This document shows positions 1-64,000 of a stretch of DNA of 64,000 nt, in pieces; within the stretch, counting starts at the first letter, position 1, and each line of letters opens with the position of its first letter. Position numbers and translations under genes: made by a program. A model generated the notes under the pieces. That model did not search any database. It saw only the letters and a list, made by a program, of their open reading frames with translations, and was not told the origin of the DNA. Origin of the DNA: Dehalococcoidia bacterium (GTDB lineage: Bacteria; Chloroflexota; Dehalococcoidia; DSTF01; JALHUB01); the NCBI GenBank assembly GCA_030018455.1, contig JASEFU010000006.1, positions 1 to 64,000 on the forward strand, read 5' to 3'.

Positions 1-61
1 GCTCAAGAAACAAGCGGAAAGGGGGTGAGTGTACGGAATGTACCGGACGAGTACAACCGCT

Positions 62-89
62 TTGCCCCAACCGCCGCCGTCGATAGAAT
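62..89 (+). promoter_or_regulatory. Possible sigma70-type promoter
   Basis: TTGCCC at 62-67 and TAGAAT at 84-89 are separated by 16 bases. The -10 matches the consensus at five of six positions and the -35 at four. The predicted start is near 96, about 33 bases before the first gene, whose Shine-Dalgarno AGGAG lies at 113-117. Recognised by eye only. Confidence 0.35.
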
Positions 90-128
90 AGCCCCGTATC
101 ATCCGCCCTTAGCAGGAGAGACGATAAG

Positions 129-1094
129 ATGAGACGAACGCGGGTCTGCGACCTCCTCGAGATCGAGTACCCCATCATTCAGGGGGCGATGAACTGGGTC
201 GCGAACGGCGAGCTGGCCGCCGCCGTCTCGGAGGCGGGAGGCCTGGGCATCATAACGCCCGGCGCAGGCTGGGACCGCAAGGGGGAGCGCGCCGACAACC
301 TCAGGCTGCAGATCCGTCGCGCCAAAGAGCGCACGGGCAGGCCCTTCGGCGTGAACCTGACGGTGCTCGACCCCGAGTCGCGTAACTTCGCGGAGATCGT
401 GGCGTCGGAGGGCGTGCCCATCGTGACCACGTCCGCCGGCAACCCGGCCACGCTCACTCCGTTCCTCAAGGAGCGCGGTATCAAGGTCCTGCACGTCGTC
501 GCTTCGTGCCGCCACGCGCGGGGCGCCGAGAGGGCAGGCGTCGACGCCGTTATCGCCGAGGGCTACGAGGCCGGCGGCCACAACGGAATGGACGAAATCC
601 CCACCTTCGTCCTCGTTCCGCAGGTTGTGGACGCGGTCAGCGTGCCGGTGGTGGCCGCGGGCGGCATCGCCGACGGCCGCGGCCTCGTCGCGGCGCTCGC
701 GCTCGGCGCCGAGGGCGTGCAGATGGGCACCCGTTTTATCGCCACCACCGAATGCTGCGCTCACCCCCGCTTCAAGCAAGCGGTGCTGAACGCCGACGAC
801 GTCGCGACGGTGATCACCGGACGGAAGATCGGGCCGACCCGCGGCATTCGCAACCCGTTCACCGACAAAATGCTGGAAATGGAAGCGGCGGGCGCCAGCG
901 CCGAGGAGCTGCAACAGTTCATCGGCTGGGGGCGTTCCCCCGCCGGCCAGCTCGACGGCGACACGGAGGAGGGCGAGATGTATTGCGGCGCGGTCGCCGG
1001 GCTGGTGAAGACAATTGTCAGCGCCGGTGACGTGGTGCGCGAGGTGGTGCGCGAGGCCGAAGAGCTTCTCGACCGACTCGCCGATATGCGGTAG
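129..1094 (+). CDS. NPD-family FMN oxidoreductase (nitronate monooxygenase / FabK-like)
   Basis: A 321-residue TIM-barrel flavoenzyme of the nitronate monooxygenase/2-nitropropane dioxygenase family. The N-terminus carries the family pattern YPIIQGAM. The central EGYEAGGHNG segment (about residues 142-151) holds the active-site His region, and the AAGGIADGRG and GVQMGTRF segments form the FMN phosphate site. The family includes nitronate-oxidising enzymes and the enoyl-ACP reductase FabK, and sequence alone does not separate them here. No fatty-acid synthesis genes adjoin it. An SDR gene follows 32 bases downstream, so the two may be co-transcribed. A paralogue of similar length lies at 24253-25215. 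Start ATG is preceded by AGGAG. The family call is firm; the substrate is unknown. Confidence 0.85.
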   Translation: MRRTRVCDLLEIEYPIIQGAMNWVANGELAAAVSEAGGLGIITPGAGWDRKGERADNLRLQIRRAKERTGRPFGVNLTVLDPESRNFAEIVASEGVPIVTTSAGNPATLTPFLKERGIKVLHVVASCRHARGAERAGVDAVIAEGYEAGGHNGMDEIPTFVLVPQVVDAVSVPVVAAGGIADGRGLVAALALGAEGVQMGTRFIATTECCAHPRFKQAVLNADDVATVITGRKIGPTRGIRNPFTDKMLEMEAAGASAEELQQFIGWGRSPAGQLDGDTEEGEMYCGAVAGLVKTIVSAGDVVREVVREAEELLDRLADMR

Positions 1095-1126
1095 GGGTGC
1101 ACGGTTTTGCGGAAGGAAGGGGCCAC

Positions 1127-2017
1127 ATGGATATCGAAGGCAAGATCGCTGTTGTGACGGGAGCGGGCAGCGGCATCGGCAAGGCTACGGCTGTCGCGCT
1201 GGCGAAGGCGGGGGCCGACCTGGTGCTCGCCGACGTCGACGAGGCCCGGCTCAAAGAGACGGAGGTTGATATACGGGACGCCGGCCGCAAAGCGCTCCCC
1301 GTCCGCACCGACGTTTCGAAACTGGACGACGTCCGCAACCTGTACGAGCAGTCGGTCCGCAACATGGGGCGCGTCGACATACTTATGAACAACGCCGGAG
1401 TGCACATGAGCGGCCCCGTCGAGCGCGTATCGATCGAGGACTGGGAGTGGATTGTCGGCATCAACTTCTGGGGCGTCGTCTACGGCATCCACGTCTTTCT
1501 GCCCCACATGCTCGAGCGCGGCAGCGGCCACATCATCAACACCGCCTCCATCGCCGGTCTCGGCGGCTGGGACGGCTCCATCCCTTACACGGCCACCAAG
1601 TTCGCCGTCCTGGGACTCTCCGAGAGTCTGGCGATCTACCTCAAAGGGAAGGGGATCGGCGTCACCGCTGTCTGCCCCGGGCTGGTGGCGACGAACATAA
1701 GCGGGGCGTCGCGCTTCATCCCCTCCGGCGACGAGGTACTCGACGGCATCCGGCGCGGCTTCATGGAAGCATTCCAGAAGAAAGAGTTGGGCGAAATCGC
1801 GCAGCAGGCGGAAATCCTCGAGCCGGAAGTGGTCGCGGAACAGATAGTGCAGGCGGTAAGGGGGGAGACATTTCTGGTGACGCCGCACGCCAACACACGT
1901 GAGATGATGGTGCAGCGGGCCCAGGACCCCGAAGGGACGATCAACCAGATTGCCTTCTTCCGCGCGTTACGGCAGCAGGAGATGAGGGCCCGGGCGGAGG
2001 CGCAAGAGAAGCCTTAG
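1127..2017 (+). CDS. Short-chain dehydrogenase/reductase
   Basis: A 296-residue classical SDR. The nucleotide-binding TGAGSGIG motif lies near residues 12-19, Asp at the end of beta-2 (VLADVDEA) favours NAD(H), NNAG lies near 90, and the catalytic pair is in YTATK. The start at 1127 is preferred over the longer in-frame ORF from 1097 because GGAAGGAAGGGG lies just upstream and the Rossmann fold begins at once. The C-terminal 40 residues extend past the SDR core and are charged. It follows the NPD-family flavoenzyme in the same direction. The substrate cannot be inferred. Confidence 0.88.
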   Translation: MDIEGKIAVVTGAGSGIGKATAVALAKAGADLVLADVDEARLKETEVDIRDAGRKALPVRTDVSKLDDVRNLYEQSVRNMGRVDILMNNAGVHMSGPVERVSIEDWEWIVGINFWGVVYGIHVFLPHMLERGSGHIINTASIAGLGGWDGSIPYTATKFAVLGLSESLAIYLKGKGIGVTAVCPGLVATNISGASRFIPSGDEVLDGIRRGFMEAFQKKELGEIAQQAEILEPEVVAEQIVQAVRGETFLVTPHANTREMMVQRAQDPEGTINQIAFFRALRQQEMRARAEAQEKP

Positions 2018-2120
2018 TCTCTCTTGGGCCCGCTCCCCGAATGTCAAAGCCGCCCCGTCTGCTGTAAGATGAAAAGAGACGGAACGTGCTCTTTCGTCGC
2101 AGGAAGGAAAGGAGGTCCTG

Positions 2121-2648
2121 ATGCTCAGCGAAAGCATGCAGGAGAAGCTGAACGCTCAGCTCAACGCCGAGCTCTACTCCGCCTATCTCTACCTCTCGAT
2201 GTCGGCCTACTTCGAGGCGTGCAGCATGGGAGGCTTCGCTAACTGGATGCGCGTGCAGGCCCAGGAAGAGCTCTCCCACGCAATGAAGTTCTTCGACTAT
2301 CTGGCCGAACGCGGGGGCCGCGTGACGCTGACCGCCATCGACGCGCCGCGCACCGAATGGGCTTCCGCTGTCGACGCCTTCGATGAGGTGTACCGGCACG
2401 AGCAGAAGGTCACCGCCCTCATCAACAACCTGGTCAACGCCGCCGAACAGGAGTCCGACCACGCCACCAGATCGATGCTGCAGTGGTTTGTGACCGAGCA
2501 GGTGGAAGAAGAGGCGTCGGCGGAGCGCATCCTCGACAACCTCAAGATGGTGGGCGACGACGGCACGGGCCTGCTGATGCTTGACCGCGAGCTGGCGCAG
2601 CGCGTGTACACGCCTCCCGCCGCGGAAGGCGAAGGCGCCGGCGGCTAG
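2121..2648 (+). CDS. ftnA: Ferritin (FtnA-type iron storage protein)
   Basis: A 175-residue four-helix-bundle ferritin. The N-terminal half contains [18 protein letters not shown] and [15 protein letters not shown], which carry the ferroxidase Glu, Glu and His ligands. A later [10 protein letters not shown] helix supplies the third-site acidic residues. There is no haem-binding Met typical of bacterioferritin. It should form a cytosolic 24-mer that oxidises and stores Fe(II). The start ATG has an excellent Shine-Dalgarno (AAAGGAGG, spacing about 5). Its last four bases overlap the end of addA on the opposite strand, sharing the palindromic CTAG that serves as the stop in both genes. Confidence 0.93.
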
Positions 2649-5600
2649 CCCCCGCCGCGGGAGCCGGCGAACGTCCGGACCGCCGCCCGCGCGTCTTCCA
2701 TCGCGGACGCCAGGTCATCGATAGGCTGCTCGCGCGCGGCCGTCGGCTGGACAAACACGAAGCGACAGGCGACGACCTTCCTCCCCAGCGCCCGCTCGAC
2801 GGCGAGCGCGTAGGCCGCCCCCTGCAACCGGTACCGCGCCATCGCCCGCGCCATCTCTTCCTCGTCGGGGACGGCGTCCGTCTTGTAGTCGACGACGACG
2901 AGCCCGCCGTCCGTCTCGTACAGGAGGTCGATGAAGCCCTCGAGGACGATGCCGTCTACCGGCACGGCCACGTACACCTCGCGACGGTAGCGGCCGCGCA
3001 CCGCCTCTCTCACCGACGGCGCGTCGAGCGCGGCGCGCACCCTGCGCGCGATCTCATCGGCGCGGTCCGGAATCCCTTCAGCGGCGGCCTGCGCCTGCGC
3101 CGCGCCCTCGAGCCCTTCGCCCGTCGCCAGATCGACGCTCTGGAGGACGGCGTGCACGGCGCGGCCAAGCGACGTACCGGCCCTGCCCTTTCGCCACGGC
3201 GGTACCTCCTCTGCCGGCGCGTCCTTTTCCAGATTCGGATCGGCGGACGGAGCTGCTTCGGCGGCAAGGCCGGTGGCGGAGACGACAAGCGCCCGCGAGC
3301 GCTCGACGAGGAGGCGCCGTCTCTTCTCCAACCACTGCGCCCGCTCCTCCGGCGAGTCTTCAAACCTTCGCGACGCCCTCTCTTCCGCGGGCGGCCCGCT
3401 TGCTTTCGCAAACTCCAGCGTCCGCCAGAGGCGCGGCATCTCCCGGCAGCGCTCGTGCAAGCGGGCGGCGTGGCACTCAACGCCTTTCTTGTGGTGCAGG
3501 CTCACTATCAGGTGGTCGCGCGCGCGGGTGGCCGCCACGTAAAGCAGGCGCACTTTCTCGAAAGCGTCCATCTCCTCTTCTGCCGCCGCCAGACGCTCGA
3601 AGCCCTCCGTTTCGAACCGTGCGTTCTGCGGGCCGATACGCACATGCGGCGTGCCGTCCCTGTCCCATAGCACGATGGCGTTCTGGGGCCGCGGCCGGTC
3701 TTCGACGTTCAGACCCACAAGGGCCGCAATGGGAAACTCCAGCCCTTTCGAAGCGTGGATGGTCATGATCCGCACCGCGTCGTCGTCCGCCTCGGGCACG
3801 ACCGTCTCCACCACCCGCGTCCCTTCCTCGGCTTGCTGCTCCGCCCAGTCGACAAACTGGCGGAGCGTGCTTCCGCCCGCCTCGACGAAAGCGCGCGCCT
3901 GGTCGAGGACGAAACGCAGCCGCTGCCACCGCTCGCGCGGGCGCCGGTGCGCGAAGGCGATCTCGAATAGCCGCCGCTCTCGTATCACGGCCTCGACGAC
4001 CCCGCTGATGCCCATCCAGGTGCGCTTCTCGTGAAAACCCCGCAGCGACGCCATCGCGGCTATGACGGGGTGATCGGGCGCAAGCGTGGAGGGAGGGTCC
4101 CGACGGCAGTCCCAGCGTCCGTTCGCCTGGCGGAAACCGAGCAGGTCGACATCGCTGCAGCCGAACGCAGGCGAGCGCAGCGCCGCCACCAGCGCCACCT
4201 CGTCCGTCGGGTCGTCTATCGCCCTCAGTATGGTCAGGAGGTCGCGCACCTCCTGCGAGCTGTACACGAGCGAGCGGCTCTCGACGCGGTAGGGGATGGC
4301 CGCCTCTTCCAGCGCCTGTTCGAGGGGCGGCAGGCCGGTGCGGGTAGGCATGAGGACAGCGATATCGGCGTAGCGCGCGGGCCGGAGCGAGAGGGCCCCG
4401 TCGCCGCCCTTCTCGGCGACGGGCCAGCCTTCCGCCTTTATGCGCCGGATGGCTGCGACCATCTCTTCCGCTTCCTTCGCGCGAATCGCGTCGATGTTCC
4501 CCTCCGACGGCCCCCCCAGCAGATGGACGGTCGTCGCGCCGTCGGGTGGTTCCCGGCGGGCGAACAGCTTCTCGTAGGCGGCCTGCCCGTCCCTCGCCTC
4601 GGCACCCATGAGTTCGGGGAACACGCCGTTCACCCAGTCGATGACGAAACGCAGGGAGCGGAAGTTTTGCGTGAGACGCACCGTGCTTGCCTCGAAGCGG
4701 CGCTGCACCGCCTGGTAGAGGGCGATGTCGGCCCGGCGAAAGCGGTAGATCGACTGCTTGGGGTCGCCGACGAAGAAGAGCCGCCCCTCTTCCACCTTCG
4801 CCGCCTGCCACGAGAACGGCCCGTCGCCGGCATCGTCGTCAGAGGCGAGGAGGACGGCGATCTCGATCTGGAGCGGGTCGGTGTCCTGGAACTCATCGAT
4901 GAGGAGGTGCGAGAAGCGGCGCCGCAGCGAGCGCCGCACTTCGCGGTTGCGGCGCAGGAGGTCGCGCGCTTGCACGAGCAGGTCGTGGAACTCGAGCGTG
5001 CCCTGGCGCCGCCGCTCGTCGGCATAATCGAGGACGAAGCGGCGCAGGGCGGCGAGAAGCGGCGCGAGGGCCGCCCGGCGGGCCGCCGTCAGCATCTCGC
5101 CCCGCAGCAGCTCTGCTTCGGTCAACATGTCGCGCAGGTCCCCGGGGGTTACACCGCTCCAGTTTGACTTGTTGCCGTACCCGAACCCGATCCTCGTCTT
5201 CTCGGCCAGGACCCGCAGCACGTCCAGTTCGTCGGTTGCCCCCTCAAGGCGGTCGCAGTAGCGTTTCAGCGTCTCGAGGTGGCAGTAGAGCCGGTCTTCG
5301 GCGTTCACACAGCAGCGGGCATAGCCGCACGCCTCCGACAGGGCGGCGAGCAGCGGCGCGAGGTCCGGCGGCTCCCATTCGCTGCTGTCGGGGGCGGCGT
5401 CTTCCAGGCGGTCCCAGTTGCGGTGGAACGCCAGCGCCACCGCCCGCAGTTTCTCGGGCCTCAGCCCGAGCACGTACGCCCGCAGCAGAGTGAGCTCCAT
5501 CGCCGGATCGTCAAGCAGGCGGTCGATGAACTCCTCCCACTTCTCACCGAAGGCGATGGACGCGCGGGTTTCGTCCTGCATGGCAATTACGGGCGGCAGG

Positions 5601-5980
5601 CGCGCTTCGAGGGGGTACGACGATAGTATGCGTCCCGCGAAGGCGTGCAGCGTTTCGACGGCGGCGGCATCGACCTCGCCCGCGGCGATGCGGCACCGCT
5701 CCCGCTCCTCCGCCGGCAGCGACTCGTCGCGCGCGGCCCGCTCCAGTGCTTCCCTTATGCGGTCGCGCAGCTCCGCCGCCGCCGCCTCCGTAAAGGTGAT
5801 GGCGGCGATCGAGCGCATCTGCGCGCGCCCGGCGCAAACGAGGCGCACCACGCGCTCCACCAGTTCGTGCGTCTTGCCCGTGCCCGCGCCCGCTTCGACA
5901 AACAGCGTGCTGTCGAGGTCGTCGCGGATACGGCCGCGCGCATCCGCGTCCGATAAAGGCAACGAATCAAGGCCGCTCAT
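2645..5980 (-). CDS. addA: AddA-type helicase-nuclease subunit
   Basis: An 1111-residue UvrD/RecB-family protein. Walker A GAGTGKT lies at about residues 31-37, motif [14 protein letters not shown] shows the helicase Walker B, and LTQNFRS (motif IV) and [12 protein letters not shown] (motif V) follow in order. The C-terminal RecB-type nuclease is visible as GFIDLLY followed by VVDYKTD, the PD-(D/E)xK core. With AddB it should process double-strand breaks for RecA loading. Its start overlaps the end of addB by 14 bases, indicating translational coupling. Length is slightly below the 1200 residues usual in Firmicutes. The gene is intact. Confidence 0.9.
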
Positions 5981-8900
5981 CGGGCTCCGTCATTTCCAGG
6001 TAGCGCCGCAGTTCCGGCGACTGCCGCTTCCTCTCCCAGACCCGCCTCCGATTAACAGGACAGACGCGGTCGTAGGGGCAGATGCGGCAGTTGGCGTGGC
6101 CGCCGTCGCCGGCAGGCTTTCCGGGGTTGGCCGCGAAGACGCCGGAATCGATGCCGTCGATTATGACGGCGGCCACCTCCTGGAACCGCTCCAGCGCTTT
6201 GTCATCGAGAAGGTAGCCGATGCGCTGGTAGCCCGCCTCCTCTCCCACAAACCAGTAGTAAGCCGCCGCCTCGCCGAATCCCAGGCACTGCCCGGCCGCA
6301 AGTGCGTAGATAGGGAGCTGCAGGACTCTGCCTCGGTTCACCGGGTCCTTTTTCAGACCGGAATAGTAGTTCGCGGAGCCGCTCTTGTAGTCGAATACGG
6401 CCGCTCTCGCGCCGTCCGGCGTGGAATCGACGCGGTCGATCTTTCCGCGAACCGCCACCTCGCGCCCGCCGGGCATCGGAACTACGAGCGCCGGGTGGGC
6501 GGAGGCCGGCATCCCGAAGCCCATCTCCACCTCGCGCGGAACGACGCCCATCTCTCGCCGCATTTCCTCGTCGGCGTCGAGGAAGCCCGCCAGGTCGCGC
6601 AGGATGCGCTCCCGCTCCATGCGCCACAGGAGGGGCTTGCCGGTGATCCCCTGCTCTTCCGCCTCGTCGCACAGCCGCCGCCCGATTTCGAGAAGCAGCG
6701 CCCTTTCGTCGTCGCTCCACGGCTCGTCCGGAACCTTACGCGGCGCGGCGCTGCGAACAAACTGCTCCAGGGCGGCGTGGATGAGGCTGCCGCGGTCGCG
6801 AGCGCTGAGGGTGAGCACGTCTTCCGGCTTCTCGGTCTCGGCCACGCGGAGGACGTTGCCGAGGAAGTAGCGGAAGGGGCAGGCGGCCCACGTCTCGAGC
6901 GCCGTCGCCGAAGCGGGACGCTCGCGCGAGGGCCCGGGCGCCTCGATGCCCTCGATGAGGCCGTCCCACACCGTCAGCCGCGCCGTGCGGCGGGCGATTT
7001 CGGCGGCGAGACCGGAGCGCAGCGCTGCTTCCCCCAGAGCGAGATAGTGTCCCAGCACAGCCCTCCCCGATTCCGACCAGCGCAGGAGACTGCGCATGTC
7101 GTATTCTTGCGGGGACGCCGGCTCCGCGCCGTCGCGAAGGGCGCCGTGAAAGGAAGGGATGACCGTGATCCAGTCGCGCGACGGCGGGGGGTCCATATCG
7201 CTGGCGAAGAGCGTTTTGCCCTCCAGCTTCGACGCCTCGTCGAGCAGCCATTCCGACGGCAGCTTGCCCCGCTGTCCGCGCAAATCGGCGCGAGAGTAGA
7301 CGAAGTAGCGCTCCGAGGCGGAGGCGAGGGCGGCGAGATAGGCGAAGCGCTCCTCCACCCGGCGCCGCGAGCGGAGAGGCACCTCCTCGCCGGCAGCGGC
7401 GCGCTCGTCGTCGGGGAGGAGCGGGTCGTCGCGGTCGCGGGGCGGCATCAGCCCCTCCGTCATGCCCAGCACGAAGACGACGTCGAAATCGACCCCGACG
7501 GCATCGCTGATGCGGCCGAGGAAAATGCCGTTTCCGAACTTGCCCTCGCGACCTGCCGTGGCCTCCAGCTCGCGGTCTACGGCCCGCAGGAATACCGACT
7601 CGTCGACCGTTGCTCGGATGGTGCGCAGGCCAACGAGCGATTCGAGCACGTTGAGGATGCGCCGGTACGACTCGATCTCGCGCTCCGGCCATTCGCCGAG
7701 GCGTCCTTCTCCGCCGAGGTAGCGATCCAGCAGGCGGCGCGCCCAGGCGGCGAAATCGGGCCAGCCCTGCGCTGCAGGCGCCTCGAGGAGACGGCCGAGC
7801 TCGCGCAGGAACGAGCGCAGCCGCTCCACGTGCTCGAGGTCGAGACGCAGCCCCTCGATGCGGCCCTCGCTCGCCTCTTCGAGGAGTTCGAGATCGGCGA
7901 GCTCCTTCTCCAGCGACCGCTTGTGCGCCTGCAGCCGCGACTCCCACTGCGATAGGCCCCGGACGACGCCCGCCGCCCGCGACAGGGCGTCCCAGCGCTG
8001 CGCCGGCGCCGCCTGTCCGCCTTCCTCCTCGAGGATGGGCGCGCTGCTCAGCCAGTCCATCACCACGTCGCGGCGGAACCCGCTTTCGCGCACGCGGAAC
8101 AGTCCAAGCAGGGCGCGGCCGGCGACGGTCTGGGCAAGCGTCTGCGTGCCGGGGCCGTTGAACTCGACCCCGGCGGCCCTGAACTGCTCCTGCGCAACCA
8201 GCGCGTAGGGCTGGGCGGCCCGGTAGAGGACGGCCATGCGGTGCAGGGGCGCGCCTTCCTCCAGCCTGCGCATCGCCAGGCGCAGCACGGAGCGCACCTC
8301 TTCTTCCGCGTCGGCGGCGACAAGCACGTGCGCGCGGGCCGATTGGGGCGAAGCGGGCTCGACGGCGGCCGCCCCCAGGAAGGGCTCCAGGCGCGAGGCG
8401 ATGGCGCGGGACAGGCCATCGGCCTCTTCTTCGCCGGTGAGACCGATGATGACCGTGAGAAGTCCGGCGTCGGCGAGGGCGCGAAGCATCTCCTGCTCGG
8501 CGGGCGAGAGGCGACGCGGAAGAAACACGATGACGTGGCCGATGTCGCGCAGGGCGGCGGAGCCGTCGCGGACGGCGGCGGCGGCGGAAAGGGCAAGGTC
8601 TTCTTCGTCGTAGTAGCCTTCGGTGCGGCGCCGGTATTCGCGGAACAGCCGCACGACGTGGGCCGCCCTCTCGCTCTGCCGTTCGAGGGCGGCAAGCGCT
8701 TCTTCCGGCGAGCGGCGCAGCTCGGCAAAGGTCAATTCGAGGCTGCGCTCGGTACCGGCGTGCTCGCGCACCTCCGCGAAAATGCCGGGGGCGGCGGCCA
8801 GTGTAGCGCGCACCACTTCTGCGCGGACGGCGCCGGAGAGCGGGAGCCTGCCGGCGGCGGCGAGCGCGGGCGAGCCGAGCAGTTCGGCGACGCGGGGGAG

Positions 8901-9092
8901 CACATCGAAACGCACGCCGATCACGCCCCCCTCCAAAGCTCCCAGGGTGCGGCTTAGCGAAAGCTTGGCATAGTTCGAGGGAACGGCAACAGTGACCGGC
9001 CGGAGGAGGTCGCCCTGCTTGGCGGCGGCTATCGCCTCCTGAAGCCGGTCGAGCGCCGGCTGCCCGAAGGGAACGAGGTGCAGCGAGGCCAT
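5967..9092 (-). CDS. addB: AddB-type nuclease subunit with Fe-S cluster
   Basis: A 1041-residue partner of AddA, first gene of the pair. The C-terminal third has a RecB-type nuclease core (GKIDRVD then FDYKSGS). The four Cys expected for the AddB iron-sulfur staple are present: one in AACPFRYFLG and three in CRICPYDRVC. The N-terminus, where Bacillus AddB has a Walker A P-loop, reads LVPFGQPALDRL and shows no GxxxxGK[ST], so this subunit probably does not hydrolyse ATP. FDVLPRVAELLG and VFVLGMTEGLMPPRDRDD are typical AddB-like segments. Assignment rests on gene order and motifs. Confidence 0.85.
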   Translation of the reverse strand: MASLHLVPFGQPALDRLQEAIAAAKQGDLLRPVTVAVPSNYAKLSLSRTLGALEGGVIGVRFDVLPRVAELLGSPALAAAGRLPLSGAVRAEVVRATLAAAPGIFAEVREHAGTERSLELTFAELRRSPEEALAALERQSERAAHVVRLFREYRRRTEGYYDEEDLALSAAAAVRDGSAALRDIGHVIVFLPRRLSPAEQEMLRALADAGLLTVIIGLTGEEEADGLSRAIASRLEPFLGAAAVEPASPQSARAHVLVAADAEEEVRSVLRLAMRRLEEGAPLHRMAVLYRAAQPYALVAQEQFRAAGVEFNGPGTQTLAQTVAGRALLGLFRVRESGFRRDVVMDWLSSAPILEEEGGQAAPAQRWDALSRAAGVVRGLSQWESRLQAHKRSLEKELADLELLEEASEGRIEGLRLDLEHVERLRSFLRELGRLLEAPAAQGWPDFAAWARRLLDRYLGGEGRLGEWPEREIESYRRILNVLESLVGLRTIRATVDESVFLRAVDRELEATAGREGKFGNGIFLGRISDAVGVDFDVVFVLGMTEGLMPPRDRDDPLLPDDERAAAGEEVPLRSRRRVEERFAYLAALASASERYFVYSRADLRGQRGKLPSEWLLDEASKLEGKTLFASDMDPPPSRDWITVIPSFHGALRDGAEPASPQEYDMRSLLRWSESGRAVLGHYLALGEAALRSGLAAEIARRTARLTVWDGLIEGIEAPGPSRERPASATALETWAACPFRYFLGNVLRVAETEKPEDVLTLSARDRGSLIHAALEQFVRSAAPRKVPDEPWSDDERALLLEIGRRLCDEAEEQGITGKPLLWRMERERILRDLAGFLDADEEMRREMGVVPREVEMGFGMPASAHPALVVPMPGGREVAVRGKIDRVDSTPDGARAAVFDYKSGSANYYSGLKKDPVNRGRVLQLPIYALAAGQCLGFGEAAAYYWFVGEEAGYQRIGYLLDDKALERFQEVAAVIIDGIDSGVFAANPGKPAGDGGHANCRICPYDRVCPVNRRRVWERKRQSPELRRYLEMTEPDERP

Positions 9093-9232
9093 CCGCTGTC
9101 CGACGTATGGGGTTTCGCGCCGGGACGCCTGAAGTCCCCACGTTCCGGCAGGGGCATTGTAGCAGATCGGGCTACGCAGGCGAGACGGGCCCGGAGAAAT
9201 GAATGCGCGTCAGGGCGGATCTACACGCCTGC

Positions 9233-9994
9233 CTACTGCGCGACGAGGCCGCCGTCGATGACCATCGCGTGCCCGAGGACGAAGGACGCGGCGTCGGAGC
9301 AGAGCCAGATCACTGCCTCGGCGACCTCCTCCGGCACGCCCAGCCGGCCGATGGGCTCGGCTTCCATCAGTTGCGCCTCCCCCTGGGGCGAGCCGCCGGC
9401 GAAACGTTCGACCATCGGCGTGCGGATGACGCCGGGACAGACGACGTTGATGCGTATGCCCGTCGTGGCGTACTCGAGCGCCGCCGTCTTCGTCAGCCCA
9501 ATCACGCCGTGCTTGCTTGCCACGTAAGCAGGGATGTTGCGGTAACCGATAAGGCCCGCTACGGAAGACATGTTAACGATGGCGCCCTTGCCCTGCTTCA
9601 GCATTTGAGGGATCTCGTTCTTCATGCAGAGCCACGCGCCCTTCAAGTTCACGCTGAGCACGCGGTCCCAGTTTGCTTCCGAGGAGTCGGCGGTGGCCGC
9701 CTGCTCCCCCTCGATGCCGGCGTTGTTGAACGCGAAGTCGAGCCGGCCATACTTGCGCACGGTCTCGCTGATCAGGTTCTCTACCTGGTCGGGCTGCGAC
9801 ACGTCGGCGCGGACGAAGTAGGCGTCGCCGCCAGCGTCCGTTATCATGTGGACGGTGTCTTCGCCGCCGCTCGCGTCGACGTCGGAGACTACTACCTTCG
9901 CCCCTTCGCGAGCGAAAGCGATCGCCGCCGCCCTGCCGATCCCCGAGCTGGCGCCGGTGACAAGGGCGACCTTGCCCTCGAACATTCCCGCCAT
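9233..9994 (-). CDS. Short-chain dehydrogenase/reductase (glucose-1-dehydrogenase-like)
   Basis: A 253-residue classical SDR. TGASSGIG lies near residue 14, Asp in VVSDVDAS at the end of beta-2 favours NAD(H), NNAG lies near 93, and YVASK holds the catalytic Tyr and Lys. NVVCPGVIRTPM and a C-terminal VIDGG follow as in the FabG/glucose dehydrogenase group. It lies 20 bases downstream of the flavoprotein at 10015-11379 in the same direction and probably shares its transcript. The substrate cannot be deduced. Confidence 0.87.
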   Translation of the reverse strand: MAGMFEGKVALVTGASSGIGRAAAIAFAREGAKVVVSDVDASGGEDTVHMITDAGGDAYFVRADVSQPDQVENLISETVRKYGRLDFAFNNAGIEGEQAATADSSEANWDRVLSVNLKGAWLCMKNEIPQMLKQGKGAIVNMSSVAGLIGYRNIPAYVASKHGVIGLTKTAALEYATTGIRINVVCPGVIRTPMVERFAGGSPQGEAQLMEAEPIGRLGVPEEVAEAVIWLCSDAASFVLGHAMVIDGGLVAQ

Positions 9995-10014
9995 TCCGTC
10001 ACCTCCTGTCTTCG

Positions 10015-11379
10015 CTAGAAGCGGACCGAGAGAAACGCCCTCTGCACCACCTCAGGCAGCGCAGGGTGCACGTAGATCGACTGCGTGATCGCGGTCGTAG
10101 GGAGGCGGGCGCGCATGGCGATCGCCGCCTCCTGTATCAGGACGGACGCCTCTGTGCCGATGATGTGACACCCCAGAATGTCGCGCGTATCCCGGGCCGC
10201 GACCACTTTCACGAACCCCTCGTGGTCTTCGATCGACGACCCGTAAGCGGTGTCGTGGTAGTCATAGACGCCGACCGCGTAGTCGAGCCGCTGGCGCTGC
10301 GCCTGCCTCTCCGTGAGGCCCACGCCGGCGACCTGCGGCGAAGCGAAGACGGCGTGCGGCATGCCGCGGTAGCTGATGCGCGCGCGCTTTTCGGGGTTGA
10401 AAATGTTGTGGGCCACGTGCACCGCTTCCAGGTTAGCGTTGTGCTTCAGCATGTACCGGCCGACGATATCGCCGAGCGCCCAGATGCCGGGGATGTTCGT
10501 CTCCAGGTACTCATTGGTCTTGACGAAGCCCTTGTCATCGACCTCGACGCCCGTCTTCTCCACGTCGAGGAGGTCGCTGTTGGGCGCGCGGCCGACCGCA
10601 ACCATGAGCACGTCCGTTGAAAGCGTGCGCTCGCTCCCATCGGAGCTTACACGCAGCAGCAGCTCGTGGCCGTCTCGACGCACCTGCGTGACGGTACTTC
10701 CGACGTGGAGATCGAATCGCCGTTCGTAGACCTCCGTGAAGCGCTCGCTTATGTCGTCGTCCTCGCCGGGGAGCAGCAGCGGCTCCTGCTCGATAATCGA
10801 CACCCTGGTGCCCAGGGCGCCGAAGAAATGGGCAAACTCCGCTGATATGTAGCCGCCGCCCAGCATCGCCATGCGGCGGGGCTTCTCGTCCAGGCGCATC
10901 ACGTCGTCCGAAGTGACGAACGGGACGTCCTCCAGCCCGTCGATCGGCGGTATGCGGGGACGGCTTCCGGCGGCAATAACGATAGTCTCCGCGGTGATCT
11001 GCTCGCCGCCCACATCAAGCACCTTCCGATCAACGAAGCGCCCGTGGCCCTTGAAGACGGAGATGCGCGGATGCCTCCTGTTCGCCTCTTCGATGGAACG
11101 CGCTTCCGCGTCGACGGACTCGAAGACGCGTCGCCTGATACGACGCCAGTCGGCCTCGGGCGGCGCGGTCTTCACCCCGAAGAGCGGGGCGCGGCGTATG
11201 GTCTCCATGACGTCGGCGGTGTAGATGAGCATCTTCGAGGGAATGCAGCCGCGGTTGAGGCAGGTGCCGCCGAAGGGGCCGTTCTCAACGACAGCGACGG
11301 AAAGACCCCTGCGGGCCGCCTGCGCCGACACCTCGAGGCCGGACCCCGAGCCGATCACTATCAAGTCAAACGACTGCAC
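10015..11379 (-). CDS. Class I pyridine nucleotide-disulfide oxidoreductase, mycothione-reductase-like
   Basis: A 454-residue flavoprotein disulfide reductase. The FAD site GSGSGLEVS is N-terminal, the redox pair sits in GGTCLNRGCIPSK (about residues 38-50), and the NAD(P)-binding GGGYISAEFA lies mid-protein. ALGDI marks the second FAD contact, and the C-terminal HPALPEVV supplies the catalytic His-Glu dyad. The IPSKMLIYTAD and HPALPEVV spellings resemble mycothione reductase more than lipoamide dehydrogenase. No mycothiol genes are in view and the window does not look actinobacterial, so the true disulfide substrate is open. The real lipoamide dehydrogenase of the region is the partial gene at the right edge. 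Confidence 0.8.
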   Translation of the reverse strand: MQSFDLIVIGSGSGLEVSAQAARRGLSVAVVENGPFGGTCLNRGCIPSKMLIYTADVMETIRRAPLFGVKTAPPEADWRRIRRRVFESVDAEARSIEEANRRHPRISVFKGHGRFVDRKVLDVGGEQITAETIVIAAGSRPRIPPIDGLEDVPFVTSDDVMRLDEKPRRMAMLGGGYISAEFAHFFGALGTRVSIIEQEPLLLPGEDDDISERFTEVYERRFDLHVGSTVTQVRRDGHELLLRVSSDGSERTLSTDVLMVAVGRAPNSDLLDVEKTGVEVDDKGFVKTNEYLETNIPGIWALGDIVGRYMLKHNANLEAVHVAHNIFNPEKRARISYRGMPHAVFASPQVAGVGLTERQAQRQRLDYAVGVYDYHDTAYGSSIEDHEGFVKVVAARDTRDILGCHIIGTEASVLIQEAAIAMRARLPTTAITQSIYVHPALPEVVQRAFLSVRF

Positions 11380-11405
11380 TTGTTCCTCGCGCCCGCTGCT
11401 TGGCT

Positions 11406-12434
11406 TTAGGCAGCGGAGGTCTCCCTCTCCATCTCAGGAGAATAGCGCCCGTGGCGGGCCGCGCTGTTGCACCGCGCGCGGTGATAGAAGAGGCGCTGCG
11501 CCTCCGGAACGCCAGCCGGATTGCCCGCCCATGCGCGCATCGGCGGCTCCTGGAGCGCCCTCGCAAACGAGAACGAGACCTCCCAGGGATGCGGCCCCAT
11601 GCGGTTCATCGCGTTCAGGTTGGCGGTCGCCTGCTCCGGGCTCTGTCCGCCCGAGAGGAAGACGATGCCCGGGACGGCGGCGGGGACGCTCTGCCGCAAG
11701 GCGCGCAAGGTGGCTACGGCGACCTCGGCCGGCGTCAGCTTCTGTCCCGACTTCCGGCCGGGCAGGACCATGTTCGGCTTGAGGAGCAGGCCGTCCAGCG
11801 ATACCCTGTGCTCCTGCAGCTCGAAGAAGAGGAGTCGCAGCGTGGCGATTGTCACTTCTTCGCAGCGCTCGATGCCGTGATCGCCCTCCATCAGCACCTC
11901 CGGCTCGACGATGGGCGTCAGGCCTGCTTCCTGCGAAAGGGCCGCGCAGTGGGCAAGAACACGGGCGTTCGCCTGGAGGGCGTAGCGGGTGGGAATCCCC
12001 TCGCCGATGCCGATGACGGCACGCCACTTGGTGAAGCGGGCACCCAGGTCGCGGTACTCGCTGAGGCGTCCGCGCAACCCGTCCAGCCCCTCAGTTATGC
12101 GCTCGCCCGGGTAGTTGGCCAATGGCACGGCGCCTTTGTCCACCTTTATCCCCGGCAGGATGCCTTTCTGGAGCAGAAGCGCCGGAAAGGGCGGCCCCTG
12201 ATGCGAGGTCTGCCGTATCGTCTCGTCGAACAGGATGACGCCGCTCAGGAACTCCTCGACGCCCTTCGTGCTGAACAGGAGGTCGCGGTAGTCGCGACGC
12301 GATTCGGGGGTCGAGGGGACGTTGATGGCGGCGAAACGCTTTTCGATGGTGCCGAAGCTCTCGTCGGCGGCGAGTATCCCTTTGCCCGGCGCGACCAGTT
12401 CGCGCGCTACCGCTCGTATCTGTTCATGCGTCAT
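11406..12434 (-). CDS. Class I fructose-bisphosphate aldolase
   Basis: A 342-residue class I (Schiff-base) aldolase. The N-terminus has GKGILAADES and TIEKRF, VEPEVLMEGDH lies mid-protein, and GLLLKPNMVLPG contains the Lys that forms the imine. VFLSGGQSPEQA is the family's phosphate-binding stretch. It interconverts fructose 1,6-bisphosphate with DHAP and glyceraldehyde 3-phosphate without a metal. It is transcribed toward the flavoprotein gene 26 bases away. The eukaryote-type class I enzyme is scattered in bacteria. Start ATG at 12434 fits the family N-terminus. Confidence 0.92.
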   Translation of the reverse strand: MTHEQIRAVARELVAPGKGILAADESFGTIEKRFAAINVPSTPESRRDYRDLLFSTKGVEEFLSGVILFDETIRQTSHQGPPFPALLLQKGILPGIKVDKGAVPLANYPGERITEGLDGLRGRLSEYRDLGARFTKWRAVIGIGEGIPTRYALQANARVLAHCAALSQEAGLTPIVEPEVLMEGDHGIERCEEVTIATLRLLFFELQEHRVSLDGLLLKPNMVLPGRKSGQKLTPAEVAVATLRALRQSVPAAVPGIVFLSGGQSPEQATANLNAMNRMGPHPWEVSFSFARALQEPPMRAWAGNPAGVPEAQRLFYHRARCNSAARHGRYSPEMERETSAA

Positions 12435-12647
12435 GTCCGCTCACCCGGTTTTCACGCTGCCTGCGGCAGGAGATCGCTAACGTCCTCCCGCATCATGTCC
12501 GCGCGCGTCTCGCCTCCCTTCGACACGCACAGTATTGTCGGAGCGGTGTTCGCTGCCGCCTCTTACGCATTTCAGGATATGCGGTCGAAGTGAAGAAGTG
12601 GTGAAGATTGGGACGGACGGCGTGCAGCAAGGGTGAAAGTCGCGGCA

Positions 12648-12676
12648 TTGACGGGTTGATCTTTGCCCTGTAACAT
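12648..12676 (+). promoter_or_regulatory. Putative promoter of the substrate-binding protein gene
   Basis: TTGACG at 12648-12653 and TAACAT at 12671-12676 are separated by exactly 17 bases, within the 280-bp divergent intergenic region. The predicted start near 12683 leaves a leader of about 32 bases before the ATG at 12715. Consensus match is five and four of six. Confidence 0.5.
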
Positions 12677-12714
12677 CCTCTGCATCCGACGCTGCGCGCG
12701 AGGGAGGCACGGAA

Positions 12715-13992
12715 ATGAAACTCCAGCGTCCGATTTCGCTCATCACGCTGGTTCTTGTCGCCGCCGCCCTGTCGACGGCGTGCGGCGAAGAAGAGGCGAC
12801 GCCACAGCCAACCGGCCAGCCCACAAAAGCGACGCCAGAAGCGACCGGGGAGCCTGCGGAAGCGCAGACGCCGGTGCCGGGCGTAAGCGACGACCGTATA
12901 CTGCTCGGCACGCACCTGCCCCTTAGCGGAAGCGCGGCCGCCGCATACGCGCCCGTGGGCGACGGCATGCGCGCATACTTCGATTACATCAACGATACGG
13001 AGGGCGGTGTCCACGGACGCAAGATCGAGCTCCTCATCGGCGACGACCACTACAATCCGCCGGACACGATGGAGGTAGTCCGCAAGCTGGTGGAGCAGGA
13101 CAAGGTGTTCGCAATCGTCGCCGGACTGGGCGATGAGACGCACAACGCCGTCTGGAAGTACCTCGAGGAGCGCGGCGTGCCGGACATGTTCATCGCGTCA
13201 GGGCTGCGGAAGTGGACGGAGCCGGTGGTAAAGACTCGCTTCCTCGGCATACCCGACTACCAGATTGAAGGACAGATGCTGGGAGAATACGTGGCGAAGC
13301 ATCACGACGGCAAGAAGTTGGGCGTGCTTCTGGAGAACAACGAGTACGGTGACGATGGGATGAAGGGCCTCCTCGCGGGGCTGGAAGGCAGCGCGGTGGA
13401 GATCGTTACCGAGGAGAGGTGCGAAGCGACCGTCGCCGACGTCAGCGCCCAGACGCAGCGGCTGAAGAACTCGGGCGCCGAAGTCATCGTCTCGCTGGCG
13501 GGGCCATTGATGTCGGCGAGCCTGGTGCAGACGGCGCGGCAGCTTCTGTCGTGGGACGTACCCATCCTCGTAAGCGGGGTCGATTGCAGCGACATCTTCA
13601 TCGTGCTGGCAGGGGCGGAGAACGCGGAGGGGGTGGTCAGCGTTGTGTTCGGTCACCAGATCTACGAGACAGACCACCCGGGCATTAAGCAACATATTGA
13701 AATCATGGAGAAGTACGGCCACGGCGTCCCCTCGAGCAACTTCAGCCTTTTCGGAGCGACCATAGCCGAACTGACCGTCGAGGCGCTCAAGCGGGCGGGG
13801 CCCAACCTCACAAGGGAAAGTTTCGTCGAAGCCGCCGAAGGAATCCGCGATTTCACCTGTTCCGTATGCCTGACGCCCGTGAACATGAGCCCTACGGACC
13901 ACAGGCCGATAGAGATAGAAGTGTACAACCGCGTCGAAAACGGGAAGTGGGTGGCGTTCGGGGAGCCGGTGGACTTTGAGACGACGCGCTAG
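12715..13992 (+). CDS. ABC transporter substrate-binding lipoprotein (branched-chain amino acid type)
   Basis: A 425-residue periplasmic-binding-fold protein (type I, LivJ-like). A lipoprotein signal ends at LSTAC (Cys21), followed by a Thr/Pro/Glu-rich linker to about residue 55. The fold begins with ILLGTHLPLSGSAAA and continues through GVHGRKIELLIGDD and DKVFAIVAGLGDET, all typical. It should bind a small solute, often an amino acid or carboxylate, at the outer face of the membrane. No permease or ATPase genes adjoin it, so it is an orphan. It converges with the c-di-GMP gene, with six bases between the stops. Confidence 0.88.
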   Translation: MKLQRPISLITLVLVAAALSTACGEEEATPQPTGQPTKATPEATGEPAEAQTPVPGVSDDRILLGTHLPLSGSAAAAYAPVGDGMRAYFDYINDTEGGVHGRKIELLIGDDHYNPPDTMEVVRKLVEQDKVFAIVAGLGDETHNAVWKYLEERGVPDMFIASGLRKWTEPVVKTRFLGIPDYQIEGQMLGEYVAKHHDGKKLGVLLENNEYGDDGMKGLLAGLEGSAVEIVTEERCEATVADVSAQTQRLKNSGAEVIVSLAGPLMSASLVQTARQLLSWDVPILVSGVDCSDIFIVLAGAENAEGVVSVVFGHQIYETDHPGIKQHIEIMEKYGHGVPSSNFSLFGATIAELTVEALKRAGPNLTRESFVEAAEGIRDFTCSVCLTPVNMSPTDHRPIEIEVYNRVENGKWVAFGEPVDFETTR

Positions 13993-13998
13993 CTGCTG

Positions 13999-15918
13999 CT
14001 AGGCGACGGCTTGCCGTTGCCCTTCGAGCAGGGCGATGAACGGCTCCACGAGGGCGGGGTCGAACTGGGTGCCGGCGTTGTCCCTGAGCTCCGCGATGGC
14101 TTCTTCATGCGTCAGGGCCGCCCGATACGGCCGGTCGAGGATCATCGCCGAATAGGCGTCGACGAGGGCCATTATGCGGCCCGAAAGCGGTATCTCCTCT
14201 CCTTTCAGGCCGCGCGGGTAGCCGGCGCCGTCCCAGCGTTCGTGGTGGCTGTAGACGGCATCGGACACGTCCTGAAGGTTGGGCACGCCGTGGACGATAA
14301 GGTTCCCGAGGACGACGTGCTCGCGCATGATGGTCCGCTCCTCGTCGGTCAGGGGGCCGGGCTTTCTCAGCACGTCATCGGGGATGCCGATCTTGCCCAC
14401 GTCATGGAGGAGGCCGGCGATGCGCAGGGCGTTGACCGCTCCCTCCGATAGCCCGACGGACTTGCCGAGCGCCACCGCGAATTCTGCGTTCTGCTGCGAG
14501 TGACGCCGCGTGTAGCGGTCTTTCCTGTCGACGGCGCGGACGAGGGCGTCGAGCACGCCGAAGGGTGTTCTCCGTTTCGATAGCGAGTCGTCTGTCGGGT
14601 GGTGGGCGACGACGAGGTTCCCATCCGTGATCTGCTTGGCCTCCATGAGCGAGGCGTCGGCGTAGGCGATGAGCTCTTCTCTGTGCGTGCTGTCATCGGG
14701 GCACACCGCCAGGCCGATACTGATCGCCAGAGGAATGCTCTTCCCGCGTCGCGGCTTGAACCGCTCGCGCGAGACCGAAGCGATAAGGCCATCGGCCGTG
14801 GCGATGGCGGCGTCGCGGGCGGCGCCGGGCAAGATTGCCAAGAACTCGTCGCCTCCGTAACGTCCGATGACACCGTGGTCGCCGAACTGCTGCTGCAACA
14901 CCTGCGCGACGCGCTTAAGCACGCGGTCTCCCTCCTGATGCCCGTAGGTGTCGTTGAACAGCTTGAAACCGTCGATATCCATCATCATAACCGCGAGGGG
15001 ATGTCCTTCACGAAGACTCCTGTCGACTTCGCGGCGGAGCTTTTCTTGCAGCGAGCGATGATTGTACAGACCGGTCAGGCTATCTGTCTCCGCCAGGTGT
15101 TTGAGTTTCTCTTCCGTCTGCCGTCGCGCCTCGACCATCTGGTTAAAGGCGCCCGCCAGCGCCCTCACCTCTTCCGGCCCGATCACGTCAGCCTTAACGG
15201 TGAGGTCGCCGCCGGCGACGGCCTTGGCTTTGGCCTCCATGGCGGCGAGTGGGCGGACGACTGAGAACGAGAGCGAGCCCACAGTGCCCGCGGCGACCAC
15301 GAAGGCCAGCGCGCTCACGCCGACGAGAAGGCCGAAGCTATCGTCGGCCGTCCGGTTGGCCGCCACGTACTCGGCGGCGAACTCTTCCTGTTGCGCCCGG
15401 CCGAGCTCCTGAAGCCCGCTTATCATGCTTTCAAACGCCGGCCAGATTTCGGGAACGAAATCGACGGCCATCGCGATCCTGGCCTCCTGGGCCGCGCTCA
15501 CATTGGGGATAATTAGCGCCATGACGTCTTCTTCCAGCCCTGTGAGCTGCTGGTCGACCCGGTCGAGCGCGGCCAGATCATCGGTCTCACCCAGCTCCTC
15601 GAGGCCGGCGCGGGCTTTCTCGATGTCGTCGGCGACGGCTTTCTGCACAGTCGCAAACGGTCCCTGAAGACCTGCGGGGTCGTCGGCGAAGACCGCCGCC
15701 GTCACATAGGTCGAAGCGAGCAAGATGTTGGCGCGGGCGTCATCGAGGGCAGCGACCACGCCCGCCCGTTTCTGAAGGGCGTCGAGGGTGGCGCGCTCGT
15801 TCCGGAGCTGCCAGGCGCCGACAGTGGCAATGCCGCCGATGATGACGAGCAAAACAACGCTCGCCAGCAGCGCCCGCCAGCGAGCGGATCCCGGCGCCAG
15901 GCCCCAAAGACGTCGCAT
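13999..15918 (-). CDS. Membrane GGDEF and HD-GYP c-di-GMP turnover protein
   Basis: 639 residues from the ATG at 15918, which has GGAAGGG six bases upstream; the frame stays open to 16086 without another good start. Order: TM helix (about 15-36), extracytoplasmic helical sensor region, second TM, HAMP (VVRPLAAMEAKAKAVAGGD), GGDEF domain with intact RYGGDEF, then HD-GYP with intact HDVGKIGIPD and HHERWDGAGYP. Both catalytic motifs are complete, so it may make and degrade c-di-GMP. No RxxD inhibitory site is seen just before GGDEF. It is divergent from the DsrE-like gene. Confidence 0.9.
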   Translation of the reverse strand: MRRLWGLAPGSARWRALLASVVLLVIIGGIATVGAWQLRNERATLDALQKRAGVVAALDDARANILLASTYVTAAVFADDPAGLQGPFATVQKAVADDIEKARAGLEELGETDDLAALDRVDQQLTGLEEDVMALIIPNVSAAQEARIAMAVDFVPEIWPAFESMISGLQELGRAQQEEFAAEYVAANRTADDSFGLLVGVSALAFVVAAGTVGSLSFSVVRPLAAMEAKAKAVAGGDLTVKADVIGPEEVRALAGAFNQMVEARRQTEEKLKHLAETDSLTGLYNHRSLQEKLRREVDRSLREGHPLAVMMMDIDGFKLFNDTYGHQEGDRVLKRVAQVLQQQFGDHGVIGRYGGDEFLAILPGAARDAAIATADGLIASVSRERFKPRRGKSIPLAISIGLAVCPDDSTHREELIAYADASLMEAKQITDGNLVVAHHPTDDSLSKRRTPFGVLDALVRAVDRKDRYTRRHSQQNAEFAVALGKSVGLSEGAVNALRIAGLLHDVGKIGIPDDVLRKPGPLTDEERTIMREHVVLGNLIVHGVPNLQDVSDAVYSHHERWDGAGYPRGLKGEEIPLSGRIMALVDAYSAMILDRPYRAALTHEEAIAELRDNAGTQFDPALVEPFIALLEGQRQAVA

Positions 15919-16137
15919 GAGCGGCCCTTCCGCCACCTTGAGATGGCAAAGACAACACAACTTCGCTACATCTATGTTCGGAAGCCACGCTCTCGCCAAC
16001 AGGCCCACCATCGACGAATGATGATCTCCGGCTCCCGATTGACGCGGGGCCGGCGTCGCGACTGTGGAACGCCACCGTCCTTTCACTTATGCTGGTGCGC
16101 GACCAACCAGTCTTTCCCCAAAGCAGGAGACGAGGAG

Positions 16138-16506
16138 ATGGCGACGATAACAGTCATGACGGGAGACGCCCCTTACGGCAGGCAGCGGATCTATACGGCG
16201 TTGCGTTTCTTACTCGTGGCCCTGCACGAAGGCCACGGGGCCAACCTGTTCTTGCTCGAAGACGCCGTGTTCGCGGCGAAAAAGGGACAGCGGCCCCCGG
16301 AGATGCCGGTGGGCGACGCGGGAATGCCCAACTGCGAAGAGCTGCTGCGGGCCGCCATGCTGGAAGGGTTGAAGGTGAAGGCGTGCCGCGTCTGCTGTTC
16401 AGAGCGAGCGCTTCGGCCGGAGGAGATGGTCGAGGGCGTGGAGATTGGCTCCATGCTCGACCTGCTGAACTGGGTCACGGATAGCGAAAAGAGCGTTTTC
16501 TTCTAA
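16138..16506 (+). CDS. DsrE/DsrF-like small sulfur-relay family protein
   Basis: A 122-residue protein from the ATG at 16138, preceded by AGACGAGGAG. The fold is that of the DsrE/YchN family: TVMTGDAPYGRQRIYTALR at the N-terminus, GHGANLFLLEDAVFAA, then a Cys-containing second half (MPNCEELLRAA and KACRVCCSERA). The CxxCC cluster lies near residues 82-86. Family members carry persulfide sulfur or act in redox relays. No dsr or tus genes are adjacent, so a role in sulfur transfer is only a family-level suggestion. Confidence 0.8.
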   Translation: MATITVMTGDAPYGRQRIYTALRFLLVALHEGHGANLFLLEDAVFAAKKGQRPPEMPVGDAGMPNCEELLRAAMLEGLKVKACRVCCSERALRPEEMVEGVEIGSMLDLLNWVTDSEKSVFF

Positions 16507-16889
16507 ATTCGACGGCATTGGCCTATCTTTGTCGCCTTTGCCGTCGTATACTAACGCCCGATGTGAGGCCCGCGGCCTCGCGGCTCGTCCGGAGATGTGC
16601 GGACGGCTTGCGGCGGTGGTGGCAGCCGCGACAGGCAACGTGAGGCTCGTGTCAGCAGCGGCACTGTACAGAGCGAGCCGTCAAGAAGGGCGGCATCGGA
16701 TCTCGAGTGCCCGTTGAGGGCGCCCCCGGTCGAGGGGAGCGAGGTCGAGAGCGAAAGGAGGCGGCTTGACTTCGGATATTCGCCGTATTGCCGATGATTT
16801 GAGTGGAGGAGCCTCTCCCAATGGAGAGAGGCCTCCTCCGCCAGAAACAGAGCAAGACGCGCTTTCTTTCGACTGGGGGGTGGTGGCTG
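16507..16889 (+). other. Intergenic region with a strong leader hairpin
   Basis: 383 bases with no gene I can support. TATACT at 16544-16549 could be a -10 element but has no good -35. At 16805-16839 a long inverted repeat (14-base left arm, CAAT loop, 17-base right arm with a small bulge) would fold into a very stable hairpin in the leader of the CAP-domain gene. It has no U-tract, so it is not an ordinary terminator. It overlaps the first codons of the longer in-frame ORF from 16803, which argues for the downstream start. Confidence 0.5.
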
Positions 16890-17396
16890 ATGCAGAAGAA
16901 TAGAACGCTCCCGCGCATTGCCGTCGGCGTCCTTGTTTTCTTCCTTCCCCTTTTCGCGATTGCCGGTGTGGGCTGCACCCCCCAGCAGGTAATGGAGGCG
17001 CAGCTCGGTGGGGGCCTCAACCAGTTGCGGACGGAGGTAGGGCTGCCTCAGATCCCCGTCGACCCGGCGCTGGCGAAAGTCGCCCGCCTGCGCGCGCAAG
17101 ACATGGCCCAGAAGGACTACTTCAGCCATCAGGCGCCCGACGGCTGCGATTTCCGCTGCCTTATGAACATGAACGGCGTCGCGACCGCCTGGGCCGGCGA
17201 AGTCATCGCCTGGAATGACGCGCCGCTCCAGGAGTCGGCAGCGATGACCATAAACCTGTGGCGGAATAGTCCCACGCACTACGGGATTATCACAGGCTGC
17301 CAGTTCACCCGCATGGGGACCGGCGCCGCCATCGCCCGTGACGGCAGGGTCTACCACGTCGCCGTCTTCGAGGGCAACGGCGCACCCTGCCAGTAA
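16890..17396 (+). CDS. Exported CAP/SCP-domain protein
   Basis: 168 residues from the ATG at 16890, which follows a G-rich Shine-Dalgarno. Residues 1-28 are a basic N-terminus plus hydrophobic helix, a signal peptide or anchor; a Cys follows at about 29 but the lipobox is poor. The rest is a bacterial CAP (SCP/PR-1-like) domain: ARLRAQDMAQKDYFSHQ, a GEVIAWN segment, WRNSPTHYGIITG and MGTGAAIARDG contain the usual His, Glu, Glu, His positions. Four further Cys (GCDFRC, TGC, APC) suggest disulfides outside the cell. Function in bacteria is not settled. Confidence 0.82.
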   Translation: MQKNRTLPRIAVGVLVFFLPLFAIAGVGCTPQQVMEAQLGGGLNQLRTEVGLPQIPVDPALAKVARLRAQDMAQKDYFSHQAPDGCDFRCLMNMNGVATAWAGEVIAWNDAPLQESAAMTINLWRNSPTHYGIITGCQFTRMGTGAAIARDGRVYHVAVFEGNGAPCQ

Positions 17397-17659
17397 GGAC
17401 CGCTGGCAGCCGAAACGCGGCCTTTTCGGGGTTGACATGCGGCCCCGCGGGTCTGTCGACTCATCTCCCGGCCTGTCCTCTTGCGCGCGTCCCTCCAATT
17501 ACCGCCGCTAAGCGCCAGCCATGTCCGCCGCGACACCGCTCGGCGCGTCCACCCGCGCTCCGTCATGGCTGTAAACCGCGCCTCTGAAGTAGACTACTGC
17601 AGAAGCGGGAAAGCCTGCGCCCGCCACGGCGCGGGGGCAGCAACGAACGGAGGGCGCGC

Positions 17660-18223
17660 ATGAGCAGCGAGCACACCATGAAGGACAGCCGGGGCGGTGA
17701 GGTGTCCCTCCCCGAAGAGCAGCGACAGCAGGTCATAAGCTATCTCAAGCACCAGGGCTCCAAGCCGGCGAGCGACCTCTTGGTGCTTATTCAGCGCGGG
17801 GCGAAGATGCTCGACGACGCGCTGGCCGGCGTAACGGAGGAGCAGGCGCGGATTTCGCCTGCAGAGGGCGAGTGGTCGATAAGCGAGGTGCTGCGGCACG
17901 TGGAGGCTTCGGCGCTCGGCTGCGCCCAGCTCGTCCGGGCCCTGGCGCGGGGAGAGAAGGGCGCGGGTGGCTTCGACGGTCCGTCGATGTCAGAGGGCGG
18001 CTCGCTCCGCGAGCTCCGCGGTCGCGTGGCGGCCGCCTACGAGGAGATCGAGAGGGCGGTCGCCGCCCTGGACGCCGCCGACCTTGAGACCACCGCCAAT
18101 CATCCCTTCTTCGGGGAGATCAACTGCAAGGAGTGGGCGGCGTTCATGTACGTCCATACCCGCGACCACGTCACACAGATCGAGGCGACGAAGCAGCAGG
18201 CTCAGACACTCCGCAGTCAGTAG
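17660..18223 (+). CDS. DinB-fold (DinB_2) protein
   Basis: A 187-residue four-helix-bundle protein. The pattern DDALAGVTEEQA followed by EWSISEVLRHVEAS (first metal His) and HTRDHVTQIEATKQ (second and third His) near the C-terminus is the DinB/YfiT metal-site signature. Related proteins include mycothiol- and bacillithiol-dependent transferases as well as many of unknown role. The first 40 residues are a family-variable extension. It is followed by a terminator-like hairpin and converges on the multicopper oxidase. Confidence 0.78.
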   Translation: MSSEHTMKDSRGGEVSLPEEQRQQVISYLKHQGSKPASDLLVLIQRGAKMLDDALAGVTEEQARISPAEGEWSISEVLRHVEASALGCAQLVRALARGEKGAGGFDGPSMSEGGSLRELRGRVAAAYEEIERAVAALDAADLETTANHPFFGEINCKEWAAFMYVHTRDHVTQIEATKQQAQTLRSQ

Positions 18224-18248
18224 GGGGCGGTATCGGCGGGAAAGAGGA

Positions 18249-18272
18249 GAGGGCCGGTCAGCGCCGGCCCTC
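18249..18272 (+). terminator. Terminator-like hairpin between convergent genes
   Basis: GAGGGCCGG and CCGGCCCTC form a perfect nine-base stem with a six-base loop. On the plus strand CTTGCTTG follows, a weak U-tract, so it best serves the DinB-fold gene. It may also slow transcription leaving the oxidase gene on the other strand. Confidence 0.45.
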
Positions 18273-18295
18273 CTTGCTTGAAATTCCGTCGTTGC

Positions 18296-20257
18296 TCAGG
18301 GCATGGCGCCTACGAAGTACGGCCGCATCATCTCGTTGTCCTCGTGCTCTAGGATGTGGCAGTGCCAGACGTAGAGCCCCGCGATGTCGAACCGGGCGGT
18401 GATCCGCGTCACCCAGCCCGGCAGGGCGATGACGGTGTCCTTCCAGCCGGTCTCCCACGCTTCGGGGGGCGTCGCCGCGCCGGTCGCGAAATCGAGCGGA
18501 TCGGGCGGGTCGCCCGCCTTTCCGCCGGCGATGTAGGCCTCCTGGGCGGCAGCGTAGGCCTCGGCGTCGATGGGTATGCGGTCGAGGACGCGGAACATGA
18601 CCTGGTGCAGGTGGATGGGGTGCGCGTCCTCGGTCAGGTTGATGAGCCGCCAGACTTCCGTGCTGTTGAGCGCGGGGTTCTCAGTGATCTCGTCCATCCA
18701 GGCGAGGGCGCCGTCGCGGCCGGTGCCGAGCTTGGCGGCGATGGGCCCGTCGGCGAACATCGACATCTCTTCGTTGAGCGTCAGGTCACGCGTCTCGTCC
18801 GGCGGTCCGAGCGCGGAGATTGGCGGCAGCGTGACCGGGATCTGCCCCGGGTTGCCCTGGTCGGTGAGCTCGACCACCCTGAACTTCATCACCTGGCCGG
18901 TGGTGTTCGGATCGGCGAGCTCTTCCGGGTCGATGGGCAGGCCCCGGAACGGGGCATCGGGGCCGACGTTCTGCAGTATGATCTCGTCTCCCGGCTGGAA
19001 GGCCGAGAAGTCGACAATGACGTCGGCGCGCTCGGCGGGCGCCATCAGTAGCTCGTTCAGCACGACGGGCGCGCCGGGGAGGAGTCCGCCCTCGCTGCCG
19101 ATCTGATGGAACTGCAGGGGCTCGCTGAACTTGAGAATCAGAAAGCGCGAGCTGGCGCCGTTGAGAAAGCGAAAACGGTAGAGTCTGGGTTCGACGTCCA
19201 GGTAGGGCCAGGTCTTCCCGTTGACGACGATCGTGTTGCCGAAGAACTCCGGGTTCCAGACGGGTGGAATGTCGCCATCGGGAATGTAGGGGCCCGTGAT
19301 GCCGTCGAAGAACTCGCGGCTGTCGGGGTAGAAGAGCGAGCCGTCGGCCTTAAACGAGCGGTCCTGAACGACTATCGGTATCTCATAGTACCTCGTGCCC
19401 GGCGGGTCGCCCAGCCTAGGAGCGGGACCCGGCAGGTCGAGCGCATCTTCAACGTCGTCGCGGATGATCCAAAACCCGGCGAGGCCGGCGTATACGTTGA
19501 GCCGCGTAATCCCGAGGGCGTGGTCGTGGTACCAGAGGGTGGCGGCCCGCTGGTCGTTACGATATTCGAACCAGGCCGAGCCGGGAGGCGCGTTCTTCAC
19601 TGAGCCGTAGTGCGAGCCTTCCGTGTAGTAGCCGGCGGGAATGTTCTTCGCATTGGGCAGGTACCAGGCTTCAGGGTAGCCGTCGCTGACAGGGTCGACG
19701 TGGGCGCCGTGAACGTGTGTAACGATGGGCACCGGCCCCGTGTACAGCTCAGGGTTCTCGGTGCTCGAATCCGGCGGCCCGGGCGGGTTTGCCCAGTGCA
19801 GCGTCTGATCGACGGGCAGAAGGTGGGGGAGGAAGTTCTGCCTCTGGTCCACGAGATCGTTAATCCATTGCACGAGGATGGGATGGTTTGTCCGCGTCTC
19901 GACTGTGAACGCGGGGAAGTTGAAGGTGGAATGAGGCAGGCCCGGCCCCGGACGGGTGGCGGCGCCGTAGCCCCAAACCGTCGTGCTGGGGAATCCGGCG
20001 GGCAGGATCTGCTGCTCGAACTGCTTGATGGCGATGCGGTACATGTCGAAGACGGGAGTAGAGGCGGCGGGCGGCATCACGGGCGGGATCGTCAGCGGCT
20101 CCTGGTACTTGGGAATGTCGTGCGGGTCGAGCGTCGGCATCGCCTGGGCCACGGCCCTTGCGGGGGGCGAGGCGACGGACGTTCCGGCAAACAGAACGAC
20201 GGCGGCAAGGGCAAGGGCCAGAACGACGAAGCGAGTTAAGCGGCTTGTAGCGATCAC
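18296..20257 (-). CDS. Exported multicopper oxidase, CotA/bilirubin-oxidase type
   Basis: 653 residues from GTG at 20257, nine bases after a perfect AGGAGG. A Sec signal peptide (hydrophobic to about residue 33) precedes three cupredoxin domains. The copper motifs are all present: HVHGAHV, LWYHDHALGITR, HPIHLHQVMF and the C-terminal HCHILEHEDNEMM, which supplies the type 1 Cys/His and axial Met. Motif spelling matches the CotA/bilirubin oxidase group more than CueO. It should couple one-electron oxidation of a phenolic, metal or pigment substrate to O2 reduction. Upstream is a 218-bp divergent region shared with the ThDP enzyme gene. Confidence 0.92.
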   Translation of the reverse strand: MIATSRLTRFVVLALALAAVVLFAGTSVASPPARAVAQAMPTLDPHDIPKYQEPLTIPPVMPPAASTPVFDMYRIAIKQFEQQILPAGFPSTTVWGYGAATRPGPGLPHSTFNFPAFTVETRTNHPILVQWINDLVDQRQNFLPHLLPVDQTLHWANPPGPPDSSTENPELYTGPVPIVTHVHGAHVDPVSDGYPEAWYLPNAKNIPAGYYTEGSHYGSVKNAPPGSAWFEYRNDQRAATLWYHDHALGITRLNVYAGLAGFWIIRDDVEDALDLPGPAPRLGDPPGTRYYEIPIVVQDRSFKADGSLFYPDSREFFDGITGPYIPDGDIPPVWNPEFFGNTIVVNGKTWPYLDVEPRLYRFRFLNGASSRFLILKFSEPLQFHQIGSEGGLLPGAPVVLNELLMAPAERADVIVDFSAFQPGDEIILQNVGPDAPFRGLPIDPEELADPNTTGQVMKFRVVELTDQGNPGQIPVTLPPISALGPPDETRDLTLNEEMSMFADGPIAAKLGTGRDGALAWMDEITENPALNSTEVWRLINLTEDAHPIHLHQVMFRVLDRIPIDAEAYAAAQEAYIAGGKAGDPPDPLDFATGAATPPEAWETGWKDTVIALPGWVTRITARFDIAGLYVWHCHILEHEDNEMMRPYFVGAMP

Positions 20258-20475
20258 CTATTTATTCCTCCTTATTCTCCTACTAACAAAAGTAATGCGG
20301 CCGAGGGTGGAAAAGTGTAAAGAAAAGCGCGTGATCCGCGAGAAAAGTGTTGCAGCTGCGTTCAATCTTTCGCCCAACGCTTGCCGCGCCTCGCCCGATC
20401 GGCGAAAAGTTCAGCTTAGGTTGATCGCCTCAAGCGCAGCGTGTAGCATCGGAGCGACAGAAAGGAGGGGGACCC

Positions 20476-22203
20476 GTGGGCAAGATACTGGGTGCAGATG
20501 TCCTGCTGAAGTGCCTGATCCAGGAGGACGTGCGGTTCATCTTCGGGATTCCCGGCGCGCAGCCGACAACGCTGACCGACGCCGTCGCCCGTTTCGGGCG
20601 CAAGGAGGGGATCGACTTCATCGCGACGCGCCACGAGCAGGCGGCCGCGCACATGGCCGACACTTATGCCCGCCTCACCAATAAGGTGGGCGTCTGTCTG
20701 GGCACCGTCGGGCCGGGCGCCGTCAACCTCGTGCCCGGCATCTACGAGGCATACGCGAACAGCATCCCCGTGCTCGCGCTCACCGCTCAGAACCAGACGT
20801 GGAAGTCGTACCCCGATCACGGCTCGACCCAGGGCTGCGACCACCTGGGGCTTTTCAAGCCCATCACCAAGTGGAACGGCTACGTGTCGCACTGGAGGCG
20901 CATTCCGGAGATGGTGCGGGAAGCGTTCCGCCAGGCGACGACGGGGCGTCCCGGGCCGGTGCACCTCGACTTGCCGGTGGACGTCCTGTTCGAGGAGGGC
21001 GACGAAGCGGAGGTCGAAATCCTGCCGCCGGCGGCCTACCGCCCCGTGGTGCCGCCCGCCGGCGACCCCGAGCTCATACGGCAGGCGGCGGAGATGCTGG
21101 CGAAGGCGCGGAAGCCGGTCATCCAGACAGGCGGCGGCACGCTGCGCTCGGGCGCGACGAAAGAAGTGATCGCGCTGGCGGAGTTCCTCGGCTGCCCGCT
21201 CATGACGGGGATAACCTCGCGCGGCGCCATCCCCGAAGACCACCCTCTCTACCTGATCCAACCCGGGTTCGGCGCCCTGGCGGCCCGCCAGCAGGCGGAC
21301 GTCGTCCTCGTCCTCGGCTCGCGTCTGGGCGGCTTCGATTTCTTCGGCAAGGCGCCGATCTGGGGCGTGCCGGGCGAGCAGAAGACCATCCAGGTCGACA
21401 CGGCGCCGGAGAGTCTGGGGGAGAACCGGCCGACCGACATTGCGATCCTGGGGGACGTGAAGAGCGTCGTCAGCGCGATTCTCGGCGTGCTGGAGCAGAT
21501 CGCGGAGCCGCGCGGCGAGCACCCCGACCTGCCGCAGTACCGGGCGGCGCAGGCGGCCTGGCTGCAGAACTTCGAGAACATGGCCGCGTCCGACGCCTCG
21601 CCCATACACCCCCTGCGCGTGGTGCGCGATGCCCGCGCCTTCTTCCCGCGCAACTCGCTGTTCGTGACCGATGGCGGCAACACGACGATCTGGACCCACT
21701 ACCTGACGAGGATTTACGAGCCGGGCTCCTGCCTGTGGTCGGGCGACTCCGGCATGGGCGGCGGCGGCCTGCCGAAGGCGATAGCGGCCAAGCTCGTCCA
21801 CCCGGAGCGGCCGGTGTACGCCATCTGCGGCGACGGCTTCTTTATGATGAACGTGCAGGAGCTGGAGACGGCGACCCGCCTGGGCACGAACATCGTCGTC
21901 ATTGTCAACAACGACTGTTGCTTCGGGATGATCAAGGCGGCGCAGGACGGCAGCTTCGCCAAGCGCTACATCGGCGTCGACTTCGCGGACGTGCGGTACG
22001 ACAAGATGGCGGAGGCCGCGGGCTGGTACGGGGAGCGCGTCGAGGACCCGAACGAGATCACGCCTGCCCTGAAGCGCGCGGTCGATAGCGGCAAGCCGGC
22101 GCTGCTGGATGTCATTATCGACGGCCGGGCGAACCTGTCGCCGCCCGACTGCGCGACGGCGGTGGGGATCTGGATGGAAGGCGTCAAGTTCCCCGAGTAC
22201 TAA
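20476..22203 (+). CDS. ThDP-dependent enzyme of the acetolactate synthase family
   Basis: 575 residues from GTG at 20476, five bases after AAAGGAGGGGG. The N-terminal PYR domain has the activating Glu in RHEQAA (Glu54). The middle domain follows, and the C-terminal PP domain shows the ThDP/Mg motif GDGFFMMNVQELETA ending in NND. Length and order fit acetolactate synthase large subunit, glyoxylate carboligase, oxalyl-CoA decarboxylase and relatives. No regulatory subunit (ilvN) or ilvC follows, so a biosynthetic acetolactate synthase is less likely. The exact reaction is unknown. Confidence 0.85.
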   Translation: MGKILGADVLLKCLIQEDVRFIFGIPGAQPTTLTDAVARFGRKEGIDFIATRHEQAAAHMADTYARLTNKVGVCLGTVGPGAVNLVPGIYEAYANSIPVLALTAQNQTWKSYPDHGSTQGCDHLGLFKPITKWNGYVSHWRRIPEMVREAFRQATTGRPGPVHLDLPVDVLFEEGDEAEVEILPPAAYRPVVPPAGDPELIRQAAEMLAKARKPVIQTGGGTLRSGATKEVIALAEFLGCPLMTGITSRGAIPEDHPLYLIQPGFGALAARQQADVVLVLGSRLGGFDFFGKAPIWGVPGEQKTIQVDTAPESLGENRPTDIAILGDVKSVVSAILGVLEQIAEPRGEHPDLPQYRAAQAAWLQNFENMAASDASPIHPLRVVRDARAFFPRNSLFVTDGGNTTIWTHYLTRIYEPGSCLWSGDSGMGGGGLPKAIAAKLVHPERPVYAICGDGFFMMNVQELETATRLGTNIVVIVNNDCCFGMIKAAQDGSFAKRYIGVDFADVRYDKMAEAAGWYGERVEDPNEITPALKRAVDSGKPALLDVIIDGRANLSPPDCATAVGIWMEGVKFPEY

Positions 22204-22499
22204 CGCGACGAGGAGGCGCAACGACGCAGCCTAAAGATAGCTCATTGCGACCTCCGGGCCCCGCGGCCGCTCCCCGGCAGGGTCGGGCGCCCGCCTGCCC
22301 GACCCGCTATCGATGCACCCACGGCATTTGTCCGCCATCAAGGAGCGAGAACAGCACCGCGGCCTGAAGGCCGCGGCATGTGAATCCAAATCGGCTCCAT
22401 CGACGGTAACTGCTATCCCTTCGGACTATGCCGCGTCCTTCGAGGCGCGCTACGGCAACACGAAAAGTCTGCTCCCCACGCGCGGGCCGAAACCCGATG
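22204..22499. other. Convergent intergenic region with a GC palindrome
   Basis: 296 bases between the stops of the ThDP enzyme and the alcohol dehydrogenase. At 22357-22376 a perfect palindrome has eight-base arms CCGCGGCC and GGCCGCGG around TGAA. Neither strand has a convincing U-tract. It could be a bidirectional transcription barrier or a dispersed palindromic repeat. I see no coding sequence here. Confidence 0.5.
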
Positions 22500-23714
22500 C
22501 TACGAGCCCCCCCTGTAGTCGAAGACTACCTTTATTGCATGCGTCCGCCTCTGGTCCATCGCGGTCGTGAACGCCTCTTTGTACTGCGATAGCGGGAAGC
22601 GGTGCGTTATGAATCCCTCGAAGTCGAGCTTCCCCTCCCTCAGCAGCCGGATTACCAGCTCGAAGGTCGGTACCCTCTCGCCCTGCCAATCTTCGGCGCC
22701 GTGCGCGTACGTCCCCAACAGATCAACCTCCCAGTACCACACCGGAGTCAGGTCGAGGCGCATCGGCACGAGATTGACGCCGAGGAGCACGACCGTCCCT
22801 CCTGAGCGGGTCCAGCGCAGGGCATCGGAGAGGGTCTTTGCCTGGCCAACGCAGTCGTAGACGGCGTCGAAGCCGCCCATGATGACCTTGTTGCCGAACG
22901 AGCCGCTACAGACGGCGCCGCCGGTGATGCGCGCGACTTCGCTGTAGGTATCGCTCCCTAGCATGATAACGTTTGTTGCCCCCAGTCTGCGCGCCATCGA
23001 GGCCTGGTAGTCAAACTGTGCGAGGGCGGTGATCTCGCAATCGGGCTGGACGGCGCGCAAGGCCTGCAGCGTCATCAGCCCCATCGTCCCGCAGCCTATG
23101 ACGAGCGCCTTGTCCCCGGGCGCGAGAGGGCGCCGTAACGCGGCTCGCAACCCGCAGGCCGCCGGCTCGAGGAGGACGGCCTGCTCGTCCGTGACGTCGT
23201 CGGGGAGCGGAAGGAGGCGGCACTCGTGCACCACCTGCTCCTCGGAAAGGCCACCGCCGATGCCCAGCGGGTCCTGTAGCATAGCGCCGCAGCACCTCGA
23301 GTAGTTTCCGGCGGCGCAATGCTGGCACAGCTCATCTTTGCCCTCTCCAAGGCAGCTTCCGGGCCAGCAGGTCAGGGTCACGCGGGCGCCTGGCTTCAGC
23401 CCCCGCACACCGTCGCCCACCTCGGTTACCTCTCCCGCCACCTCATGGCCGAGGTACATACGCCGGGCGCCGGGCACGGCGGCGATCGCGATCCGGGGGT
23501 CGCCGTCGGCCCGGACGAAGTGGATGTCGGAGCCGCATATCCCCGCCAACCGGTTGCGCACCCGCACGTAGCGCGGCCCGGGAAGAGGCGGCGGTGGCCT
23601 CTCTTCGAATTGAAGCGGCGCCTGAGGACCGAAGAGCGCCTTCCGCGAAAGGCGCGAAGCGACCTTCGTGGCGAGGATGCGCGAGTTGCTGAGGTTGACG
23701 TACAGCGCCTTCAT
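22500..23714 (-). CDS. Zinc-dependent medium-chain alcohol dehydrogenase
   Basis: 404 residues from the ATG at 23714; the open frame extends upstream to 23795 but the family N-terminus (MKALYV) begins here. Catalytic zinc ligands are in GICGSDIH and LGHEVAGE. The structural zinc lobe is C-rich (CWPGSC, then CQHCAAGNYSRCC), with wider spacing than the classical CxxCxxCx7C. The Rossmann GCGTMG and YDCVGQ segments follow. It should oxidise a secondary alcohol or polyol with NAD(P). It is monocistronic as far as seen, and the substrate is unknown. Confidence 0.87.
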   Translation of the reverse strand: MKALYVNLSNSRILATKVASRLSRKALFGPQAPLQFEERPPPPLPGPRYVRVRNRLAGICGSDIHFVRADGDPRIAIAAVPGARRMYLGHEVAGEVTEVGDGVRGLKPGARVTLTCWPGSCLGEGKDELCQHCAAGNYSRCCGAMLQDPLGIGGGLSEEQVVHECRLLPLPDDVTDEQAVLLEPAACGLRAALRRPLAPGDKALVIGCGTMGLMTLQALRAVQPDCEITALAQFDYQASMARRLGATNVIMLGSDTYSEVARITGGAVCSGSFGNKVIMGGFDAVYDCVGQAKTLSDALRWTRSGGTVVLLGVNLVPMRLDLTPVWYWEVDLLGTYAHGAEDWQGERVPTFELVIRLLREGKLDFEGFITHRFPLSQYKEAFTTAMDQRRTHAIKVVFDYRGGS

Positions 23715-23825
23715 GGGATTATGCCTGCCTTTCGCTTGATCGCGGATGAGCCGTATCGGTGAGGAAAAGCTAACCGGCGCAGGCCCGGCGGTCAAGAAGC
23801 GGGCGAGCGAAGGGGCCGCTCGACG

Positions 23826-24152
23826 TCACTGCGCGGGAGCGAGCTCTCCGCTGAGCCACGTTAGGTATTCCTCGCTGCCTTCCACGACCGGCGCCGCCAG
23901 TATCTCCGGTGTTTCGTAAGCGTGCGCCCCGCGTATCGCCGCCTCAAGCCGCCGGTACAGGCGCCGCTCCGATTTCGCCAGGCAATACCACTCCTCCGCC
24001 CGCTCAATCTTTCCTTCCCACCAGTAGAGGCTTGTCACCGGGCCGGAGACCTGCACACAAGCGGCCAGCCGCTTCTCGAGCAACAGTCTCGCTATCGATT
24101 CGGCGTCCTCGCGCCGCGCGGTCGTCGTCAGCACTTGAAGGTACTCTGCCAC
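23826..24152 (-). CDS. cutA: CutA1 divalent-cation tolerance protein
   Basis: A 108-residue CutA1-family protein. VLTTTARREDAESIARLLLEKRLAACVQV at the N-terminus, SLYWWEGKIE in the middle and HAYETPEIL near the end are the family's hallmark stretches. CutA forms trimers with a ferredoxin-like fold and has been linked to copper tolerance in E. coli, although its molecular role is unsettled. A terminator-like hairpin separates it from the upstream nitronate-monooxygenase-like gene. Confidence 0.93.
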   Translation of the reverse strand: MAEYLQVLTTTARREDAESIARLLLEKRLAACVQVSGPVTSLYWWEGKIERAEEWYCLAKSERRLYRRLEAAIRGAHAYETPEILAAPVVEGSEEYLTWLSGELAPAQ

Positions 24153-24186
24153 TGCGCCCTCCCTCCGTCGAAGTTCGAGTTGTCGA

Positions 24187-24226
24187 AAAGCATACCGGCG
24201 GGCCCGGGGAGTTCGCGCCCGCCGGC
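24187..24226 (-). terminator. Rho-independent terminator after the nitronate-monooxygenase-like gene
   Basis: On the minus strand CCGGCGGGC and GCCCGCCGG make a nine-base perfect stem with a 13-base loop, followed by TATGCTTTT. It lies just downstream of the gene ending at 24253 and upstream of cutA, so cutA is likely transcribed separately. Confidence 0.6.
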
Positions 24227-24252
24227 AAAACCTGAACCGTGTGAGCAGGACT

Positions 24253-25215
24253 CTACACGAGCCTGTTGATGCGATCGCGCGTCTCCTGCGCCTCCTCGAC
24301 GATGCGGTCGATCAGCTCCTTGACGGTGGGCACATCGTGGACGAGGCCCACACTCTGACCGAGGCTGACCAATCCTTCTTCTATATTGCCGGTATCGACC
24401 ACGGCGGGGCCCTGCCGGCTGATAATCGGCAGCAGCTCTTCCAGCGTCGCGCCTTTCTTCTCCAGCGCCATCACCTTTTCGGCGAGCGAGTTCTTGGCGA
24501 GGCGCGAGGGGTTGTTGATCGATTTCATCAGGTACATGGTGTCGGTCTCAGCCGCCCGCACCAGGTACTCTTTGAAGGCGGGGTGTCCGCGGCACTCTTG
24601 CGTGGCCATGAAGCGGGTACCCATGAGCACCGCCTCGGCGCCGAGGGCGAGGGCGGCGACGAGGCCGCGCCCGTCTGCGAAGCCGCCGCCGGCGACGATG
24701 GGGACCTTCACGGCATCGACGGCCGCCGGCACCATGACCAGCGTCGTCACCTCGTCCATGCCGGGGTGGCCGCCGCACTCGTGGCCGACGACGCAGACGG
24801 CGTCGCAGCCGAGACGCTCGGCCGTGCGGGCAAAGCGCACGCCCGGCACCTTGTGCATGATCTTGACTCCGCCCTTGTGTAGCGGCTCGACGATGGGCTC
24901 GGGGCTGCGGCCGGACGTTTCGACCACCGGTATCTTCTCTTCGATGGCGACGCGCACCCACTCCTCGATAGGCTGCGGGCGGGCGGAGGCGAAGAGATTG
25001 ATGTTGAGTCCGATCGGCTTGTCGGTGAGATCGCGGGCCTTGCGGATGTCGGCGCGAAGCTCCTCGATGGTGGGGTAGGTAGCGGCGGTCAGGAAGCCCA
25101 GGCCGCCCGCGTTGGCGACAGCGGCGATGAGCTCGGCCCTTGCCACCCAGAACATCCCGCCGCACAGTATAGGGTACTTGATGCCGAACATCTCGGTGAT
25201 TCTCGTCTGCAGCAT
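24253..25215 (-). CDS. Nitronate monooxygenase-like FMN enzyme (paralogue of the first gene)
   Basis: 320 residues. YPILCGGMFWVA at the N-terminus, VCVVGHECGGHPGMDE with the active-site His region, and VAGGGFADGRG and AVLMGTRFMA forming the FMN site place it in the NPD family with the gene at 129-1094. Both share the segment GRGLVAALALGAE. Substrates of such stand-alone copies are usually unknown; FabK-type activity cannot be excluded. It is divergent from the cation ATPase. A possible promoter on the minus strand (TTGACT near 25313) lies upstream with a weak -10. Confidence 0.85.
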   Translation of the reverse strand: MLQTRITEMFGIKYPILCGGMFWVARAELIAAVANAGGLGFLTAATYPTIEELRADIRKARDLTDKPIGLNINLFASARPQPIEEWVRVAIEEKIPVVETSGRSPEPIVEPLHKGGVKIMHKVPGVRFARTAERLGCDAVCVVGHECGGHPGMDEVTTLVMVPAAVDAVKVPIVAGGGFADGRGLVAALALGAEAVLMGTRFMATQECRGHPAFKEYLVRAAETDTMYLMKSINNPSRLAKNSLAEKVMALEKKGATLEELLPIISRQGPAVVDTGNIEEGLVSLGQSVGLVHDVPTVKELIDRIVEEAQETRDRINRLV

Positions 25216-25462
25216 TTAAGAGGCTCTCCTTTCCCTCCCTCAGAGGAGTCTGACCGGTAGATTCCCCGTTCGCGGGCGCCCTAAGAATACAGCGCTCTGT
25301 TGGCTAGTAGTCAATACGGGCGGGGCCATCGAGCCCGTGTCCGGGAAATGGTATGCTGTAAACATCCAGCATGACGCTGCTTGTGCGGGTTTCTATTTTG
25401 CACCTTCCCTGCTTCTCGAAACGGCGATGACTCGGAAACAGGCGCATGATGCGGAGTACGGG

Positions 25463-28192
25463 ATGGAACCCTCCCCTTCCAGGCAAGAGGCGAACGCCGT
25501 GATTGACCCGTCGTCAATCCGTCGGCACGTGTGGTGGTCGTTGTCGGTCGGGGAGACGCTGAGCGCGCTGCGAGTCGGCGATGAAGGGCTGGCGTCCGAG
25601 GAGGCCGAGGCGCGGCGGGCAATCTTCGGTCTCAATCAGCTTGAGGAAGAAGAGGAGACCAGCGCACTCACGGTCTGGATACGCCAGTTCAAGAGCCCGC
25701 TCATTTACATCCTTCTTCTCGCCGCAGTCGTTACCCTGGCCGTGGGCGAGTTCGTGGACACGCTCGTCATTGCGGCTGTCCTCATTCTGAACGCCGTGAT
25801 CGGCTTTGTGCAGGAGCGGCGTGCAGAGCGTTCCGCGAGAGCGCTGCGTGAACTCGTGGTGACCCGCGCGCGTGTCATGCGCGACTCACGAGAACGACAG
25901 ATCGATGCGCGTGAGCTCGTGCCGGGCGACATGGTAGTCGTTGAGGCGGGGTCAAAAGTCCCGGCCGACTGCCGTGTCGTCGATGCCAGCGCGCTTGAGG
26001 CGGACGAATCGCTGCTGACCGGCGAATCGACGACCGTGGGCAAGCGCGACGCGGTGCTCGACCCCGACACCCAGATCGCCGACCGGGACAACATGCTCTT
26101 CATGGGCTCCGTCATCACGAGAGGGCGCGGGCGGGCCGTGGTTGTTGCAACCGGCCCGAGCACTCAACTGGGCGAGATTGCGGGCAGCATAAAAGAGATA
26201 GGACTGGTGGAGACGCCCATTCAGCAAAGAATGGCGCGCTTCGCCCGTATTATCGGCTTGGCCGTTCTCGCTGCCTCGGCAATCGGCTTCGGAATCGGCT
26301 TTGCCCTGGGCGAGGACCCGCAGCATCTCTTTCTCACCTTTGTTGCCCTCGCAGTGGCCGCAATTCCCGAAGGGCTGCCCATCGTCCTTACGGTCACGCT
26401 TTCCATTGGAGTCAATCGCATGGCCCGGCGACACGTCATCATCCGCCGACTGCCGGCTGTGGAGACCCTCGGGAGTTGCAGCGTGATCGGCTCCGACAAG
26501 ACGGGCACACTCACCCAGAACCGAATGACCGTCCAGCGCATTTACGCGGAGGGCCGGGACTTCACGGTCACGGGGTCGGGGTACGGCGAGGACGGCGAGA
26601 TCATCCACGATGGGAACGGCGTTGTCCTTGAGGAATGGCCTCAACTCCGGATGACGCTTATCGCGGGAACTCTTTCCAATGATGCAACGATCTCCAAAGT
26701 AGACGGCGGCCTCGAGGCGCACGGCGATCCGACAGAGATAGCGCTGCTCATATCGGCGTACAAGGCCGGCCTCACGAAAGAAGAACTCGAAAAGGGGTTC
26801 CCGCGCGGCAAGGATGTCCCGTTCGATCCTGAACTCCGCTATTCGGCCAGTTTCCACGCCAGCGGCGAGGGCGCCATCGCCTTCGTGAAGGGAGCACCGG
26901 AACGGATGGTCGATATGTGCGCCTGGAGCGATCCCGCTGAAAGAGAACGCGTGCTCGATGTCGCGCACCGGATGGCGGAGGACGGCCTCCGGGTGCTGGC
27001 AATGGCCAGCAAGGAGTACGCCGGTCCTCCTGAGGCGCTCGGCGCGCCCGCCGAAGAGCTGTCCGGCCTAACGTTTCTCGGTCTGCAAGCCATGATCGAT
27101 CCTCCCCGGGAAGAGGCAATCGCAGCAGTTCGCGGCTGCCAGGAGGCGGGCATACGCGTGGTCATGATCACCGGCGACCATGCGGTAACGGGACTCGCCA
27201 TCGCCAGGAAGCTGGGCATCGCGCGCGAGCCCGACAAGGTCCTGACAGGGGCGGACCTGGACCGGATTACCGACGATGAGCTGGAGGAAGCGGCGCAGCG
27301 CGTTCCGGTCTACGCCCGGGTTTCTCCGCAGCACAAACTCCGCGTCGTGAACGCATTGCAGCGCACCGGCTCGGTGGTGGCGGTAACGGGGGACGGCGTG
27401 AACGATGCTCCGGCCCTTAGGGCTGCCGATATCGGCGTGGCGATGGGCAAATCGGGGACGGACGTCGCCAAAGAAGCGGCAGACATGGTGATTACGGATG
27501 ACAACTTCGCGAGCATCTTCGCCGCCGTGGAGGAAGGGCGGATAGTCTTCGACAACGTTCGGAAGGTCACATTCTTCCTCATCGCCACCGGCCTCGGCAC
27601 TGTCCTCGCCGTCCTCGCGAGCATCATGTTCAGATTTGAGCTGCCCTTCTTGCCGGCCCAGTTGCTCTGGCTGAACCTGGTCACAAACGGCATTCAAGAC
27701 GTGGCGCTTGCCTTCGAGCCCGGCGAAGAGGGCGTCCTCAAGAGACCGCCGAGGTCCCGCCGCGAAGGCGTCATCTCCGGCCTCCTCTGGGTCAGGACGG
27801 CGATTGCCGGGACGGTGCTGGCCTGCGGAACGTTGCTGCTCTTTCTCCTGGAGATACACGCCGACAGCAGCATCGAACACGCGCGCACGGTCGCTCTCAC
27901 GACGGCGGTCTTCTTCCAGGTATTCCACCTTCAAAACGCTCGCTCCGAGCACCGGTCCGCGTTCGCTGTCAGCCCCCTCACCAATCGGTTTCTGTTCGTC
28001 GGGACGGCGATAGCGGTGGCGATCCACATCGCCGCGATCTATTTGCCGCCCACGCAATTCATCCTCCGGCTGGAGCCCATCAACGCCATAACGTGGGTGA
28101 AGATGATCGCCGTCGCTTCAACCGTCATCCTCGCCGTCGAAGCGCACAAGCTCCTGACGCGGCGGTCCGTGCGCGCCGACCCGATACGGTAA
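25463..28192 (+). CDS. P2-type cation-transporting ATPase
   Basis: 909 residues from the ATG at 25463 (GGAG six bases upstream); an alternative ATG at 25427 has no Shine-Dalgarno. Order: N-terminal cation-ATPase domain (HVWWSLSVGETLSAL), TM pair, actuator with LTGES, TM4 with PEGLP, phosphorylation motif SDKTGTLT, nucleotide domain with KGAPERM, hinge MITGDHAVT and GDGVNDAPAL, then about six TM helices. In TM6 the Ca-ATPase pattern NxxTD reads NLVTN, with Asp replaced by Asn, then GIQD, so Ca2+ specificity is doubtful. It could move Ca2+, Mn2+, Na+ or H+. Confidence 0.9.
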   Translation: MEPSPSRQEANAVIDPSSIRRHVWWSLSVGETLSALRVGDEGLASEEAEARRAIFGLNQLEEEEETSALTVWIRQFKSPLIYILLLAAVVTLAVGEFVDTLVIAAVLILNAVIGFVQERRAERSARALRELVVTRARVMRDSRERQIDARELVPGDMVVVEAGSKVPADCRVVDASALEADESLLTGESTTVGKRDAVLDPDTQIADRDNMLFMGSVITRGRGRAVVVATGPSTQLGEIAGSIKEIGLVETPIQQRMARFARIIGLAVLAASAIGFGIGFALGEDPQHLFLTFVALAVAAIPEGLPIVLTVTLSIGVNRMARRHVIIRRLPAVETLGSCSVIGSDKTGTLTQNRMTVQRIYAEGRDFTVTGSGYGEDGEIIHDGNGVVLEEWPQLRMTLIAGTLSNDATISKVDGGLEAHGDPTEIALLISAYKAGLTKEELEKGFPRGKDVPFDPELRYSASFHASGEGAIAFVKGAPERMVDMCAWSDPAERERVLDVAHRMAEDGLRVLAMASKEYAGPPEALGAPAEELSGLTFLGLQAMIDPPREEAIAAVRGCQEAGIRVVMITGDHAVTGLAIARKLGIAREPDKVLTGADLDRITDDELEEAAQRVPVYARVSPQHKLRVVNALQRTGSVVAVTGDGVNDAPALRAADIGVAMGKSGTDVAKEAADMVITDDNFASIFAAVEEGRIVFDNVRKVTFFLIATGLGTVLAVLASIMFRFELPFLPAQLLWLNLVTNGIQDVALAFEPGEEGVLKRPPRSRREGVISGLLWVRTAIAGTVLACGTLLLFLLEIHADSSIEHARTVALTTAVFFQVFHLQNARSEHRSAFAVSPLTNRFLFVGTAIAVAIHIAAIYLPPTQFILRLEPINAITWVKMIAVASTVILAVEAHKLLTRRSVRADPIR

Positions 28193-28265
28193 ACGACGCG
28201 GCTTCAATGCTTTAACGACACATTATCTTGCCCTTAGAGGAGCCTTCGTGAGCGATCTGGAGGTC

Positions 28266-28294
28266 TTGACAATCCGCCGCCGACCCTTTAAAAT
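28266..28294 (+). promoter_or_regulatory. Near-consensus sigma70 promoter of the Thr/Pro-rich surface protein
   Basis: A perfect TTGACA at 28266-28271 and TAAAAT at 28289-28294 (five of six) are exactly 17 bases apart, the best promoter seen in the window. The predicted start near 28301 gives a leader of about 105 bases before the ATG at 28407. Confidence 0.75.
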
Positions 28295-28330
28295 CCGAGC
28301 AAATCTGGTGGCATAAGCTTCCCCGCCCCG

Positions 28331-28347
28331 GCAAAGCGTTGCTTTGC
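28331..28347 (+). other. Leader hairpin upstream of the surface protein
   Basis: GCAAAGC, a three-base GTT loop and GCTTTGC form a perfect seven-base stem within the predicted 105-base leader. There is no U-tract after it. It does not match any riboswitch consensus I know and could be an mRNA-stabilising element. Confidence 0.4.
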
Positions 28348-28406
28348 GCCTTGTTGGCCCCCGGACGAAGGAACGTCGACTCCGAGACTGAGTCATTGGG
28401 GCAGGC

Positions 28407-31220
28407 ATGAATAAAGGCGTCAAAAGGGCTAACCGGCTTTCGCTTCTCGCCGTGGCGGCGGCACTGTGCTGCGTTGCCGCGGGGCTCAGCGTCGTGTACT
28501 TTGCCCGCGCTGCTCCCCTCCTCACGACCGACAAAGAAGACTACTACTCCACCGAAGTCGTCACCGTCTCCGGCAGCGGCTTCTCCGCAAACACGCTCTA
28601 CGACATCCCTGTTATCCGGCCCGACGGCAGCATCGTCAAAGGCGATGGCTCGTTCGTTCCCGGCTGGGACACGGTCGAGAGCGACAACAACGGCGCCTTC
28701 ACCTACTACTATCAGCTCGACGGGATAACCGGCACCTACGAGGTGAGGGTCTACGATTCACCGTGGTCGGGAGACCTCGACGAGACCCCGATCGCGACTA
28801 CGACTTTCACGGACTGCGACATCCAGTTCACACAATGCCTCAACGACTCCGATAACAACGAGGCGGCCGATAGCTGCTATTGGAGCACGGGGGCGATAAA
28901 CGCCAACAACTCCGTCTACACGGAAGGCGATTCGGTGCCGCAGCGGCTGTTCCACAGAATAGAGTCGACGGGGACGCACACCATCCGCCTCGAATACGAT
29001 TTCAGCAAGTCGAACGTTTACGCATACGACTTCCTGAGCAGCGTCGACTACACGATGCCGCCGGGACCGGCCTACCTCAACGAGTGCGCCGATCGCCCCC
29101 CATTCGTTAGCTCCAGCACGTGCGCGAGCTTGTTCACACAGGGCCAGAGCCCCGTACCCTCCGATCCGTTTGACGCGGTCGCGCTGCGTGAGTACCCGGG
29201 CGTTCGCAACATCCGTCTGGGCTGTTCCCCGGCTTGCTCCGGAAGCGTCACCGTCTCTTTCCCCAGCCTTGACGGCGGTGACGATCCCGGCGAGTCGCAT
29301 CTGCCAGACAGCGATCCGGACTGCGAAGGCAACTGCGGCACCAGCAGCGTGAAGGTCGACATTACGTTCACAACTACTTCCCGCAACACGGTCGTCGGCC
29401 TCTGGTTTGGGGGCCACCTGGCAAGCGCAGGTGATCCCGATCCTTATGAATCGCCGCCGGATGGCTGGGGCTACGGACTGGGCGCCTCATCTGTATCGGG
29501 CGCCGTTATTCACATGCGGTACATCTCGCTGGACGGCGGGTCGGTCGGGACGCGTGACAACCAGATCCAGATCGGTGGAGTGCTGTGTCCCACCCCGACT
29601 CCGACTCCCACGCCCACGCGCACGCCGACGCACACTCCGACTAACACGTTCACGCCCACCGCGACGCCCACGAACACGCCGACCCGCACCTCTACACCAA
29701 CACCCACCGATACGCCGGTCCCGCTTACGCCCACGTTCACGTCGACGCCCACCAAGACCTTTACGCCCACACCGACAAAGACCGCCATTCCAACAGCGAC
29801 TCACACGTTCACGCCCACGCCTACCGATACGCCCGTGCCGCCCACGGCCACGTTCACGCCCACCGATACGCCTGTGCCGCCCACGGCCACGTTCACGCCT
29901 ACCGATACGCCTGTGCCGCCCACGGCCACGTTCACGCCTACCGATACGCCCGTGCCGCCCACGGCCACGTTCACACCGACACCGACAAAGACGTTCACAC
30001 CTACGCCGACTCACACGTTCACACCGACACCGACGAAGACCTTCACTCCGACGCCGACTCACACATCCACGCCGACGCCTACAAAGACGTTCACGGCGAC
30101 ACCGACCAACACGCCCGTCCCGCCGACTGCCACGTTCACCCCCACGCCCACTGATACATTCACGCCGACGCCTACAAAGACGTTCACGGCGACACCGACC
30201 AACACGCCCGTACCGCCGACTGCCACGCCTACGCCCACAGCGACTCACACGCTCACGCCTACCCCTACGGGAACGTACACACCGTTGCCAACGCCTACTC
30301 CAACATCCACGCCCGTCCCGCCCACGCCCACGCTTACGCGCACGCCGTCGCCCACCCCGACACGCACGCCGACGCCCGGCACAGTCACGCCTACACCGCC
30401 CGGCGTGAGGATGGAGAAGGACGCTAACGTGCTGGAGCCCGGGATCCAGACGGAGAACAACCTCTGGATCACAAAGAGCGGTTGCCTCTCCGCCGAGGAG
30501 GGCAAGGGCTGCCTCGTCATCGAGAAGTGGGTGTTCAACGCCTGGGACACTGATTCGCCGAACGACTCAGACTCGGAGCCGGAAGGGGTCGGCGCCTGGG
30601 AGGAGCAGATCAAGTTCGAGCACAAGATCCTGGCCGTGACGCCTGTGCCCAGCAACGAGTGGCTTGAAAGCGGGGGCCGGGTGGCCAACTGCACCGCCAC
30701 CGTCCTTACCGAGAACTGGATACTCACGGGTTGCGTCACCAAGGACGACCCGAGCGAGCCCGGCATCCAGCCCGGCCCCAACGGCGACGGGCTCATCGAG
30801 CGCATAATCATCGTGCCGCTCACCAACGACCTTATCTACCGTGACGGCTTCCGCCCGACGAAGGACAACGGTGTCATCACCGACATCATCGATGAGAACT
30901 GCGAGGTGACCGACGTTCTGGCGGAGCCGATCCCCGGCACGTTGCCCGGCGGCCTGACGCAGACCTGCGGCGACGCCCACATAACCGTCCGCATGCTCCA
31001 GGGCGACCTCGACCTCGACTGCGACGTGGACGTGGTGGACGACCAGGCGATAGCCTTCCGTTACGGCAGCTTCTTCGGCCTCGGCCTCTACGACCAGTGG
31101 TACGACCTGGAGCCGAAGTTCGTCGACTTCGATATCGACATCAAGGACATCCAGTTCGTCTTCGGGCGCAACGGCAGCACCTGCCAGGCGCCGATCCCCG
31201 ACGACCAGGCCTCGCCGTAG
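28407..31220 (+). CDS. Large secreted Thr/Pro-rich repeat protein with dockerin-like C-terminus
   Basis: 937 residues. A signal peptide (hydrophobic 14-36) leads into an Ig-like domain starting [20 protein letters not shown] Cys-containing domain to about residue 393 follows, then a low-complexity Thr/Pro stalk of about 270 residues (29589-30402) with motifs such as [13 protein letters not shown] and [11 protein letters not shown]. After the stalk is a globular domain ([18 protein letters not shown] onward). The last 85 residues contain two dockerin-like Ca-binding loops, one around [13 protein letters not shown] and one around [17 protein letters not shown]. It is probably a cell-surface or cell-wall protein with a possibly O-glycosylated stalk. 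It has its own strong promoter. Function unknown. Confidence 0.85.
29823..29978 (+). repeat. Four tandem 39-bp repeats in the Thr/Pro stalk
   Basis: Units beginning ACCGATACGCC at 29823, 29862, 29901 and 29940 differ at only a few third positions. Each encodes [13 protein letters not shown]-type 13-residue blocks. Near-identity at DNA level suggests recent expansion by slippage or unequal recombination, so stalk length may vary between strains. Looser relatives of the unit occur to about 30230. Confidence 0.9.
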
Positions 31221-31338
31221 CGGCCGCTGGCCCCCGGCCCCACGGGGTCGCCGCCGCCGCTGTCCAACACGGAAACGTTGCGGATGTGTGACGGCCCTCA
31301 TTTATTCCTTCGCGCGCCCTGCCGATAATAAAAGCGAG

Positions 31339-31530
31339 ATGAACGGTATCGGCGTGGGACTGAGCGTGGCCCTCGGGACCGGCATCGGCGCCGCCCTGGG
31401 CAACCCCGATATCGGCTTCGGGACGCAGCTCCTCTTCGGCATGCTGTTCTGGGGCTCCATGGCCGGCTTCATCTTCCACCTCTACCAGATGGCCCTCAAG
31501 GGCGTCCGCTTCCCCTTCCGCCGCCGCTAG
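31339..31530 (+). CDS. Small two-helix membrane protein
   Basis: 63 residues from the ATG at 31339. Two hydrophobic, Gly-rich segments (about residues 3-18 and 24-48) are followed by a basic tail KGVRFPFRRR, predicting a small inner-membrane protein with a cytoplasmic C-terminus. The longer in-frame start at 31288 lacks a clear ribosome site. It sits between the surface protein and the vWA-FHA gene in the same direction. I do not recognise a family. The open frame and the positive-inside charge support it, but the evidence is limited. Confidence 0.5.
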   Translation: MNGIGVGLSVALGTGIGAALGNPDIGFGTQLLFGMLFWGSMAGFIFHLYQMALKGVRFPFRRR

Positions 31531-31655
31531 CCGAGAATTCATTCGCTCAGTGGTATAATTGGTCGCGGCCGGCTCCCCCGCCGCCCTGACGACGTGTCCC
31601 TAGAACAGTCCCGCCGCGGGGCTATCGACGCCGGGAGCCGCTTGAGGCCGAAGGC

Positions 31656-33131
31656 ATGATGCGCAAGCCGCCCGTCCGCGTCGCCGCCGCGCTGCTCCTC
31701 GCGGGAGCGCTGCTCTCCCAGGCGCCCGCCCACGCGCAGCCGCCCGCAGCCGTCGCCGTCGTCCAGGTGATCGCCGGTGATTACCCGCGGGTGACCGCCG
31801 CCGTCTCCGTTCTCGACGCCTTCGGGACGCCCATCGGCGGGCTCGACGCCGCGTCCTTCAGCGCGACGGAGGACGGCGCACCCGCCGTCGTCGAGGACGT
31901 GCAGGCAGCCGTCGACGCCGACGTGGGACTGGCGGTGGTGATGGTGATCGACACCAGCGGCAGCATGGCCGGCGCCCCCCTGGCGGCGGCGCGAGAGGCC
32001 GCGCTCCGACTCATCGACAGCCTGTTGCCCAACGACCGCGCGTCGATCATCGCCTTCGCCGACGGCCTGGGCGCGCCCGGCCCTTTCACCAGCGACAGAC
32101 AGGCTCTCGCCGCCACCCTCGGCGGCCTCCAGGCGGGCGGCGCCACCGCCCTGTACGACGCCGTCATCGCCGGGGTGCGCACGGCGCGCGACGCCCCTCT
32201 CCCACGCAAGGTCGTCGTGCTGCTCACGGACGGCCACGAGTGGGAGGCGACTAGCGCAGCGACGATGGAGCAATCGCTAGCGGAGGCGTCGGCGGCGGGC
32301 GTCCCCGTCTTCACCATAGGCGTTGGCACGGAGGTCAACGTCCCCTATCTGGAGGAGGTCGCGCGCAGGAGCGGCGGACGCTTCATCGCGGCGCCCGCGC
32401 CCGGCGACATCCCCGGCGTGTACGAGGGCATCGGCAAGATGCTGCGGGCGGCGTACATCCTCCGCCTGCGCCTCCCCGGCCAAACGGGCGGCGGCGAATC
32501 GAGGCTGAGGGTGACGGTGAACGCCGCCGGCATGACGGTGAGCGGCGAGACGACCTTCCCGCGTCCCGGCGCCGCGGCAACGCCCACGAGCGCCCCGACG
32601 CCGACACCCACGCCCGCACCCGCGGCCGTCGCCGGCGAAGAGGGCGGCGGTATGGGCGCCGTCGTCTGGATTGTCGCCGTCGGGCTGCCGCTGCTGCTGC
32701 TATCGGGCGGAGGCGCGCTGACGTTGCGCATCGTGCGCCGGCGCCGCGAGGCGATTCCCGCCGGCCCGACGCCCGCCGTCGAATCGTACCGTCCGCCGCC
32801 TGTCACGAGATGGGGCGGCCCGCAGGCCCCGAAGGCGCGCCTCATCGTTATCGATGGGCCGCAGCTGGGGACGGCGCTGGAGCTGGGCGACCACGCGGTG
32901 ACGATAGGGACGGACGCCGACTGCTCGCTGCGTCTGTCCGACGCGTCGGGGCAGGTGGGCCGACGCCACGTCCGCGTTTGGCTGCGGGAGGGACGCTACA
33001 TGCTGCACCATCTCGACCGCGGGCGCGCGACGCGCATCGGGGAGCGGCGCGTGGAGTGGGCGGTGCTGGAGCCCGGCGACGAGATCGTGATCGGCCCGCA
33101 CCGCCTCCGCTTCGAGGAAGCGCCCTCGTAG
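31656..33131 (+). CDS. Membrane-spanning vWA-FHA protein
   Basis: 491 residues. Signal peptide (1-28), a short beta domain, then a von Willebrand A domain (about 92-275) with an intact MIDAS start DTSGSM and later TDGHE. A Thr/Pro/Ala linker, one TM helix (about 335-357) with RIVRRRR on the inner side, and a C-terminal FHA domain (about 393-488) follow. The metal-dependent binding domain is predicted outside and the FHA inside. The FHA core reads IGTDADC where pThr-binding members have IGR. It stands 753 bases before the Tad pilus operon, whose J/FHA protein carries a similar FHA. Role unknown; surface sensing or adhesion is inference. Confidence 0.85.
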   Translation: MMRKPPVRVAAALLLAGALLSQAPAHAQPPAAVAVVQVIAGDYPRVTAAVSVLDAFGTPIGGLDAASFSATEDGAPAVVEDVQAAVDADVGLAVVMVIDTSGSMAGAPLAAAREAALRLIDSLLPNDRASIIAFADGLGAPGPFTSDRQALAATLGGLQAGGATALYDAVIAGVRTARDAPLPRKVVVLLTDGHEWEATSAATMEQSLAEASAAGVPVFTIGVGTEVNVPYLEEVARRSGGRFIAAPAPGDIPGVYEGIGKMLRAAYILRLRLPGQTGGGESRLRVTVNAAGMTVSGETTFPRPGAAATPTSAPTPTPTPAPAAVAGEEGGGMGAVVWIVAVGLPLLLLSGGGALTLRIVRRRREAIPAGPTPAVESYRPPPVTRWGGPQAPKARLIVIDGPQLGTALELGDHAVTIGTDADCSLRLSDASGQVGRRHVRVWLREGRYMLHHLDRGRATRIGERRVEWAVLEPGDEIVIGPHRLRFEEAPS

Positions 33132-33335
33132 GGGGTACGCTTCTGCGGGTTGAAACCCCCGGCAGGGGGCGGCGCTGCCGCCCGCGCTCGACGCCGCCCG
33201 CCGCCCTCGACGCGCCCTCGCCGTATTCGGGCGCGTCGCGTTCGGGCCGTCGCGTCCATCGGGCCCTGTTCGCCTCCGAGGTTCCAGGGGAATACGAGTC
33301 CGAAGAGGATTATGTTGTCTTCGATGAATTCCCTC

Positions 33336-33365
33336 TTGACAGGCGGCTTTCAGAACGTGTAAAGT
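33336..33365 (+). promoter_or_regulatory. Candidate promoter for the Tad pilus operon
   Basis: TTGACA at 33336-33341 and TAAAGT at 33360-33365 are separated by 18 bases. The predicted start near 33372 would give a leader of about 510 bases before flp, long enough to hold regulatory RNA structure. Nothing closer to flp looks better. Confidence 0.5.
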
Positions 33366-33518
33366 TCAAAACGATATCGTGCCTTTGGTGGCGGGCACGC
33401 GCAAGGGGAGGGAAACCCCGTCGACCTCTCTTTCGCGGCCGGACCGAAGCGAAAAGCGCGTTTCTGCGTTATACGTTTTGACGGGCAGTCTCAGCGCCGT
33501 CCTTGTTATCTGCAAAAC

Positions 33519-33558
33519 AAAAAAAGCCCCGCGCAGTGTCTGACGAGCCGGCGGGGCT
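33519..33558 (-). terminator. Canonical intrinsic terminator on the minus strand
   Basis: On the minus strand AGCCCCGC (33558-33551) pairs with GCGGGGCT (33532-33525), eight perfect pairs around an 18-base loop that can fold further, followed by a run of T (33525-33519) and more T. No protein gene lies upstream on that strand for many kilobases, so it most likely ends a small RNA. Confidence 0.7.
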
Positions 33559-33590
33559 AGGGCAACAGGAGCGGAGAGGCCCCCGGTTGC
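33519..33590 (-). ncRNA. Candidate small RNA of about 72 nt
   Basis: A minus-strand promoter (33597-33625) predicts a start near 33590, and a canonical terminator ends at 33519. The RNA would begin with a small GGTT-CGC-AACC hairpin, contain a pyrimidine-rich middle, and end in a GC stem with seven U. It is antisense to the long leader predicted for the pilus operon. No family recognised; the case rests on the promoter-terminator pair with no open frame between. Confidence 0.45.
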
Positions 33591-33596
33591 GAACCT

Positions 33597-33625
33597 ATTA
33601 TCGCATCCGCGCCTGCCTTCGACAA
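33597..33625 (-). promoter_or_regulatory. Minus-strand promoter for the candidate small RNA
   Basis: Reading the minus strand, TTGTCG (33625-33620) and GATAAT (33602-33597) are separated by exactly 17 bases. The -10 matches consensus at five positions, the -35 at four. Confidence 0.5.
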
Positions 33626-33765
33626 TCGGGGGAGACCCCCACGCGGCGAAGGCGCGCGCGGACCCGCCTCCGGAACGCATCGGCAAGCCCTATCAGCCAT
33701 CCGTCTCTCCTGTTCGCCCTCGAAGGGGGGTGAGGCGCCGCGACAAAGGAAGGACCCCGCAATCC

Positions 33766-33853
33766 GGCCCGACGTCGGGCCTGCCCGCCCTGCCTGCCGG
33801 CACGCAGGCGGTAGGCGGGCTTGCTCGCCGGTAGGCGAGCCTCAGAGGCGAGC
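33766..33853 (+). repeat. Cluster of GC palindromes in the flp leader
   Basis: A perfect 16-base palindrome GGCCCGACGTCGGGCC lies at 33766-33781. GCCCGCC (33783-33789) pairs with GGCGGGC (33814-33820), enclosing GCCTGC/GCAGGC. GCTCGCC (33823-33829) can pair with GGCGAGC at 33834-33840 or with a second copy at 33847-33853. The block ends 31 bases before the flp start codon. It is either a dispersed palindromic element or a leader with alternative folds. Confidence 0.6.
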
Positions 33854-33884
33854 TTAATTTAGTTCCGAAAGGGGAGACAAAGGA

Positions 33885-34112
33885 ATGCTCAACAGCCTAA
33901 GTGTCTACTGGATGGTCCTGAAGGCGAAGCTCGGCGGAGAGCGCGGCCAGGACCTGCTGGAATACGCCCTTATCGGGGGCGTTGTGGCTGTCGCCATCAT
34001 CGCGGTCGGCGCTGCCCTGAGCGGCTACGTGGGCACGATGTTTGACAAGATCGGCAGCTGTATCACGTGGCAGGACGACTGCGATATTTCTCTGCCTCTA
34101 GGTGGCGGCTAA
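33885..34112 (+). CDS. flp: Flp-type pilin
   Basis: 75 residues, with GGGGAGACAAAGG before the ATG. A short basic leader ends at Gly21, followed by QDLLEYALIGGVVAVAIIAV: the Flp prepilin cleavage pattern (Gly then xxxxEY) with Glu at +5 and Tyr at +6, then one hydrophobic helix. Two Cys (SCITWQDDC) in the short C-terminal tail may form a disulfide, and a glycine tail ends the protein. It would be the major subunit of the Tad pilus encoded downstream. The prepilin peptidase is not in the window. Confidence 0.9.
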   Translation: MLNSLSVYWMVLKAKLGGERGQDLLEYALIGGVVAVAIIAVGAALSGYVGTMFDKIGSCITWQDDCDISLPLGGG

Positions 34113-34172
34113 GGCACTCGCGTGCGGGCGGGGCGGCTCACTCCGCCCTGCCCGCTATGGACAGACGACCTA

Positions 34173-34646
34173 ATGAGCCAGCATCACCCCCGCGGATTGT
34201 CAGACAAGGGGCAGAACTTGATCGAGTTCGCCCTCATAATGCCTGTGCTATTCATCATAGTTTTCATTATCGTTGACGCGGCGATCGCCCTCGACCGTTG
34301 GGTAGTGATGACCAACGCTGCGAGAGAAGCGGCCCGAACCGGGATAGTCGGAGCGGATGCCGCGGCGATTACAGATAGGGCGATCGGCACTTCCCACGGC
34401 TTGCTGGCCGATCCAGACGCTACGGTTGACGTCTGGTGGACCGACCCGAACACAAATGGCCACGGAGATCCCGGGGAGTCCGTAGTGGTCAACGTCGAAT
34501 ACTGCTACGACCTGCTTACCCCGATTTCACGTCTTCTGCCCGACAGAGACGGGTGCCCCGCGGGTTCCTTACGCATGAGCGCATGCGCAGATATGCGATT
34601 GGAACAGGGGGTTAGCGGCATCACGACGGGAGGAGGTTGCCCGTGA
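34173..34646 (+). CDS. tadE: TadE-like pseudopilin
   Basis: 157 residues from the ATG at 34173. A short leader DKG is followed by QNLIEFALIMPVLFIIVFIIV, the TadE hydrophobic helix with Glu at +5 after the likely Gly13 cleavage point. RWVVMTNAAREAARTGIV is the conserved TadE-like helix. The C-terminal part has four Cys. TadE proteins are minor pilins of the Tad system. Its stop overlaps the start of tadG (GTGA), so translation is coupled. Confidence 0.87.
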   Translation: MSQHHPRGLSDKGQNLIEFALIMPVLFIIVFIIVDAAIALDRWVVMTNAAREAARTGIVGADAAAITDRAIGTSHGLLADPDATVDVWWTDPNTNGHGDPGESVVVNVEYCYDLLTPISRLLPDRDGCPAGSLRMSACADMRLEQGVSGITTGGGCP

Positions 34647-35806
34647 GTTTCGCAAGGCTTGTGTGGCGGCTCGTCCGTGGGCAGCGTGGCCAAAACCTGA
34701 TCATGCTGGCGGTCCTTATTCCCGCCTTTTTCGCGCTCATCGCGGGCATCGTAGACGTGGGCCTGCTGCTGGGCGAGCGAACAGCGGCGCAGAAGGACGT
34801 CGATGCGGCCGCGCTGGCAGGGGCACAGCAATTGCCTGAGGATCCCGGGGGCGCGGTGGCCGACGCGATCGAGTGGGCTGATCGCAACGGCGTGCAACAG
34901 GACGAGATGCCTCACGCCCCGTTCACGGACTCGACATGCTATTCAGACATGCCGGGGGACGATCCCGCGCTGATCGACAGCATTACAGTAGACGCCGAGG
35001 CCGCGGCCGGGATGTGGATGGGTCGGTTTTTCGATGTCTTTAGCGTCAACGTAGGGGCTCACGCCAAAGCGTGTGTGGGTTCGCCGCAGTCTATCAGCGA
35101 GGGGCTGCGTCCCTTCGAGGTGGTCATTAAGGACAGCCCGTGCTTCGAAGACACGGACGGAGACGGCGAGCGCGACTCACCGCTCTTCGGCTCCATCTGT
35201 CCCCTCGATTACGGGGCAGGCGACTCAACACACGGCCAATTTGGGCTGGTCAACCTCGGCGACGAGGCGGACGACCCTTGCAGCTGGCAGGGCGCCGTGG
35301 GCAAGGACATTTCGGAGAAAATCATCTATGGCACGCCCGCCTTGTGTAGAAAAGACGATCCAGTCTACACCGCGCCCGGCAACAAGGTCGGCCCGGACAC
35401 GTTCAAGGGAATTCGGGACCTGCTGGCGCTAGAGCCCGTGTGCGATGGCGCCGATGAAAACAAAATCGACGACTTTGAGGAGATATTCGGCCAACCTCCC
35501 TCCGACCAGCCACTGGACATCATTTGTCAGGGAAGCCCACGCTTTATCTACGTGATAGTGGTAGAGGAGATGCAGGAGAGCCATCCCAACCCGGAACCCT
35601 TGGAATACTTCGGGGGCTTCTACATCCTGGGCTGCACGATTGACGGCGCACCGCCGGACAGTCATGACGAAAGGATGTGCGATCCAGGGGGCCCGTGGGG
35701 TCAGAGAACTTTTTGGGGCATGTTCGTCCGAACCAAAGCGCCGCCCAACAGCAGCGGTGGGCCCCTCGATCCGGGCGGTCTACGGGTAATTAGTCTTGTG
35801 GAGTAG
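34643..35806 (+). CDS. tadG: TadG-like protein
   Basis: 387 residues from GTG at 34643, six bases after a perfect AGGAGG; a TTG at 34637 is too close to the Shine-Dalgarno. The N-terminus RGQNLIMLAVLIPAFFALIAGIVDVG is a Tad pseudopilin-like helix, but Met stands where the +5 Glu is expected. AQKDVDAAALAGAQQLP is the usual TadG helix. The 300-residue exported part is Cys-rich and acidic, with no vWA domain of the kind some TadG proteins carry. Likely a minor pilin or assembly factor at the cell surface. Confidence 0.83.
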   Translation: MSFARLVWRLVRGQRGQNLIMLAVLIPAFFALIAGIVDVGLLLGERTAAQKDVDAAALAGAQQLPEDPGGAVADAIEWADRNGVQQDEMPHAPFTDSTCYSDMPGDDPALIDSITVDAEAAAGMWMGRFFDVFSVNVGAHAKACVGSPQSISEGLRPFEVVIKDSPCFEDTDGDGERDSPLFGSICPLDYGAGDSTHGQFGLVNLGDEADDPCSWQGAVGKDISEKIIYGTPALCRKDDPVYTAPGNKVGPDTFKGIRDLLALEPVCDGADENKIDDFEEIFGQPPSDQPLDIICQGSPRFIYVIVVEEMQESHPNPEPLEYFGGFYILGCTIDGAPPDSHDERMCDPGGPWGQRTFWGMFVRTKAPPNSSGGPLDPGGLRVISLVE

Positions 35807-35819
35807 GAGAGGGGGCGCC

Positions 35820-36650
35820 ATGGCAAGGACTATTCTCAGAAAGGGTGACAGACCGGGAGCCGCTTTCCTGCTCCTTGCCGTCCTCTTCGCCGTCATAGCC
35901 GCCGTCCTCGTCTTCGCCGCCCTCAACCAGGGCGACGACGACAAAGAGGCGTCGGCCGCCGCAGACACGCGCACCGTCGTCGTCGCCGCCCACGATATTG
36001 CGCCCCGCACCCAGCTTGACGCCGAGATGCTCAGGCTGGCGGAGGTGCCGGAGGACATGGTGCTGAGCGGCGCCTTCGACGAAATCGGGCCCCTCGAGGG
36101 ACAGTACGCCCGCTACCCCATTCTCGAGGGCGAGCAGGTGGTGGCGTCGAAGGTGGGCGTGCAAGACGTGAAGGAGGAGGGGGCGGGAGTGTCGTTCCTG
36201 CTGCCGCCCGGGCTGCGCGCGTTCTCCATCAGCGTCTCTGAGGAGAGCAGCGTCGGCGGGCTGGTGTTACCGGGCGATCTGGTGGATGTCATCGGCATCC
36301 TCGAAGAAAGCGACGTGGGCGTCGACAAGGCCGTCACGCTTATCCAGAACGTGGAGGTGCTGGCGGTAGCGCAGGAAGCGCAGGAGCCGATTCCCGCGGC
36401 CGCGCGCACGGGGACGGCGACGCCGTCGGCGCCTCCCGATATGCTGGGGGACCGGCCGAAAGACGTGGAGCCGAACCCGGGCGCGCGCACGGTGACGCTG
36501 GCGGTGACTCAGGAACAGGCGCAGCTCCTCGCGCTCGTCCAGGCGCGCGGCGAGCTTGCTCTTACGCTCCGCTCCTTCGGCGACCGAAATATATCCAATA
36601 TCCCGGAGACGAACCTTATCCCGTACGGCACGCCCACGGGAACGCGTTAG
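35820..36650 (+). CDS. cpaB: CpaB/RcpC-like pilus assembly protein
   Basis: 276 residues from the ATG at 35820, after GGAGAGGGGG. One N-terminal TM helix (about 17-39) leads to an SAF domain (TVVVAAHDIAPRTQLDAEML, then RYPILEGEQVVASKV) and the CpaB core (FSISVSEESSVGGLVLPGDLVDVIG). Pro/Ala-rich residues near 190-220 separate the final TLAVTQEQAQLLALVQARGELALTLR segment. In diderms RcpC/CpaB works with the secretin; here no secretin gene is found, suggesting a role at a monoderm envelope. Confidence 0.9.
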   Translation: MARTILRKGDRPGAAFLLLAVLFAVIAAVLVFAALNQGDDDKEASAAADTRTVVVAAHDIAPRTQLDAEMLRLAEVPEDMVLSGAFDEIGPLEGQYARYPILEGEQVVASKVGVQDVKEEGAGVSFLLPPGLRAFSISVSEESSVGGLVLPGDLVDVIGILEESDVGVDKAVTLIQNVEVLAVAQEAQEPIPAAARTGTATPSAPPDMLGDRPKDVEPNPGARTVTLAVTQEQAQLLALVQARGELALTLRSFGDRNISNIPETNLIPYGTPTGTR

Positions 36651-36662
36651 GAGCGGAACACC

Positions 36663-37901
36663 ATGGCAAAGATCCCCGCTATTCTGGTCGTCGACCAGGA
36701 CGCGAAAGCCCGTTACGAGGTCAAGCGCCTGGTCAAGCAGTCGCACTTCGACATCGCCGGCGAGGCGGGCTTCGGAACGGAAGCGGTCTCCACGGCGGTG
36801 GAGCTGGAGCCCGACGTCGTCCTCGTCGGCGTCAGCGAGCCCGTCATGCGCTCGCTCCAGACGGTGGAATCGCTCCTCAACGCCCTCCCGCAAACGCCGG
36901 TCATCGTCTACTCGTTCGAGCCCGAGATCGACCTCGCCCGCAAGGCGATGGTGGCGGGCGCGCGCGACTTCGTGGTCATGCCGGCGAACGCGGAAGAGAT
37001 GGGGAAGTCCATCGTCACCGTGCTGGAGTCGGAGGAGCGGCGGCAGATGCGGGAGCGCGGGCAGACGCTGACGTGGGGCCCGCAGGGGACGATCATCACC
37101 ATCTTCGGGCCCAAGGGCGGCATCGGCAAGACGACGATCGCCGTGAACCTGTCCGTCGCGCTCGTGGGCGCGACGGGGCAGTCGGTGGCGCTGGTGGACG
37201 CCGACTACGGCTTCGGCGACGTGGCGGGCATGCTCGACCTGCCGCCGGAGCGCTCGATTGTCGACCTGGCGCGCGACTCGGCGAGCGTCACGCGCGAGAT
37301 GCTGCCCAACTACCTGTCGCGTCACGCCAGCGGGCTGGACGTGGTGCCGGGGCCGGCGCAGACGATGGCCTGGCGGGGCGTCAAGCCGGAGGACTTCCGC
37401 AGAGCGGTTGAGCTCCTGTCGAAGAGCCACGACATCGTCGTCATCGACACGGCGGGGACGCTGAACGACATCACGCTGGCGGCGCTGGAAGCGGCGTCGC
37501 TGGTGCTGTGGATTGTGACGACGGACTTCGCGAGCGTGCGCGACTCCCTGCGGGCGCTCGAAGCGCTGCGTTCGGAGTCGTACCCGCTGGAGCGCGTGCG
37601 CGTGCTGGTGAACGACCTGGCGATGAGCGATGGTGTCCGCCCGAGCACAATCGAAGAGGCGCTGGGGCGCGAGATCTTCTGGCGCGTCCCGTTCGACCAG
37701 CGGGTGCGTCAGGGGGCGCAGACGGGGGAGCCGGCGGTTATCGGCCGCCCGTCGGCGCCGGGGGCGCGCAACCTCGCCGATCTGGCGCGCACCGTGGTGG
37801 GGATCAAGCCGCCGCGGGAGTCGCTGCTCGGCCGCGTATTCGGGCGCAACAAGGGGCCGCGGGTGAGCCGCGAGACCACGGCAAAGGAGACGGAGGGGTA
37901 A
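36663..37901 (+). CDS. cpaE: CpaE/TadZ-like ATPase with pseudo-receiver domain
   Basis: 412 residues. Residues 1-125 fold like a response-regulator receiver (ILVVDQDAKARYEVKRLV), but the phospho-acceptor strand reads VVLVGVSEP with Gly where Asp is expected, so it cannot be phosphorylated there. Residues 140-390 are a MinD/ParA ATPase with deviant Walker A GPKGGIGKTT, ALVDADYGFGD and VVIDTAGTLND. TadZ/CpaE proteins position the pilus machine at the membrane. The stop TAA overlaps the cpaF ATG by one base. Confidence 0.92.
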   Translation: MAKIPAILVVDQDAKARYEVKRLVKQSHFDIAGEAGFGTEAVSTAVELEPDVVLVGVSEPVMRSLQTVESLLNALPQTPVIVYSFEPEIDLARKAMVAGARDFVVMPANAEEMGKSIVTVLESEERRQMRERGQTLTWGPQGTIITIFGPKGGIGKTTIAVNLSVALVGATGQSVALVDADYGFGDVAGMLDLPPERSIVDLARDSASVTREMLPNYLSRHASGLDVVPGPAQTMAWRGVKPEDFRRAVELLSKSHDIVVIDTAGTLNDITLAALEAASLVLWIVTTDFASVRDSLRALEALRSESYPLERVRVLVNDLAMSDGVRPSTIEEALGREIFWRVPFDQRVRQGAQTGEPAVIGRPSAPGARNLADLARTVVGIKPPRESLLGRVFGRNKGPRVSRETTAKETEG

Positions 37902-39235
37902 TGAACCATCTGACCGGCGAAAACAACAACAGGGTGGACGACGAGCTCCTGGAAGCGATAAGCCTCACAGAGCAGGAGTTTGAGCTCGTCTTTGCGGTCC
38001 ACCAGAACCTTCTCCGGGAGATGGACCTCCAGGCGGTGGAGAAGCTGGAGCCGGCGCAGGCGCGCCAGGCGGTGGACCAGGCGGCGCGGGCGGTGATGAG
38101 CAACATCGCGCCGTCGGTGTACGGCGAAGAGAAGGAGAAGATCGTGCGCCGCGTCGTCGACGAGGCGATAGCCTACGGGCCGATCGAGCCGCTGCTCGCA
38201 GACCCGTCGATATCGGAGGTGATGGTGAACGCGCCCGACGAGGTGTACTACGAGCGCGACGGCATCATCTACCTGTCGAACGTGCGCTTCCGCGACCGCG
38301 TGCACATCATGCGCATAATCGACCGCATCATTTCGCCGCTGGGCCGGCGCGTGGACGAGACGTCGCCCTTCGTCGACGCGCGACTTCCGGACGGCTCGCG
38401 CGTCAACGTCATCATCCCACCGCTCGTGCCCAGGAGCCCGATACTCACCGTGCGCAAGTTCCGCCCCGACAAGTACATGATGGCGGACCTCATCGAGAAC
38501 AACACTGTGACGCAGCAGCTCGCCGATTTCCTGCAGGCGTGCGTGCGCCTGCGCCTCAACATGGTGATCTCCGGCGGCGCGGGTACCGGCAAGACGACAT
38601 TGCTCAACGCCGTTTCAGCGTACATCCCCAGCAGCGAGCGCATCATCACCATCGAAGACCCCATCGAGCTGAAGCTGCAGCAAAGCCACGTCATATCGAT
38701 GGAGGCGCGGCCGCCCAACATCGAGGGGAAGAACGAGGTGACGCAGCGCGACCTCTTCCGCAACGCCCTGCGCATGCGCCCCGACCGAATCATCGTCGGC
38801 GAGGTGCGCGGCCCCGAAGCGTTCGACATGATGCAGGCCATGAACACGGGCCACGAGGGGTCGCTGACCACCGTCCACGCCAACTCGACGCGCGACGCCC
38901 TCGCCCGCATCGAGAACATGATCCTGATGGCCGGCCTCGACCTCCCTGTACGGGCGATACGCGAGCAGATGGCATCGGCGCTGCACCTCATGGTGCACCT
39001 GAGCCGCTTTGCCGACGGCCGCCGCCGCGTGACGCTCGTCAGCGAGATCACGGGCATGGAGTCGCAGGTCGTGACCATGCAGGACCTCTTCCGCTGGGAG
39101 CAGACGGGTATAGATGCGGAGGGGCGTCTGCTGGGGGAGATGCTGCCGACGGGTATCATGCCCACCTTCACCGACCGCATGGTGAAGAGCGGTATGGCCG
39201 TTGATTTCGGCGTACCTTCGGTGCTGAGGACGTAG
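37901..39235 (+). CDS. cpaF: Tad pilus motor ATPase (CpaF/TadA)
   Basis: 444 residues of the type II/IV secretion ATPase family. Walker A GGAGTGKTT lies in the C-terminal half, followed by IITIEDPIEL (Asp box), RPDRIIVGEVRGPEAFDMMQAMNTGHEGS (Walker B) and TTVHANS (His box). The N-terminal domain with IVRRVVDEAIAYGPIEPLL and SEVMVNAPDEVYYERDG is typical of CpaF. It powers pilus extension, and in some species retraction, at the inner face of the membrane. Complete and canonical. Confidence 0.95.
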   Translation: MNHLTGENNNRVDDELLEAISLTEQEFELVFAVHQNLLREMDLQAVEKLEPAQARQAVDQAARAVMSNIAPSVYGEEKEKIVRRVVDEAIAYGPIEPLLADPSISEVMVNAPDEVYYERDGIIYLSNVRFRDRVHIMRIIDRIISPLGRRVDETSPFVDARLPDGSRVNVIIPPLVPRSPILTVRKFRPDKYMMADLIENNTVTQQLADFLQACVRLRLNMVISGGAGTGKTTLLNAVSAYIPSSERIITIEDPIELKLQQSHVISMEARPPNIEGKNEVTQRDLFRNALRMRPDRIIVGEVRGPEAFDMMQAMNTGHEGSLTTVHANSTRDALARIENMILMAGLDLPVRAIREQMASALHLMVHLSRFADGRRRVTLVSEITGMESQVVTMQDLFRWEQTGIDAEGRLLGEMLPTGIMPTFTDRMVKSGMAVDFGVPSVLRT

Positions 39236-39241
39236 CGGGAG

Positions 39242-40207
39242 ATGATTGCTGTCTTCGCCGCCCTGTTTGTCTTCCTCGCGCTGCTGTGCGGCGTGGCCGG
39301 CTTCTATCTGCTGAACAGCGATAGAACTGCGGACGCGCGGCTGCAGGCGCTGGCGCGTGAGGGGCAGGGGTCGGAGGCCGGGACGCGCCCGCTCCTACGC
39401 CCCGGGCCCTCGGCGATACCGTTCCTGAGGCGCGTCCTCACGGCGAGCGCGTGGGCGGAGCGCGCCGCTAGCGACCTCGACCGGGCGCACCTGAGCCTGC
39501 GCGTGGGCGAGTGGCTGCTCATGCGGGTGATGCTCGGGCTTCTCTTCTTCGCTCTCCCGCTTCTCCTCGCGCGGGGGCAGGCGGCAGGGATACTGCTCGG
39601 AATCGTTTTCGGCTTCATCGGCTACATGCTGCCCGCCGTCTATCTCACGCTGAGGATCAGGCGCCGCGTGCGCGCGATCGACCGTCAGCTCGTCGAGGGG
39701 TTGACGCACGTGGCGAACTCGATCCGCGCCGGCTTCGCGATGCTCCAGGCGATCGACGCCGCCGCCCAGCGGATCGACCCGCCGCTGTCGGAGGAGTTCG
39801 GTCGGCTGGTCGCCGACGTGCGGCTGGGGGCGTCGCTGGAGGACGCGCTCCTCGCGATGGGGGAACGCGTGGGCAGCTACGACCTCGACCTTGTGATTAC
39901 GGCCACGCTCATCCAGCGGGCGACGGGCGGCAACCTGTCGGAGATCCTCGACAACGTGGCGGAGACGATACGGGAGCGCGACCGCATCCGCGGCGAGATA
40001 CGGACTCTCACGGCCCAGCAGCGTTTCGCGGCCTGGGTACTGTCGCTGTGGCCGGCGGTGCTCGCGTTCGTCTTTTTCCTGCTCAATCCTGACCTCATGT
40101 CGAACCTCTGGACGGAGACAGCGGGGATCATCCTTCTGATCATCGCCGGCTCTTTGCAGTTGCTGGGCTTCATGACCATCAGGCGCATAGTGGGGATCGA
40201 GATATAG
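39242..40207 (+). CDS. tadB: Tad pilus membrane platform protein TadB
   Basis: 321 residues with a GSPF (T2SSF) domain. An N-terminal TM helix is followed by a cytoplasmic stretch, two TM helices near 95-140, the GSPF domain (EGLTHVANSIRAGFAMLQAIDAAAQ and LDLVITATLIQRATGGNLSEIL) and two C-terminal TM helices. It forms the inner-membrane platform with TadC, on which CpaF acts. It starts six bases after cpaF. Confidence 0.92.
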   Translation: MIAVFAALFVFLALLCGVAGFYLLNSDRTADARLQALAREGQGSEAGTRPLLRPGPSAIPFLRRVLTASAWAERAASDLDRAHLSLRVGEWLLMRVMLGLLFFALPLLLARGQAAGILLGIVFGFIGYMLPAVYLTLRIRRRVRAIDRQLVEGLTHVANSIRAGFAMLQAIDAAAQRIDPPLSEEFGRLVADVRLGASLEDALLAMGERVGSYDLDLVITATLIQRATGGNLSEILDNVAETIRERDRIRGEIRTLTAQQRFAAWVLSLWPAVLAFVFFLLNPDLMSNLWTETAGIILLIIAGSLQLLGFMTIRRIVGIEI

Positions 40208-40215
40208 GGGAGGAA

Positions 40216-41130
40216 ATGGTCTTACCGGTACTGAGTTCGGTTTTCGTCTTTCTCTCCATCGTCTCGTTCGGGACGTGGCAGGTGCAGCGCTCGCGCGGCG
40301 GGACGGCGGAAGCGCGCGTGCGCAATCTGGCGTCGGAGCGGCAGGCGTACCAGCGGCTGCAGGACGTTCCCTTCGAGGACCGTGTGGTGTTGCCCGTCGT
40401 TGAAGGTCTCGCACGGTTCGTCATCGAGTTGCTGCCGCCGGCGTTTATTGCCAGAACGCGCCGCAACCTCATAGCAGCGGGCCAGCCGATGACCCTGCCG
40501 GCGTTCTTCCTCTTTGTCATCTTCATGGGAGCGCTGATGCCGCTTACCGGCTTTCTTCTCGCCTGGGCGGCGACAGACGGCGACCTTGCTCCGGGAATGC
40601 TGGTATTCGTGCCCATCCTCGCCCTCTTTGGCGTGCTCATGCCCTTCATCTGGCTCCGGCGTCGCGTCCGCGGGCGGCAACTCGCGATCTGGCGGAGCCT
40701 GCCGGACGCCTTTGACCTGATGACGACGTGCGTGGAGGCCGGCCTGGGACTGGACTCTGCCTTCAACCGCGTCGCCGAGAAGCTGAAAGGCCCCGTCTCG
40801 GAGGAGTTCGCGGAGATGCTGCGCGAGGTGTCGATGGGAAAGGCGCGACGCGACGCGCTGCGCGACATGGGGGAAAGGACGGGCGTCGCCGACCTCAAGA
40901 CGTTCGCCAACATGATCGTGCAGGCGGAAGAGCTGGGCACGAGCCTGGGAGCTGCCCTCCGCGTCCAGGCCGGTGATATAAGGCGGCACCGCAGACAGCG
41001 TGCTGAAGAAGAGGCAAGGCGGGCGCCGGCGAAGATGGTGTTCCCTCTCGTCTTCTTCATCATGCCGTCGCTCTTCATAGTCATCCTCGGCCCCGTCATG
41101 ATTGAGCTTGTGAAGGTGTTGGGTGACTAG
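40216..41130 (+). CDS. tadC: Tad pilus membrane platform protein TadC
   Basis: 304 residues, start after GGGGAGGAA. Same architecture as TadB: an N-terminal TM, two central TM helices (about 90-150), a GSPF domain (LPDAFDLMTTCVEAGLGLDSAFNRVAE and LKTFANMIVQAEELGTSLGAAL) and C-terminal helices with FPLVFFIMPSLFIVILGP. The eight-base gap to tadB implies one transcript. TadB and TadC together replace the single PilC of type IV pili. Confidence 0.92.
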   Translation: MVLPVLSSVFVFLSIVSFGTWQVQRSRGGTAEARVRNLASERQAYQRLQDVPFEDRVVLPVVEGLARFVIELLPPAFIARTRRNLIAAGQPMTLPAFFLFVIFMGALMPLTGFLLAWAATDGDLAPGMLVFVPILALFGVLMPFIWLRRRVRGRQLAIWRSLPDAFDLMTTCVEAGLGLDSAFNRVAEKLKGPVSEEFAEMLREVSMGKARRDALRDMGERTGVADLKTFANMIVQAEELGTSLGAALRVQAGDIRRHRRQRAEEEARRAPAKMVFPLVFFIMPSLFIVILGPVMIELVKVLGD

Positions 41131-41150
41131 GGAAGGGGTTGGGACCGGCC

Positions 41151-42464
41151 GTGAGAAGAACGAAAGGCAGCCGTAGTGGAGCGTCTTCTCCGGCGGAGCT
41201 TGACCACTATCAGCTCTTGCAGCTAGACCCCGATGCCCCTCAAGACGTCATCATCGAAGCCTACTGGTACGTTGCCGAGAAGCTGCGCGCGCAGGCAGCG
41301 ATCCGCCACGTCGAAGAAGAGCTGGAGGCGCTGAACTCCGCCTATGCCGAGTTGATCGTGCCGGAGCGCCGCCGCCACTACGATGCCGCGGTGTCCCGCG
41401 TCGCCCAACTGCGCCGGGAACGGGCCCGACAGCAGCCACCCGAGCGCACGCGGCCGCCCTTCTTCCCAACGAAGAAGCGCCCCAACAGAAATAACGACTA
41501 CTACGGGATGCTTGCGGTCGACCCGCGGGCGGAGCCGGAGCTGATAAGACGCGCCTATACGGTACTGAGGACGCTGCAACGGGACGGCGGCGAAGCGAAA
41601 TGGCGTTACCGGCCTGCCGAGCTGGACGAAGCCTTCGCCATACTGATGGATGAGCGGCGGAGGGCCGAGTACGACCAGCGGCTCCGCGACAAGCCGGAGG
41701 CCCGCAGCCAGGACGGCCGTTCCCAGTCCGGCAAGCGTCCGGCGCGAAGAGCGCGCGTGAAGAAAGGAGCGCTGCGGCCGGAAGACGCGCCTGGAGCCAG
41801 CGTGACGACTTCGCCGGCGCTGCAGCTTCCTTCGTTGCGTCCGCTGGGCAGGGCGCTACTGGCGAGCGGACGCGGGCTGCTCCTCTCCCTGGCCTTTGTC
41901 GGCTCCGCGCTCCGACACCTGGCCATGGTGACAGGCAGGGGGGCGATCAGAGTCTCCACCGCTTTGGTCGAAAACGCGGGCGAGGCCGTCTCGCACTGGA
42001 GAGCGAGCGAGGCGCCGGGACGGGCTGTCCCCGACCTTCCGGACCGGCGCGTGCTTGCGGACCTTCCGGTCTCCCATCAGACAAGGAAGCCGGTCGCGAC
42101 GTTTCCCGCTCTCGCCCGGCTGCTCATCGAGGACAGCCGCGGCAGCACGAAGACGATCACGATGGGAGACGCCCCTCTCGTAATCGGGGCCGACCCCGGC
42201 TGCGACGTCACGCTCCCCGTCGAAGACGGCGCGGTGGCCTCGCAGCACGCGCAGATAAGCCTGGCGGCGGGCCGCTTTATAGTCCGCTCCCTCAGTCCCG
42301 CTCATCACACGCTGATTGACGGCAACAACGTCAATTGGGCGATGCTGGAAGACGGGGACGAGATAAAGATCGGGCGCTGCAGGCTCCGGTTCACCGTCCT
42401 GTCGCCCGACGGGTCCCCTGCCGATCATCAAGCGGGACCCGAAGACTGCAACGCGCCCTCTTAG
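41151..42464 (+). CDS. Twin J-like domain plus FHA protein in the Tad operon
   Basis: 437 residues from GTG at 41151 (a TTG at 41139 abuts its Shine-Dalgarno). Two tandem J-domain-like segments: YQLLQLDPDAPQDVIIEAYWY to RRRHYDAAV, and YYGMLAVDPRAEPELIRRAYT to RRRAEYDQRL. Neither has the HPD needed to stimulate DnaK; the positions read EKLRAQA and RTLQRDG. A basic linker and a moderately hydrophobic stretch follow, then a C-terminal FHA with IGADPGC instead of IGR and NWAMLEDGDEIKIGRCRLRF. No standard Tad component has this layout. It may be a scaffold for pilus assembly; that is inference. Confidence 0.75.
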   Translation: MRRTKGSRSGASSPAELDHYQLLQLDPDAPQDVIIEAYWYVAEKLRAQAAIRHVEEELEALNSAYAELIVPERRRHYDAAVSRVAQLRRERARQQPPERTRPPFFPTKKRPNRNNDYYGMLAVDPRAEPELIRRAYTVLRTLQRDGGEAKWRYRPAELDEAFAILMDERRRAEYDQRLRDKPEARSQDGRSQSGKRPARRARVKKGALRPEDAPGASVTTSPALQLPSLRPLGRALLASGRGLLLSLAFVGSALRHLAMVTGRGAIRVSTALVENAGEAVSHWRASEAPGRAVPDLPDRRVLADLPVSHQTRKPVATFPALARLLIEDSRGSTKTITMGDAPLVIGADPGCDVTLPVEDGAVASQHAQISLAAGRFIVRSLSPAHHTLIDGNNVNWAMLEDGDEIKIGRCRLRFTVLSPDGSPADHQAGPEDCNAPS

Positions 42465-42488
42465 GAGGAGACTGGAAAGGTCCGACTG

Positions 42489-43802
42489 TTGCGATACTCT
42501 CTCGAGACGCCAGAACACCCGAAGACCGACGAACACCCTCTGGCGGAGCCCACGTATCTCGCTGATACCGGGCTCGACCTCGGCTTTCTCGTCGAGCTGG
42601 CGCTTAAGGCTCTCTACTACAGCGCCCGGCCCTCCGCCGGCGACATCGCCGCCACGCTTGCCCTCTCGATGCCGGTGATGCAGGAGGTGCTCGGTTTCCT
42701 GACCAGGGACGGTCTGACGGAGATAATCCCCGGCGAAGGCCAGGGGCCGGCCACCTACCGTTACCGGCTGACTGGTCGCGGCCTGGAGAGGGCCAACACG
42801 GCCTTCGAGCGTAACGCGTATGTCGGGCCGACCCCCGTGCCGTTGACTGATTACGTGGCGCAGGTAAAGCGGCAGTCGGTGAGCGGCCGCAGCTTCACTC
42901 CGAAGGTGGTCTCCGCGGCTCTCAGTGAGCTCGTCCTCAGCGAGGAGACGGTCTCACGCATCGGCAGGGCCATCTTCTCCGGGCATCCCATTCTCATCTA
43001 CGGCGCGCCCGGCAACGGCAAGACGACGATCGCGCATCTGCTGGGACAGGCAATCTCCGGTCACACGTACATCCCCTACGCGCTGGAAGTGTACGGCCAC
43101 ATCGTCCGCCTCTTCGACCCGTCCAAGCACCGGACGGTCCAGCCGAAGGAACGGGGCACGGACGAGCGCCGCGACCGTCGCTGGGCGGCGATACGGCGTC
43201 CGGCGGTGATGGCGGGCGGCGAGCTTACGCGGCACAGCCTGGAGCTGGTGTTCGACGACCGCTCAAAGGTCTACGAGGCGCCGCTGCAGATGAAGGCGAA
43301 CGGCGGGCTGCTCATCATCGACGATTTCGGGCGGCAGCAGATCCCGCCCGTCGAGCTGCTTAACCGCTGGATCGTCGCCCTCGAGGGCGGGGTTGACCAC
43401 CTTTCGCTGCACACGGGCCAGACGGTAGAGGTGCCGTTCGACGTCATACCCATCTTCTCGACGAACCTGCCGCCCGAGCACCTGGCGGACGAGGCCTTCC
43501 TGCGCCGCATCCGCTACAAGGTGGAAATCCCCGACCCGACGCGCGAGGAGTTCCGCGGCATCTTCGAGAGGGTCTGCCGTGAGCAAAAGATCGAGGTCGA
43601 CGGGTCGATGGTCGACTATCTGCTCGAGCGCTGGTACGCTAAACAGGAGCGCCGGCTCCGCGGCTGCCACCCACGCGACATCGTTGAGGCGATAGCCGAC
43701 GCCGCCCGCTACAACGGCGAGAAGCCCTCGCTGGGGCGGGAGGCGCTGGACGAGGCCTGTCACACCTACTTCCTCGGCTCCGCTGGCGGCGCAGGAGGCT
43801 GA
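42489..43802 (+). CDS. Winged-helix AAA+ ATPase ending the Tad operon
   Basis: 437 residues from TTG at 42489, eight bases after GGAAAGG. Residues 30-100 look like a winged helix (LVELALKALYYSARPSAGDIA then YRYRLTGRGLERAN). The AAA+ module has Walker A YGAPGNGKTT, Walker B LLIIDDFG, sensor IFSTNLPP and Arg finger RRIRYK. A lid domain with RGCHPRDIVEAIADAA follows. It resembles MoxR/HslU-like remodelling ATPases rather than a transcription activator, as no sigma54-contacting GAFTGA is present. Last gene of the operon. A role in regulating or remodelling the pilus machine is suggested only by position. Confidence 0.78.
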   Translation: MRYSLETPEHPKTDEHPLAEPTYLADTGLDLGFLVELALKALYYSARPSAGDIAATLALSMPVMQEVLGFLTRDGLTEIIPGEGQGPATYRYRLTGRGLERANTAFERNAYVGPTPVPLTDYVAQVKRQSVSGRSFTPKVVSAALSELVLSEETVSRIGRAIFSGHPILIYGAPGNGKTTIAHLLGQAISGHTYIPYALEVYGHIVRLFDPSKHRTVQPKERGTDERRDRRWAAIRRPAVMAGGELTRHSLELVFDDRSKVYEAPLQMKANGGLLIIDDFGRQQIPPVELLNRWIVALEGGVDHLSLHTGQTVEVPFDVIPIFSTNLPPEHLADEAFLRRIRYKVEIPDPTREEFRGIFERVCREQKIEVDGSMVDYLLERWYAKQERRLRGCHPRDIVEAIADAARYNGEKPSLGREALDEACHTYFLGSAGGAGG

Positions 43803-43877
43803 TCGTCTGCCGGGCGTGTCGTCTCCCGGTCTGCCCGGTTCTCAACGGCGGAAGGGATTCCCATACTGGAGGCCTGC

Positions 43878-45131
43878 ATGATGATGCCTTCCTCTAACCC
43901 CTATGACGTCGCCGTATCGCAGCTCGACAGGGCCGCCGACCGCCTCAAGCTATCGGACGGGATGCGGCAGATCCTCGCTAATTGCCGGCGAGAGCTTGCC
44001 GTGAGCTTCCCTGTCCGCATGGCGGACGGCTCCACGCGGGTATTCAAAGGGTACCGGATTCAGCACAACGTGGCGCGAGGGCCGGCGAAAGGCGGCATCC
44101 GCTATCATCCCGCCGTTACGTTGGACGAGATGAAAGCGCTGGCCATGCTGATGACGTGGAAGTGCGCCATCACAAACATCCCCTTCGGCGGCGCGAAGGG
44201 AGGCGTCGTCGTCGACCCCAAGAAGCTGACGGAGGGGGAACTGGAGAACCTGACGCGCCGCTATGCTACGGAAATCAGCATCCTCATCGGGCGGGAAGAG
44301 GACATGCCGGCCCCCGACATGGGGACGGACGCGCGGGTGATGGCGTGGATCATGGACACGATAAGCATGCATAAGGGCTACTCGGTGACCGGCGTGGTGA
44401 CGGGCAAGCCGGTGAGCATCGGTGGGACGGCGGGCCGCCGGGAAGCGACGGGACGCGGCATCAACTACGTCACGCTGGAAGCCGCCGCCTACCGCGGCCT
44501 GCGCCGGGACGGCCTCACGGTCGCCGTCCAGGGGTTCGGGAACGTGGGCGCGAACGCGGCGCAGTGCCTGCGCGAATCAGGCTGCAAGATCGTCGCCGCG
44601 TCCGACACCTCGGGCGGCGTGCACAACGGCGACGGCCTCGACCCCGCGGAGCTGACAAGATACAAGGCGCAGGGCGGAAGGCTCATCGAGGCGCCGTTCG
44701 GCGACCACCTGACGAACGAGGAGCTACTCGAGCTGCCGGTCGACGTCGTCATACCGGCAGCGATGGAAGGGCAGGTGGACGAAGGCGTCGCCGAGCGCAT
44801 GAGGGCGAAGATCGTCGTCGAGGGGGCGAACGGGCCGGTCACCCCCCAGGCCGACGCCGTCCTCGATGGCAAGGGAATCCTCGTCGTGCCGGACATCGTC
44901 GCCAATTCGGGCGGTGTTATCGTCTCTTATTTCGAGTGGGTGCAGGACCTGCAGTTCTTCTTCTGGGAGGAGGACGAGGTGAACGAAAGGCTGCGCCGCG
45001 TCATAATTCGCGCCTTTCACGAGGTTTCGGCGCTGGCGGAAGAGCAGACGGTGCCCTTGCGGCTAGCGGCGGTCATGCTGGGGGCGCGGCGCGTCGTCGA
45101 CGCGACGGAGATAAGGGGCATCTACCCCTGA
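43878..45131 (+). CDS. gdhA: Glutamate/leucine-type dehydrogenase
   Basis: 417 residues, ATG five bases after TGGAGG. The catalytic region shows KGGIRYHPAV, MTWKCAITNIPFGGAKGGV (substrate-binding Lys) and PAPDMGTDARVMAWIMD with the catalytic Asp. The Rossmann GFGNVGANAA follows. Length of about 415 residues and motif spelling fit the hexameric class I glutamate dehydrogenase of bacteria and archaea. It interconverts glutamate with 2-oxoglutarate and ammonia. Coenzyme choice is uncertain. Confidence 0.93.
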   Translation: MMMPSSNPYDVAVSQLDRAADRLKLSDGMRQILANCRRELAVSFPVRMADGSTRVFKGYRIQHNVARGPAKGGIRYHPAVTLDEMKALAMLMTWKCAITNIPFGGAKGGVVVDPKKLTEGELENLTRRYATEISILIGREEDMPAPDMGTDARVMAWIMDTISMHKGYSVTGVVTGKPVSIGGTAGRREATGRGINYVTLEAAAYRGLRRDGLTVAVQGFGNVGANAAQCLRESGCKIVAASDTSGGVHNGDGLDPAELTRYKAQGGRLIEAPFGDHLTNEELLELPVDVVIPAAMEGQVDEGVAERMRAKIVVEGANGPVTPQADAVLDGKGILVVPDIVANSGGVIVSYFEWVQDLQFFFWEEDEVNERLRRVIIRAFHEVSALAEEQTVPLRLAAVMLGARRVVDATEIRGIYP

Positions 45132-45322
45132 CATCTCTTGCGCGGCCCTGCCGGACCTTCCGCACGTCCCCAATTTCCTCAACATGACGGCCTGGCAGAA
45201 ATTCCCTGTTTTCCGGAGCATTTTGGGCAACGGCTTCTCGGTTTTGTGCCGATTGTGTTAAGGACGGCGTGATCACGTCGCGCCCGTCCTACCGTACTGC
45301 AACTAGTGTCGGGAGGCGCTCC

Positions 45323-46117
45323 ATGCTTGGAAATGGCCGCTTCGGACGGCAGAACGGTCACCCCTCGGAGGAAGTTGACGAAGAGGAAAGCCAGACCGGC
45401 TGGCCGGAGAATCTTCGGCGCTACCTCCTCGTCGCCATCGGGTTCGTCGGCGCGGGCCTTCTTGTCGGAATGCTGGATGAGTGGCAGGAAATGCCGCACC
45501 TGGCGTTCTTCAACGCCCTGCTGATGGTGGCGGCAGTAGGCATCTGCGCGGTGGCTCTAAGAACGGCAAGGACAGCGCCCGAGGGTCTTCCCCGGACGGC
45601 AGCGCCGGTCTCGCGCGACACCGTAACGGGGCTGCCCGACGAGCAGTACTTCTGGCTGCGCCTTCGGGAAGACTACCGGCGGGCGCGGCGTCAAGGCATC
45701 CCTCTCTCCCTGACGCTCGTCGACGTGAACAACCTGAGCGCCATCAACGAATCGTACGGGAGAGAATGCGGCGACACCGTGCTGAGGCACATCGGGCGCG
45801 TTGTGGAGTCGAGCAAGCGGGCGTCCGACGTCGCGGCCAGGCTGAGCGACGACGAGATCGCGGTCATCCTCCTCGAGTGCAATCGCGATGGGGCGAGGGC
45901 GTTCGTGCGGCGGCTGGAGCATCTGGTGACCCGGCAGCCGCCGAGCATCACTGTCAGGGGCGAAGCCATCGTCCTGTGGGTCGGCGTATGCATAGGAGTG
46001 GCTTCGGCGCTGGAGGGAGAGGCGAGCGCGGAGGAGTTGATGGCGCGGGCCCGTCACGACCTGGACGTGGCGCGCGAAGAGCGCGATCGGCGTCGTGTGC
46101 GCTGGGCCCGGATCTAG
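45323..46117 (+). CDS. Membrane protein with degenerate GGDEF domain
   Basis: 264 residues from the ATG at 45323 (GGGAGG six bases upstream). Two TM helices (about 30-50 and 58-78) precede a GGDEF-fold domain beginning DTVTGLPDEQYFWLRL. The catalytic loop reads RLSDDEIAVI: both Gly are replaced and Phe is Ile, so cyclase activity is unlikely. SLTLVDVNNLSAINESYG retains most of the Mg/substrate region. It may bind nucleotide or partner proteins. Compare the fully active GGDEF/HD-GYP protein at 13999-15918. Confidence 0.85.
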   Translation: MLGNGRFGRQNGHPSEEVDEEESQTGWPENLRRYLLVAIGFVGAGLLVGMLDEWQEMPHLAFFNALLMVAAVGICAVALRTARTAPEGLPRTAAPVSRDTVTGLPDEQYFWLRLREDYRRARRQGIPLSLTLVDVNNLSAINESYGRECGDTVLRHIGRVVESSKRASDVAARLSDDEIAVILLECNRDGARAFVRRLEHLVTRQPPSITVRGEAIVLWVGVCIGVASALEGEASAEELMARARHDLDVAREERDRRRVRWARI

Positions 46118-46182
46118 GCTGCAGATGGTTCCGTTTGTCGCGCGTGACGGTGGGTGTAGGATACAGAGGCGGAGCCACCGTT

Positions 46183-46734
46183 ATGCCGTCTACGTCCAGC
46201 AATGAGCCCACCGTACTGACCATCGGCCATTCGACACGCCCCCTCGACGAATTCCTGGCGCTGCTCAAGGAGCACGGCGTGACCCTGCTTGTCGACGTGC
46301 GCACCGTCCCCGGCTCGCGCAGGAACCCCCAGTTCAATCGCGACGACCTGGCGCGGGCGTTGGAGAAAGCGGGGGTCCGCTACGCGCACGCCGCCGGCCT
46401 GGGTGGTCTCCGCCGCGCCCGCGCCGATTCGCCCAATGCGGGATGGCGCAACCCGGCGTTTCGCGGTTTCGCCGACTACATGCAGACGGACGCCTTTCAG
46501 GAAGGTATCGCCTCGCTGATAGACGCGGCGCGAAAGGAATGCGTCGCCATCATGTGCGCGGAGGCGCTGCCCTGGCGCTGCCACCGCTCGCTGATAAGCG
46601 ACGCCCTGACGGTCAGGGGTGTGCGGGTCGAGCACATCATGGGGCGGAGGAAGACGCAGCCCCATCGGGTCACGCCCTGGGCGCGCGTGGAAGGCGGGCG
46701 GATCACATACCCGCCACCGCTCGATGCGGACTAG
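46183..46734 (+). CDS. DUF488 family protein
   Basis: 183 residues from the ATG at 46183, eight bases after GGAG. TIGHSTRPLDEFLALLKEHGVTLLVDVRTVPGSR at the N-terminus and CAEALPWRCHRSLISDAL near the C-terminus, with its conserved Cys and His, are the DUF488 hallmarks. The family is small, cytosolic and poorly characterised. It follows the degenerate GGDEF gene by 65 bases and may share its transcript. Confidence 0.9.
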   Translation: MPSTSSNEPTVLTIGHSTRPLDEFLALLKEHGVTLLVDVRTVPGSRRNPQFNRDDLARALEKAGVRYAHAAGLGGLRRARADSPNAGWRNPAFRGFADYMQTDAFQEGIASLIDAARKECVAIMCAEALPWRCHRSLISDALTVRGVRVEHIMGRRKTQPHRVTPWARVEGGRITYPPPLDAD

Positions 46735-46788
46735 AGGGACGGCGCTGCGGCCTCACCCCTAACGGCTTCCTGTGATACGATCGCGAAC

Positions 46789-47682
46789 GTGCGGTCGCCT
46801 GCGTATCTCGTGCTCGCCCTCGGCGTCATCGCCGTCTCGTCCGCCGCCGTCCTTATCCGCGAGGCGGAGGCCCCCGCGCTCGTTATCGCCGCCTACCGGC
46901 TGGGGCTGGCGGCGATGCCCGCGGGCGCGGCGGCCGTCGTCCTGGCGCCGAGGTACCCGTTCCAGGCGCGAAGCCTCCGCTGGCCGCTGCTGGCGGGCGC
47001 GTTTCTCGCCCTCCACTTCGGGTTCTGGATTGCGTCGCTTCAGCAGACTTCCGTAATCACTTCCGTTGTGCTGGTCACTACCAACCCGCTCTTCGTCGGG
47101 CTGGCTTCGCCCTTCCTGCTGAAGGAGAGAGTGGCGAAGGCGACGTGGGCGGGGATCGCGGTGTCGATAGCGGGGGCAGGCGTGATGGCGGTGGAAGACG
47201 TCGGCGAAGGCTGGGGCACGCTGACGGGCGACCTCTATGCGCTGCTGGGTGCGGTCTTCAGCGCCGCCTATCTGATGACGGGCCGGAGGGCGCGCCGAGA
47301 GATGGCGTGGACAGGCTACATCGGCGCGGCCTACACGGCGGCGGCTTTGCTGCTGGTCGCCTCGGTCATCGTTGCGGGCGAGTCCTTCACCGGTTACAGC
47401 GCGAAGACGTTCCTGATGTTCGGGCTGCTTGCCCTCGTGCCGCAACTCATCGGGCACTCGGCGATCAACTGGTCGCTGGCTTACGTCCCCGCCGCCCTGG
47501 TCGCGGTCGCCATCCTGGGGGAGCCGGTGGGCGCGACAGCTCTCGCCGCGTTCGTTCTCGGCGAGACGCCGACGGCGCTGGAGCTGTTGGGGTCGGCTTT
47601 TGTGCTCGCGGGCGTCTACGTCGCCCTCCGGCCGGCGAGGCGCCCTTCGGAAGCGGTGCCGTTGGAACAAGCGGCGACGTAA
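46789..47682 (+). CDS. EamA-family (DMT) transporter
   Basis: 297 residues from GTG at 46789. About ten TM helices arranged as two EamA repeats, the first including GLAAMPAGAAAVVLAPRYPF, ASLQQTSVITSVVLVTTNPLFVGLASPFLLKE and WAGIAVSIAGAGVMA, the second SYNWSLAY-type INWSLAYVPAALVAVAILGEPVGATALAAFVLGE. These transporters export metabolites such as amino acids. Its end lies five bases from the end of the converging USP gene. Substrate unknown. Confidence 0.9.
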   Translation: MRSPAYLVLALGVIAVSSAAVLIREAEAPALVIAAYRLGLAAMPAGAAAVVLAPRYPFQARSLRWPLLAGAFLALHFGFWIASLQQTSVITSVVLVTTNPLFVGLASPFLLKERVAKATWAGIAVSIAGAGVMAVEDVGEGWGTLTGDLYALLGAVFSAAYLMTGRRARREMAWTGYIGAAYTAAALLLVASVIVAGESFTGYSAKTFLMFGLLALVPQLIGHSAINWSLAYVPAALVAVAILGEPVGATALAAFVLGETPTALELLGSAFVLAGVYVALRPARRPSEAVPLEQAAT

Positions 47683-47687
47683 GGTCT

Positions 47688-48533
47688 TCAGGTTGACCTC
47701 TTCCCGAGGAGGAAGAGCAAGGGACACGTCGCTTCGTGCAGCAGCCGCAGTACCACGGCGGCGCGGCCGGGCGACAGGTTGCCGCTCCAGGCGGCGACGA
47801 CGAGGTCGCAGTCGCTCTCAGCGGCGAACTGGATGATCTCGCTTTGCGGGTCGCCGAAGCGCAGCGCTATCTCGACCTCCAGCCCTTGCGGGGCGGGCGT
47901 AAGGGCGAAGTTGCTGCGGAAGAACTCATCGCCCCATGCTTCCATCTCGTAAGGCGAGTGGTCGGAGAAGGAGGGCGTCGCGGGGGCCTTTCCCCGCTCC
48001 GGGTTGCTCTCGATTACGTGGAGCATCAGGAGGCGGGCGTTTGCCTGCTTGGCGAGGCCGGACGCTTCTTTCAGCGCGAAGGCCGCTTCCGCCGTGCCGT
48101 CGAGGGGGACGAGTATGCGGCGCATTCGCCGCAGTCTACCGGTCTGCGACAGGAGGTCGAGGGCCATGCGCACGACGAAGACGGGGCAGGGAGGGTCCTG
48201 CAAGACGGGGATAGTCAGGTGCTGCAGCGTCTCCGGCTCTCCCGTTCCGCCGCGCGTGAGCATGATGATGCTATCGGCGCCGATTTCGCCGGCCACGCGT
48301 AAGATCTCCTGCGCCGGCTCGCCGACGGCGTTCAGCGGCTCCACCTTCTCCGCCCAATCGCCGCTGATGCCCAGTACGCGGAGCACCTTTTGTCGGGGGA
48401 GCGGCTCGGGAGAGACGTACAGGACGCTGATATTCACCTGGCGCAAGTCGGCTATAGCAGCGGCGACGTGCAGGGGCCCTTCCGGGGCTACCGATCCTTC
48501 GAGAGGCAGCAGCAGGCTCTTCTTTGTTTCCAT
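47688..48533 (-). CDS. Tandem universal stress protein
   Basis: 281 residues from the ATG at 48533, whose A is also the last base of the upstream GH65 stop (TAATG), so it is translationally coupled. Two USP-like halves: residues 1-125 (KSLLLPLEGS through CPVFVVRMA) and 140-281 (RRILVPLDGTAEA through CPLLFLLGK). The ATP-binding GxxGx9G[ST] pattern is broken in both halves, so it may belong to the non-ATP-binding type. Coupling to a sugar phosphorylase hints at an energy-stress role; that is inference. Confidence 0.85.
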   Translation of the reverse strand: METKKSLLLPLEGSVAPEGPLHVAAAIADLRQVNISVLYVSPEPLPRQKVLRVLGISGDWAEKVEPLNAVGEPAQEILRVAGEIGADSIIMLTRGGTGEPETLQHLTIPVLQDPPCPVFVVRMALDLLSQTGRLRRMRRILVPLDGTAEAAFALKEASGLAKQANARLLMLHVIESNPERGKAPATPSFSDHSPYEMEAWGDEFFRSNFALTPAPQGLEVEIALRFGDPQSEIIQFAAESDCDLVVAAWSGNLSPGRAAVVLRLLHEATCPLLFLLGKRST

Positions 48534-50779
48534 TACGTACCGCCTTCCTCGCGCGTGGCTCCCCAGTACGTAAGCTGCGGATCGAAGTCGAAGGTCTCCG
48601 CCTCTCCCGTGCCCACTGTCCGCCGCGCCCGGTTGACGCGCACTTCGCACGGTTCTCCCTCCACCTGCAGCGCGAGCGTGCGCGGCCCTACCCTCGCCTG
48701 CACCCGCCGTCTCTGCCAGATGAATGAGAAGTCAATGCTTTCGACCGAGGAAGGGAGGAACGGATCGAACTCCAGGAGGTCGTGCGAGAACTTGAGGCCG
48801 CCGAGTCCGAAGACGATGGCCTGCCACAGCCCGCCCAGCGAGCCGACGTGAATGCCGGTGGCGGCGCCGCGAAAGTCGTTCCCCAGGTCGATCTCCATCG
48901 ACCGCTCAAGATAGAACCGGCAGAGCTCGTCATCTCTCATCCACGCGGCGAGCAGGGCGTGGATCGGCGCGCTCAGGGAACTGGTGTGGGCGGTGATGTT
49001 TTCGTAGTACTCGAAGTTGCGCCGGGCGGAAGCTTCTGTCCACAGGTCGGGCAACAGGAACAGCGCCATGAGGACGTCCGGCTGCTTCACCGCCCGCATG
49101 CGCTGCACGGCGTCGTGTCCGACGGCGATATCCAGGGGGATGCCGGCGCGGCGGTATGATTCGACATCGATCTCGTCCAGGTCGAAGAAGCCGTCGAACT
49201 GGGGGACAACTTCATCCTCGTAGAAGGTACTGCGCACCAGCTTTTCGGCGACCTCCCGCCAGCCCATCGGCTCATCATCCCCGACACCGAGCCGGCGAAC
49301 GAGCTCCCTCGCGCCTCCGGCGTCAACCTTATGGAACCGCTCCAGACAGTTCACGGCCTCGAGCAGCGTCCAGCGGGCCATGGCGTTGGTGTAGGCGTTG
49401 TTACTCACGCCGTTATGGTATTCATCGGGGCCGATAACATTGTGAATTGAGTACGCGCCGCCCTCCGGCGAGACCCTGCTCCTCCAGAAGCGAGCGCACT
49501 CCACGAGTATCTCCGCCCCGTACCGCCGCATGAACTCGTCGTCGCCAGTTGCCTTCCAGTACTGGACGAGGGCGTAAGGGATGTCGGCGGAGATGTGGTT
49601 CTCCTGTTCGCCGTTCAGGATGCGGAGGACGTTGCCGTTAGGGAGGACCGCAAACGGAGGCGTGACATCGTCGCCGGTGTCGGTGGACTCCCAGGCGTAC
49701 ATGGCTCCCTCGTAGCCGAAGCTTTTCGCGCGGTGACGGGCCGCCCCGAGTGTGCGGTATCGGTAGAGCAGGCAGGAGCGGGACGCCTCCTGCCAGGCGA
49801 AGGAAAGGAGCGGAAGGACGAAGATCTCGGTATCCCAGAAGACGTGCCCGTGATAAGCGCGCCCGGAGAGATCACGAGGGCCGACCGAAAAGCGGCCATC
49901 GACAGCCGCGACCGATGAGAGCAAGTGATAAACGGCGAAGCGGGCGGCCTGCTGCAGTCGAAGGTCGCCACCGATCATGACGTCGGCCAGTTCCCAGCGT
50001 TCTTTCCAGACGCGCTGATGATCGGCCAGCACCTCGTCAAAGGCACACTCATGTTCCAGCCCTCCGCCCGTAACCGTCACGATGCGGTTGGCGGCGTTTA
50101 TAACGAGCGGCTCTTCCTTTCTCGCGTTCGCCGCAATGGAGCCGTCGACGGCCCAGGTACGCGCTGCCTTCACCGTCGATTTTCCTCTCAACAGGTGGGG
50201 AGCGGTGAGGTCCTGCGCGCCCAGCACTTCCGTTTCCTCGTCGGCGCTCTCATGGGTGAGTATCACGCCGGTGGGAAAAGAGACGACGACCCGCGCCGGC
50301 TCACCCTCCTCGATGCTGAGCTTCAGCGAGTAGAGGTAGCAGTCCGGGACGGAGGCAGCGGCGACACGAAAGGACTCCCAGCGCCAGCGCCGCCCTTCGC
50401 CGTCGACGAAGACCCAAGTCCGCTTCGACAGAGCTCGTCGCATATCGAGTTCGCGCGCATGGAGCAGCGTTTCCACTTCCGACATCTCCAGCCGCTGCCC
50501 ACCGAGAGTAATGTTCAATTGCGCTGGATCGGCCAGCGTAAGCAGCGTCTGACGAGTGGGCTGGCCAGCAGGAACGTAGATTCCAGCAACGATGAGAAGC
50601 GGGTAGGAAGCGGGGTTTCCCTCCTCCAGCGCGGCGCGCACGCCGAAGTAGCCGTTGGCGACGGAAAAGACGGCCTCGACGCCGCGTTCAGTTAAGGGGT
50701 CAAACCCCTCCGCGACGATACGCCATCCGGCCTCTTCCGCCGTCAATTCAACGGTCTCAGCCGTTACTCTTCTTCTCAC
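48533..50779 (-). CDS. Glycoside hydrolase family 65 phosphorylase
   Basis: 748 residues from GTG at 50779 (GAGG seven bases upstream); the frame is open to 51223 but that extension is Arg/Ser-rich and unlike the family. The start of the N-terminal domain (FDPLTERGVEAVFSVANGYFGVRAALEEG) and the (alpha/alpha)6 barrel are typical. The general acid is Glu453 in IGPDEYHNGVSNNAYTN, and HKVDA-type and WKATGDDEF stretches are present. GH65 enzymes phosphorolyse maltose, trehalose, kojibiose or nigerose to beta-glucose 1-phosphate. No beta-phosphoglucomutase is adjacent, so the substrate is open. Coupled to the USP downstream. Confidence 0.9.
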   Translation of the reverse strand: MRRRVTAETVELTAEEAGWRIVAEGFDPLTERGVEAVFSVANGYFGVRAALEEGNPASYPLLIVAGIYVPAGQPTRQTLLTLADPAQLNITLGGQRLEMSEVETLLHARELDMRRALSKRTWVFVDGEGRRWRWESFRVAAASVPDCYLYSLKLSIEEGEPARVVVSFPTGVILTHESADEETEVLGAQDLTAPHLLRGKSTVKAARTWAVDGSIAANARKEEPLVINAANRIVTVTGGGLEHECAFDEVLADHQRVWKERWELADVMIGGDLRLQQAARFAVYHLLSSVAAVDGRFSVGPRDLSGRAYHGHVFWDTEIFVLPLLSFAWQEASRSCLLYRYRTLGAARHRAKSFGYEGAMYAWESTDTGDDVTPPFAVLPNGNVLRILNGEQENHISADIPYALVQYWKATGDDEFMRRYGAEILVECARFWRSRVSPEGGAYSIHNVIGPDEYHNGVSNNAYTNAMARWTLLEAVNCLERFHKVDAGGARELVRRLGVGDDEPMGWREVAEKLVRSTFYEDEVVPQFDGFFDLDEIDVESYRRAGIPLDIAVGHDAVQRMRAVKQPDVLMALFLLPDLWTEASARRNFEYYENITAHTSSLSAPIHALLAAWMRDDELCRFYLERSMEIDLGNDFRGAATGIHVGSLGGLWQAIVFGLGGLKFSHDLLEFDPFLPSSVESIDFSFIWQRRRVQARVGPRTLALQVEGEPCEVRVNRARRTVGTGEAETFDFDPQLTYWGATREEGGT

Positions 50780-51009
50780 CTCAAGACCTCGAGAAGCCCG
50801 GCAACACCATCTCGAAAAGCGGCTCGTCCGGCGTCGCCGGCCCGTCTGCTCATAGCATACCACGAACGACACGCCTTCGCCGCGGGCGGGCAGAACCGCT
50901 GCGCGCTGTTCCCCGGGCGACGTCTGCCCGGCGGTTGCCCGCCCACGTTCGGACGGCGCCCGAAGGCTTGACGGCGCCACATCGGCCGCAAGATGGGGGC
51001 TGAGCTTCG

Positions 51010-51333
51010 ATGGGAGATCGACCGAAGATACCTGGGAAGGCCATGAGCAAGACGACGCCCACGCGCAAGAAGACGCTCCGCCTGGTGGAGAAGAGCGACG
51101 AACGCCCTCAAGAGACGCGCCGGGCGCGCGCCGACAGGCGGCAGCTCGAGGACGTCGTCGCCGCCGTTTTTGCCCGCTGGCGGGGCCACGAGCCCGAAGT
51201 CGCGATTCTGTCGGCGACGACATTCATTCTCGCAATCGCCGCCATCTTCGCGGGAGCCGACATCCTGTTCACGCTCCTGGTCGTTGCCGTCGCCGCCGTG
51301 GCGGTCTGGTCTCCCTGGCGCCGGCCTCGGTAG
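51010..51333 (+). CDS. Small membrane protein with FARWRGHEPE two-helix module
   Basis: 107 residues (ATG 51010; ATG 51043 possible). A basic N-terminal 50 residues is followed by FARWRGHEPE, two close hydrophobic helices with AGAD between them, and a terminal WSPWR motif. The same module, 37 of 51 residues identical by eye, opens the DJ-1/PfpI protein 144 bases downstream. I do not recognise the module. It looks like a small cytoplasmic-membrane protein with both ends inside. It is divergent from the GH65 gene. Confidence 0.65.
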   Translation: MGDRPKIPGKAMSKTTPTRKKTLRLVEKSDERPQETRRARADRRQLEDVVAAVFARWRGHEPEVAILSATTFILAIAAIFAGADILFTLLVVAVAAVAVWSPWRRPR

Positions 51334-51476
51334 CGCGCCGCGGACCTCCTTTCTCTCGACGTCTCCAGGAAAACGCCTGTTCCCGACTGTCATGCTTCCT
51401 TCACGGAGGCGGCCGCGCCCTTCACGTTCCGTGCACCCTCCGCCAATATTATGTTTAGTGACAATGTGAAAGGAGC

Positions 51477-52376
51477 ATGACATTGCTCGACAAGGCGCGA
51501 GACTTCCGCGCGACGACTTTCGCACGTTGGCGCGGCCATGAGCCGGAGATAGCGATTCTGGCAGTTACGACGCTCATCTTGACTGTCGTGGCCATTGCTG
51601 CGGGCGCTGATCTCCTCTTCACCCTGTTGGCCGCGGCCACCGCCGCCGTCATCATCTGGTCTCCCTGGCGCGGCGCTGCTATAGAAAGCAGCCGAAGGTA
51701 CGAATCTTCGACGCCGCTCGCCAGAGAGCATGATGAGGCGATGTCCGAGCGCCATGGGACCCCGTACGCAGAGGAGGTGGAGGCAATGCAACAAAGAAAA
51801 CCGGCCGTGGGCACGCAAAGGCTCGACGGCCTGCGCGTCGCTATTCTGGTCACAAACGGCTTCGAGAGGGTGGAGCTGACGGAGCCGAGGAAGGCGCTGG
51901 AAGAGGCGGGAGCGACGACGCTGGTCATCGCCCCTCACAGCGGCGAAGTGCAATCGATGGACCACGACGTCAAGGCGGACAAGTACAAGGTCGACATGAC
52001 CCTCGACGAAGCGGACCCCAATAACTTCGACGCGGTCCTCCTACCGGGCGGCGCCTTGAACGCCGATATCCTCCGCATGAACGAGCGGGCCCGCGATTTC
52101 GTCCGCCGGATCAGCGAGTCGGGCAAGCCCATAGCGGCCATATGCCATGCGCCCTGGCTTCTGGTGTCGGCCGGCCTCGTCAAAGGACGGACGATAACCA
52201 GCTTCTTCTCGTTGCAGGACGACATTCGCAATGCCGGCGGCCGCTGGGTAGACAGGGAAGTTGTCCGCGACCGGAACCTGGTTAGCAGCCGCGGCCCGCG
52301 GGATATTCCCGCCTTCAACAAAGAGATGATATCCCTGTTTGCGGAGAGCGCGAGGGCGAGACGCAGGGCAGCGTAG
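51477..52376 (+). CDS. DJ-1/PfpI-family protein fused to a two-helix membrane module
   Basis: 299 residues. The N-terminal 65 residues are the FARWRGHEPE...WSPWR membrane module shared with the upstream small protein. A charged linker (66-115) leads to a PfpI/DJ-1 domain (about 116-295): VAILVTNGFERVELTEPRKALEEAGA, then AAICHAPWLLVSAGLVKGRTITSF with the nucleophile-elbow Cys. PfpI members include proteases, deglycases and chaperones. Start is ATG 51477 or TTG 51483 (better spaced from AAAGGAG). An internal ATG at 51786 with GGAGG eight bases upstream could also give the free soluble domain. Confidence 0.82.
   Translation: MTLLDKARDFRATTFARWRGHEPEIAILAVTTLILTVVAIAAGADLLFTLLAAATAAVIIWSPWRGAAIESSRRYESSTPLAREHDEAMSERHGTPYAEEVEAMQQRKPAVGTQRLDGLRVAILVTNGFERVELTEPRKALEEAGATTLVIAPHSGEVQSMDHDVKADKYKVDMTLDEADPNNFDAVLLPGGALNADILRMNERARDFVRRISESGKPIAAICHAPWLLVSAGLVKGRTITSFFSLQDDIRNAGGRWVDREVVRDRNLVSSRGPRDIPAFNKEMISLFAESARARRRAA
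51773..51788 (+). promoter_or_regulatory. Internal ribosome-binding site and start in the PfpI gene
   Basis: GGAGG at 51773-51777 stands eight bases before an in-frame ATG at 51786. It lies exactly between the membrane module with linker and the PfpI domain, so a second, soluble product of about 196 residues is possible. Confidence 0.45.
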
Positions 52377-52401
52377 ACCCTCCTCGGGGGGAACGTCAGG
52401 T

Positions 52402-52431
52402 CCGAGCGGTGAGCTCGGCCTAGCTTTGTTC
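52402..52431 (+). terminator. Terminator-like hairpin after the PfpI gene
   Basis: CCGAGC and GCTCGG form a six-base stem with loop GGTGA, followed by CCTAGCTTTGTTCT, a broken U-tract. It sits 26 bases after the PfpI stop, between convergent genes. Confidence 0.4.
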
Positions 52432-52456
52432 TCGGCGGAAGGCGCGAGGCGTACCG

Positions 52457-52999
52457 TCAGGCCGCCCGGCGGCGGGCCTCGGGTTCGATCCACCGTTCGC
52501 CCGGGATCACGCCTATCTTGTGCCGGTAGGCCAGCTCGCCGCCGAGCCAACCTGTGACGAGCAGGATGGCGACGATGGCGGACGAGAGGCCGACCCCAAC
52601 CGGGGCAACGGCATCGGCGCGGTCGTCGAGGCGGATCAACCAGTTCGCCAGCGCCAGCCCCAGGACGGTACCATTGCCCAGGAAATGCACCCAGCCGCTG
52701 AGAATTCGCGCACGGGGGATCGTCAGGAAATCGGTCAGTCCGAAGACGGCGGCAATCGCTCCCGTCACAAGCCCGGCGCCCACGAGCCACTGCGAGGCCC
52801 TCGCCCAGAACCCATCGTCGGTTACCATGAAGGCGGCGTCCGAAGCCAGGGCGCTGACCAGGAACGCCACGGGAAAGAGAACGAAGAATGGGTGAAGGGG
52901 GTGACCGGACAGGGCCGCCGTGCTCCTCACACCCCTGATCTCGCCCTCCCTCCTGCCGCCGGGTCCTTCGCCGAATTCAGATGCCATCATTCTGCGCAT
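52457..52999 (-). CDS. DUF2231 membrane protein
   Basis: 180 residues from the ATG at 52999 (GGAGGGAG just upstream). The N-terminal GHPLHPFFVLFPVAFLVSALASD is the DUF2231 signature, with two His in the first helix. Four TM helices in total; FGLTDFLTIPRARILSGWVHFLGN follows the second and carries a third His. The family is a four-helix membrane protein, proposed to bind haem or metal in some reports; no function is shown here. The longer frame to 53089 adds no family residues. Confidence 0.85.
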   Translation of the reverse strand: MRRMMASEFGEGPGGRREGEIRGVRSTAALSGHPLHPFFVLFPVAFLVSALASDAAFMVTDDGFWARASQWLVGAGLVTGAIAAVFGLTDFLTIPRARILSGWVHFLGNGTVLGLALANWLIRLDDRADAVAPVGVGLSSAIVAILLVTGWLGGELAYRHKIGVIPGERWIEPEARRRAA

Positions 53000-53113
53000 A
53001 CGGCTCCCTCCTCCCCTCGCTAGCCACCATTTAATTTTAGTCCCGCCGGTTTTCAGACCGCCTTTCACCACACGGGCAATCTCTATCAAAACCGTTTAAG
53101 GACTTAGCGCCGG

Positions 53114-55042
53114 CTACGCTTTCTCTTCTTTCGCCTCCTGTCCAACGAGCGCCGTCATTTGCCGCCAGGCCTCGCGCGCCTCTTCCACCGATCCCTCGTC
53201 CTCGATAGTCGAGATGTCGCCCGGCTCGCGGCCGAGGACGACGGCTTTGAGGACGCGGCGCATGATCTTGCCGCTGCGCGTCTTCGGCAGCATGTCGACG
53301 AAGTTCATCTCGCCGATCACGGCCACGGGGCCCAGCTCCTTTCGCACCGTTTGCAGCAGCTCCCTTCGCAGTTCTTCCGACGGCTGATGGCCCTGCTTCA
53401 GCACCACAAAAGCCGATATCGCCTCGCCGCGTAACTCGTCCGGCCGTCCGGTGACGCCGACCTCGGCCACGGCGGGGTGTTGCAGGAACGCCGTCTCCAC
53501 CTCGATAGTGCCGATGCGGTGGGCCGCCACTTTGATCACTTCGTCGGCGCGGCCGCTGAACCAGATGTAGCCGTCCTCGTCTTTCGAAGCAGCGTCGCCG
53601 GTCGAGTAGACGTTGAGGCCGGGGATGCGCCCCCAGTAATCGGGGCCGTAGCGCTCCGGCTCGCCCCATAGCTGTGAGGTCAGACCGGGAAACGGCCGGC
53701 GGATGACGAACAGTCCTTTTTCGCCGGGGGCGCAGGGCACTCCCTCGGGCGTGACGACATCGGCCTCGATCCCCGGCAGGGGAATGCCGCCGGAGCCGGG
53801 CTTGATCGGGAGCATGCAGACGCCGTAAGGGTTGCCGATGATGGGCCCGCTGGTCTCGGTGGCCCACATGTGGTCGATCACCGGGATGCGGTCGTCGAAG
53901 ACCTCCTTCTGGAACCATTCCCACGCCGGCGCGTTCAGCACCTCGCCGGCGGAGAAGACCCGCTGCAACCGGCTCATGTCGAACCGGCGCGCCACCTCGG
54001 AGCCGTAGCGCATCATCAGCCGCACAAGCGTAGGCGACGTGAACATCCCTGTGATCCCGTTGTCCTGAATGACGCGATAGAACGCTTCCGGCCCGGGATG
54101 ATCGGGGGCGCCCTCATAGGCGACGGTGGTCGCCCCGGCGAGGAGCGGCCCGTGAACGATGTAGGCGTGCCCGACGACCCACCCGATGTCGGACGTCGCC
54201 CACCAGACGTCGCTCTCGTTGAGGCCGAAGACCCAGCGCGACATGCTCGAGACGTGCGCCTGGTAGCCCCCGTGCGTGTGCACTGCGAGCTTTGGCCTCG
54301 CGGTCGTGCCGGAGGTAGGGAGGATGTAGGCGGGCTCGTTCGCTTCCATTATCTCGTAGCCGTCGTCGCGCCCTTCGCCGAGGGCCAGGAAGTCGTCCCA
54401 CCACAGGTCGCGCTCCGGGTCGAACGAGACGTCGAGGCCGGTGTGTTTCAGCACGACTACCCGTTCGACGCCGGCACCCTCGTTCACGGCGTCGTCGACG
54501 ATCTTCTTGAGCGGGACGTCGTTTCCCTTGCGCCACGTGCCGTCGGCGGTGAATAGCAGGCGGCAGCCCGTCCTGCCCACGCGGTCGACGAGCGCGCTGG
54601 CGCCGAAGCCGGCGAACACGACGACGTGGATGGCGCCGATGCGCGCGGCCGCGAGCATTATCGTTATCGCTTCCGGGCAGGTGGGCATGTAGACGGCGAT
54701 GCGGTCGCCCTTCCCGATGCCGAGGCCGCGGAGGGCGGCCGCCGCCCTCTTCACGTCGTTAAGCAGGTGGGTGTACGTGTAGACCTTTCGCTCGCCGCGC
54801 TCGTCGATGGCGATGAGCGCCGCGTGGCCGCCGCGCCCCTGTTCGACGTGGCGGTCCAGGCAGCTATAGCAGAGGTTCGTCTGCCCTCCGATGAACCAGC
54901 GGAACGTGGGCGGCGTCCATTCGAACACCGTGTCCCACTTGCGGAACCAGGGGATGTGAGAGGCGGCCTCTGCCCAGAACGCCTCCGGGTCCTCCCTGGC
55001 GCGCCGCACGAGCGACTTCACCATGGGGTTTATGACTTCCAT
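53114..55042 (-). CDS. acsA: Acetyl-CoA synthetase (AMP-forming)
   Basis: 642 residues, ATG after GGAGGTG. ACAS N-terminal domain (RWFIGGQTNLCYSCLDRHVE), adenylation P-loop YILPTSGTTARPK, WWATSDIGWVVGH and MWATETSGPI, then STGDAASKDEDGYIWFSGRADEVIKVAAHRIG. The C-terminal PKTRSGKIMRR carries the Lys essential for adenylation and usually acetylated for control. Activates acetate, or possibly propionate, with ATP and CoA. It lies downstream of the HpaB-type monooxygenase, but a terminator-like hairpin separates them. Confidence 0.93.
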   Translation of the reverse strand: MEVINPMVKSLVRRAREDPEAFWAEAASHIPWFRKWDTVFEWTPPTFRWFIGGQTNLCYSCLDRHVEQGRGGHAALIAIDERGERKVYTYTHLLNDVKRAAAALRGLGIGKGDRIAVYMPTCPEAITIMLAAARIGAIHVVVFAGFGASALVDRVGRTGCRLLFTADGTWRKGNDVPLKKIVDDAVNEGAGVERVVVLKHTGLDVSFDPERDLWWDDFLALGEGRDDGYEIMEANEPAYILPTSGTTARPKLAVHTHGGYQAHVSSMSRWVFGLNESDVWWATSDIGWVVGHAYIVHGPLLAGATTVAYEGAPDHPGPEAFYRVIQDNGITGMFTSPTLVRLMMRYGSEVARRFDMSRLQRVFSAGEVLNAPAWEWFQKEVFDDRIPVIDHMWATETSGPIIGNPYGVCMLPIKPGSGGIPLPGIEADVVTPEGVPCAPGEKGLFVIRRPFPGLTSQLWGEPERYGPDYWGRIPGLNVYSTGDAASKDEDGYIWFSGRADEVIKVAAHRIGTIEVETAFLQHPAVAEVGVTGRPDELRGEAISAFVVLKQGHQPSEELRRELLQTVRKELGPVAVIGEMNFVDMLPKTRSGKIMRRVLKAVVLGREPGDISTIEDEGSVEEAREAWRQMTALVGQEAKEEKA

Positions 55043-55171
55043 TTCGCTGCACCTCCGATGCCTTCTGCGCGGACCTTCTCCTGGACATCTGGATCATCGC
55101 ACCAGAGCTGAGATGGACGCAATGACGCACACCGGAAGGCGGGTCGCGGGAAGGGGGCCGGAGCGCGAAAT

Positions 55172-55205
55172 GAAGAGAGGGGGCGCGCAGTGCGCCCCCC
55201 TCTTC
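55172..55205 (-). terminator. Terminator-like hairpin after the HpaB-type gene
   Basis: A long GC hairpin (arms around GAAGAGGGGG and CCCCCTCTCTTC on the minus strand) lies 18-51 bases after the stop of the monooxygenase gene and is followed by ATTTCG. The U-tract is short, but the stem is very strong. Confidence 0.5.
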
Positions 55206-55222
55206 GCGTGATTGTCTTGGCG

Positions 55223-56653
55223 TCAGTCAGGAAGTTGGAAAGGTGGCCGGGTGGGCAGGTCCTTGAAGTCGGGGTGGTCGGTGGGCAGCCCCAGCGCGCG
55301 CCTGCCGGCGGCCTTGAAGCGCTCCCAGTCGGCCATCTGGTAGAGGACCATCTTCTGGGTGGCCAGCGAGCCCTCCGCGTGGATGGCAAGCACGCCGTAG
55401 AAGGCGGAGCCCTGGTTTATTACGGCGTGGATGGCGCGGATGCGCTCTTCGGTCGGGAACGACGCGTCGCCCTGCAGGTACTTCTCCAGGTAGGGACGCG
55501 TCTCCGGGTTTTCCCAGTCCTTCATGGATGGGATCGTCGCCGCGATGCCGCCGGTGATGTCCTGGAGGTACTTCATTGCTTCGTGCCACTGCGAGGCGAA
55601 CCAGTACTTAGCGCAGTTAGTGTAAACAGGGTTGGGCATCGCGAAACCCGTCTCAGGGTCGATCACCGGGTCGAGGGCGGCGGCCTTGCCGAGGGCTTCC
55701 GTCACGTCGGCGTACATCGCGAGCCAGGCGAGCATGTCCTGGATGCGGGTGGCGTGCGTCAGTCCGTTGTACTCGGCCATCAGCCTGGCGAGTCCGGCAA
55801 CGATCTGAAGGTGGACGTGCTTGTAAGTGGCAGCCGTCAGCCGATGGTAGCGCGCGAAGGAAGTGGCCATCATACGGGAAAACTGCCACTCGCCCGCCAT
55901 GAACACCCTCTCCCAGGGAACGAAGACGTTGTCGAAGATTATCATCGGGTGCCCGCCGCCGGCGGCCCCGCCCGTGGCGATAAAGGTCACGCCCTTGGCA
56001 TTGCAGGGGACGGCGCAGGCCACGCAGTAGTCCTTGCCCGTCTCGTTGTGGTTGCGCGAGGGAAGGACCATCAACTCGTTGGAGAGAATGGACTCGCTGA
56101 TGTGGAGTTTGCAGCCGGTTATGTAGATCCCCTCGTTGTTGCGGTCGACGATGCGGACGTAGAAGTCCTTGTGGGCCTGGCGGGGGTCTTCGGCGTGTAG
56201 CCGCCTGTTTCCCTTGGGATCGCTTACCGCGGCACAGATGCTCGGGTCATTCTTCTTGCACCAGGCGCGATAGTCGCGCATGTGCCCTGAATACTTGGTG
56301 CCCATCGCAGCGTCGAGCTTCTCTGCGGCATAAGCGACGCCGTTCAGCCCATCGATACCGGTGAGGCGTGACCCGCCGATACCGTTCCGGTTCAGCGTCT
56401 GAATGATCGTCCTTCGGCGTTGCAGGTCCTCGCCCGTCTCCGGGACTTTAAAGGAGAAGGAGACTTCCTCCCCGTCCTCCATCATGTTGAACAGAGAGCG
56501 GTACTGAGGCTGCACGGCGATCCAGAATTCGGACGCTGTCCGCTCCACCATGCCCTTGTATCGCGTTACGACATCGGTGACCCTTTCTCCGTCCTGGTAG
56601 ACCACCCTGCCGTCCCTGAGGCTTTCCACGTACTGCTCAGGAGTCCTGATCAT
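55223..56653 (-). CDS. HpaB-type FADH2-dependent monooxygenase family protein
   Basis: 476 residues of the 4-hydroxyphenylacetate 3-hydroxylase/4-hydroxybutyryl-CoA dehydratase family. It opens with IRTPEQYVESLRDGRVVY. HMRDYRAWCKKNDPSICAAVSDPKGNR, HETGKDYCVACAVP-like and IFDNVFVPWERVF segments follow family order. In the dehydratase, HRxxxxxxC supplies cluster ligands; here the stretch reads FARYHRLTAATYKH with Tyr at the Cys position, so a flavin monooxygenase is more likely. It would need a separate flavin reductase, which is not in the window. Substrate unknown, probably a phenol. Confidence 0.83.
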   Translation of the reverse strand: MIRTPEQYVESLRDGRVVYQDGERVTDVVTRYKGMVERTASEFWIAVQPQYRSLFNMMEDGEEVSFSFKVPETGEDLQRRRTIIQTLNRNGIGGSRLTGIDGLNGVAYAAEKLDAAMGTKYSGHMRDYRAWCKKNDPSICAAVSDPKGNRRLHAEDPRQAHKDFYVRIVDRNNEGIYITGCKLHISESILSNELMVLPSRNHNETGKDYCVACAVPCNAKGVTFIATGGAAGGGHPMIIFDNVFVPWERVFMAGEWQFSRMMATSFARYHRLTAATYKHVHLQIVAGLARLMAEYNGLTHATRIQDMLAWLAMYADVTEALGKAAALDPVIDPETGFAMPNPVYTNCAKYWFASQWHEAMKYLQDITGGIAATIPSMKDWENPETRPYLEKYLQGDASFPTEERIRAIHAVINQGSAFYGVLAIHAEGSLATQKMVLYQMADWERFKAAGRRALGLPTDHPDFKDLPTRPPFQLPD

Positions 56654-56729
56654 GGCTTAGCTCCTTTGCTCCCACCGGGGGCGCTTTGAATTCTCGCACG
56701 GCTTTGCTCTTGTCGAGCCGTAATCATCA

Positions 56730-58190
56730 TCAGACGACTGCTGTCTTTTCACCTACCTCCTCTCGCAGTTTCTCCTGTTCTTCGAGCCATCGGTAATAGC
56801 CAGAATACTTGTAGAGTGCGCGGCAGGCCCTGTCGATCGTCTTGAAGACGGGCACGCCCGCCTTGATGAAGTTCTTCATGGCATACAGGCGGTCTCGTTC
56901 CGTCTCCAGGTTCTCCTGGGGGATGCGCATCGCTACGACGAACGGCTTGCGGCGCCGTTTGACGAACTTCAGCAGCACACGGAACATCTGCCTCGGGCCC
57001 CCGCGCCAGCCCATCCGACGGGGAAACACCTGAACAACCATGAGGATAAAGTCGACAAGGCGGTCTTTCTCGACGATTTCGAGGACGCGGACAAAGTCCT
57101 CGGGGCCGCGGAGCTGCATACCGACGTCCATGGGGTTGCGCACGCTCGTGCCCGCCACGCCGATGAACTCCCTCAGCTCCGCCTGCACCGCTTCCTCGAT
57201 CGTCGGCACTTCGAGCCCCTCGCGCGCGCAGACGTCGGCGGCGTGGACGCCGGTGCCGCCCGCCCCCCCGATGAGGAGGACGCCGCGCCCTGTCGACGGC
57301 GGCAGGCGGACGAGCGCCTGAAGGACATCGACCATCTCCTCCATCGAGTCGACGGGGATTGCGCCCGACTGCTTGAAAAAGGCGTCCCAGACAACGTTCT
57401 CGCCCGCGAGGGAGCCGGTATGGGAGGCGGCCGCTTTCGCGCCGGCGGAGGTCAGCCCGCCCTTCAGCACGACGACCGGCTTCTTCGGCGATATGCGCCG
57501 CACCTGCTCCAGCAGCTTCCGGCCATCGCGCACGCCTTCGAGGTACATGGCGATGTACTGCGTTTCGGGGTCTTTCTCGAAGTACTCGAGGAAATCGGTG
57601 CAGTCCATCACGTAGCCGTTGCCGTAGGAGATGACCTTGCTCATGAGGAGGCCGTAGTCCGGGCACAGGCGGACGAATTCGCTGCCCAGGGCGCCGCTCT
57701 GCGTGATCATGGCGATGGGCCCGACCTCGGCGGGAAGCTTGCCCCAGGGCGAGATGCGGCCTCGCGGCGAGTAGATGCCCATGCAGTTGGGCCCGACGAT
57801 GTTCAGCTTTCCTCGCGCCGCGATCTCGCGCAGGCGCTTGGCCAGCTCCTCGCCTTCCTCCTCGCCGGTCTCGGCAAAGCCGGCGGTGAACATGTGGATG
57901 TTCCGCGCGCCCTTCGCGATGCACTCTTCAAGCGCCTGCTCCGCGCGCCCTGCGCTCACCGCCACGATCACGAGGTCGGGCACCTCGGGGACGGCCGCGA
58001 GAGAGGGGTAGCACTTGAGCCCCATGATCTCTTCCGCGTTGGGGTTGATGGGGTAGAGGCGTCCCGGGTACTCCATGTCCTTCAGGCCCATCAGGAAGCC
58101 GTTCCCACCACCCCGCTCCTTCGTCGAAGCGCCGAGAATCGCGACGGAGCGGGGATTGAAAGCAGCCTCAAATCCTTCATCCCAGGCCAT
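56730..58190 (-). CDS. NDP-forming acyl-CoA ligase, alpha-type subunit
   Basis: 486 residues from the ATG at 58190 (GTG 58199 is too near its AAGGAG). CoA-binding Rossmann domain (RSVAILGASTKERGGGNGFLMGL; YPINPNAEEIMGLKCYPSL), the NIVGPNCMGIYSP and ITQSGALGSEF segments, then the succinyl-CoA ligase-like domain with the phospho-His in AASHTGSLAGE. No ATP-grasp (beta) domain is present, and no beta subunit gene is nearby. It should form acyl-CoA, or ATP from acyl-CoA, with a partner elsewhere. Adjacent to the HpaB-type gene on the same strand. Confidence 0.87.
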   Translation of the reverse strand: MAWDEGFEAAFNPRSVAILGASTKERGGGNGFLMGLKDMEYPGRLYPINPNAEEIMGLKCYPSLAAVPEVPDLVIVAVSAGRAEQALEECIAKGARNIHMFTAGFAETGEEEGEELAKRLREIAARGKLNIVGPNCMGIYSPRGRISPWGKLPAEVGPIAMITQSGALGSEFVRLCPDYGLLMSKVISYGNGYVMDCTDFLEYFEKDPETQYIAMYLEGVRDGRKLLEQVRRISPKKPVVVLKGGLTSAGAKAAASHTGSLAGENVVWDAFFKQSGAIPVDSMEEMVDVLQALVRLPPSTGRGVLLIGGAGGTGVHAADVCAREGLEVPTIEEAVQAELREFIGVAGTSVRNPMDVGMQLRGPEDFVRVLEIVEKDRLVDFILMVVQVFPRRMGWRGGPRQMFRVLLKFVKRRRKPFVVAMRIPQENLETERDRLYAMKNFIKAGVPVFKTIDRACRALYKYSGYYRWLEEQEKLREEVGEKTAVV

Positions 58191-58242
58191 CGATACCACA
58201 ACTCCTTCTGCTAACGGGTCCGCCGGCCTCGAGGGCGGCGCC

Positions 58243-59031
58243 TCAACGTAGGCCAGCCAGGAAGTCGGTGACGACTCTATTGAACTCCTGCGGCGCCTCG
58301 ATGGCTGCGGCGTGCCCTGTCGGCAACACTTCGAGGCGGCTTCCCGGTATGGCGGCGGCGGTGGCGCGCGCAGCCTCGAGGGGCGTGAAAGCGTCCTGAC
58401 TGCCCGCGATCACCAGCACCGGGCAGGCGAGGCGGCCGAGATCGGGCGGCGAGGCCGCCACGAGGGCTCCCCACAGTCGGGCGAACGCCCGCGGGTCGTT
58501 CCGGAGCTTAATCGACTTGTACGCCTCGAACTTCTCGGGGTCGCGCTCTTTGAGGCCAGGCGAAAACGAGGTCGCGGTCATCTGCTCGGAGACGGTCTCC
58601 AGATCGCCCTGCTCCAGCAGTCCGATGAGCCGGCGGCGCCGCTCCTGCGCCTCCGGCGACGGCGGCGCAATGCCCACGCCGCTGTTGGCGAGGACAAGCG
58701 CCCGCACCACCTCGGGCCGGTCTATCGCAAACTGGAGGCCGATGCGCCCGCCCATCGAGTAGCCGAGGACGAACGCGCTGTCGATTTCGAGCGCACGCAG
58801 AAGCTGGTAGAGGTCTTCGGCGAGCAGCCCCATGTCGACCGCGCCCTCCGGCAGCTCCGTCTCGCCAAAGCCGCGCACGTCGTAGGTGAGCACGCGGTAC
58901 CGCTGCGACAACGCGGGAACCTGGTTGTACCACATGTGGAGGTTGTCGCCGGCGCCGTGGATGAGGACCAGGCAGTCGCCGTCCCCGGCGAGCTCGTAGT
59001 TCTGCGTTATGCCGTTGGCGCGGACCTTCAT
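58243..59031 (-). CDS. Alpha/beta hydrolase
   Basis: 262 residues. Oxyanion region LIHGAGDN, nucleophile elbow GYSMGG (Ser near 99), acid Asp in VIAGSQDAFTPLEAA and His in LPTGHAAAIEAPQEFN complete a triad. The spelling resembles 3-oxoadipate enol-lactonase and related esterases. It precedes the acyl-CoA ligase on the same strand by 52 bases. Substrate cannot be assigned. Confidence 0.87.
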   Translation of the reverse strand: MKVRANGITQNYELAGDGDCLVLIHGAGDNLHMWYNQVPALSQRYRVLTYDVRGFGETELPEGAVDMGLLAEDLYQLLRALEIDSAFVLGYSMGGRIGLQFAIDRPEVVRALVLANSGVGIAPPSPEAQERRRRLIGLLEQGDLETVSEQMTATSFSPGLKERDPEKFEAYKSIKLRNDPRAFARLWGALVAASPPDLGRLACPVLVIAGSQDAFTPLEAARATAAAIPGSRLEVLPTGHAAAIEAPQEFNRVVTDFLAGLR

Positions 59032-59157
59032 TCTGGCAACTCCGCGGCCCGATCGAAATGCTCCGGCTCGGAGGCCGAGGTGATGACATTGTGAAACGGC
59101 TGCCTGAATGAAGTCAAACGATTCCCTACCGATTCACGAGCGCGGGCAAGCGAACAC

Positions 59158-59382
59158 TCAGCGGCTAATGAGGCGGAAAACGACGTTGGCGACGATGGTG
59201 AGGAGCAGGCTAACCAGTATCATCGTCGTCAAGGGGAAGTAGAACGAGAAGCCGTTCCGCTTGATGGAGAAGTCGCCCGGCAGCTTGCCCAGCAGCGGCA
59301 CGTGGGGCGCCAGAAGCAGCAGCACCCCCACGAGCGCGATGACTACGCCGAATATGATCAGAGAGCGCGCAACTACGTCCAT
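59158..59382 (-). CDS. DUF2905 small membrane protein
   Basis: 74 residues from the ATG at 59382. Two TM helices: SLIIFGVVIALVGVLLLL and FPLTTMILVSLLLTIVANVVF, with PLLGKLPGDFSIKRNGFSFYFP between them, which is the DUF2905 signature. The open frame extends to 59538 but the upstream part is not family sequence. Function unknown. Confidence 0.85.
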   Translation of the reverse strand: MDVVARSLIIFGVVIALVGVLLLLAPHVPLLGKLPGDFSIKRNGFSFYFPLTTMILVSLLLTIVANVVFRLISR

Positions 59383-59506
59383 TCTTGAATCATTGTAGCA
59401 GCCCGCGAACGGCTGGGCACCGACGCTCTGTTGACACTTGCCGCCGTCCCTTCTAGTCTCGCAACTGACCTGGACAGCAGCGGCCTGGAGTCGGAAGGAG
59501 AGCGAC

Positions 59507-60367
59507 ATGCCCTGGATGGAGCGCGGGAACGCCCGCATATACTACGAAGACGTCGGCAAAGGCGAGCCCATAATCACAACACACGGCGTGGCCGAGAACG
59601 GCGGTTACTGGAGCGAGACGGGGGTGACGCAACGGCTGGCGGAGCGCTACCGCGTCATCTCGATGGATATGCGCGCGCACGGGCAGACGGTTGTTGAAGG
59701 CGAACCCCTCGGCTTCGACGTCGATACGGTGGCGGACGATATCGGCGCCCTGGCCGATCACCTCGGGTTCGAGCGCTTCCACCTGCTGACGCACGCGACC
59801 GGCGGCATGGCAGGCGTGCGGTATGCGATGGGCCACTCCGACCGCCTGATAAGCCTCATGCTCACCGATACGGGGTCGGCCACGCAGCTCGTCTTTCCCG
59901 GCGTGACGGAAGAGCAGATGCGCGAGGGGATGGAAGCGTGGGCGACGGGCTTTGAGACCGCCGATCACGACCAGATCGTCGCGGGGGCGAAGGTGAACCC
60001 GGGGCCGTTCCTCTTCCGCATGGCGCAGCTCCCTGAAGCGGAGCGTATGTACGGCGTTTGGGAACGCATACTACGCCGCAACGACCTGAAGACGGTGGCG
60101 AAGTTCCTGCGCACTTTCTACACCGACCCCGATCCGCACATCGACAGGCTGCGTCAGATCAAGTGCCCCACGCTGGTGCTGCTGGGCGAGTTCGATGTCG
60201 TCTTCATCGAGGCGAGCGAGTTGATGGCGCGCGAGATCCCGGATGCGCGCCACGTGGTACTGAAAGGGGTCGGGCACATGACGGCCATCGAGGACACGGA
60301 GGGGACGGTCCGCGAGCTGCTCGACTTTCTCGACACGGTGAAAACGACGGGGAAAGCGAACCGCTAG
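59507..60367 (+). CDS. Alpha/beta hydrolase
   Basis: 286 residues from the ATG at 59507, six bases after GGAAGGAG. TTHGVAENGGYWSE oxyanion region; the elbow reads LLTHATGGMAGVRY, where the usual GxSxG is THATGG: Thr or another residue stands at the nucleophile position, so classical serine hydrolase activity is uncertain. VLLGEFDVVFIEASEL and LKGVGHMTAIEDTEG supply the acid and His. It overlaps nothing and converges on the E2 gene three bases away. Confidence 0.83.
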   Translation: MPWMERGNARIYYEDVGKGEPIITTHGVAENGGYWSETGVTQRLAERYRVISMDMRAHGQTVVEGEPLGFDVDTVADDIGALADHLGFERFHLLTHATGGMAGVRYAMGHSDRLISLMLTDTGSATQLVFPGVTEEQMREGMEAWATGFETADHDQIVAGAKVNPGPFLFRMAQLPEAERMYGVWERILRRNDLKTVAKFLRTFYTDPDPHIDRLRQIKCPTLVLLGEFDVVFIEASELMAREIPDARHVVLKGVGHMTAIEDTEGTVRELLDFLDTVKTTGKANR

Positions 60368-60370
60368 CCG

Positions 60371-61603
60371 CTACAGCAGCAGGTGAAGCGGCGCCTCCAG
60401 CAGCCGCTTGATCTCACCCAGGAACTCGGCGCCCTGCGCCCCATCCGTCACGCGGTGGTCGCCCGAAAGCGCCAGCTTCATCATCTCGGCGACCACGATT
60501 GCACCGTCTCGGACGACGGGCGTCTGCCGGATGGCGCCGACGCCCAGTATCGCCGTCTGGGGCGGCTGGATTATCGCTATCAGCTCCTCGACGCCGAACA
60601 TCCCCAGGTTGCTCACGGTAAAGGTGCCGCCGGAATACTCCTCCGCCTTCAGCGTACCCGACTTCGCGCGCTCCGCCAGGCTGCGGCTCGCGGCTGCTAT
60701 CTCGACGACGTTCTTTCGTCCCGCCTCGAGGATTGCCGGCGCGATGAGCCCCTCTTCGAGCGCTATGGCGATGCAGACGTTCTGCGCCTCGTGCCGGCGC
60801 ACCTCGCCGTCGACGAACCAGGTGTTGAACATGGGGTGCATCGCAAGCGCCTTCGCCGCCGCCTTGACAAGCAGGTCGTTCACCGACACGCGCGCCTCTT
60901 CTCCGAGCGAAGCGTTGAGCTGCGAGCGCATCCGCTGCGCCTCCGTCATATCGACGTCGACGACGACGTAGTAGTGGGGCGCCTCGCGCTTGCTCTGGCT
61001 CATGCGGCGGGCTATCGTCTGGCGCATCCTGCTCATGGGCACGGCGGCAGGAGGAGCAGGCGGCGCAGCCTCCGGCGGAGCGGCTTCGGGCGGCGCCGCT
61101 ATCCGCTGGAGGAACGCTTCCACGTCGCGGCGGACGATGCGCCCTTCCGGGCCTGAGCCGCGGACCTGCCGCAGATCGACGCCCTTCTCTTCGGCGATGC
61201 GCCGCGCCACCGGTGATACGCGGATGAACTCCTCCTCGGCGCGGGCCGGCGCTTCCGCCTCTTTGGGCGGCGCTTTCTCCGGAGGAGCAGGAGCCGGCTG
61301 TTCTTCTGCTGCGGCGGCGCGCTCCTTCTCAGGGGCCGGCGGCGCCGCCTCGCCCATCTCCTCGCCGGGGGCGGTGATGATCGCTATCACCTGGCCGACG
61401 GCCACCGTTTCGCCCGGCTGCGCCAGCACCCGGCCGAAGATGCCGCCCTCGAACGCCTCGATCTCGACGTTCGCCTTGTCGGTCTCGATCTCGGCGATGG
61501 CTTCGCCACGGGTCACGGGGTCGCCCTCGTTCTTCAGCCAGCGGATGAGCTTGCCTTCCTTCATCTCCGCGCCCATCTGGGGCATGACGACTTCGTAGGC
61601 CAT
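60371..61603 (-). CDS. 2-oxo acid dehydrogenase E2 (dihydrolipoamide acyltransferase)
   Basis: 410 residues. One lipoyl domain (EIETDKANVEIEAFEGG, lipoylated Lys43), an Ala/Pro/Glu linker (75-125), a peripheral-subunit-binding domain (SPVARRIAEEKGVDLRQVRGSG-like), a second linker and the catalytic domain with SNLGMFGVEE and the C-terminal LSGDHRVTDGAQGAEFL holding the active-site His. Last gene of the E3-E1alpha-E1beta-E2 operon, 13 bases after E1beta. The acyl group (acetyl from pyruvate or acetoin, or branched) is not decided by sequence. Confidence 0.94.
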   Translation of the reverse strand: MAYEVVMPQMGAEMKEGKLIRWLKNEGDPVTRGEAIAEIETDKANVEIEAFEGGIFGRVLAQPGETVAVGQVIAIITAPGEEMGEAAPPAPEKERAAAAEEQPAPAPPEKAPPKEAEAPARAEEEFIRVSPVARRIAEEKGVDLRQVRGSGPEGRIVRRDVEAFLQRIAAPPEAAPPEAAPPAPPAAVPMSRMRQTIARRMSQSKREAPHYYVVVDVDMTEAQRMRSQLNASLGEEARVSVNDLLVKAAAKALAMHPMFNTWFVDGEVRRHEAQNVCIAIALEEGLIAPAILEAGRKNVVEIAAASRSLAERAKSGTLKAEEYSGGTFTVSNLGMFGVEELIAIIQPPQTAILGVGAIRQTPVVRDGAIVVAEMMKLALSGDHRVTDGAQGAEFLGEIKRLLEAPLHLLL

Positions 61604-61616
61604 GGCGGCTCCTCCT

Positions 61617-62588
61617 CTACACCATCGCGAGGGCGACGCGAACGATCTCGTCTTCGCTTGGCAGCGCGGCTGTCTCCAGCGGTTTGGCGTACGGCATGGG
61701 GACGTCGGCGCCGCAGACGCGGGCGACCGGGGCGTCCAGGTAGTCGAAGGCTTTCTCCTGGATCAGCGCCGCGATCTCCGCCGCGAAGCCGCCGAAGCGC
61801 CAGTCGTCCTCGACGACGATTACGCGGCCCGTCTTCTTCGCCGATTGGATGATCGCGTCGATGTCCAGCGGGCGCAGCGTGCGTAGGTTGATCACCTCGG
61901 CGTCGACGCCGCGCTCCGCCAGCGTCTCCGCCGCTCGGGCCGCCTGGTGCACGCTGCCCGAATACCCGATGATGGTGACGTCATCGCCGGGGCGGTAGAC
62001 CTGCGCCTGCCCGAAAGGTACGGAGTACTCCTCTTCCGGCACCTCCCCTTTCAGGCCATAGAGGGCGGTGTGCTCGATGAAAATGACGGGGTTCTGGTCG
62101 CGAAGGGCGGTCTTGAGGAGGCCGCGGGCGTCGTAGGGGGTGGAAGGCACGACGACCTTGAGGCCGGGCACGTGCGCGTACCACCCCGCGAGGTCGTGGG
62201 AGTGCTGCGCGGAGAGCTGGGCGCCGCCGCCGCTCGCCATGCGGATGACGAGCGGGACGTTGATCTGCCCGCCCGACATGTAGAAGAGCTTGGAGGCGTT
62301 ATTGATTATCTGGTCGAAGGCGAGGAAGCTGAAGTTGATCGTCATCAGCTCGACGACGGGGCGCAGCCCGCCCATCGCGGCGCCGATCCCGCAGCCGACG
62401 ACGGCCGACTCCGAGATAGGCGTGTCGCGGACGCGCTCCTCGCCGAACTCTTCCTGGAGGCCACGGGTCACGCCGTAGGAGCCGCCGTAAGCGCCGATGT
62501 CCTCCCCCATGATGATTACGCGCTCGTCGCTCTGTAGCTCCTCACGCAGCGTCTGCCGAAGCGCCTCGCGCAGTGCAATCTCTGCCAT
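61617..62588 (-). CDS. 2-oxo acid dehydrogenase E1 beta subunit
   Basis: 323 residues from the ATG at 62588; an open frame continues far upstream but the family begins MAEIALREALRQTLREEL. VIIMGEDIGAYGG carries the ThDP-activating Glu, and the transketolase C-terminal domain has VTIIGYSGSVHQAARAAETLAERGVDAEVINLRTL. It pairs with E1 alpha, five bases upstream, to decarboxylate a 2-oxo acid or cleave acetoin. Confidence 0.94.
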   Translation of the reverse strand: MAEIALREALRQTLREELQSDERVIIMGEDIGAYGGSYGVTRGLQEEFGEERVRDTPISESAVVGCGIGAAMGGLRPVVELMTINFSFLAFDQIINNASKLFYMSGGQINVPLVIRMASGGGAQLSAQHSHDLAGWYAHVPGLKVVVPSTPYDARGLLKTALRDQNPVIFIEHTALYGLKGEVPEEEYSVPFGQAQVYRPGDDVTIIGYSGSVHQAARAAETLAERGVDAEVINLRTLRPLDIDAIIQSAKKTGRVIVVEDDWRFGGFAAEIAALIQEKAFDYLDAPVARVCGADVPMPYAKPLETAALPSEDEIVRVALAMV

Positions 62589-62593
62589 GGCCG

Positions 62594-63574
62594 CTACTCC
62601 TTGTACACGTGCTCGTAGAGCGTGGAGACGTCGGGGTGGGGGCTCTGTTCCGCGAACGCGGCGGCATCCTCGACGATCTGTTCGATCTCGCTCTCCATCT
62701 GCTGGAAGCGCTTCTCGTCGAGCGCGCCCCGTTCCTCCAGCAGGCGGCGGAAGCGGACGATGGGGTCGTTTTCCCGCCACTTCTGCACCTCTTCCTTCGT
62801 GCGATAGAGCTCGGGGTCCGCCATCGAGTGGCCGCGAAAGCGATAGGTGACCGCCTCGATGAAATAGGCGCCCTTGTCGCCCCGCGCGTGGTCGACGGCC
62901 TTGCGCACGAGGTCGCGCACCGCCAGCACGTCCATGCCGTCGACCTGCTCGGCGGGGATGTTGTAGGCGCAGGCGCGCTTCCAGATGTCGGGCTCGGCGG
63001 AGACGCGGCGGACGTTCGTGCCCATGCCGTAGAGGTTGTTTTCGCAGAGGAAGACGACGGGGAGGCGCCAGATAGCCGCCAGGTTGAGCGACTCGTGGAA
63101 CTCGCCCTGGTTGACCGCGCCGTCGCCGAAGAAGCACAGGACGATGTTGCCGGTGTGGAGCTGCTTGCATGCGAGGCCCAGCCCACAGGCCAGCGGCAGG
63201 TGCCCGCCGACGATGGCGTAGCCACCCATGAAACGTCGCGACACGTCGAAGAGGTGCATGGAGCCACCGCGGCCCTTGCTCACGCCCGTGGTGCGCCCGA
63301 AAAGCTCCGCCATGATCGCTCCCGGCTCGAGGCCGCGCGCCAGCGCCTGCCCGTGGTCGCGGTAGTGGCTGACGATGTAGTCATCGGCGCGGACGGCGGC
63401 TGTCGCTCCCACGCCGACGGCCTCCTGCCCGATATACAGGTGGAGGAAGCCGGCTATGCGGCCGCGGGCATACATCTCCGCCGACTTCTCCTCAAAGCGG
63501 CGGATGAGCATCATCTGCCGCAGGAGGTCCAGCAACTCCGTCTGGTTCCGGGCCCGCGTCCGCGTCGTCGTCAT
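62594..63574 (-). CDS. 2-oxo acid dehydrogenase E1 alpha subunit
   Basis: 326 residues from the ATG at 63574, after GGGAGG. The ThDP motif is GDGAVNQGEFHESLNLAAIW ending in ENN. RRFEEKSAEMYARGRIAGFLHLYIGQEA and the phosphorylation-loop-like YRFRGHSMADPELYR are typical of pyruvate/acetoin E1 alpha. Its start overlaps the E3 stop by four bases (ATGA), showing coupling with E3 upstream. Confidence 0.94.
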   Translation of the reverse strand: MTTTRTRARNQTELLDLLRQMMLIRRFEEKSAEMYARGRIAGFLHLYIGQEAVGVGATAAVRADDYIVSHYRDHGQALARGLEPGAIMAELFGRTTGVSKGRGGSMHLFDVSRRFMGGYAIVGGHLPLACGLGLACKQLHTGNIVLCFFGDGAVNQGEFHESLNLAAIWRLPVVFLCENNLYGMGTNVRRVSAEPDIWKRACAYNIPAEQVDGMDVLAVRDLVRKAVDHARGDKGAYFIEAVTYRFRGHSMADPELYRTKEEVQKWRENDPIVRFRRLLEERGALDEKRFQQMESEIEQIVEDAAAFAEQSPHPDVSTLYEHVYKE

Positions 63575-64000
63575 CTCTTGCCTCCCGACCAGAAGTGGAT
63601 GCCCTGTCCGCGCGCGACGAGCGCCGCTTCCTTGATAGTTTCGGAGAGCGTGGGATGGGCATGGACGGTCCATATCACGTCGCCGGCGGCGCTCTCGGAG
63701 GCGACGCCAAGGGTTGCTTCGGCGATAAGCTCGGTTGCCTCCGGCCCGATGATGTGATAGCCGAGGAGCTGGTCGTACTCCCTGTCGAGGACGACCTTCA
63801 CAAAGCCCTCGTCGACCCCGTTCGCCGCCGCCTTCCCGTTGGCGCGGAAGGGGAAGCGGCCCGTCGCGACGTTGTAGCCGCGTTCGCGCGCCTGCGCTTC
63901 CGTGAGCCCGCAGGAGGCGACCTGCGGCTGGCAGTAGGTGGCGCGCGGCATCTTCTCGTACTCCATCTCCGGCGGCTCGAGGCCGGCGATCTGCTCGACC
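63571..64000 (-). CDS. lpdA: Dihydrolipoamide dehydrogenase E3 (partial, C-terminal part)
   Basis: The visible 142 codons are the C-terminal interface domain of a lipoamide dehydrogenase; the start lies beyond the right edge. ATYCQPQVASCGLTEAQA opens the domain, LLGYHIIGPEATELIAEA follows, and VHAHPTLSETIKEAA holds the catalytic His-Glu pair (HPTLSE). First gene seen of the dehydrogenase operon. This spelling differs from HPALPEVV of the mycothione-reductase-like gene at 10015-11379. Confidence 0.92.
   Translation of the reverse strand, partial: VEQIAGLEPPEMEYEKMPRATYCQPQVASCGLTEAQARERGYNVATGRFPFRANGKAAANGVDEGFVKVVLDREYDQLLGYHIIGPEATELIAEATLGVASESAAGDVIWTVHAHPTLSETIKEAALVARGQGIHFWSGGKR

Follow-up and report, generated by a model that had tools for sequence, protein, structure and literature searches.

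Antisense RNAs have mostly been reported singly and are seldom conserved, and the phylum considered here, the Chloroflexota, is poorly studied and mostly uncultured. In plasmid antisense attenuators such as pT181, sense and antisense compete for a segment of the leader (PMC3753616). Clostridioides difficile has a c-di-GMP-II riboswitch before a pilin gene and many antisense RNAs, some of them on untranslated regions (PMC3649979). In antisense-acting riboswitches, antisense control is linked to a riboswitch (PMC9943018).

We analysed a stretch of 64,000 nucleotides from a Dehalococcoidia bacterium (contig JASEFU010000006.1, assembly GCA_030018455.1), hereafter the window, in which the leader of a Tad pilus operon is overlapped on the minus strand by a predicted small RNA (sRNA). 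Like the pT181-type attenuators (PMC3753616), this would be a short hairpin RNA with its own promoter, fully complementary to the leader that it overlaps, and it faces a leader with alternative pairings that antisense binding would change, namely those of segments B and C in the three flp leaders described below; copies of the alternative pairing segment are also found in a TasA-like group. Unlike those attenuators, the sRNA family is chromosomal and multicopy, it lies before surface-protein genes, and only some of its members visibly have a terminator switch. As in C. difficile, c-di-GMP-II riboswitches and, here, predicted cis-antisense RNAs occur at surface-protein genes, but the part of the published account bearing on these elements does not present the C. 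difficile RNAs as a single conserved family that follows the aptamer (PMC3649979). The link between antisense control and a riboswitch is shared with the antisense-acting riboswitches (PMC9943018), except that here it is the sense leader that carries the riboswitch, and no known aptamer matches the antisense RNA. What emerges is a new family of a known kind, the cis-antisense small RNAs, in an unusual recurrent setting: one RNA fold and its promoter are kept in the same position opposite the leaders of unrelated surface-protein genes, sometimes beside a c-di-GMP riboswitch. Our main reading, to which we give a probability of roughly 0.6, is that the window holds a noncoding sRNA gene of about 72 nt, antisense to the Tad leader, which belongs to a conserved family and most likely acts in cis.

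The Tad leader and the predicted antisense RNA

The features of the locus, in order of position, are the following.

33336-33365, plus strand: sense promoter of the Tad leader, TTGACA-18-TAAAGT, from a promoter scan
33372-33884, plus strand: predicted 5′ leader of the Tad operon, about 510 nt, placed from the promoter and the flp start
33480-33510, plus strand: weak hairpin resembling a sense terminator, GACGG..CCGTC CTTGTTATC, immediately ahead of the sRNA locus (dG -10.7)
33514-33558, minus strand: predicted intrinsic terminator of the sRNA, stem 33558-33525 plus tail, from sequence and fold
33517-33593, minus strand: predicted small RNA, covariance-model match 33593-33517, from covariation and G-U strand bias
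33558-33579, plus strand: sense segment B, complement of hairpin 1, TAGGGCAACAGGAGCGGAGAGG
33562-33590, minus strand: hairpin 1 of the sRNA, GCAAC-C-GGGGGC-CUCUCC-GCUCCU-GUUGC with a C-rich loop, from fold and covariation
33597-33625, minus strand: predicted sigma70-type promoter of the sRNA, TTGTCG-17-GATAAT with extended -10 TGC, from sequence, with an equivalent in about 26 homologues
33696-33721, plus strand: sense segment C, able to pair with B (GCCATCCGTCTCTCCTGTTCGCCCTC) and in part a repeat of the sRNA sequence, from pairing compared with shuffles
33885-34112, plus strand: flp, Flp/Fap pilin, first gene of the Tad operon (PF04964, E 3.5e-6, below the curated cut-off)

Downstream of flp lie genes for TadE, a TadE/G-like protein, RcpC/CpaB, a response regulator-ParA-type ATPase fusion, a TadA-type ATPase (T2SSE) and T2SSF, and the gene upstream of the leader encodes a VWA-FHA protein. 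The sense promoter is kept as TTGACA-17-TAAAGT in G001, a genome of the same family, so that transcription of the leader probably runs across the sRNA locus. Upstream of the VWA-FHA gene, 28407-31220 (plus strand) encodes an exported protein of 937 aa in which Thr-Pro repeats make up a long region.

On the minus strand, the -35 TTGTCG at 33625-33620 is followed, after a spacer of 17 bases, by the extended -10 TGCGATAAT at 33605-33597. The RNA is expected to start at about 33590, which is the 5′ end of hairpin 1, and to have a length of about 70-75 nt (~72); it would end at a terminator formed by the stem AGCCCCGC...GCGGGGCT at 33558-33525 and the tail TTTTTTTGTTTT at 33525-33514. The first-pass annotation of this DNA had pointed to a minus-strand promoter with 17-base spacing, an intrinsic terminator about 72 bases further on and no protein gene that could use the promoter. 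The coordinates of promoter and terminator hold, the latter by sequence and by fold, and the 106-aa minus-strand frame at 33686-33366 starts upstream of the promoter, which therefore could not serve it. Taken singly, the sequence of this locus contains 2 promoter-like sites where the scan expects 0.5, its fold z for the sRNA region is -2.4, and the sRNA terminator was missed by a terminator scan because of its long loop. The single-sequence signals are thus barely above chance, and it is the comparative evidence that lifts them far above it.

Distribution of the family and the genes that it faces

A DNA search of relatives gave a 43-bp match of 86% identity (33548-33590) in G005, a genome from another family of the same order, where it is also located just upstream of flp; the copy in G001 is more diverged and likewise lies upstream of flp. 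In all three loci the minus strand gives the same two hairpins, hairpin 1 having a common fold, and these are more stable than the plus-strand fold. The -10 reads GATAAT in the window, TATACT in G001 and GATACT in G005; a -35 is located 17 bases before it in the window (TTGTCG) and in G001 (TTGCTG), and G005 is weaker. The terminator stem is kept in the three sequences, whereas the U tract is strong in the window, broken in G001 (stem plus TTTGGTTTT) and lost in G005. Lack of conservation of both the terminator stem and the -10 in close relatives had been named beforehand as an argument against the RNA, and both are kept in G001 and G005; the covariance search that had been suggested likewise returned homologues opposite flp in the same family and order.

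Covariance models were built from the three flp leaders (R1, a small number of loop bases being cut out or set to N so that the alignment was usable), from 11 sequences (R2) and from 26 sequences (R3). With R1, strong matches within the order were confined to the three flp loci, moderate matches appeared elsewhere in the class, and the better of these were mostly upstream of, and antisense to, a gene encoding a signal peptide. R2 and R3 brought the family to about 26 credible members in the class Dehalococcoidia and added some from other phylum classes (G549, G472 and G419). The stem and the -10 recur in these roughly 26 loci, and a small RNA antisense to the Tad leader, as initially proposed, is the best reading. 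The terminator stem is present in all members and a U-rich tail in most, the U tract being poor in G005 and G024a. Several sRNA paralogues occur per genome, and the window's own genome carries a second member (G000:C5:69360-69429, minus strand; L130 2001-2070; L074 1501-1570), where the leader on the opposite strand belongs to a gene whose exported product has many Asp-Asp-Gly-Asp repeats. Weak matches in G357, G332, G256, G216, G312 and G045 were dropped, being without a promoter (log-odds -5.7 to 4.3). An exact-pattern search of genome contigs gave matches scattered over unrelated phyla, and the same search of viral contigs gave no match.

All 26 members lie upstream of, and antisense to, a gene whose product has a hydrophobic N-terminus (exported or membrane protein), against a background of 7/42 gene-like ORFs of the window, although the gene assigned to each member was chosen by eye, which flatters the 26/26 figure. 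The downstream proteins include Flp pilins, Peptidase_M73/camelysin-like proteins (of the TasA kind), LVIVD and PD40 propellers, and proteins without a Pfam family. Since the same RNA gene recurs opposite other surface-protein leaders, it looks like an undescribed family of cell-surface antisense regulators, and the sequence comparison presents it as a multicopy family tied to many surface-protein genes, with nothing special to pili. By sequence look only, the member in G419 (L157) departs from the usual exported proteins, the gene downstream of it being NusG/LoaP-like.

The sense leaders have features in common as well. A TTGACA-type sense promoter is found upstream of the element in most loci (mean 14.1 vs 8.9, sd 0.32), and in 18 of the 26 there is a sense intrinsic terminator upstream of it (6.9 expected from shuffles, at most 11), often ending 41-48 nt before the element; this terminator is weak in the window, and none was found in G001. 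From the promoter and the upstream terminator it follows that the sRNA would overlap a stretch of the leader that only read-through would produce. A c-di-GMP-II riboswitch is present in the sense leader of G149 and G035 only, its end lying 50 nt from the sRNA element; over 33132-33884 of the window the Rfam search gave no c-di-GMP-II riboswitch up to E 10.

Regarding novelty, which had been surmised from the start, no family of Rfam 15 matches the element at gathering score, and no description of such an antisense family was found in the open-access literature searched. Under permissive settings the Rfam matches were limited to NsiR1 (E 0.11) and sar (E 0.42). Among sRNA-like families, the minus strand came closest to sX13 of the Xanthomonadaceae (RF02232), which likewise has a C-rich hairpin and a terminator, but the score of 19.4 bits (E 0.29), where the gathering score is 50, is at chance level.

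Which strand encodes the predicted RNA

The region upstream of hairpin 1 is outside all covariance models, which makes a promoter test there independent of them. Nearly all 26 members have a sigma70 promoter at a fixed place, with TTG 17-18 nt before TANAAT and the -10 usually 6-8 nt from hairpin 1, so that transcription would start at the foot of this hairpin. The mean promoter log-odds over the 26 members is 11.65, compared with 2.78 in dinucleotide shuffles (sd of mean 0.63), and for the 15 members outside the R2 training set it is 12.69 against 3.23 (sd 0.84). Two marks of a cis-antisense sRNA gene are apparent from sequence and conservation: its own promoter opposite a region predicted to be transcribed, and a 3′ end defined by an intrinsic terminator, the U tract being weak in some members. 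Very probably, an sRNA gene with its own promoter and terminator is present.

One could also suppose that the element is conserved as a structure of the sense leader itself, such as the expression platform of a riboswitch, with the minus-strand promoter and terminator as by-products. The element does always fall within the leader of a downstream gene, a c-di-GMP-II aptamer is located just upstream of it at two loci, and some leaders have a sense terminator beyond it. However, the consensus stems contain 69 G-U against 9 A-C on the minus strand (p = 1.4e-12), which indicates that the minus strand is the RNA because the plus-strand equivalents would be mismatches; the minus strand is also the more stable fold in nearly all members, and a sense-leader element leaves the minus-strand TTG 17-18 nt before TANAAT unexplained. 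Covariation in the stems is 0.410 compared with 0.200 in shuffles and is well above both controls, with 13 pairs changed on both sides. The alignment (A10) was fitted to the structure of the model, so that the covariation and the G-U counts lean towards that structure, a bias of which the promoter test is free. Given the G-U bias and the promoter outside the models, a sense-strand motif was rejected as the main reading, and we regard it as improbable. The promoter, hairpins, terminator, strand and position of the predicted sRNA are established by sequence comparison; that it is made, that it acts in cis and that its effect is repression, as in plasmid antisense attenuation, we infer.

Mode of action

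An sRNA transcribed from the minus strand could instead act mainly in trans, its C-rich hairpin pairing with the ribosome-binding sites of several mRNAs. Several paralogues per genome and a hairpin-1 sequence common to unrelated loci speak for this, and the conservation of hairpin 1 among unrelated leaders does exceed what a purely cis-acting RNA needs. In G277a, G251b and G288b the sRNA pairs well with the ribosome-binding site of its own gene, but over 24 loci such own-site pairing is no better than pairing with other sites (permutation p = 0.11). Targeting of ribosome-binding sites is thus unsupported overall, and action mainly in trans seems unlikely. It could also be that minus-strand transcription itself matters rather than the RNA, through collision of polymerases with leader transcription, as the strong sense promoter and the sRNA promoter are convergent; a conserved, covarying RNA structure would then be superfluous, and this too appears improbable. 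Action of the sRNA on its own leader in cis remains the probable mode.

The target of the sRNA in cis would be the full-length leader arising from read-through of the upstream sense terminator. By pairing with segment B, for which sense and antisense would compete, the sRNA would prevent the long-range helix B:C, and loss of this helix may change whether the leader is continued, degraded or translated. Compared with shuffles, B:C pairing amounts to -27.9 kcal/mol in the window (p 0.02), -25.4 in G001 (p < 0.005) and -20.9 in G005 (p 0.065), and B and C have changed together between the window and G001. A segment C can be recognised in the flp and TasA-like groups alone, and most others have none. 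In G035, G138, G159 and G252 the repeat of part of the sRNA sits in the loop of a sense intrinsic terminator (exact-match p 0.010-0.025), and the excess of repeats over all 26 is modest (151 vs 139.3, sd 4.3), so that a B:C-type repeat holds for a subset. By eye, a sense terminator is located downstream of the antisense site in G035, G138, G159, G252, G149 and G024a, the window being without an evident one with a U tract. Generic element-leader duplex energies, uninformative because of the high G+C, were dropped and replaced by exact-match and windowed tests. By analogy with the plasmid systems, attenuation through B:C can be put forward tentatively.

More speculative still is the idea of a phylum-wide antisense sRNA family that gives leaders responding to signals, through c-di-GMP-II or other, unrecognised aptamers, an output module in common. 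Through competition with a helix inside the leader, these RNAs would set how strongly pili, fibres and other surface proteins are expressed. If confirmed, the family would provide a first handle on the control of pili and surface proteins in these bacteria, as well as a naturally repeated case of sense-antisense leader control.

Further observations on the leaders and genomes

Immediately after the sense promoter, a block TTGGTGGC...GCAAG..GGGGAGGGA.CCCC (window 33385-33437, plus strand) is conserved between the window and G001 (L055 leader), and in other members the leader is G-rich and structured, with a terminator at its end. Such conserved leader blocks, which are without an Rfam match, are possible candidates for unrecognised aptamers. 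Riboswitches of the c-di-GMP-II and c-di-GMP-II-GAG types lie before exported-protein genes, in sense leaders and 50 nt ahead of the sRNA locus (L126 1868-1951, plus strand, and L089 542-625, minus strand). A tRNA-Sec-like match (L117 1653-1741, minus strand) scores 41.1 vs 47 bits, below the Rfam gathering score. The class genomes G030, G083 and G111 have 19-27 reductive dehalogenase matches each, a gene content from which the class was taken to be Dehalococcoidia. Between the Tad leader and flp, a palindromic G+C-rich repeat (CCTGCCTGCCGGCACGCAGG and kin, window 33780-33853) is likely a dispersed repeat, with similar stretches in G038.
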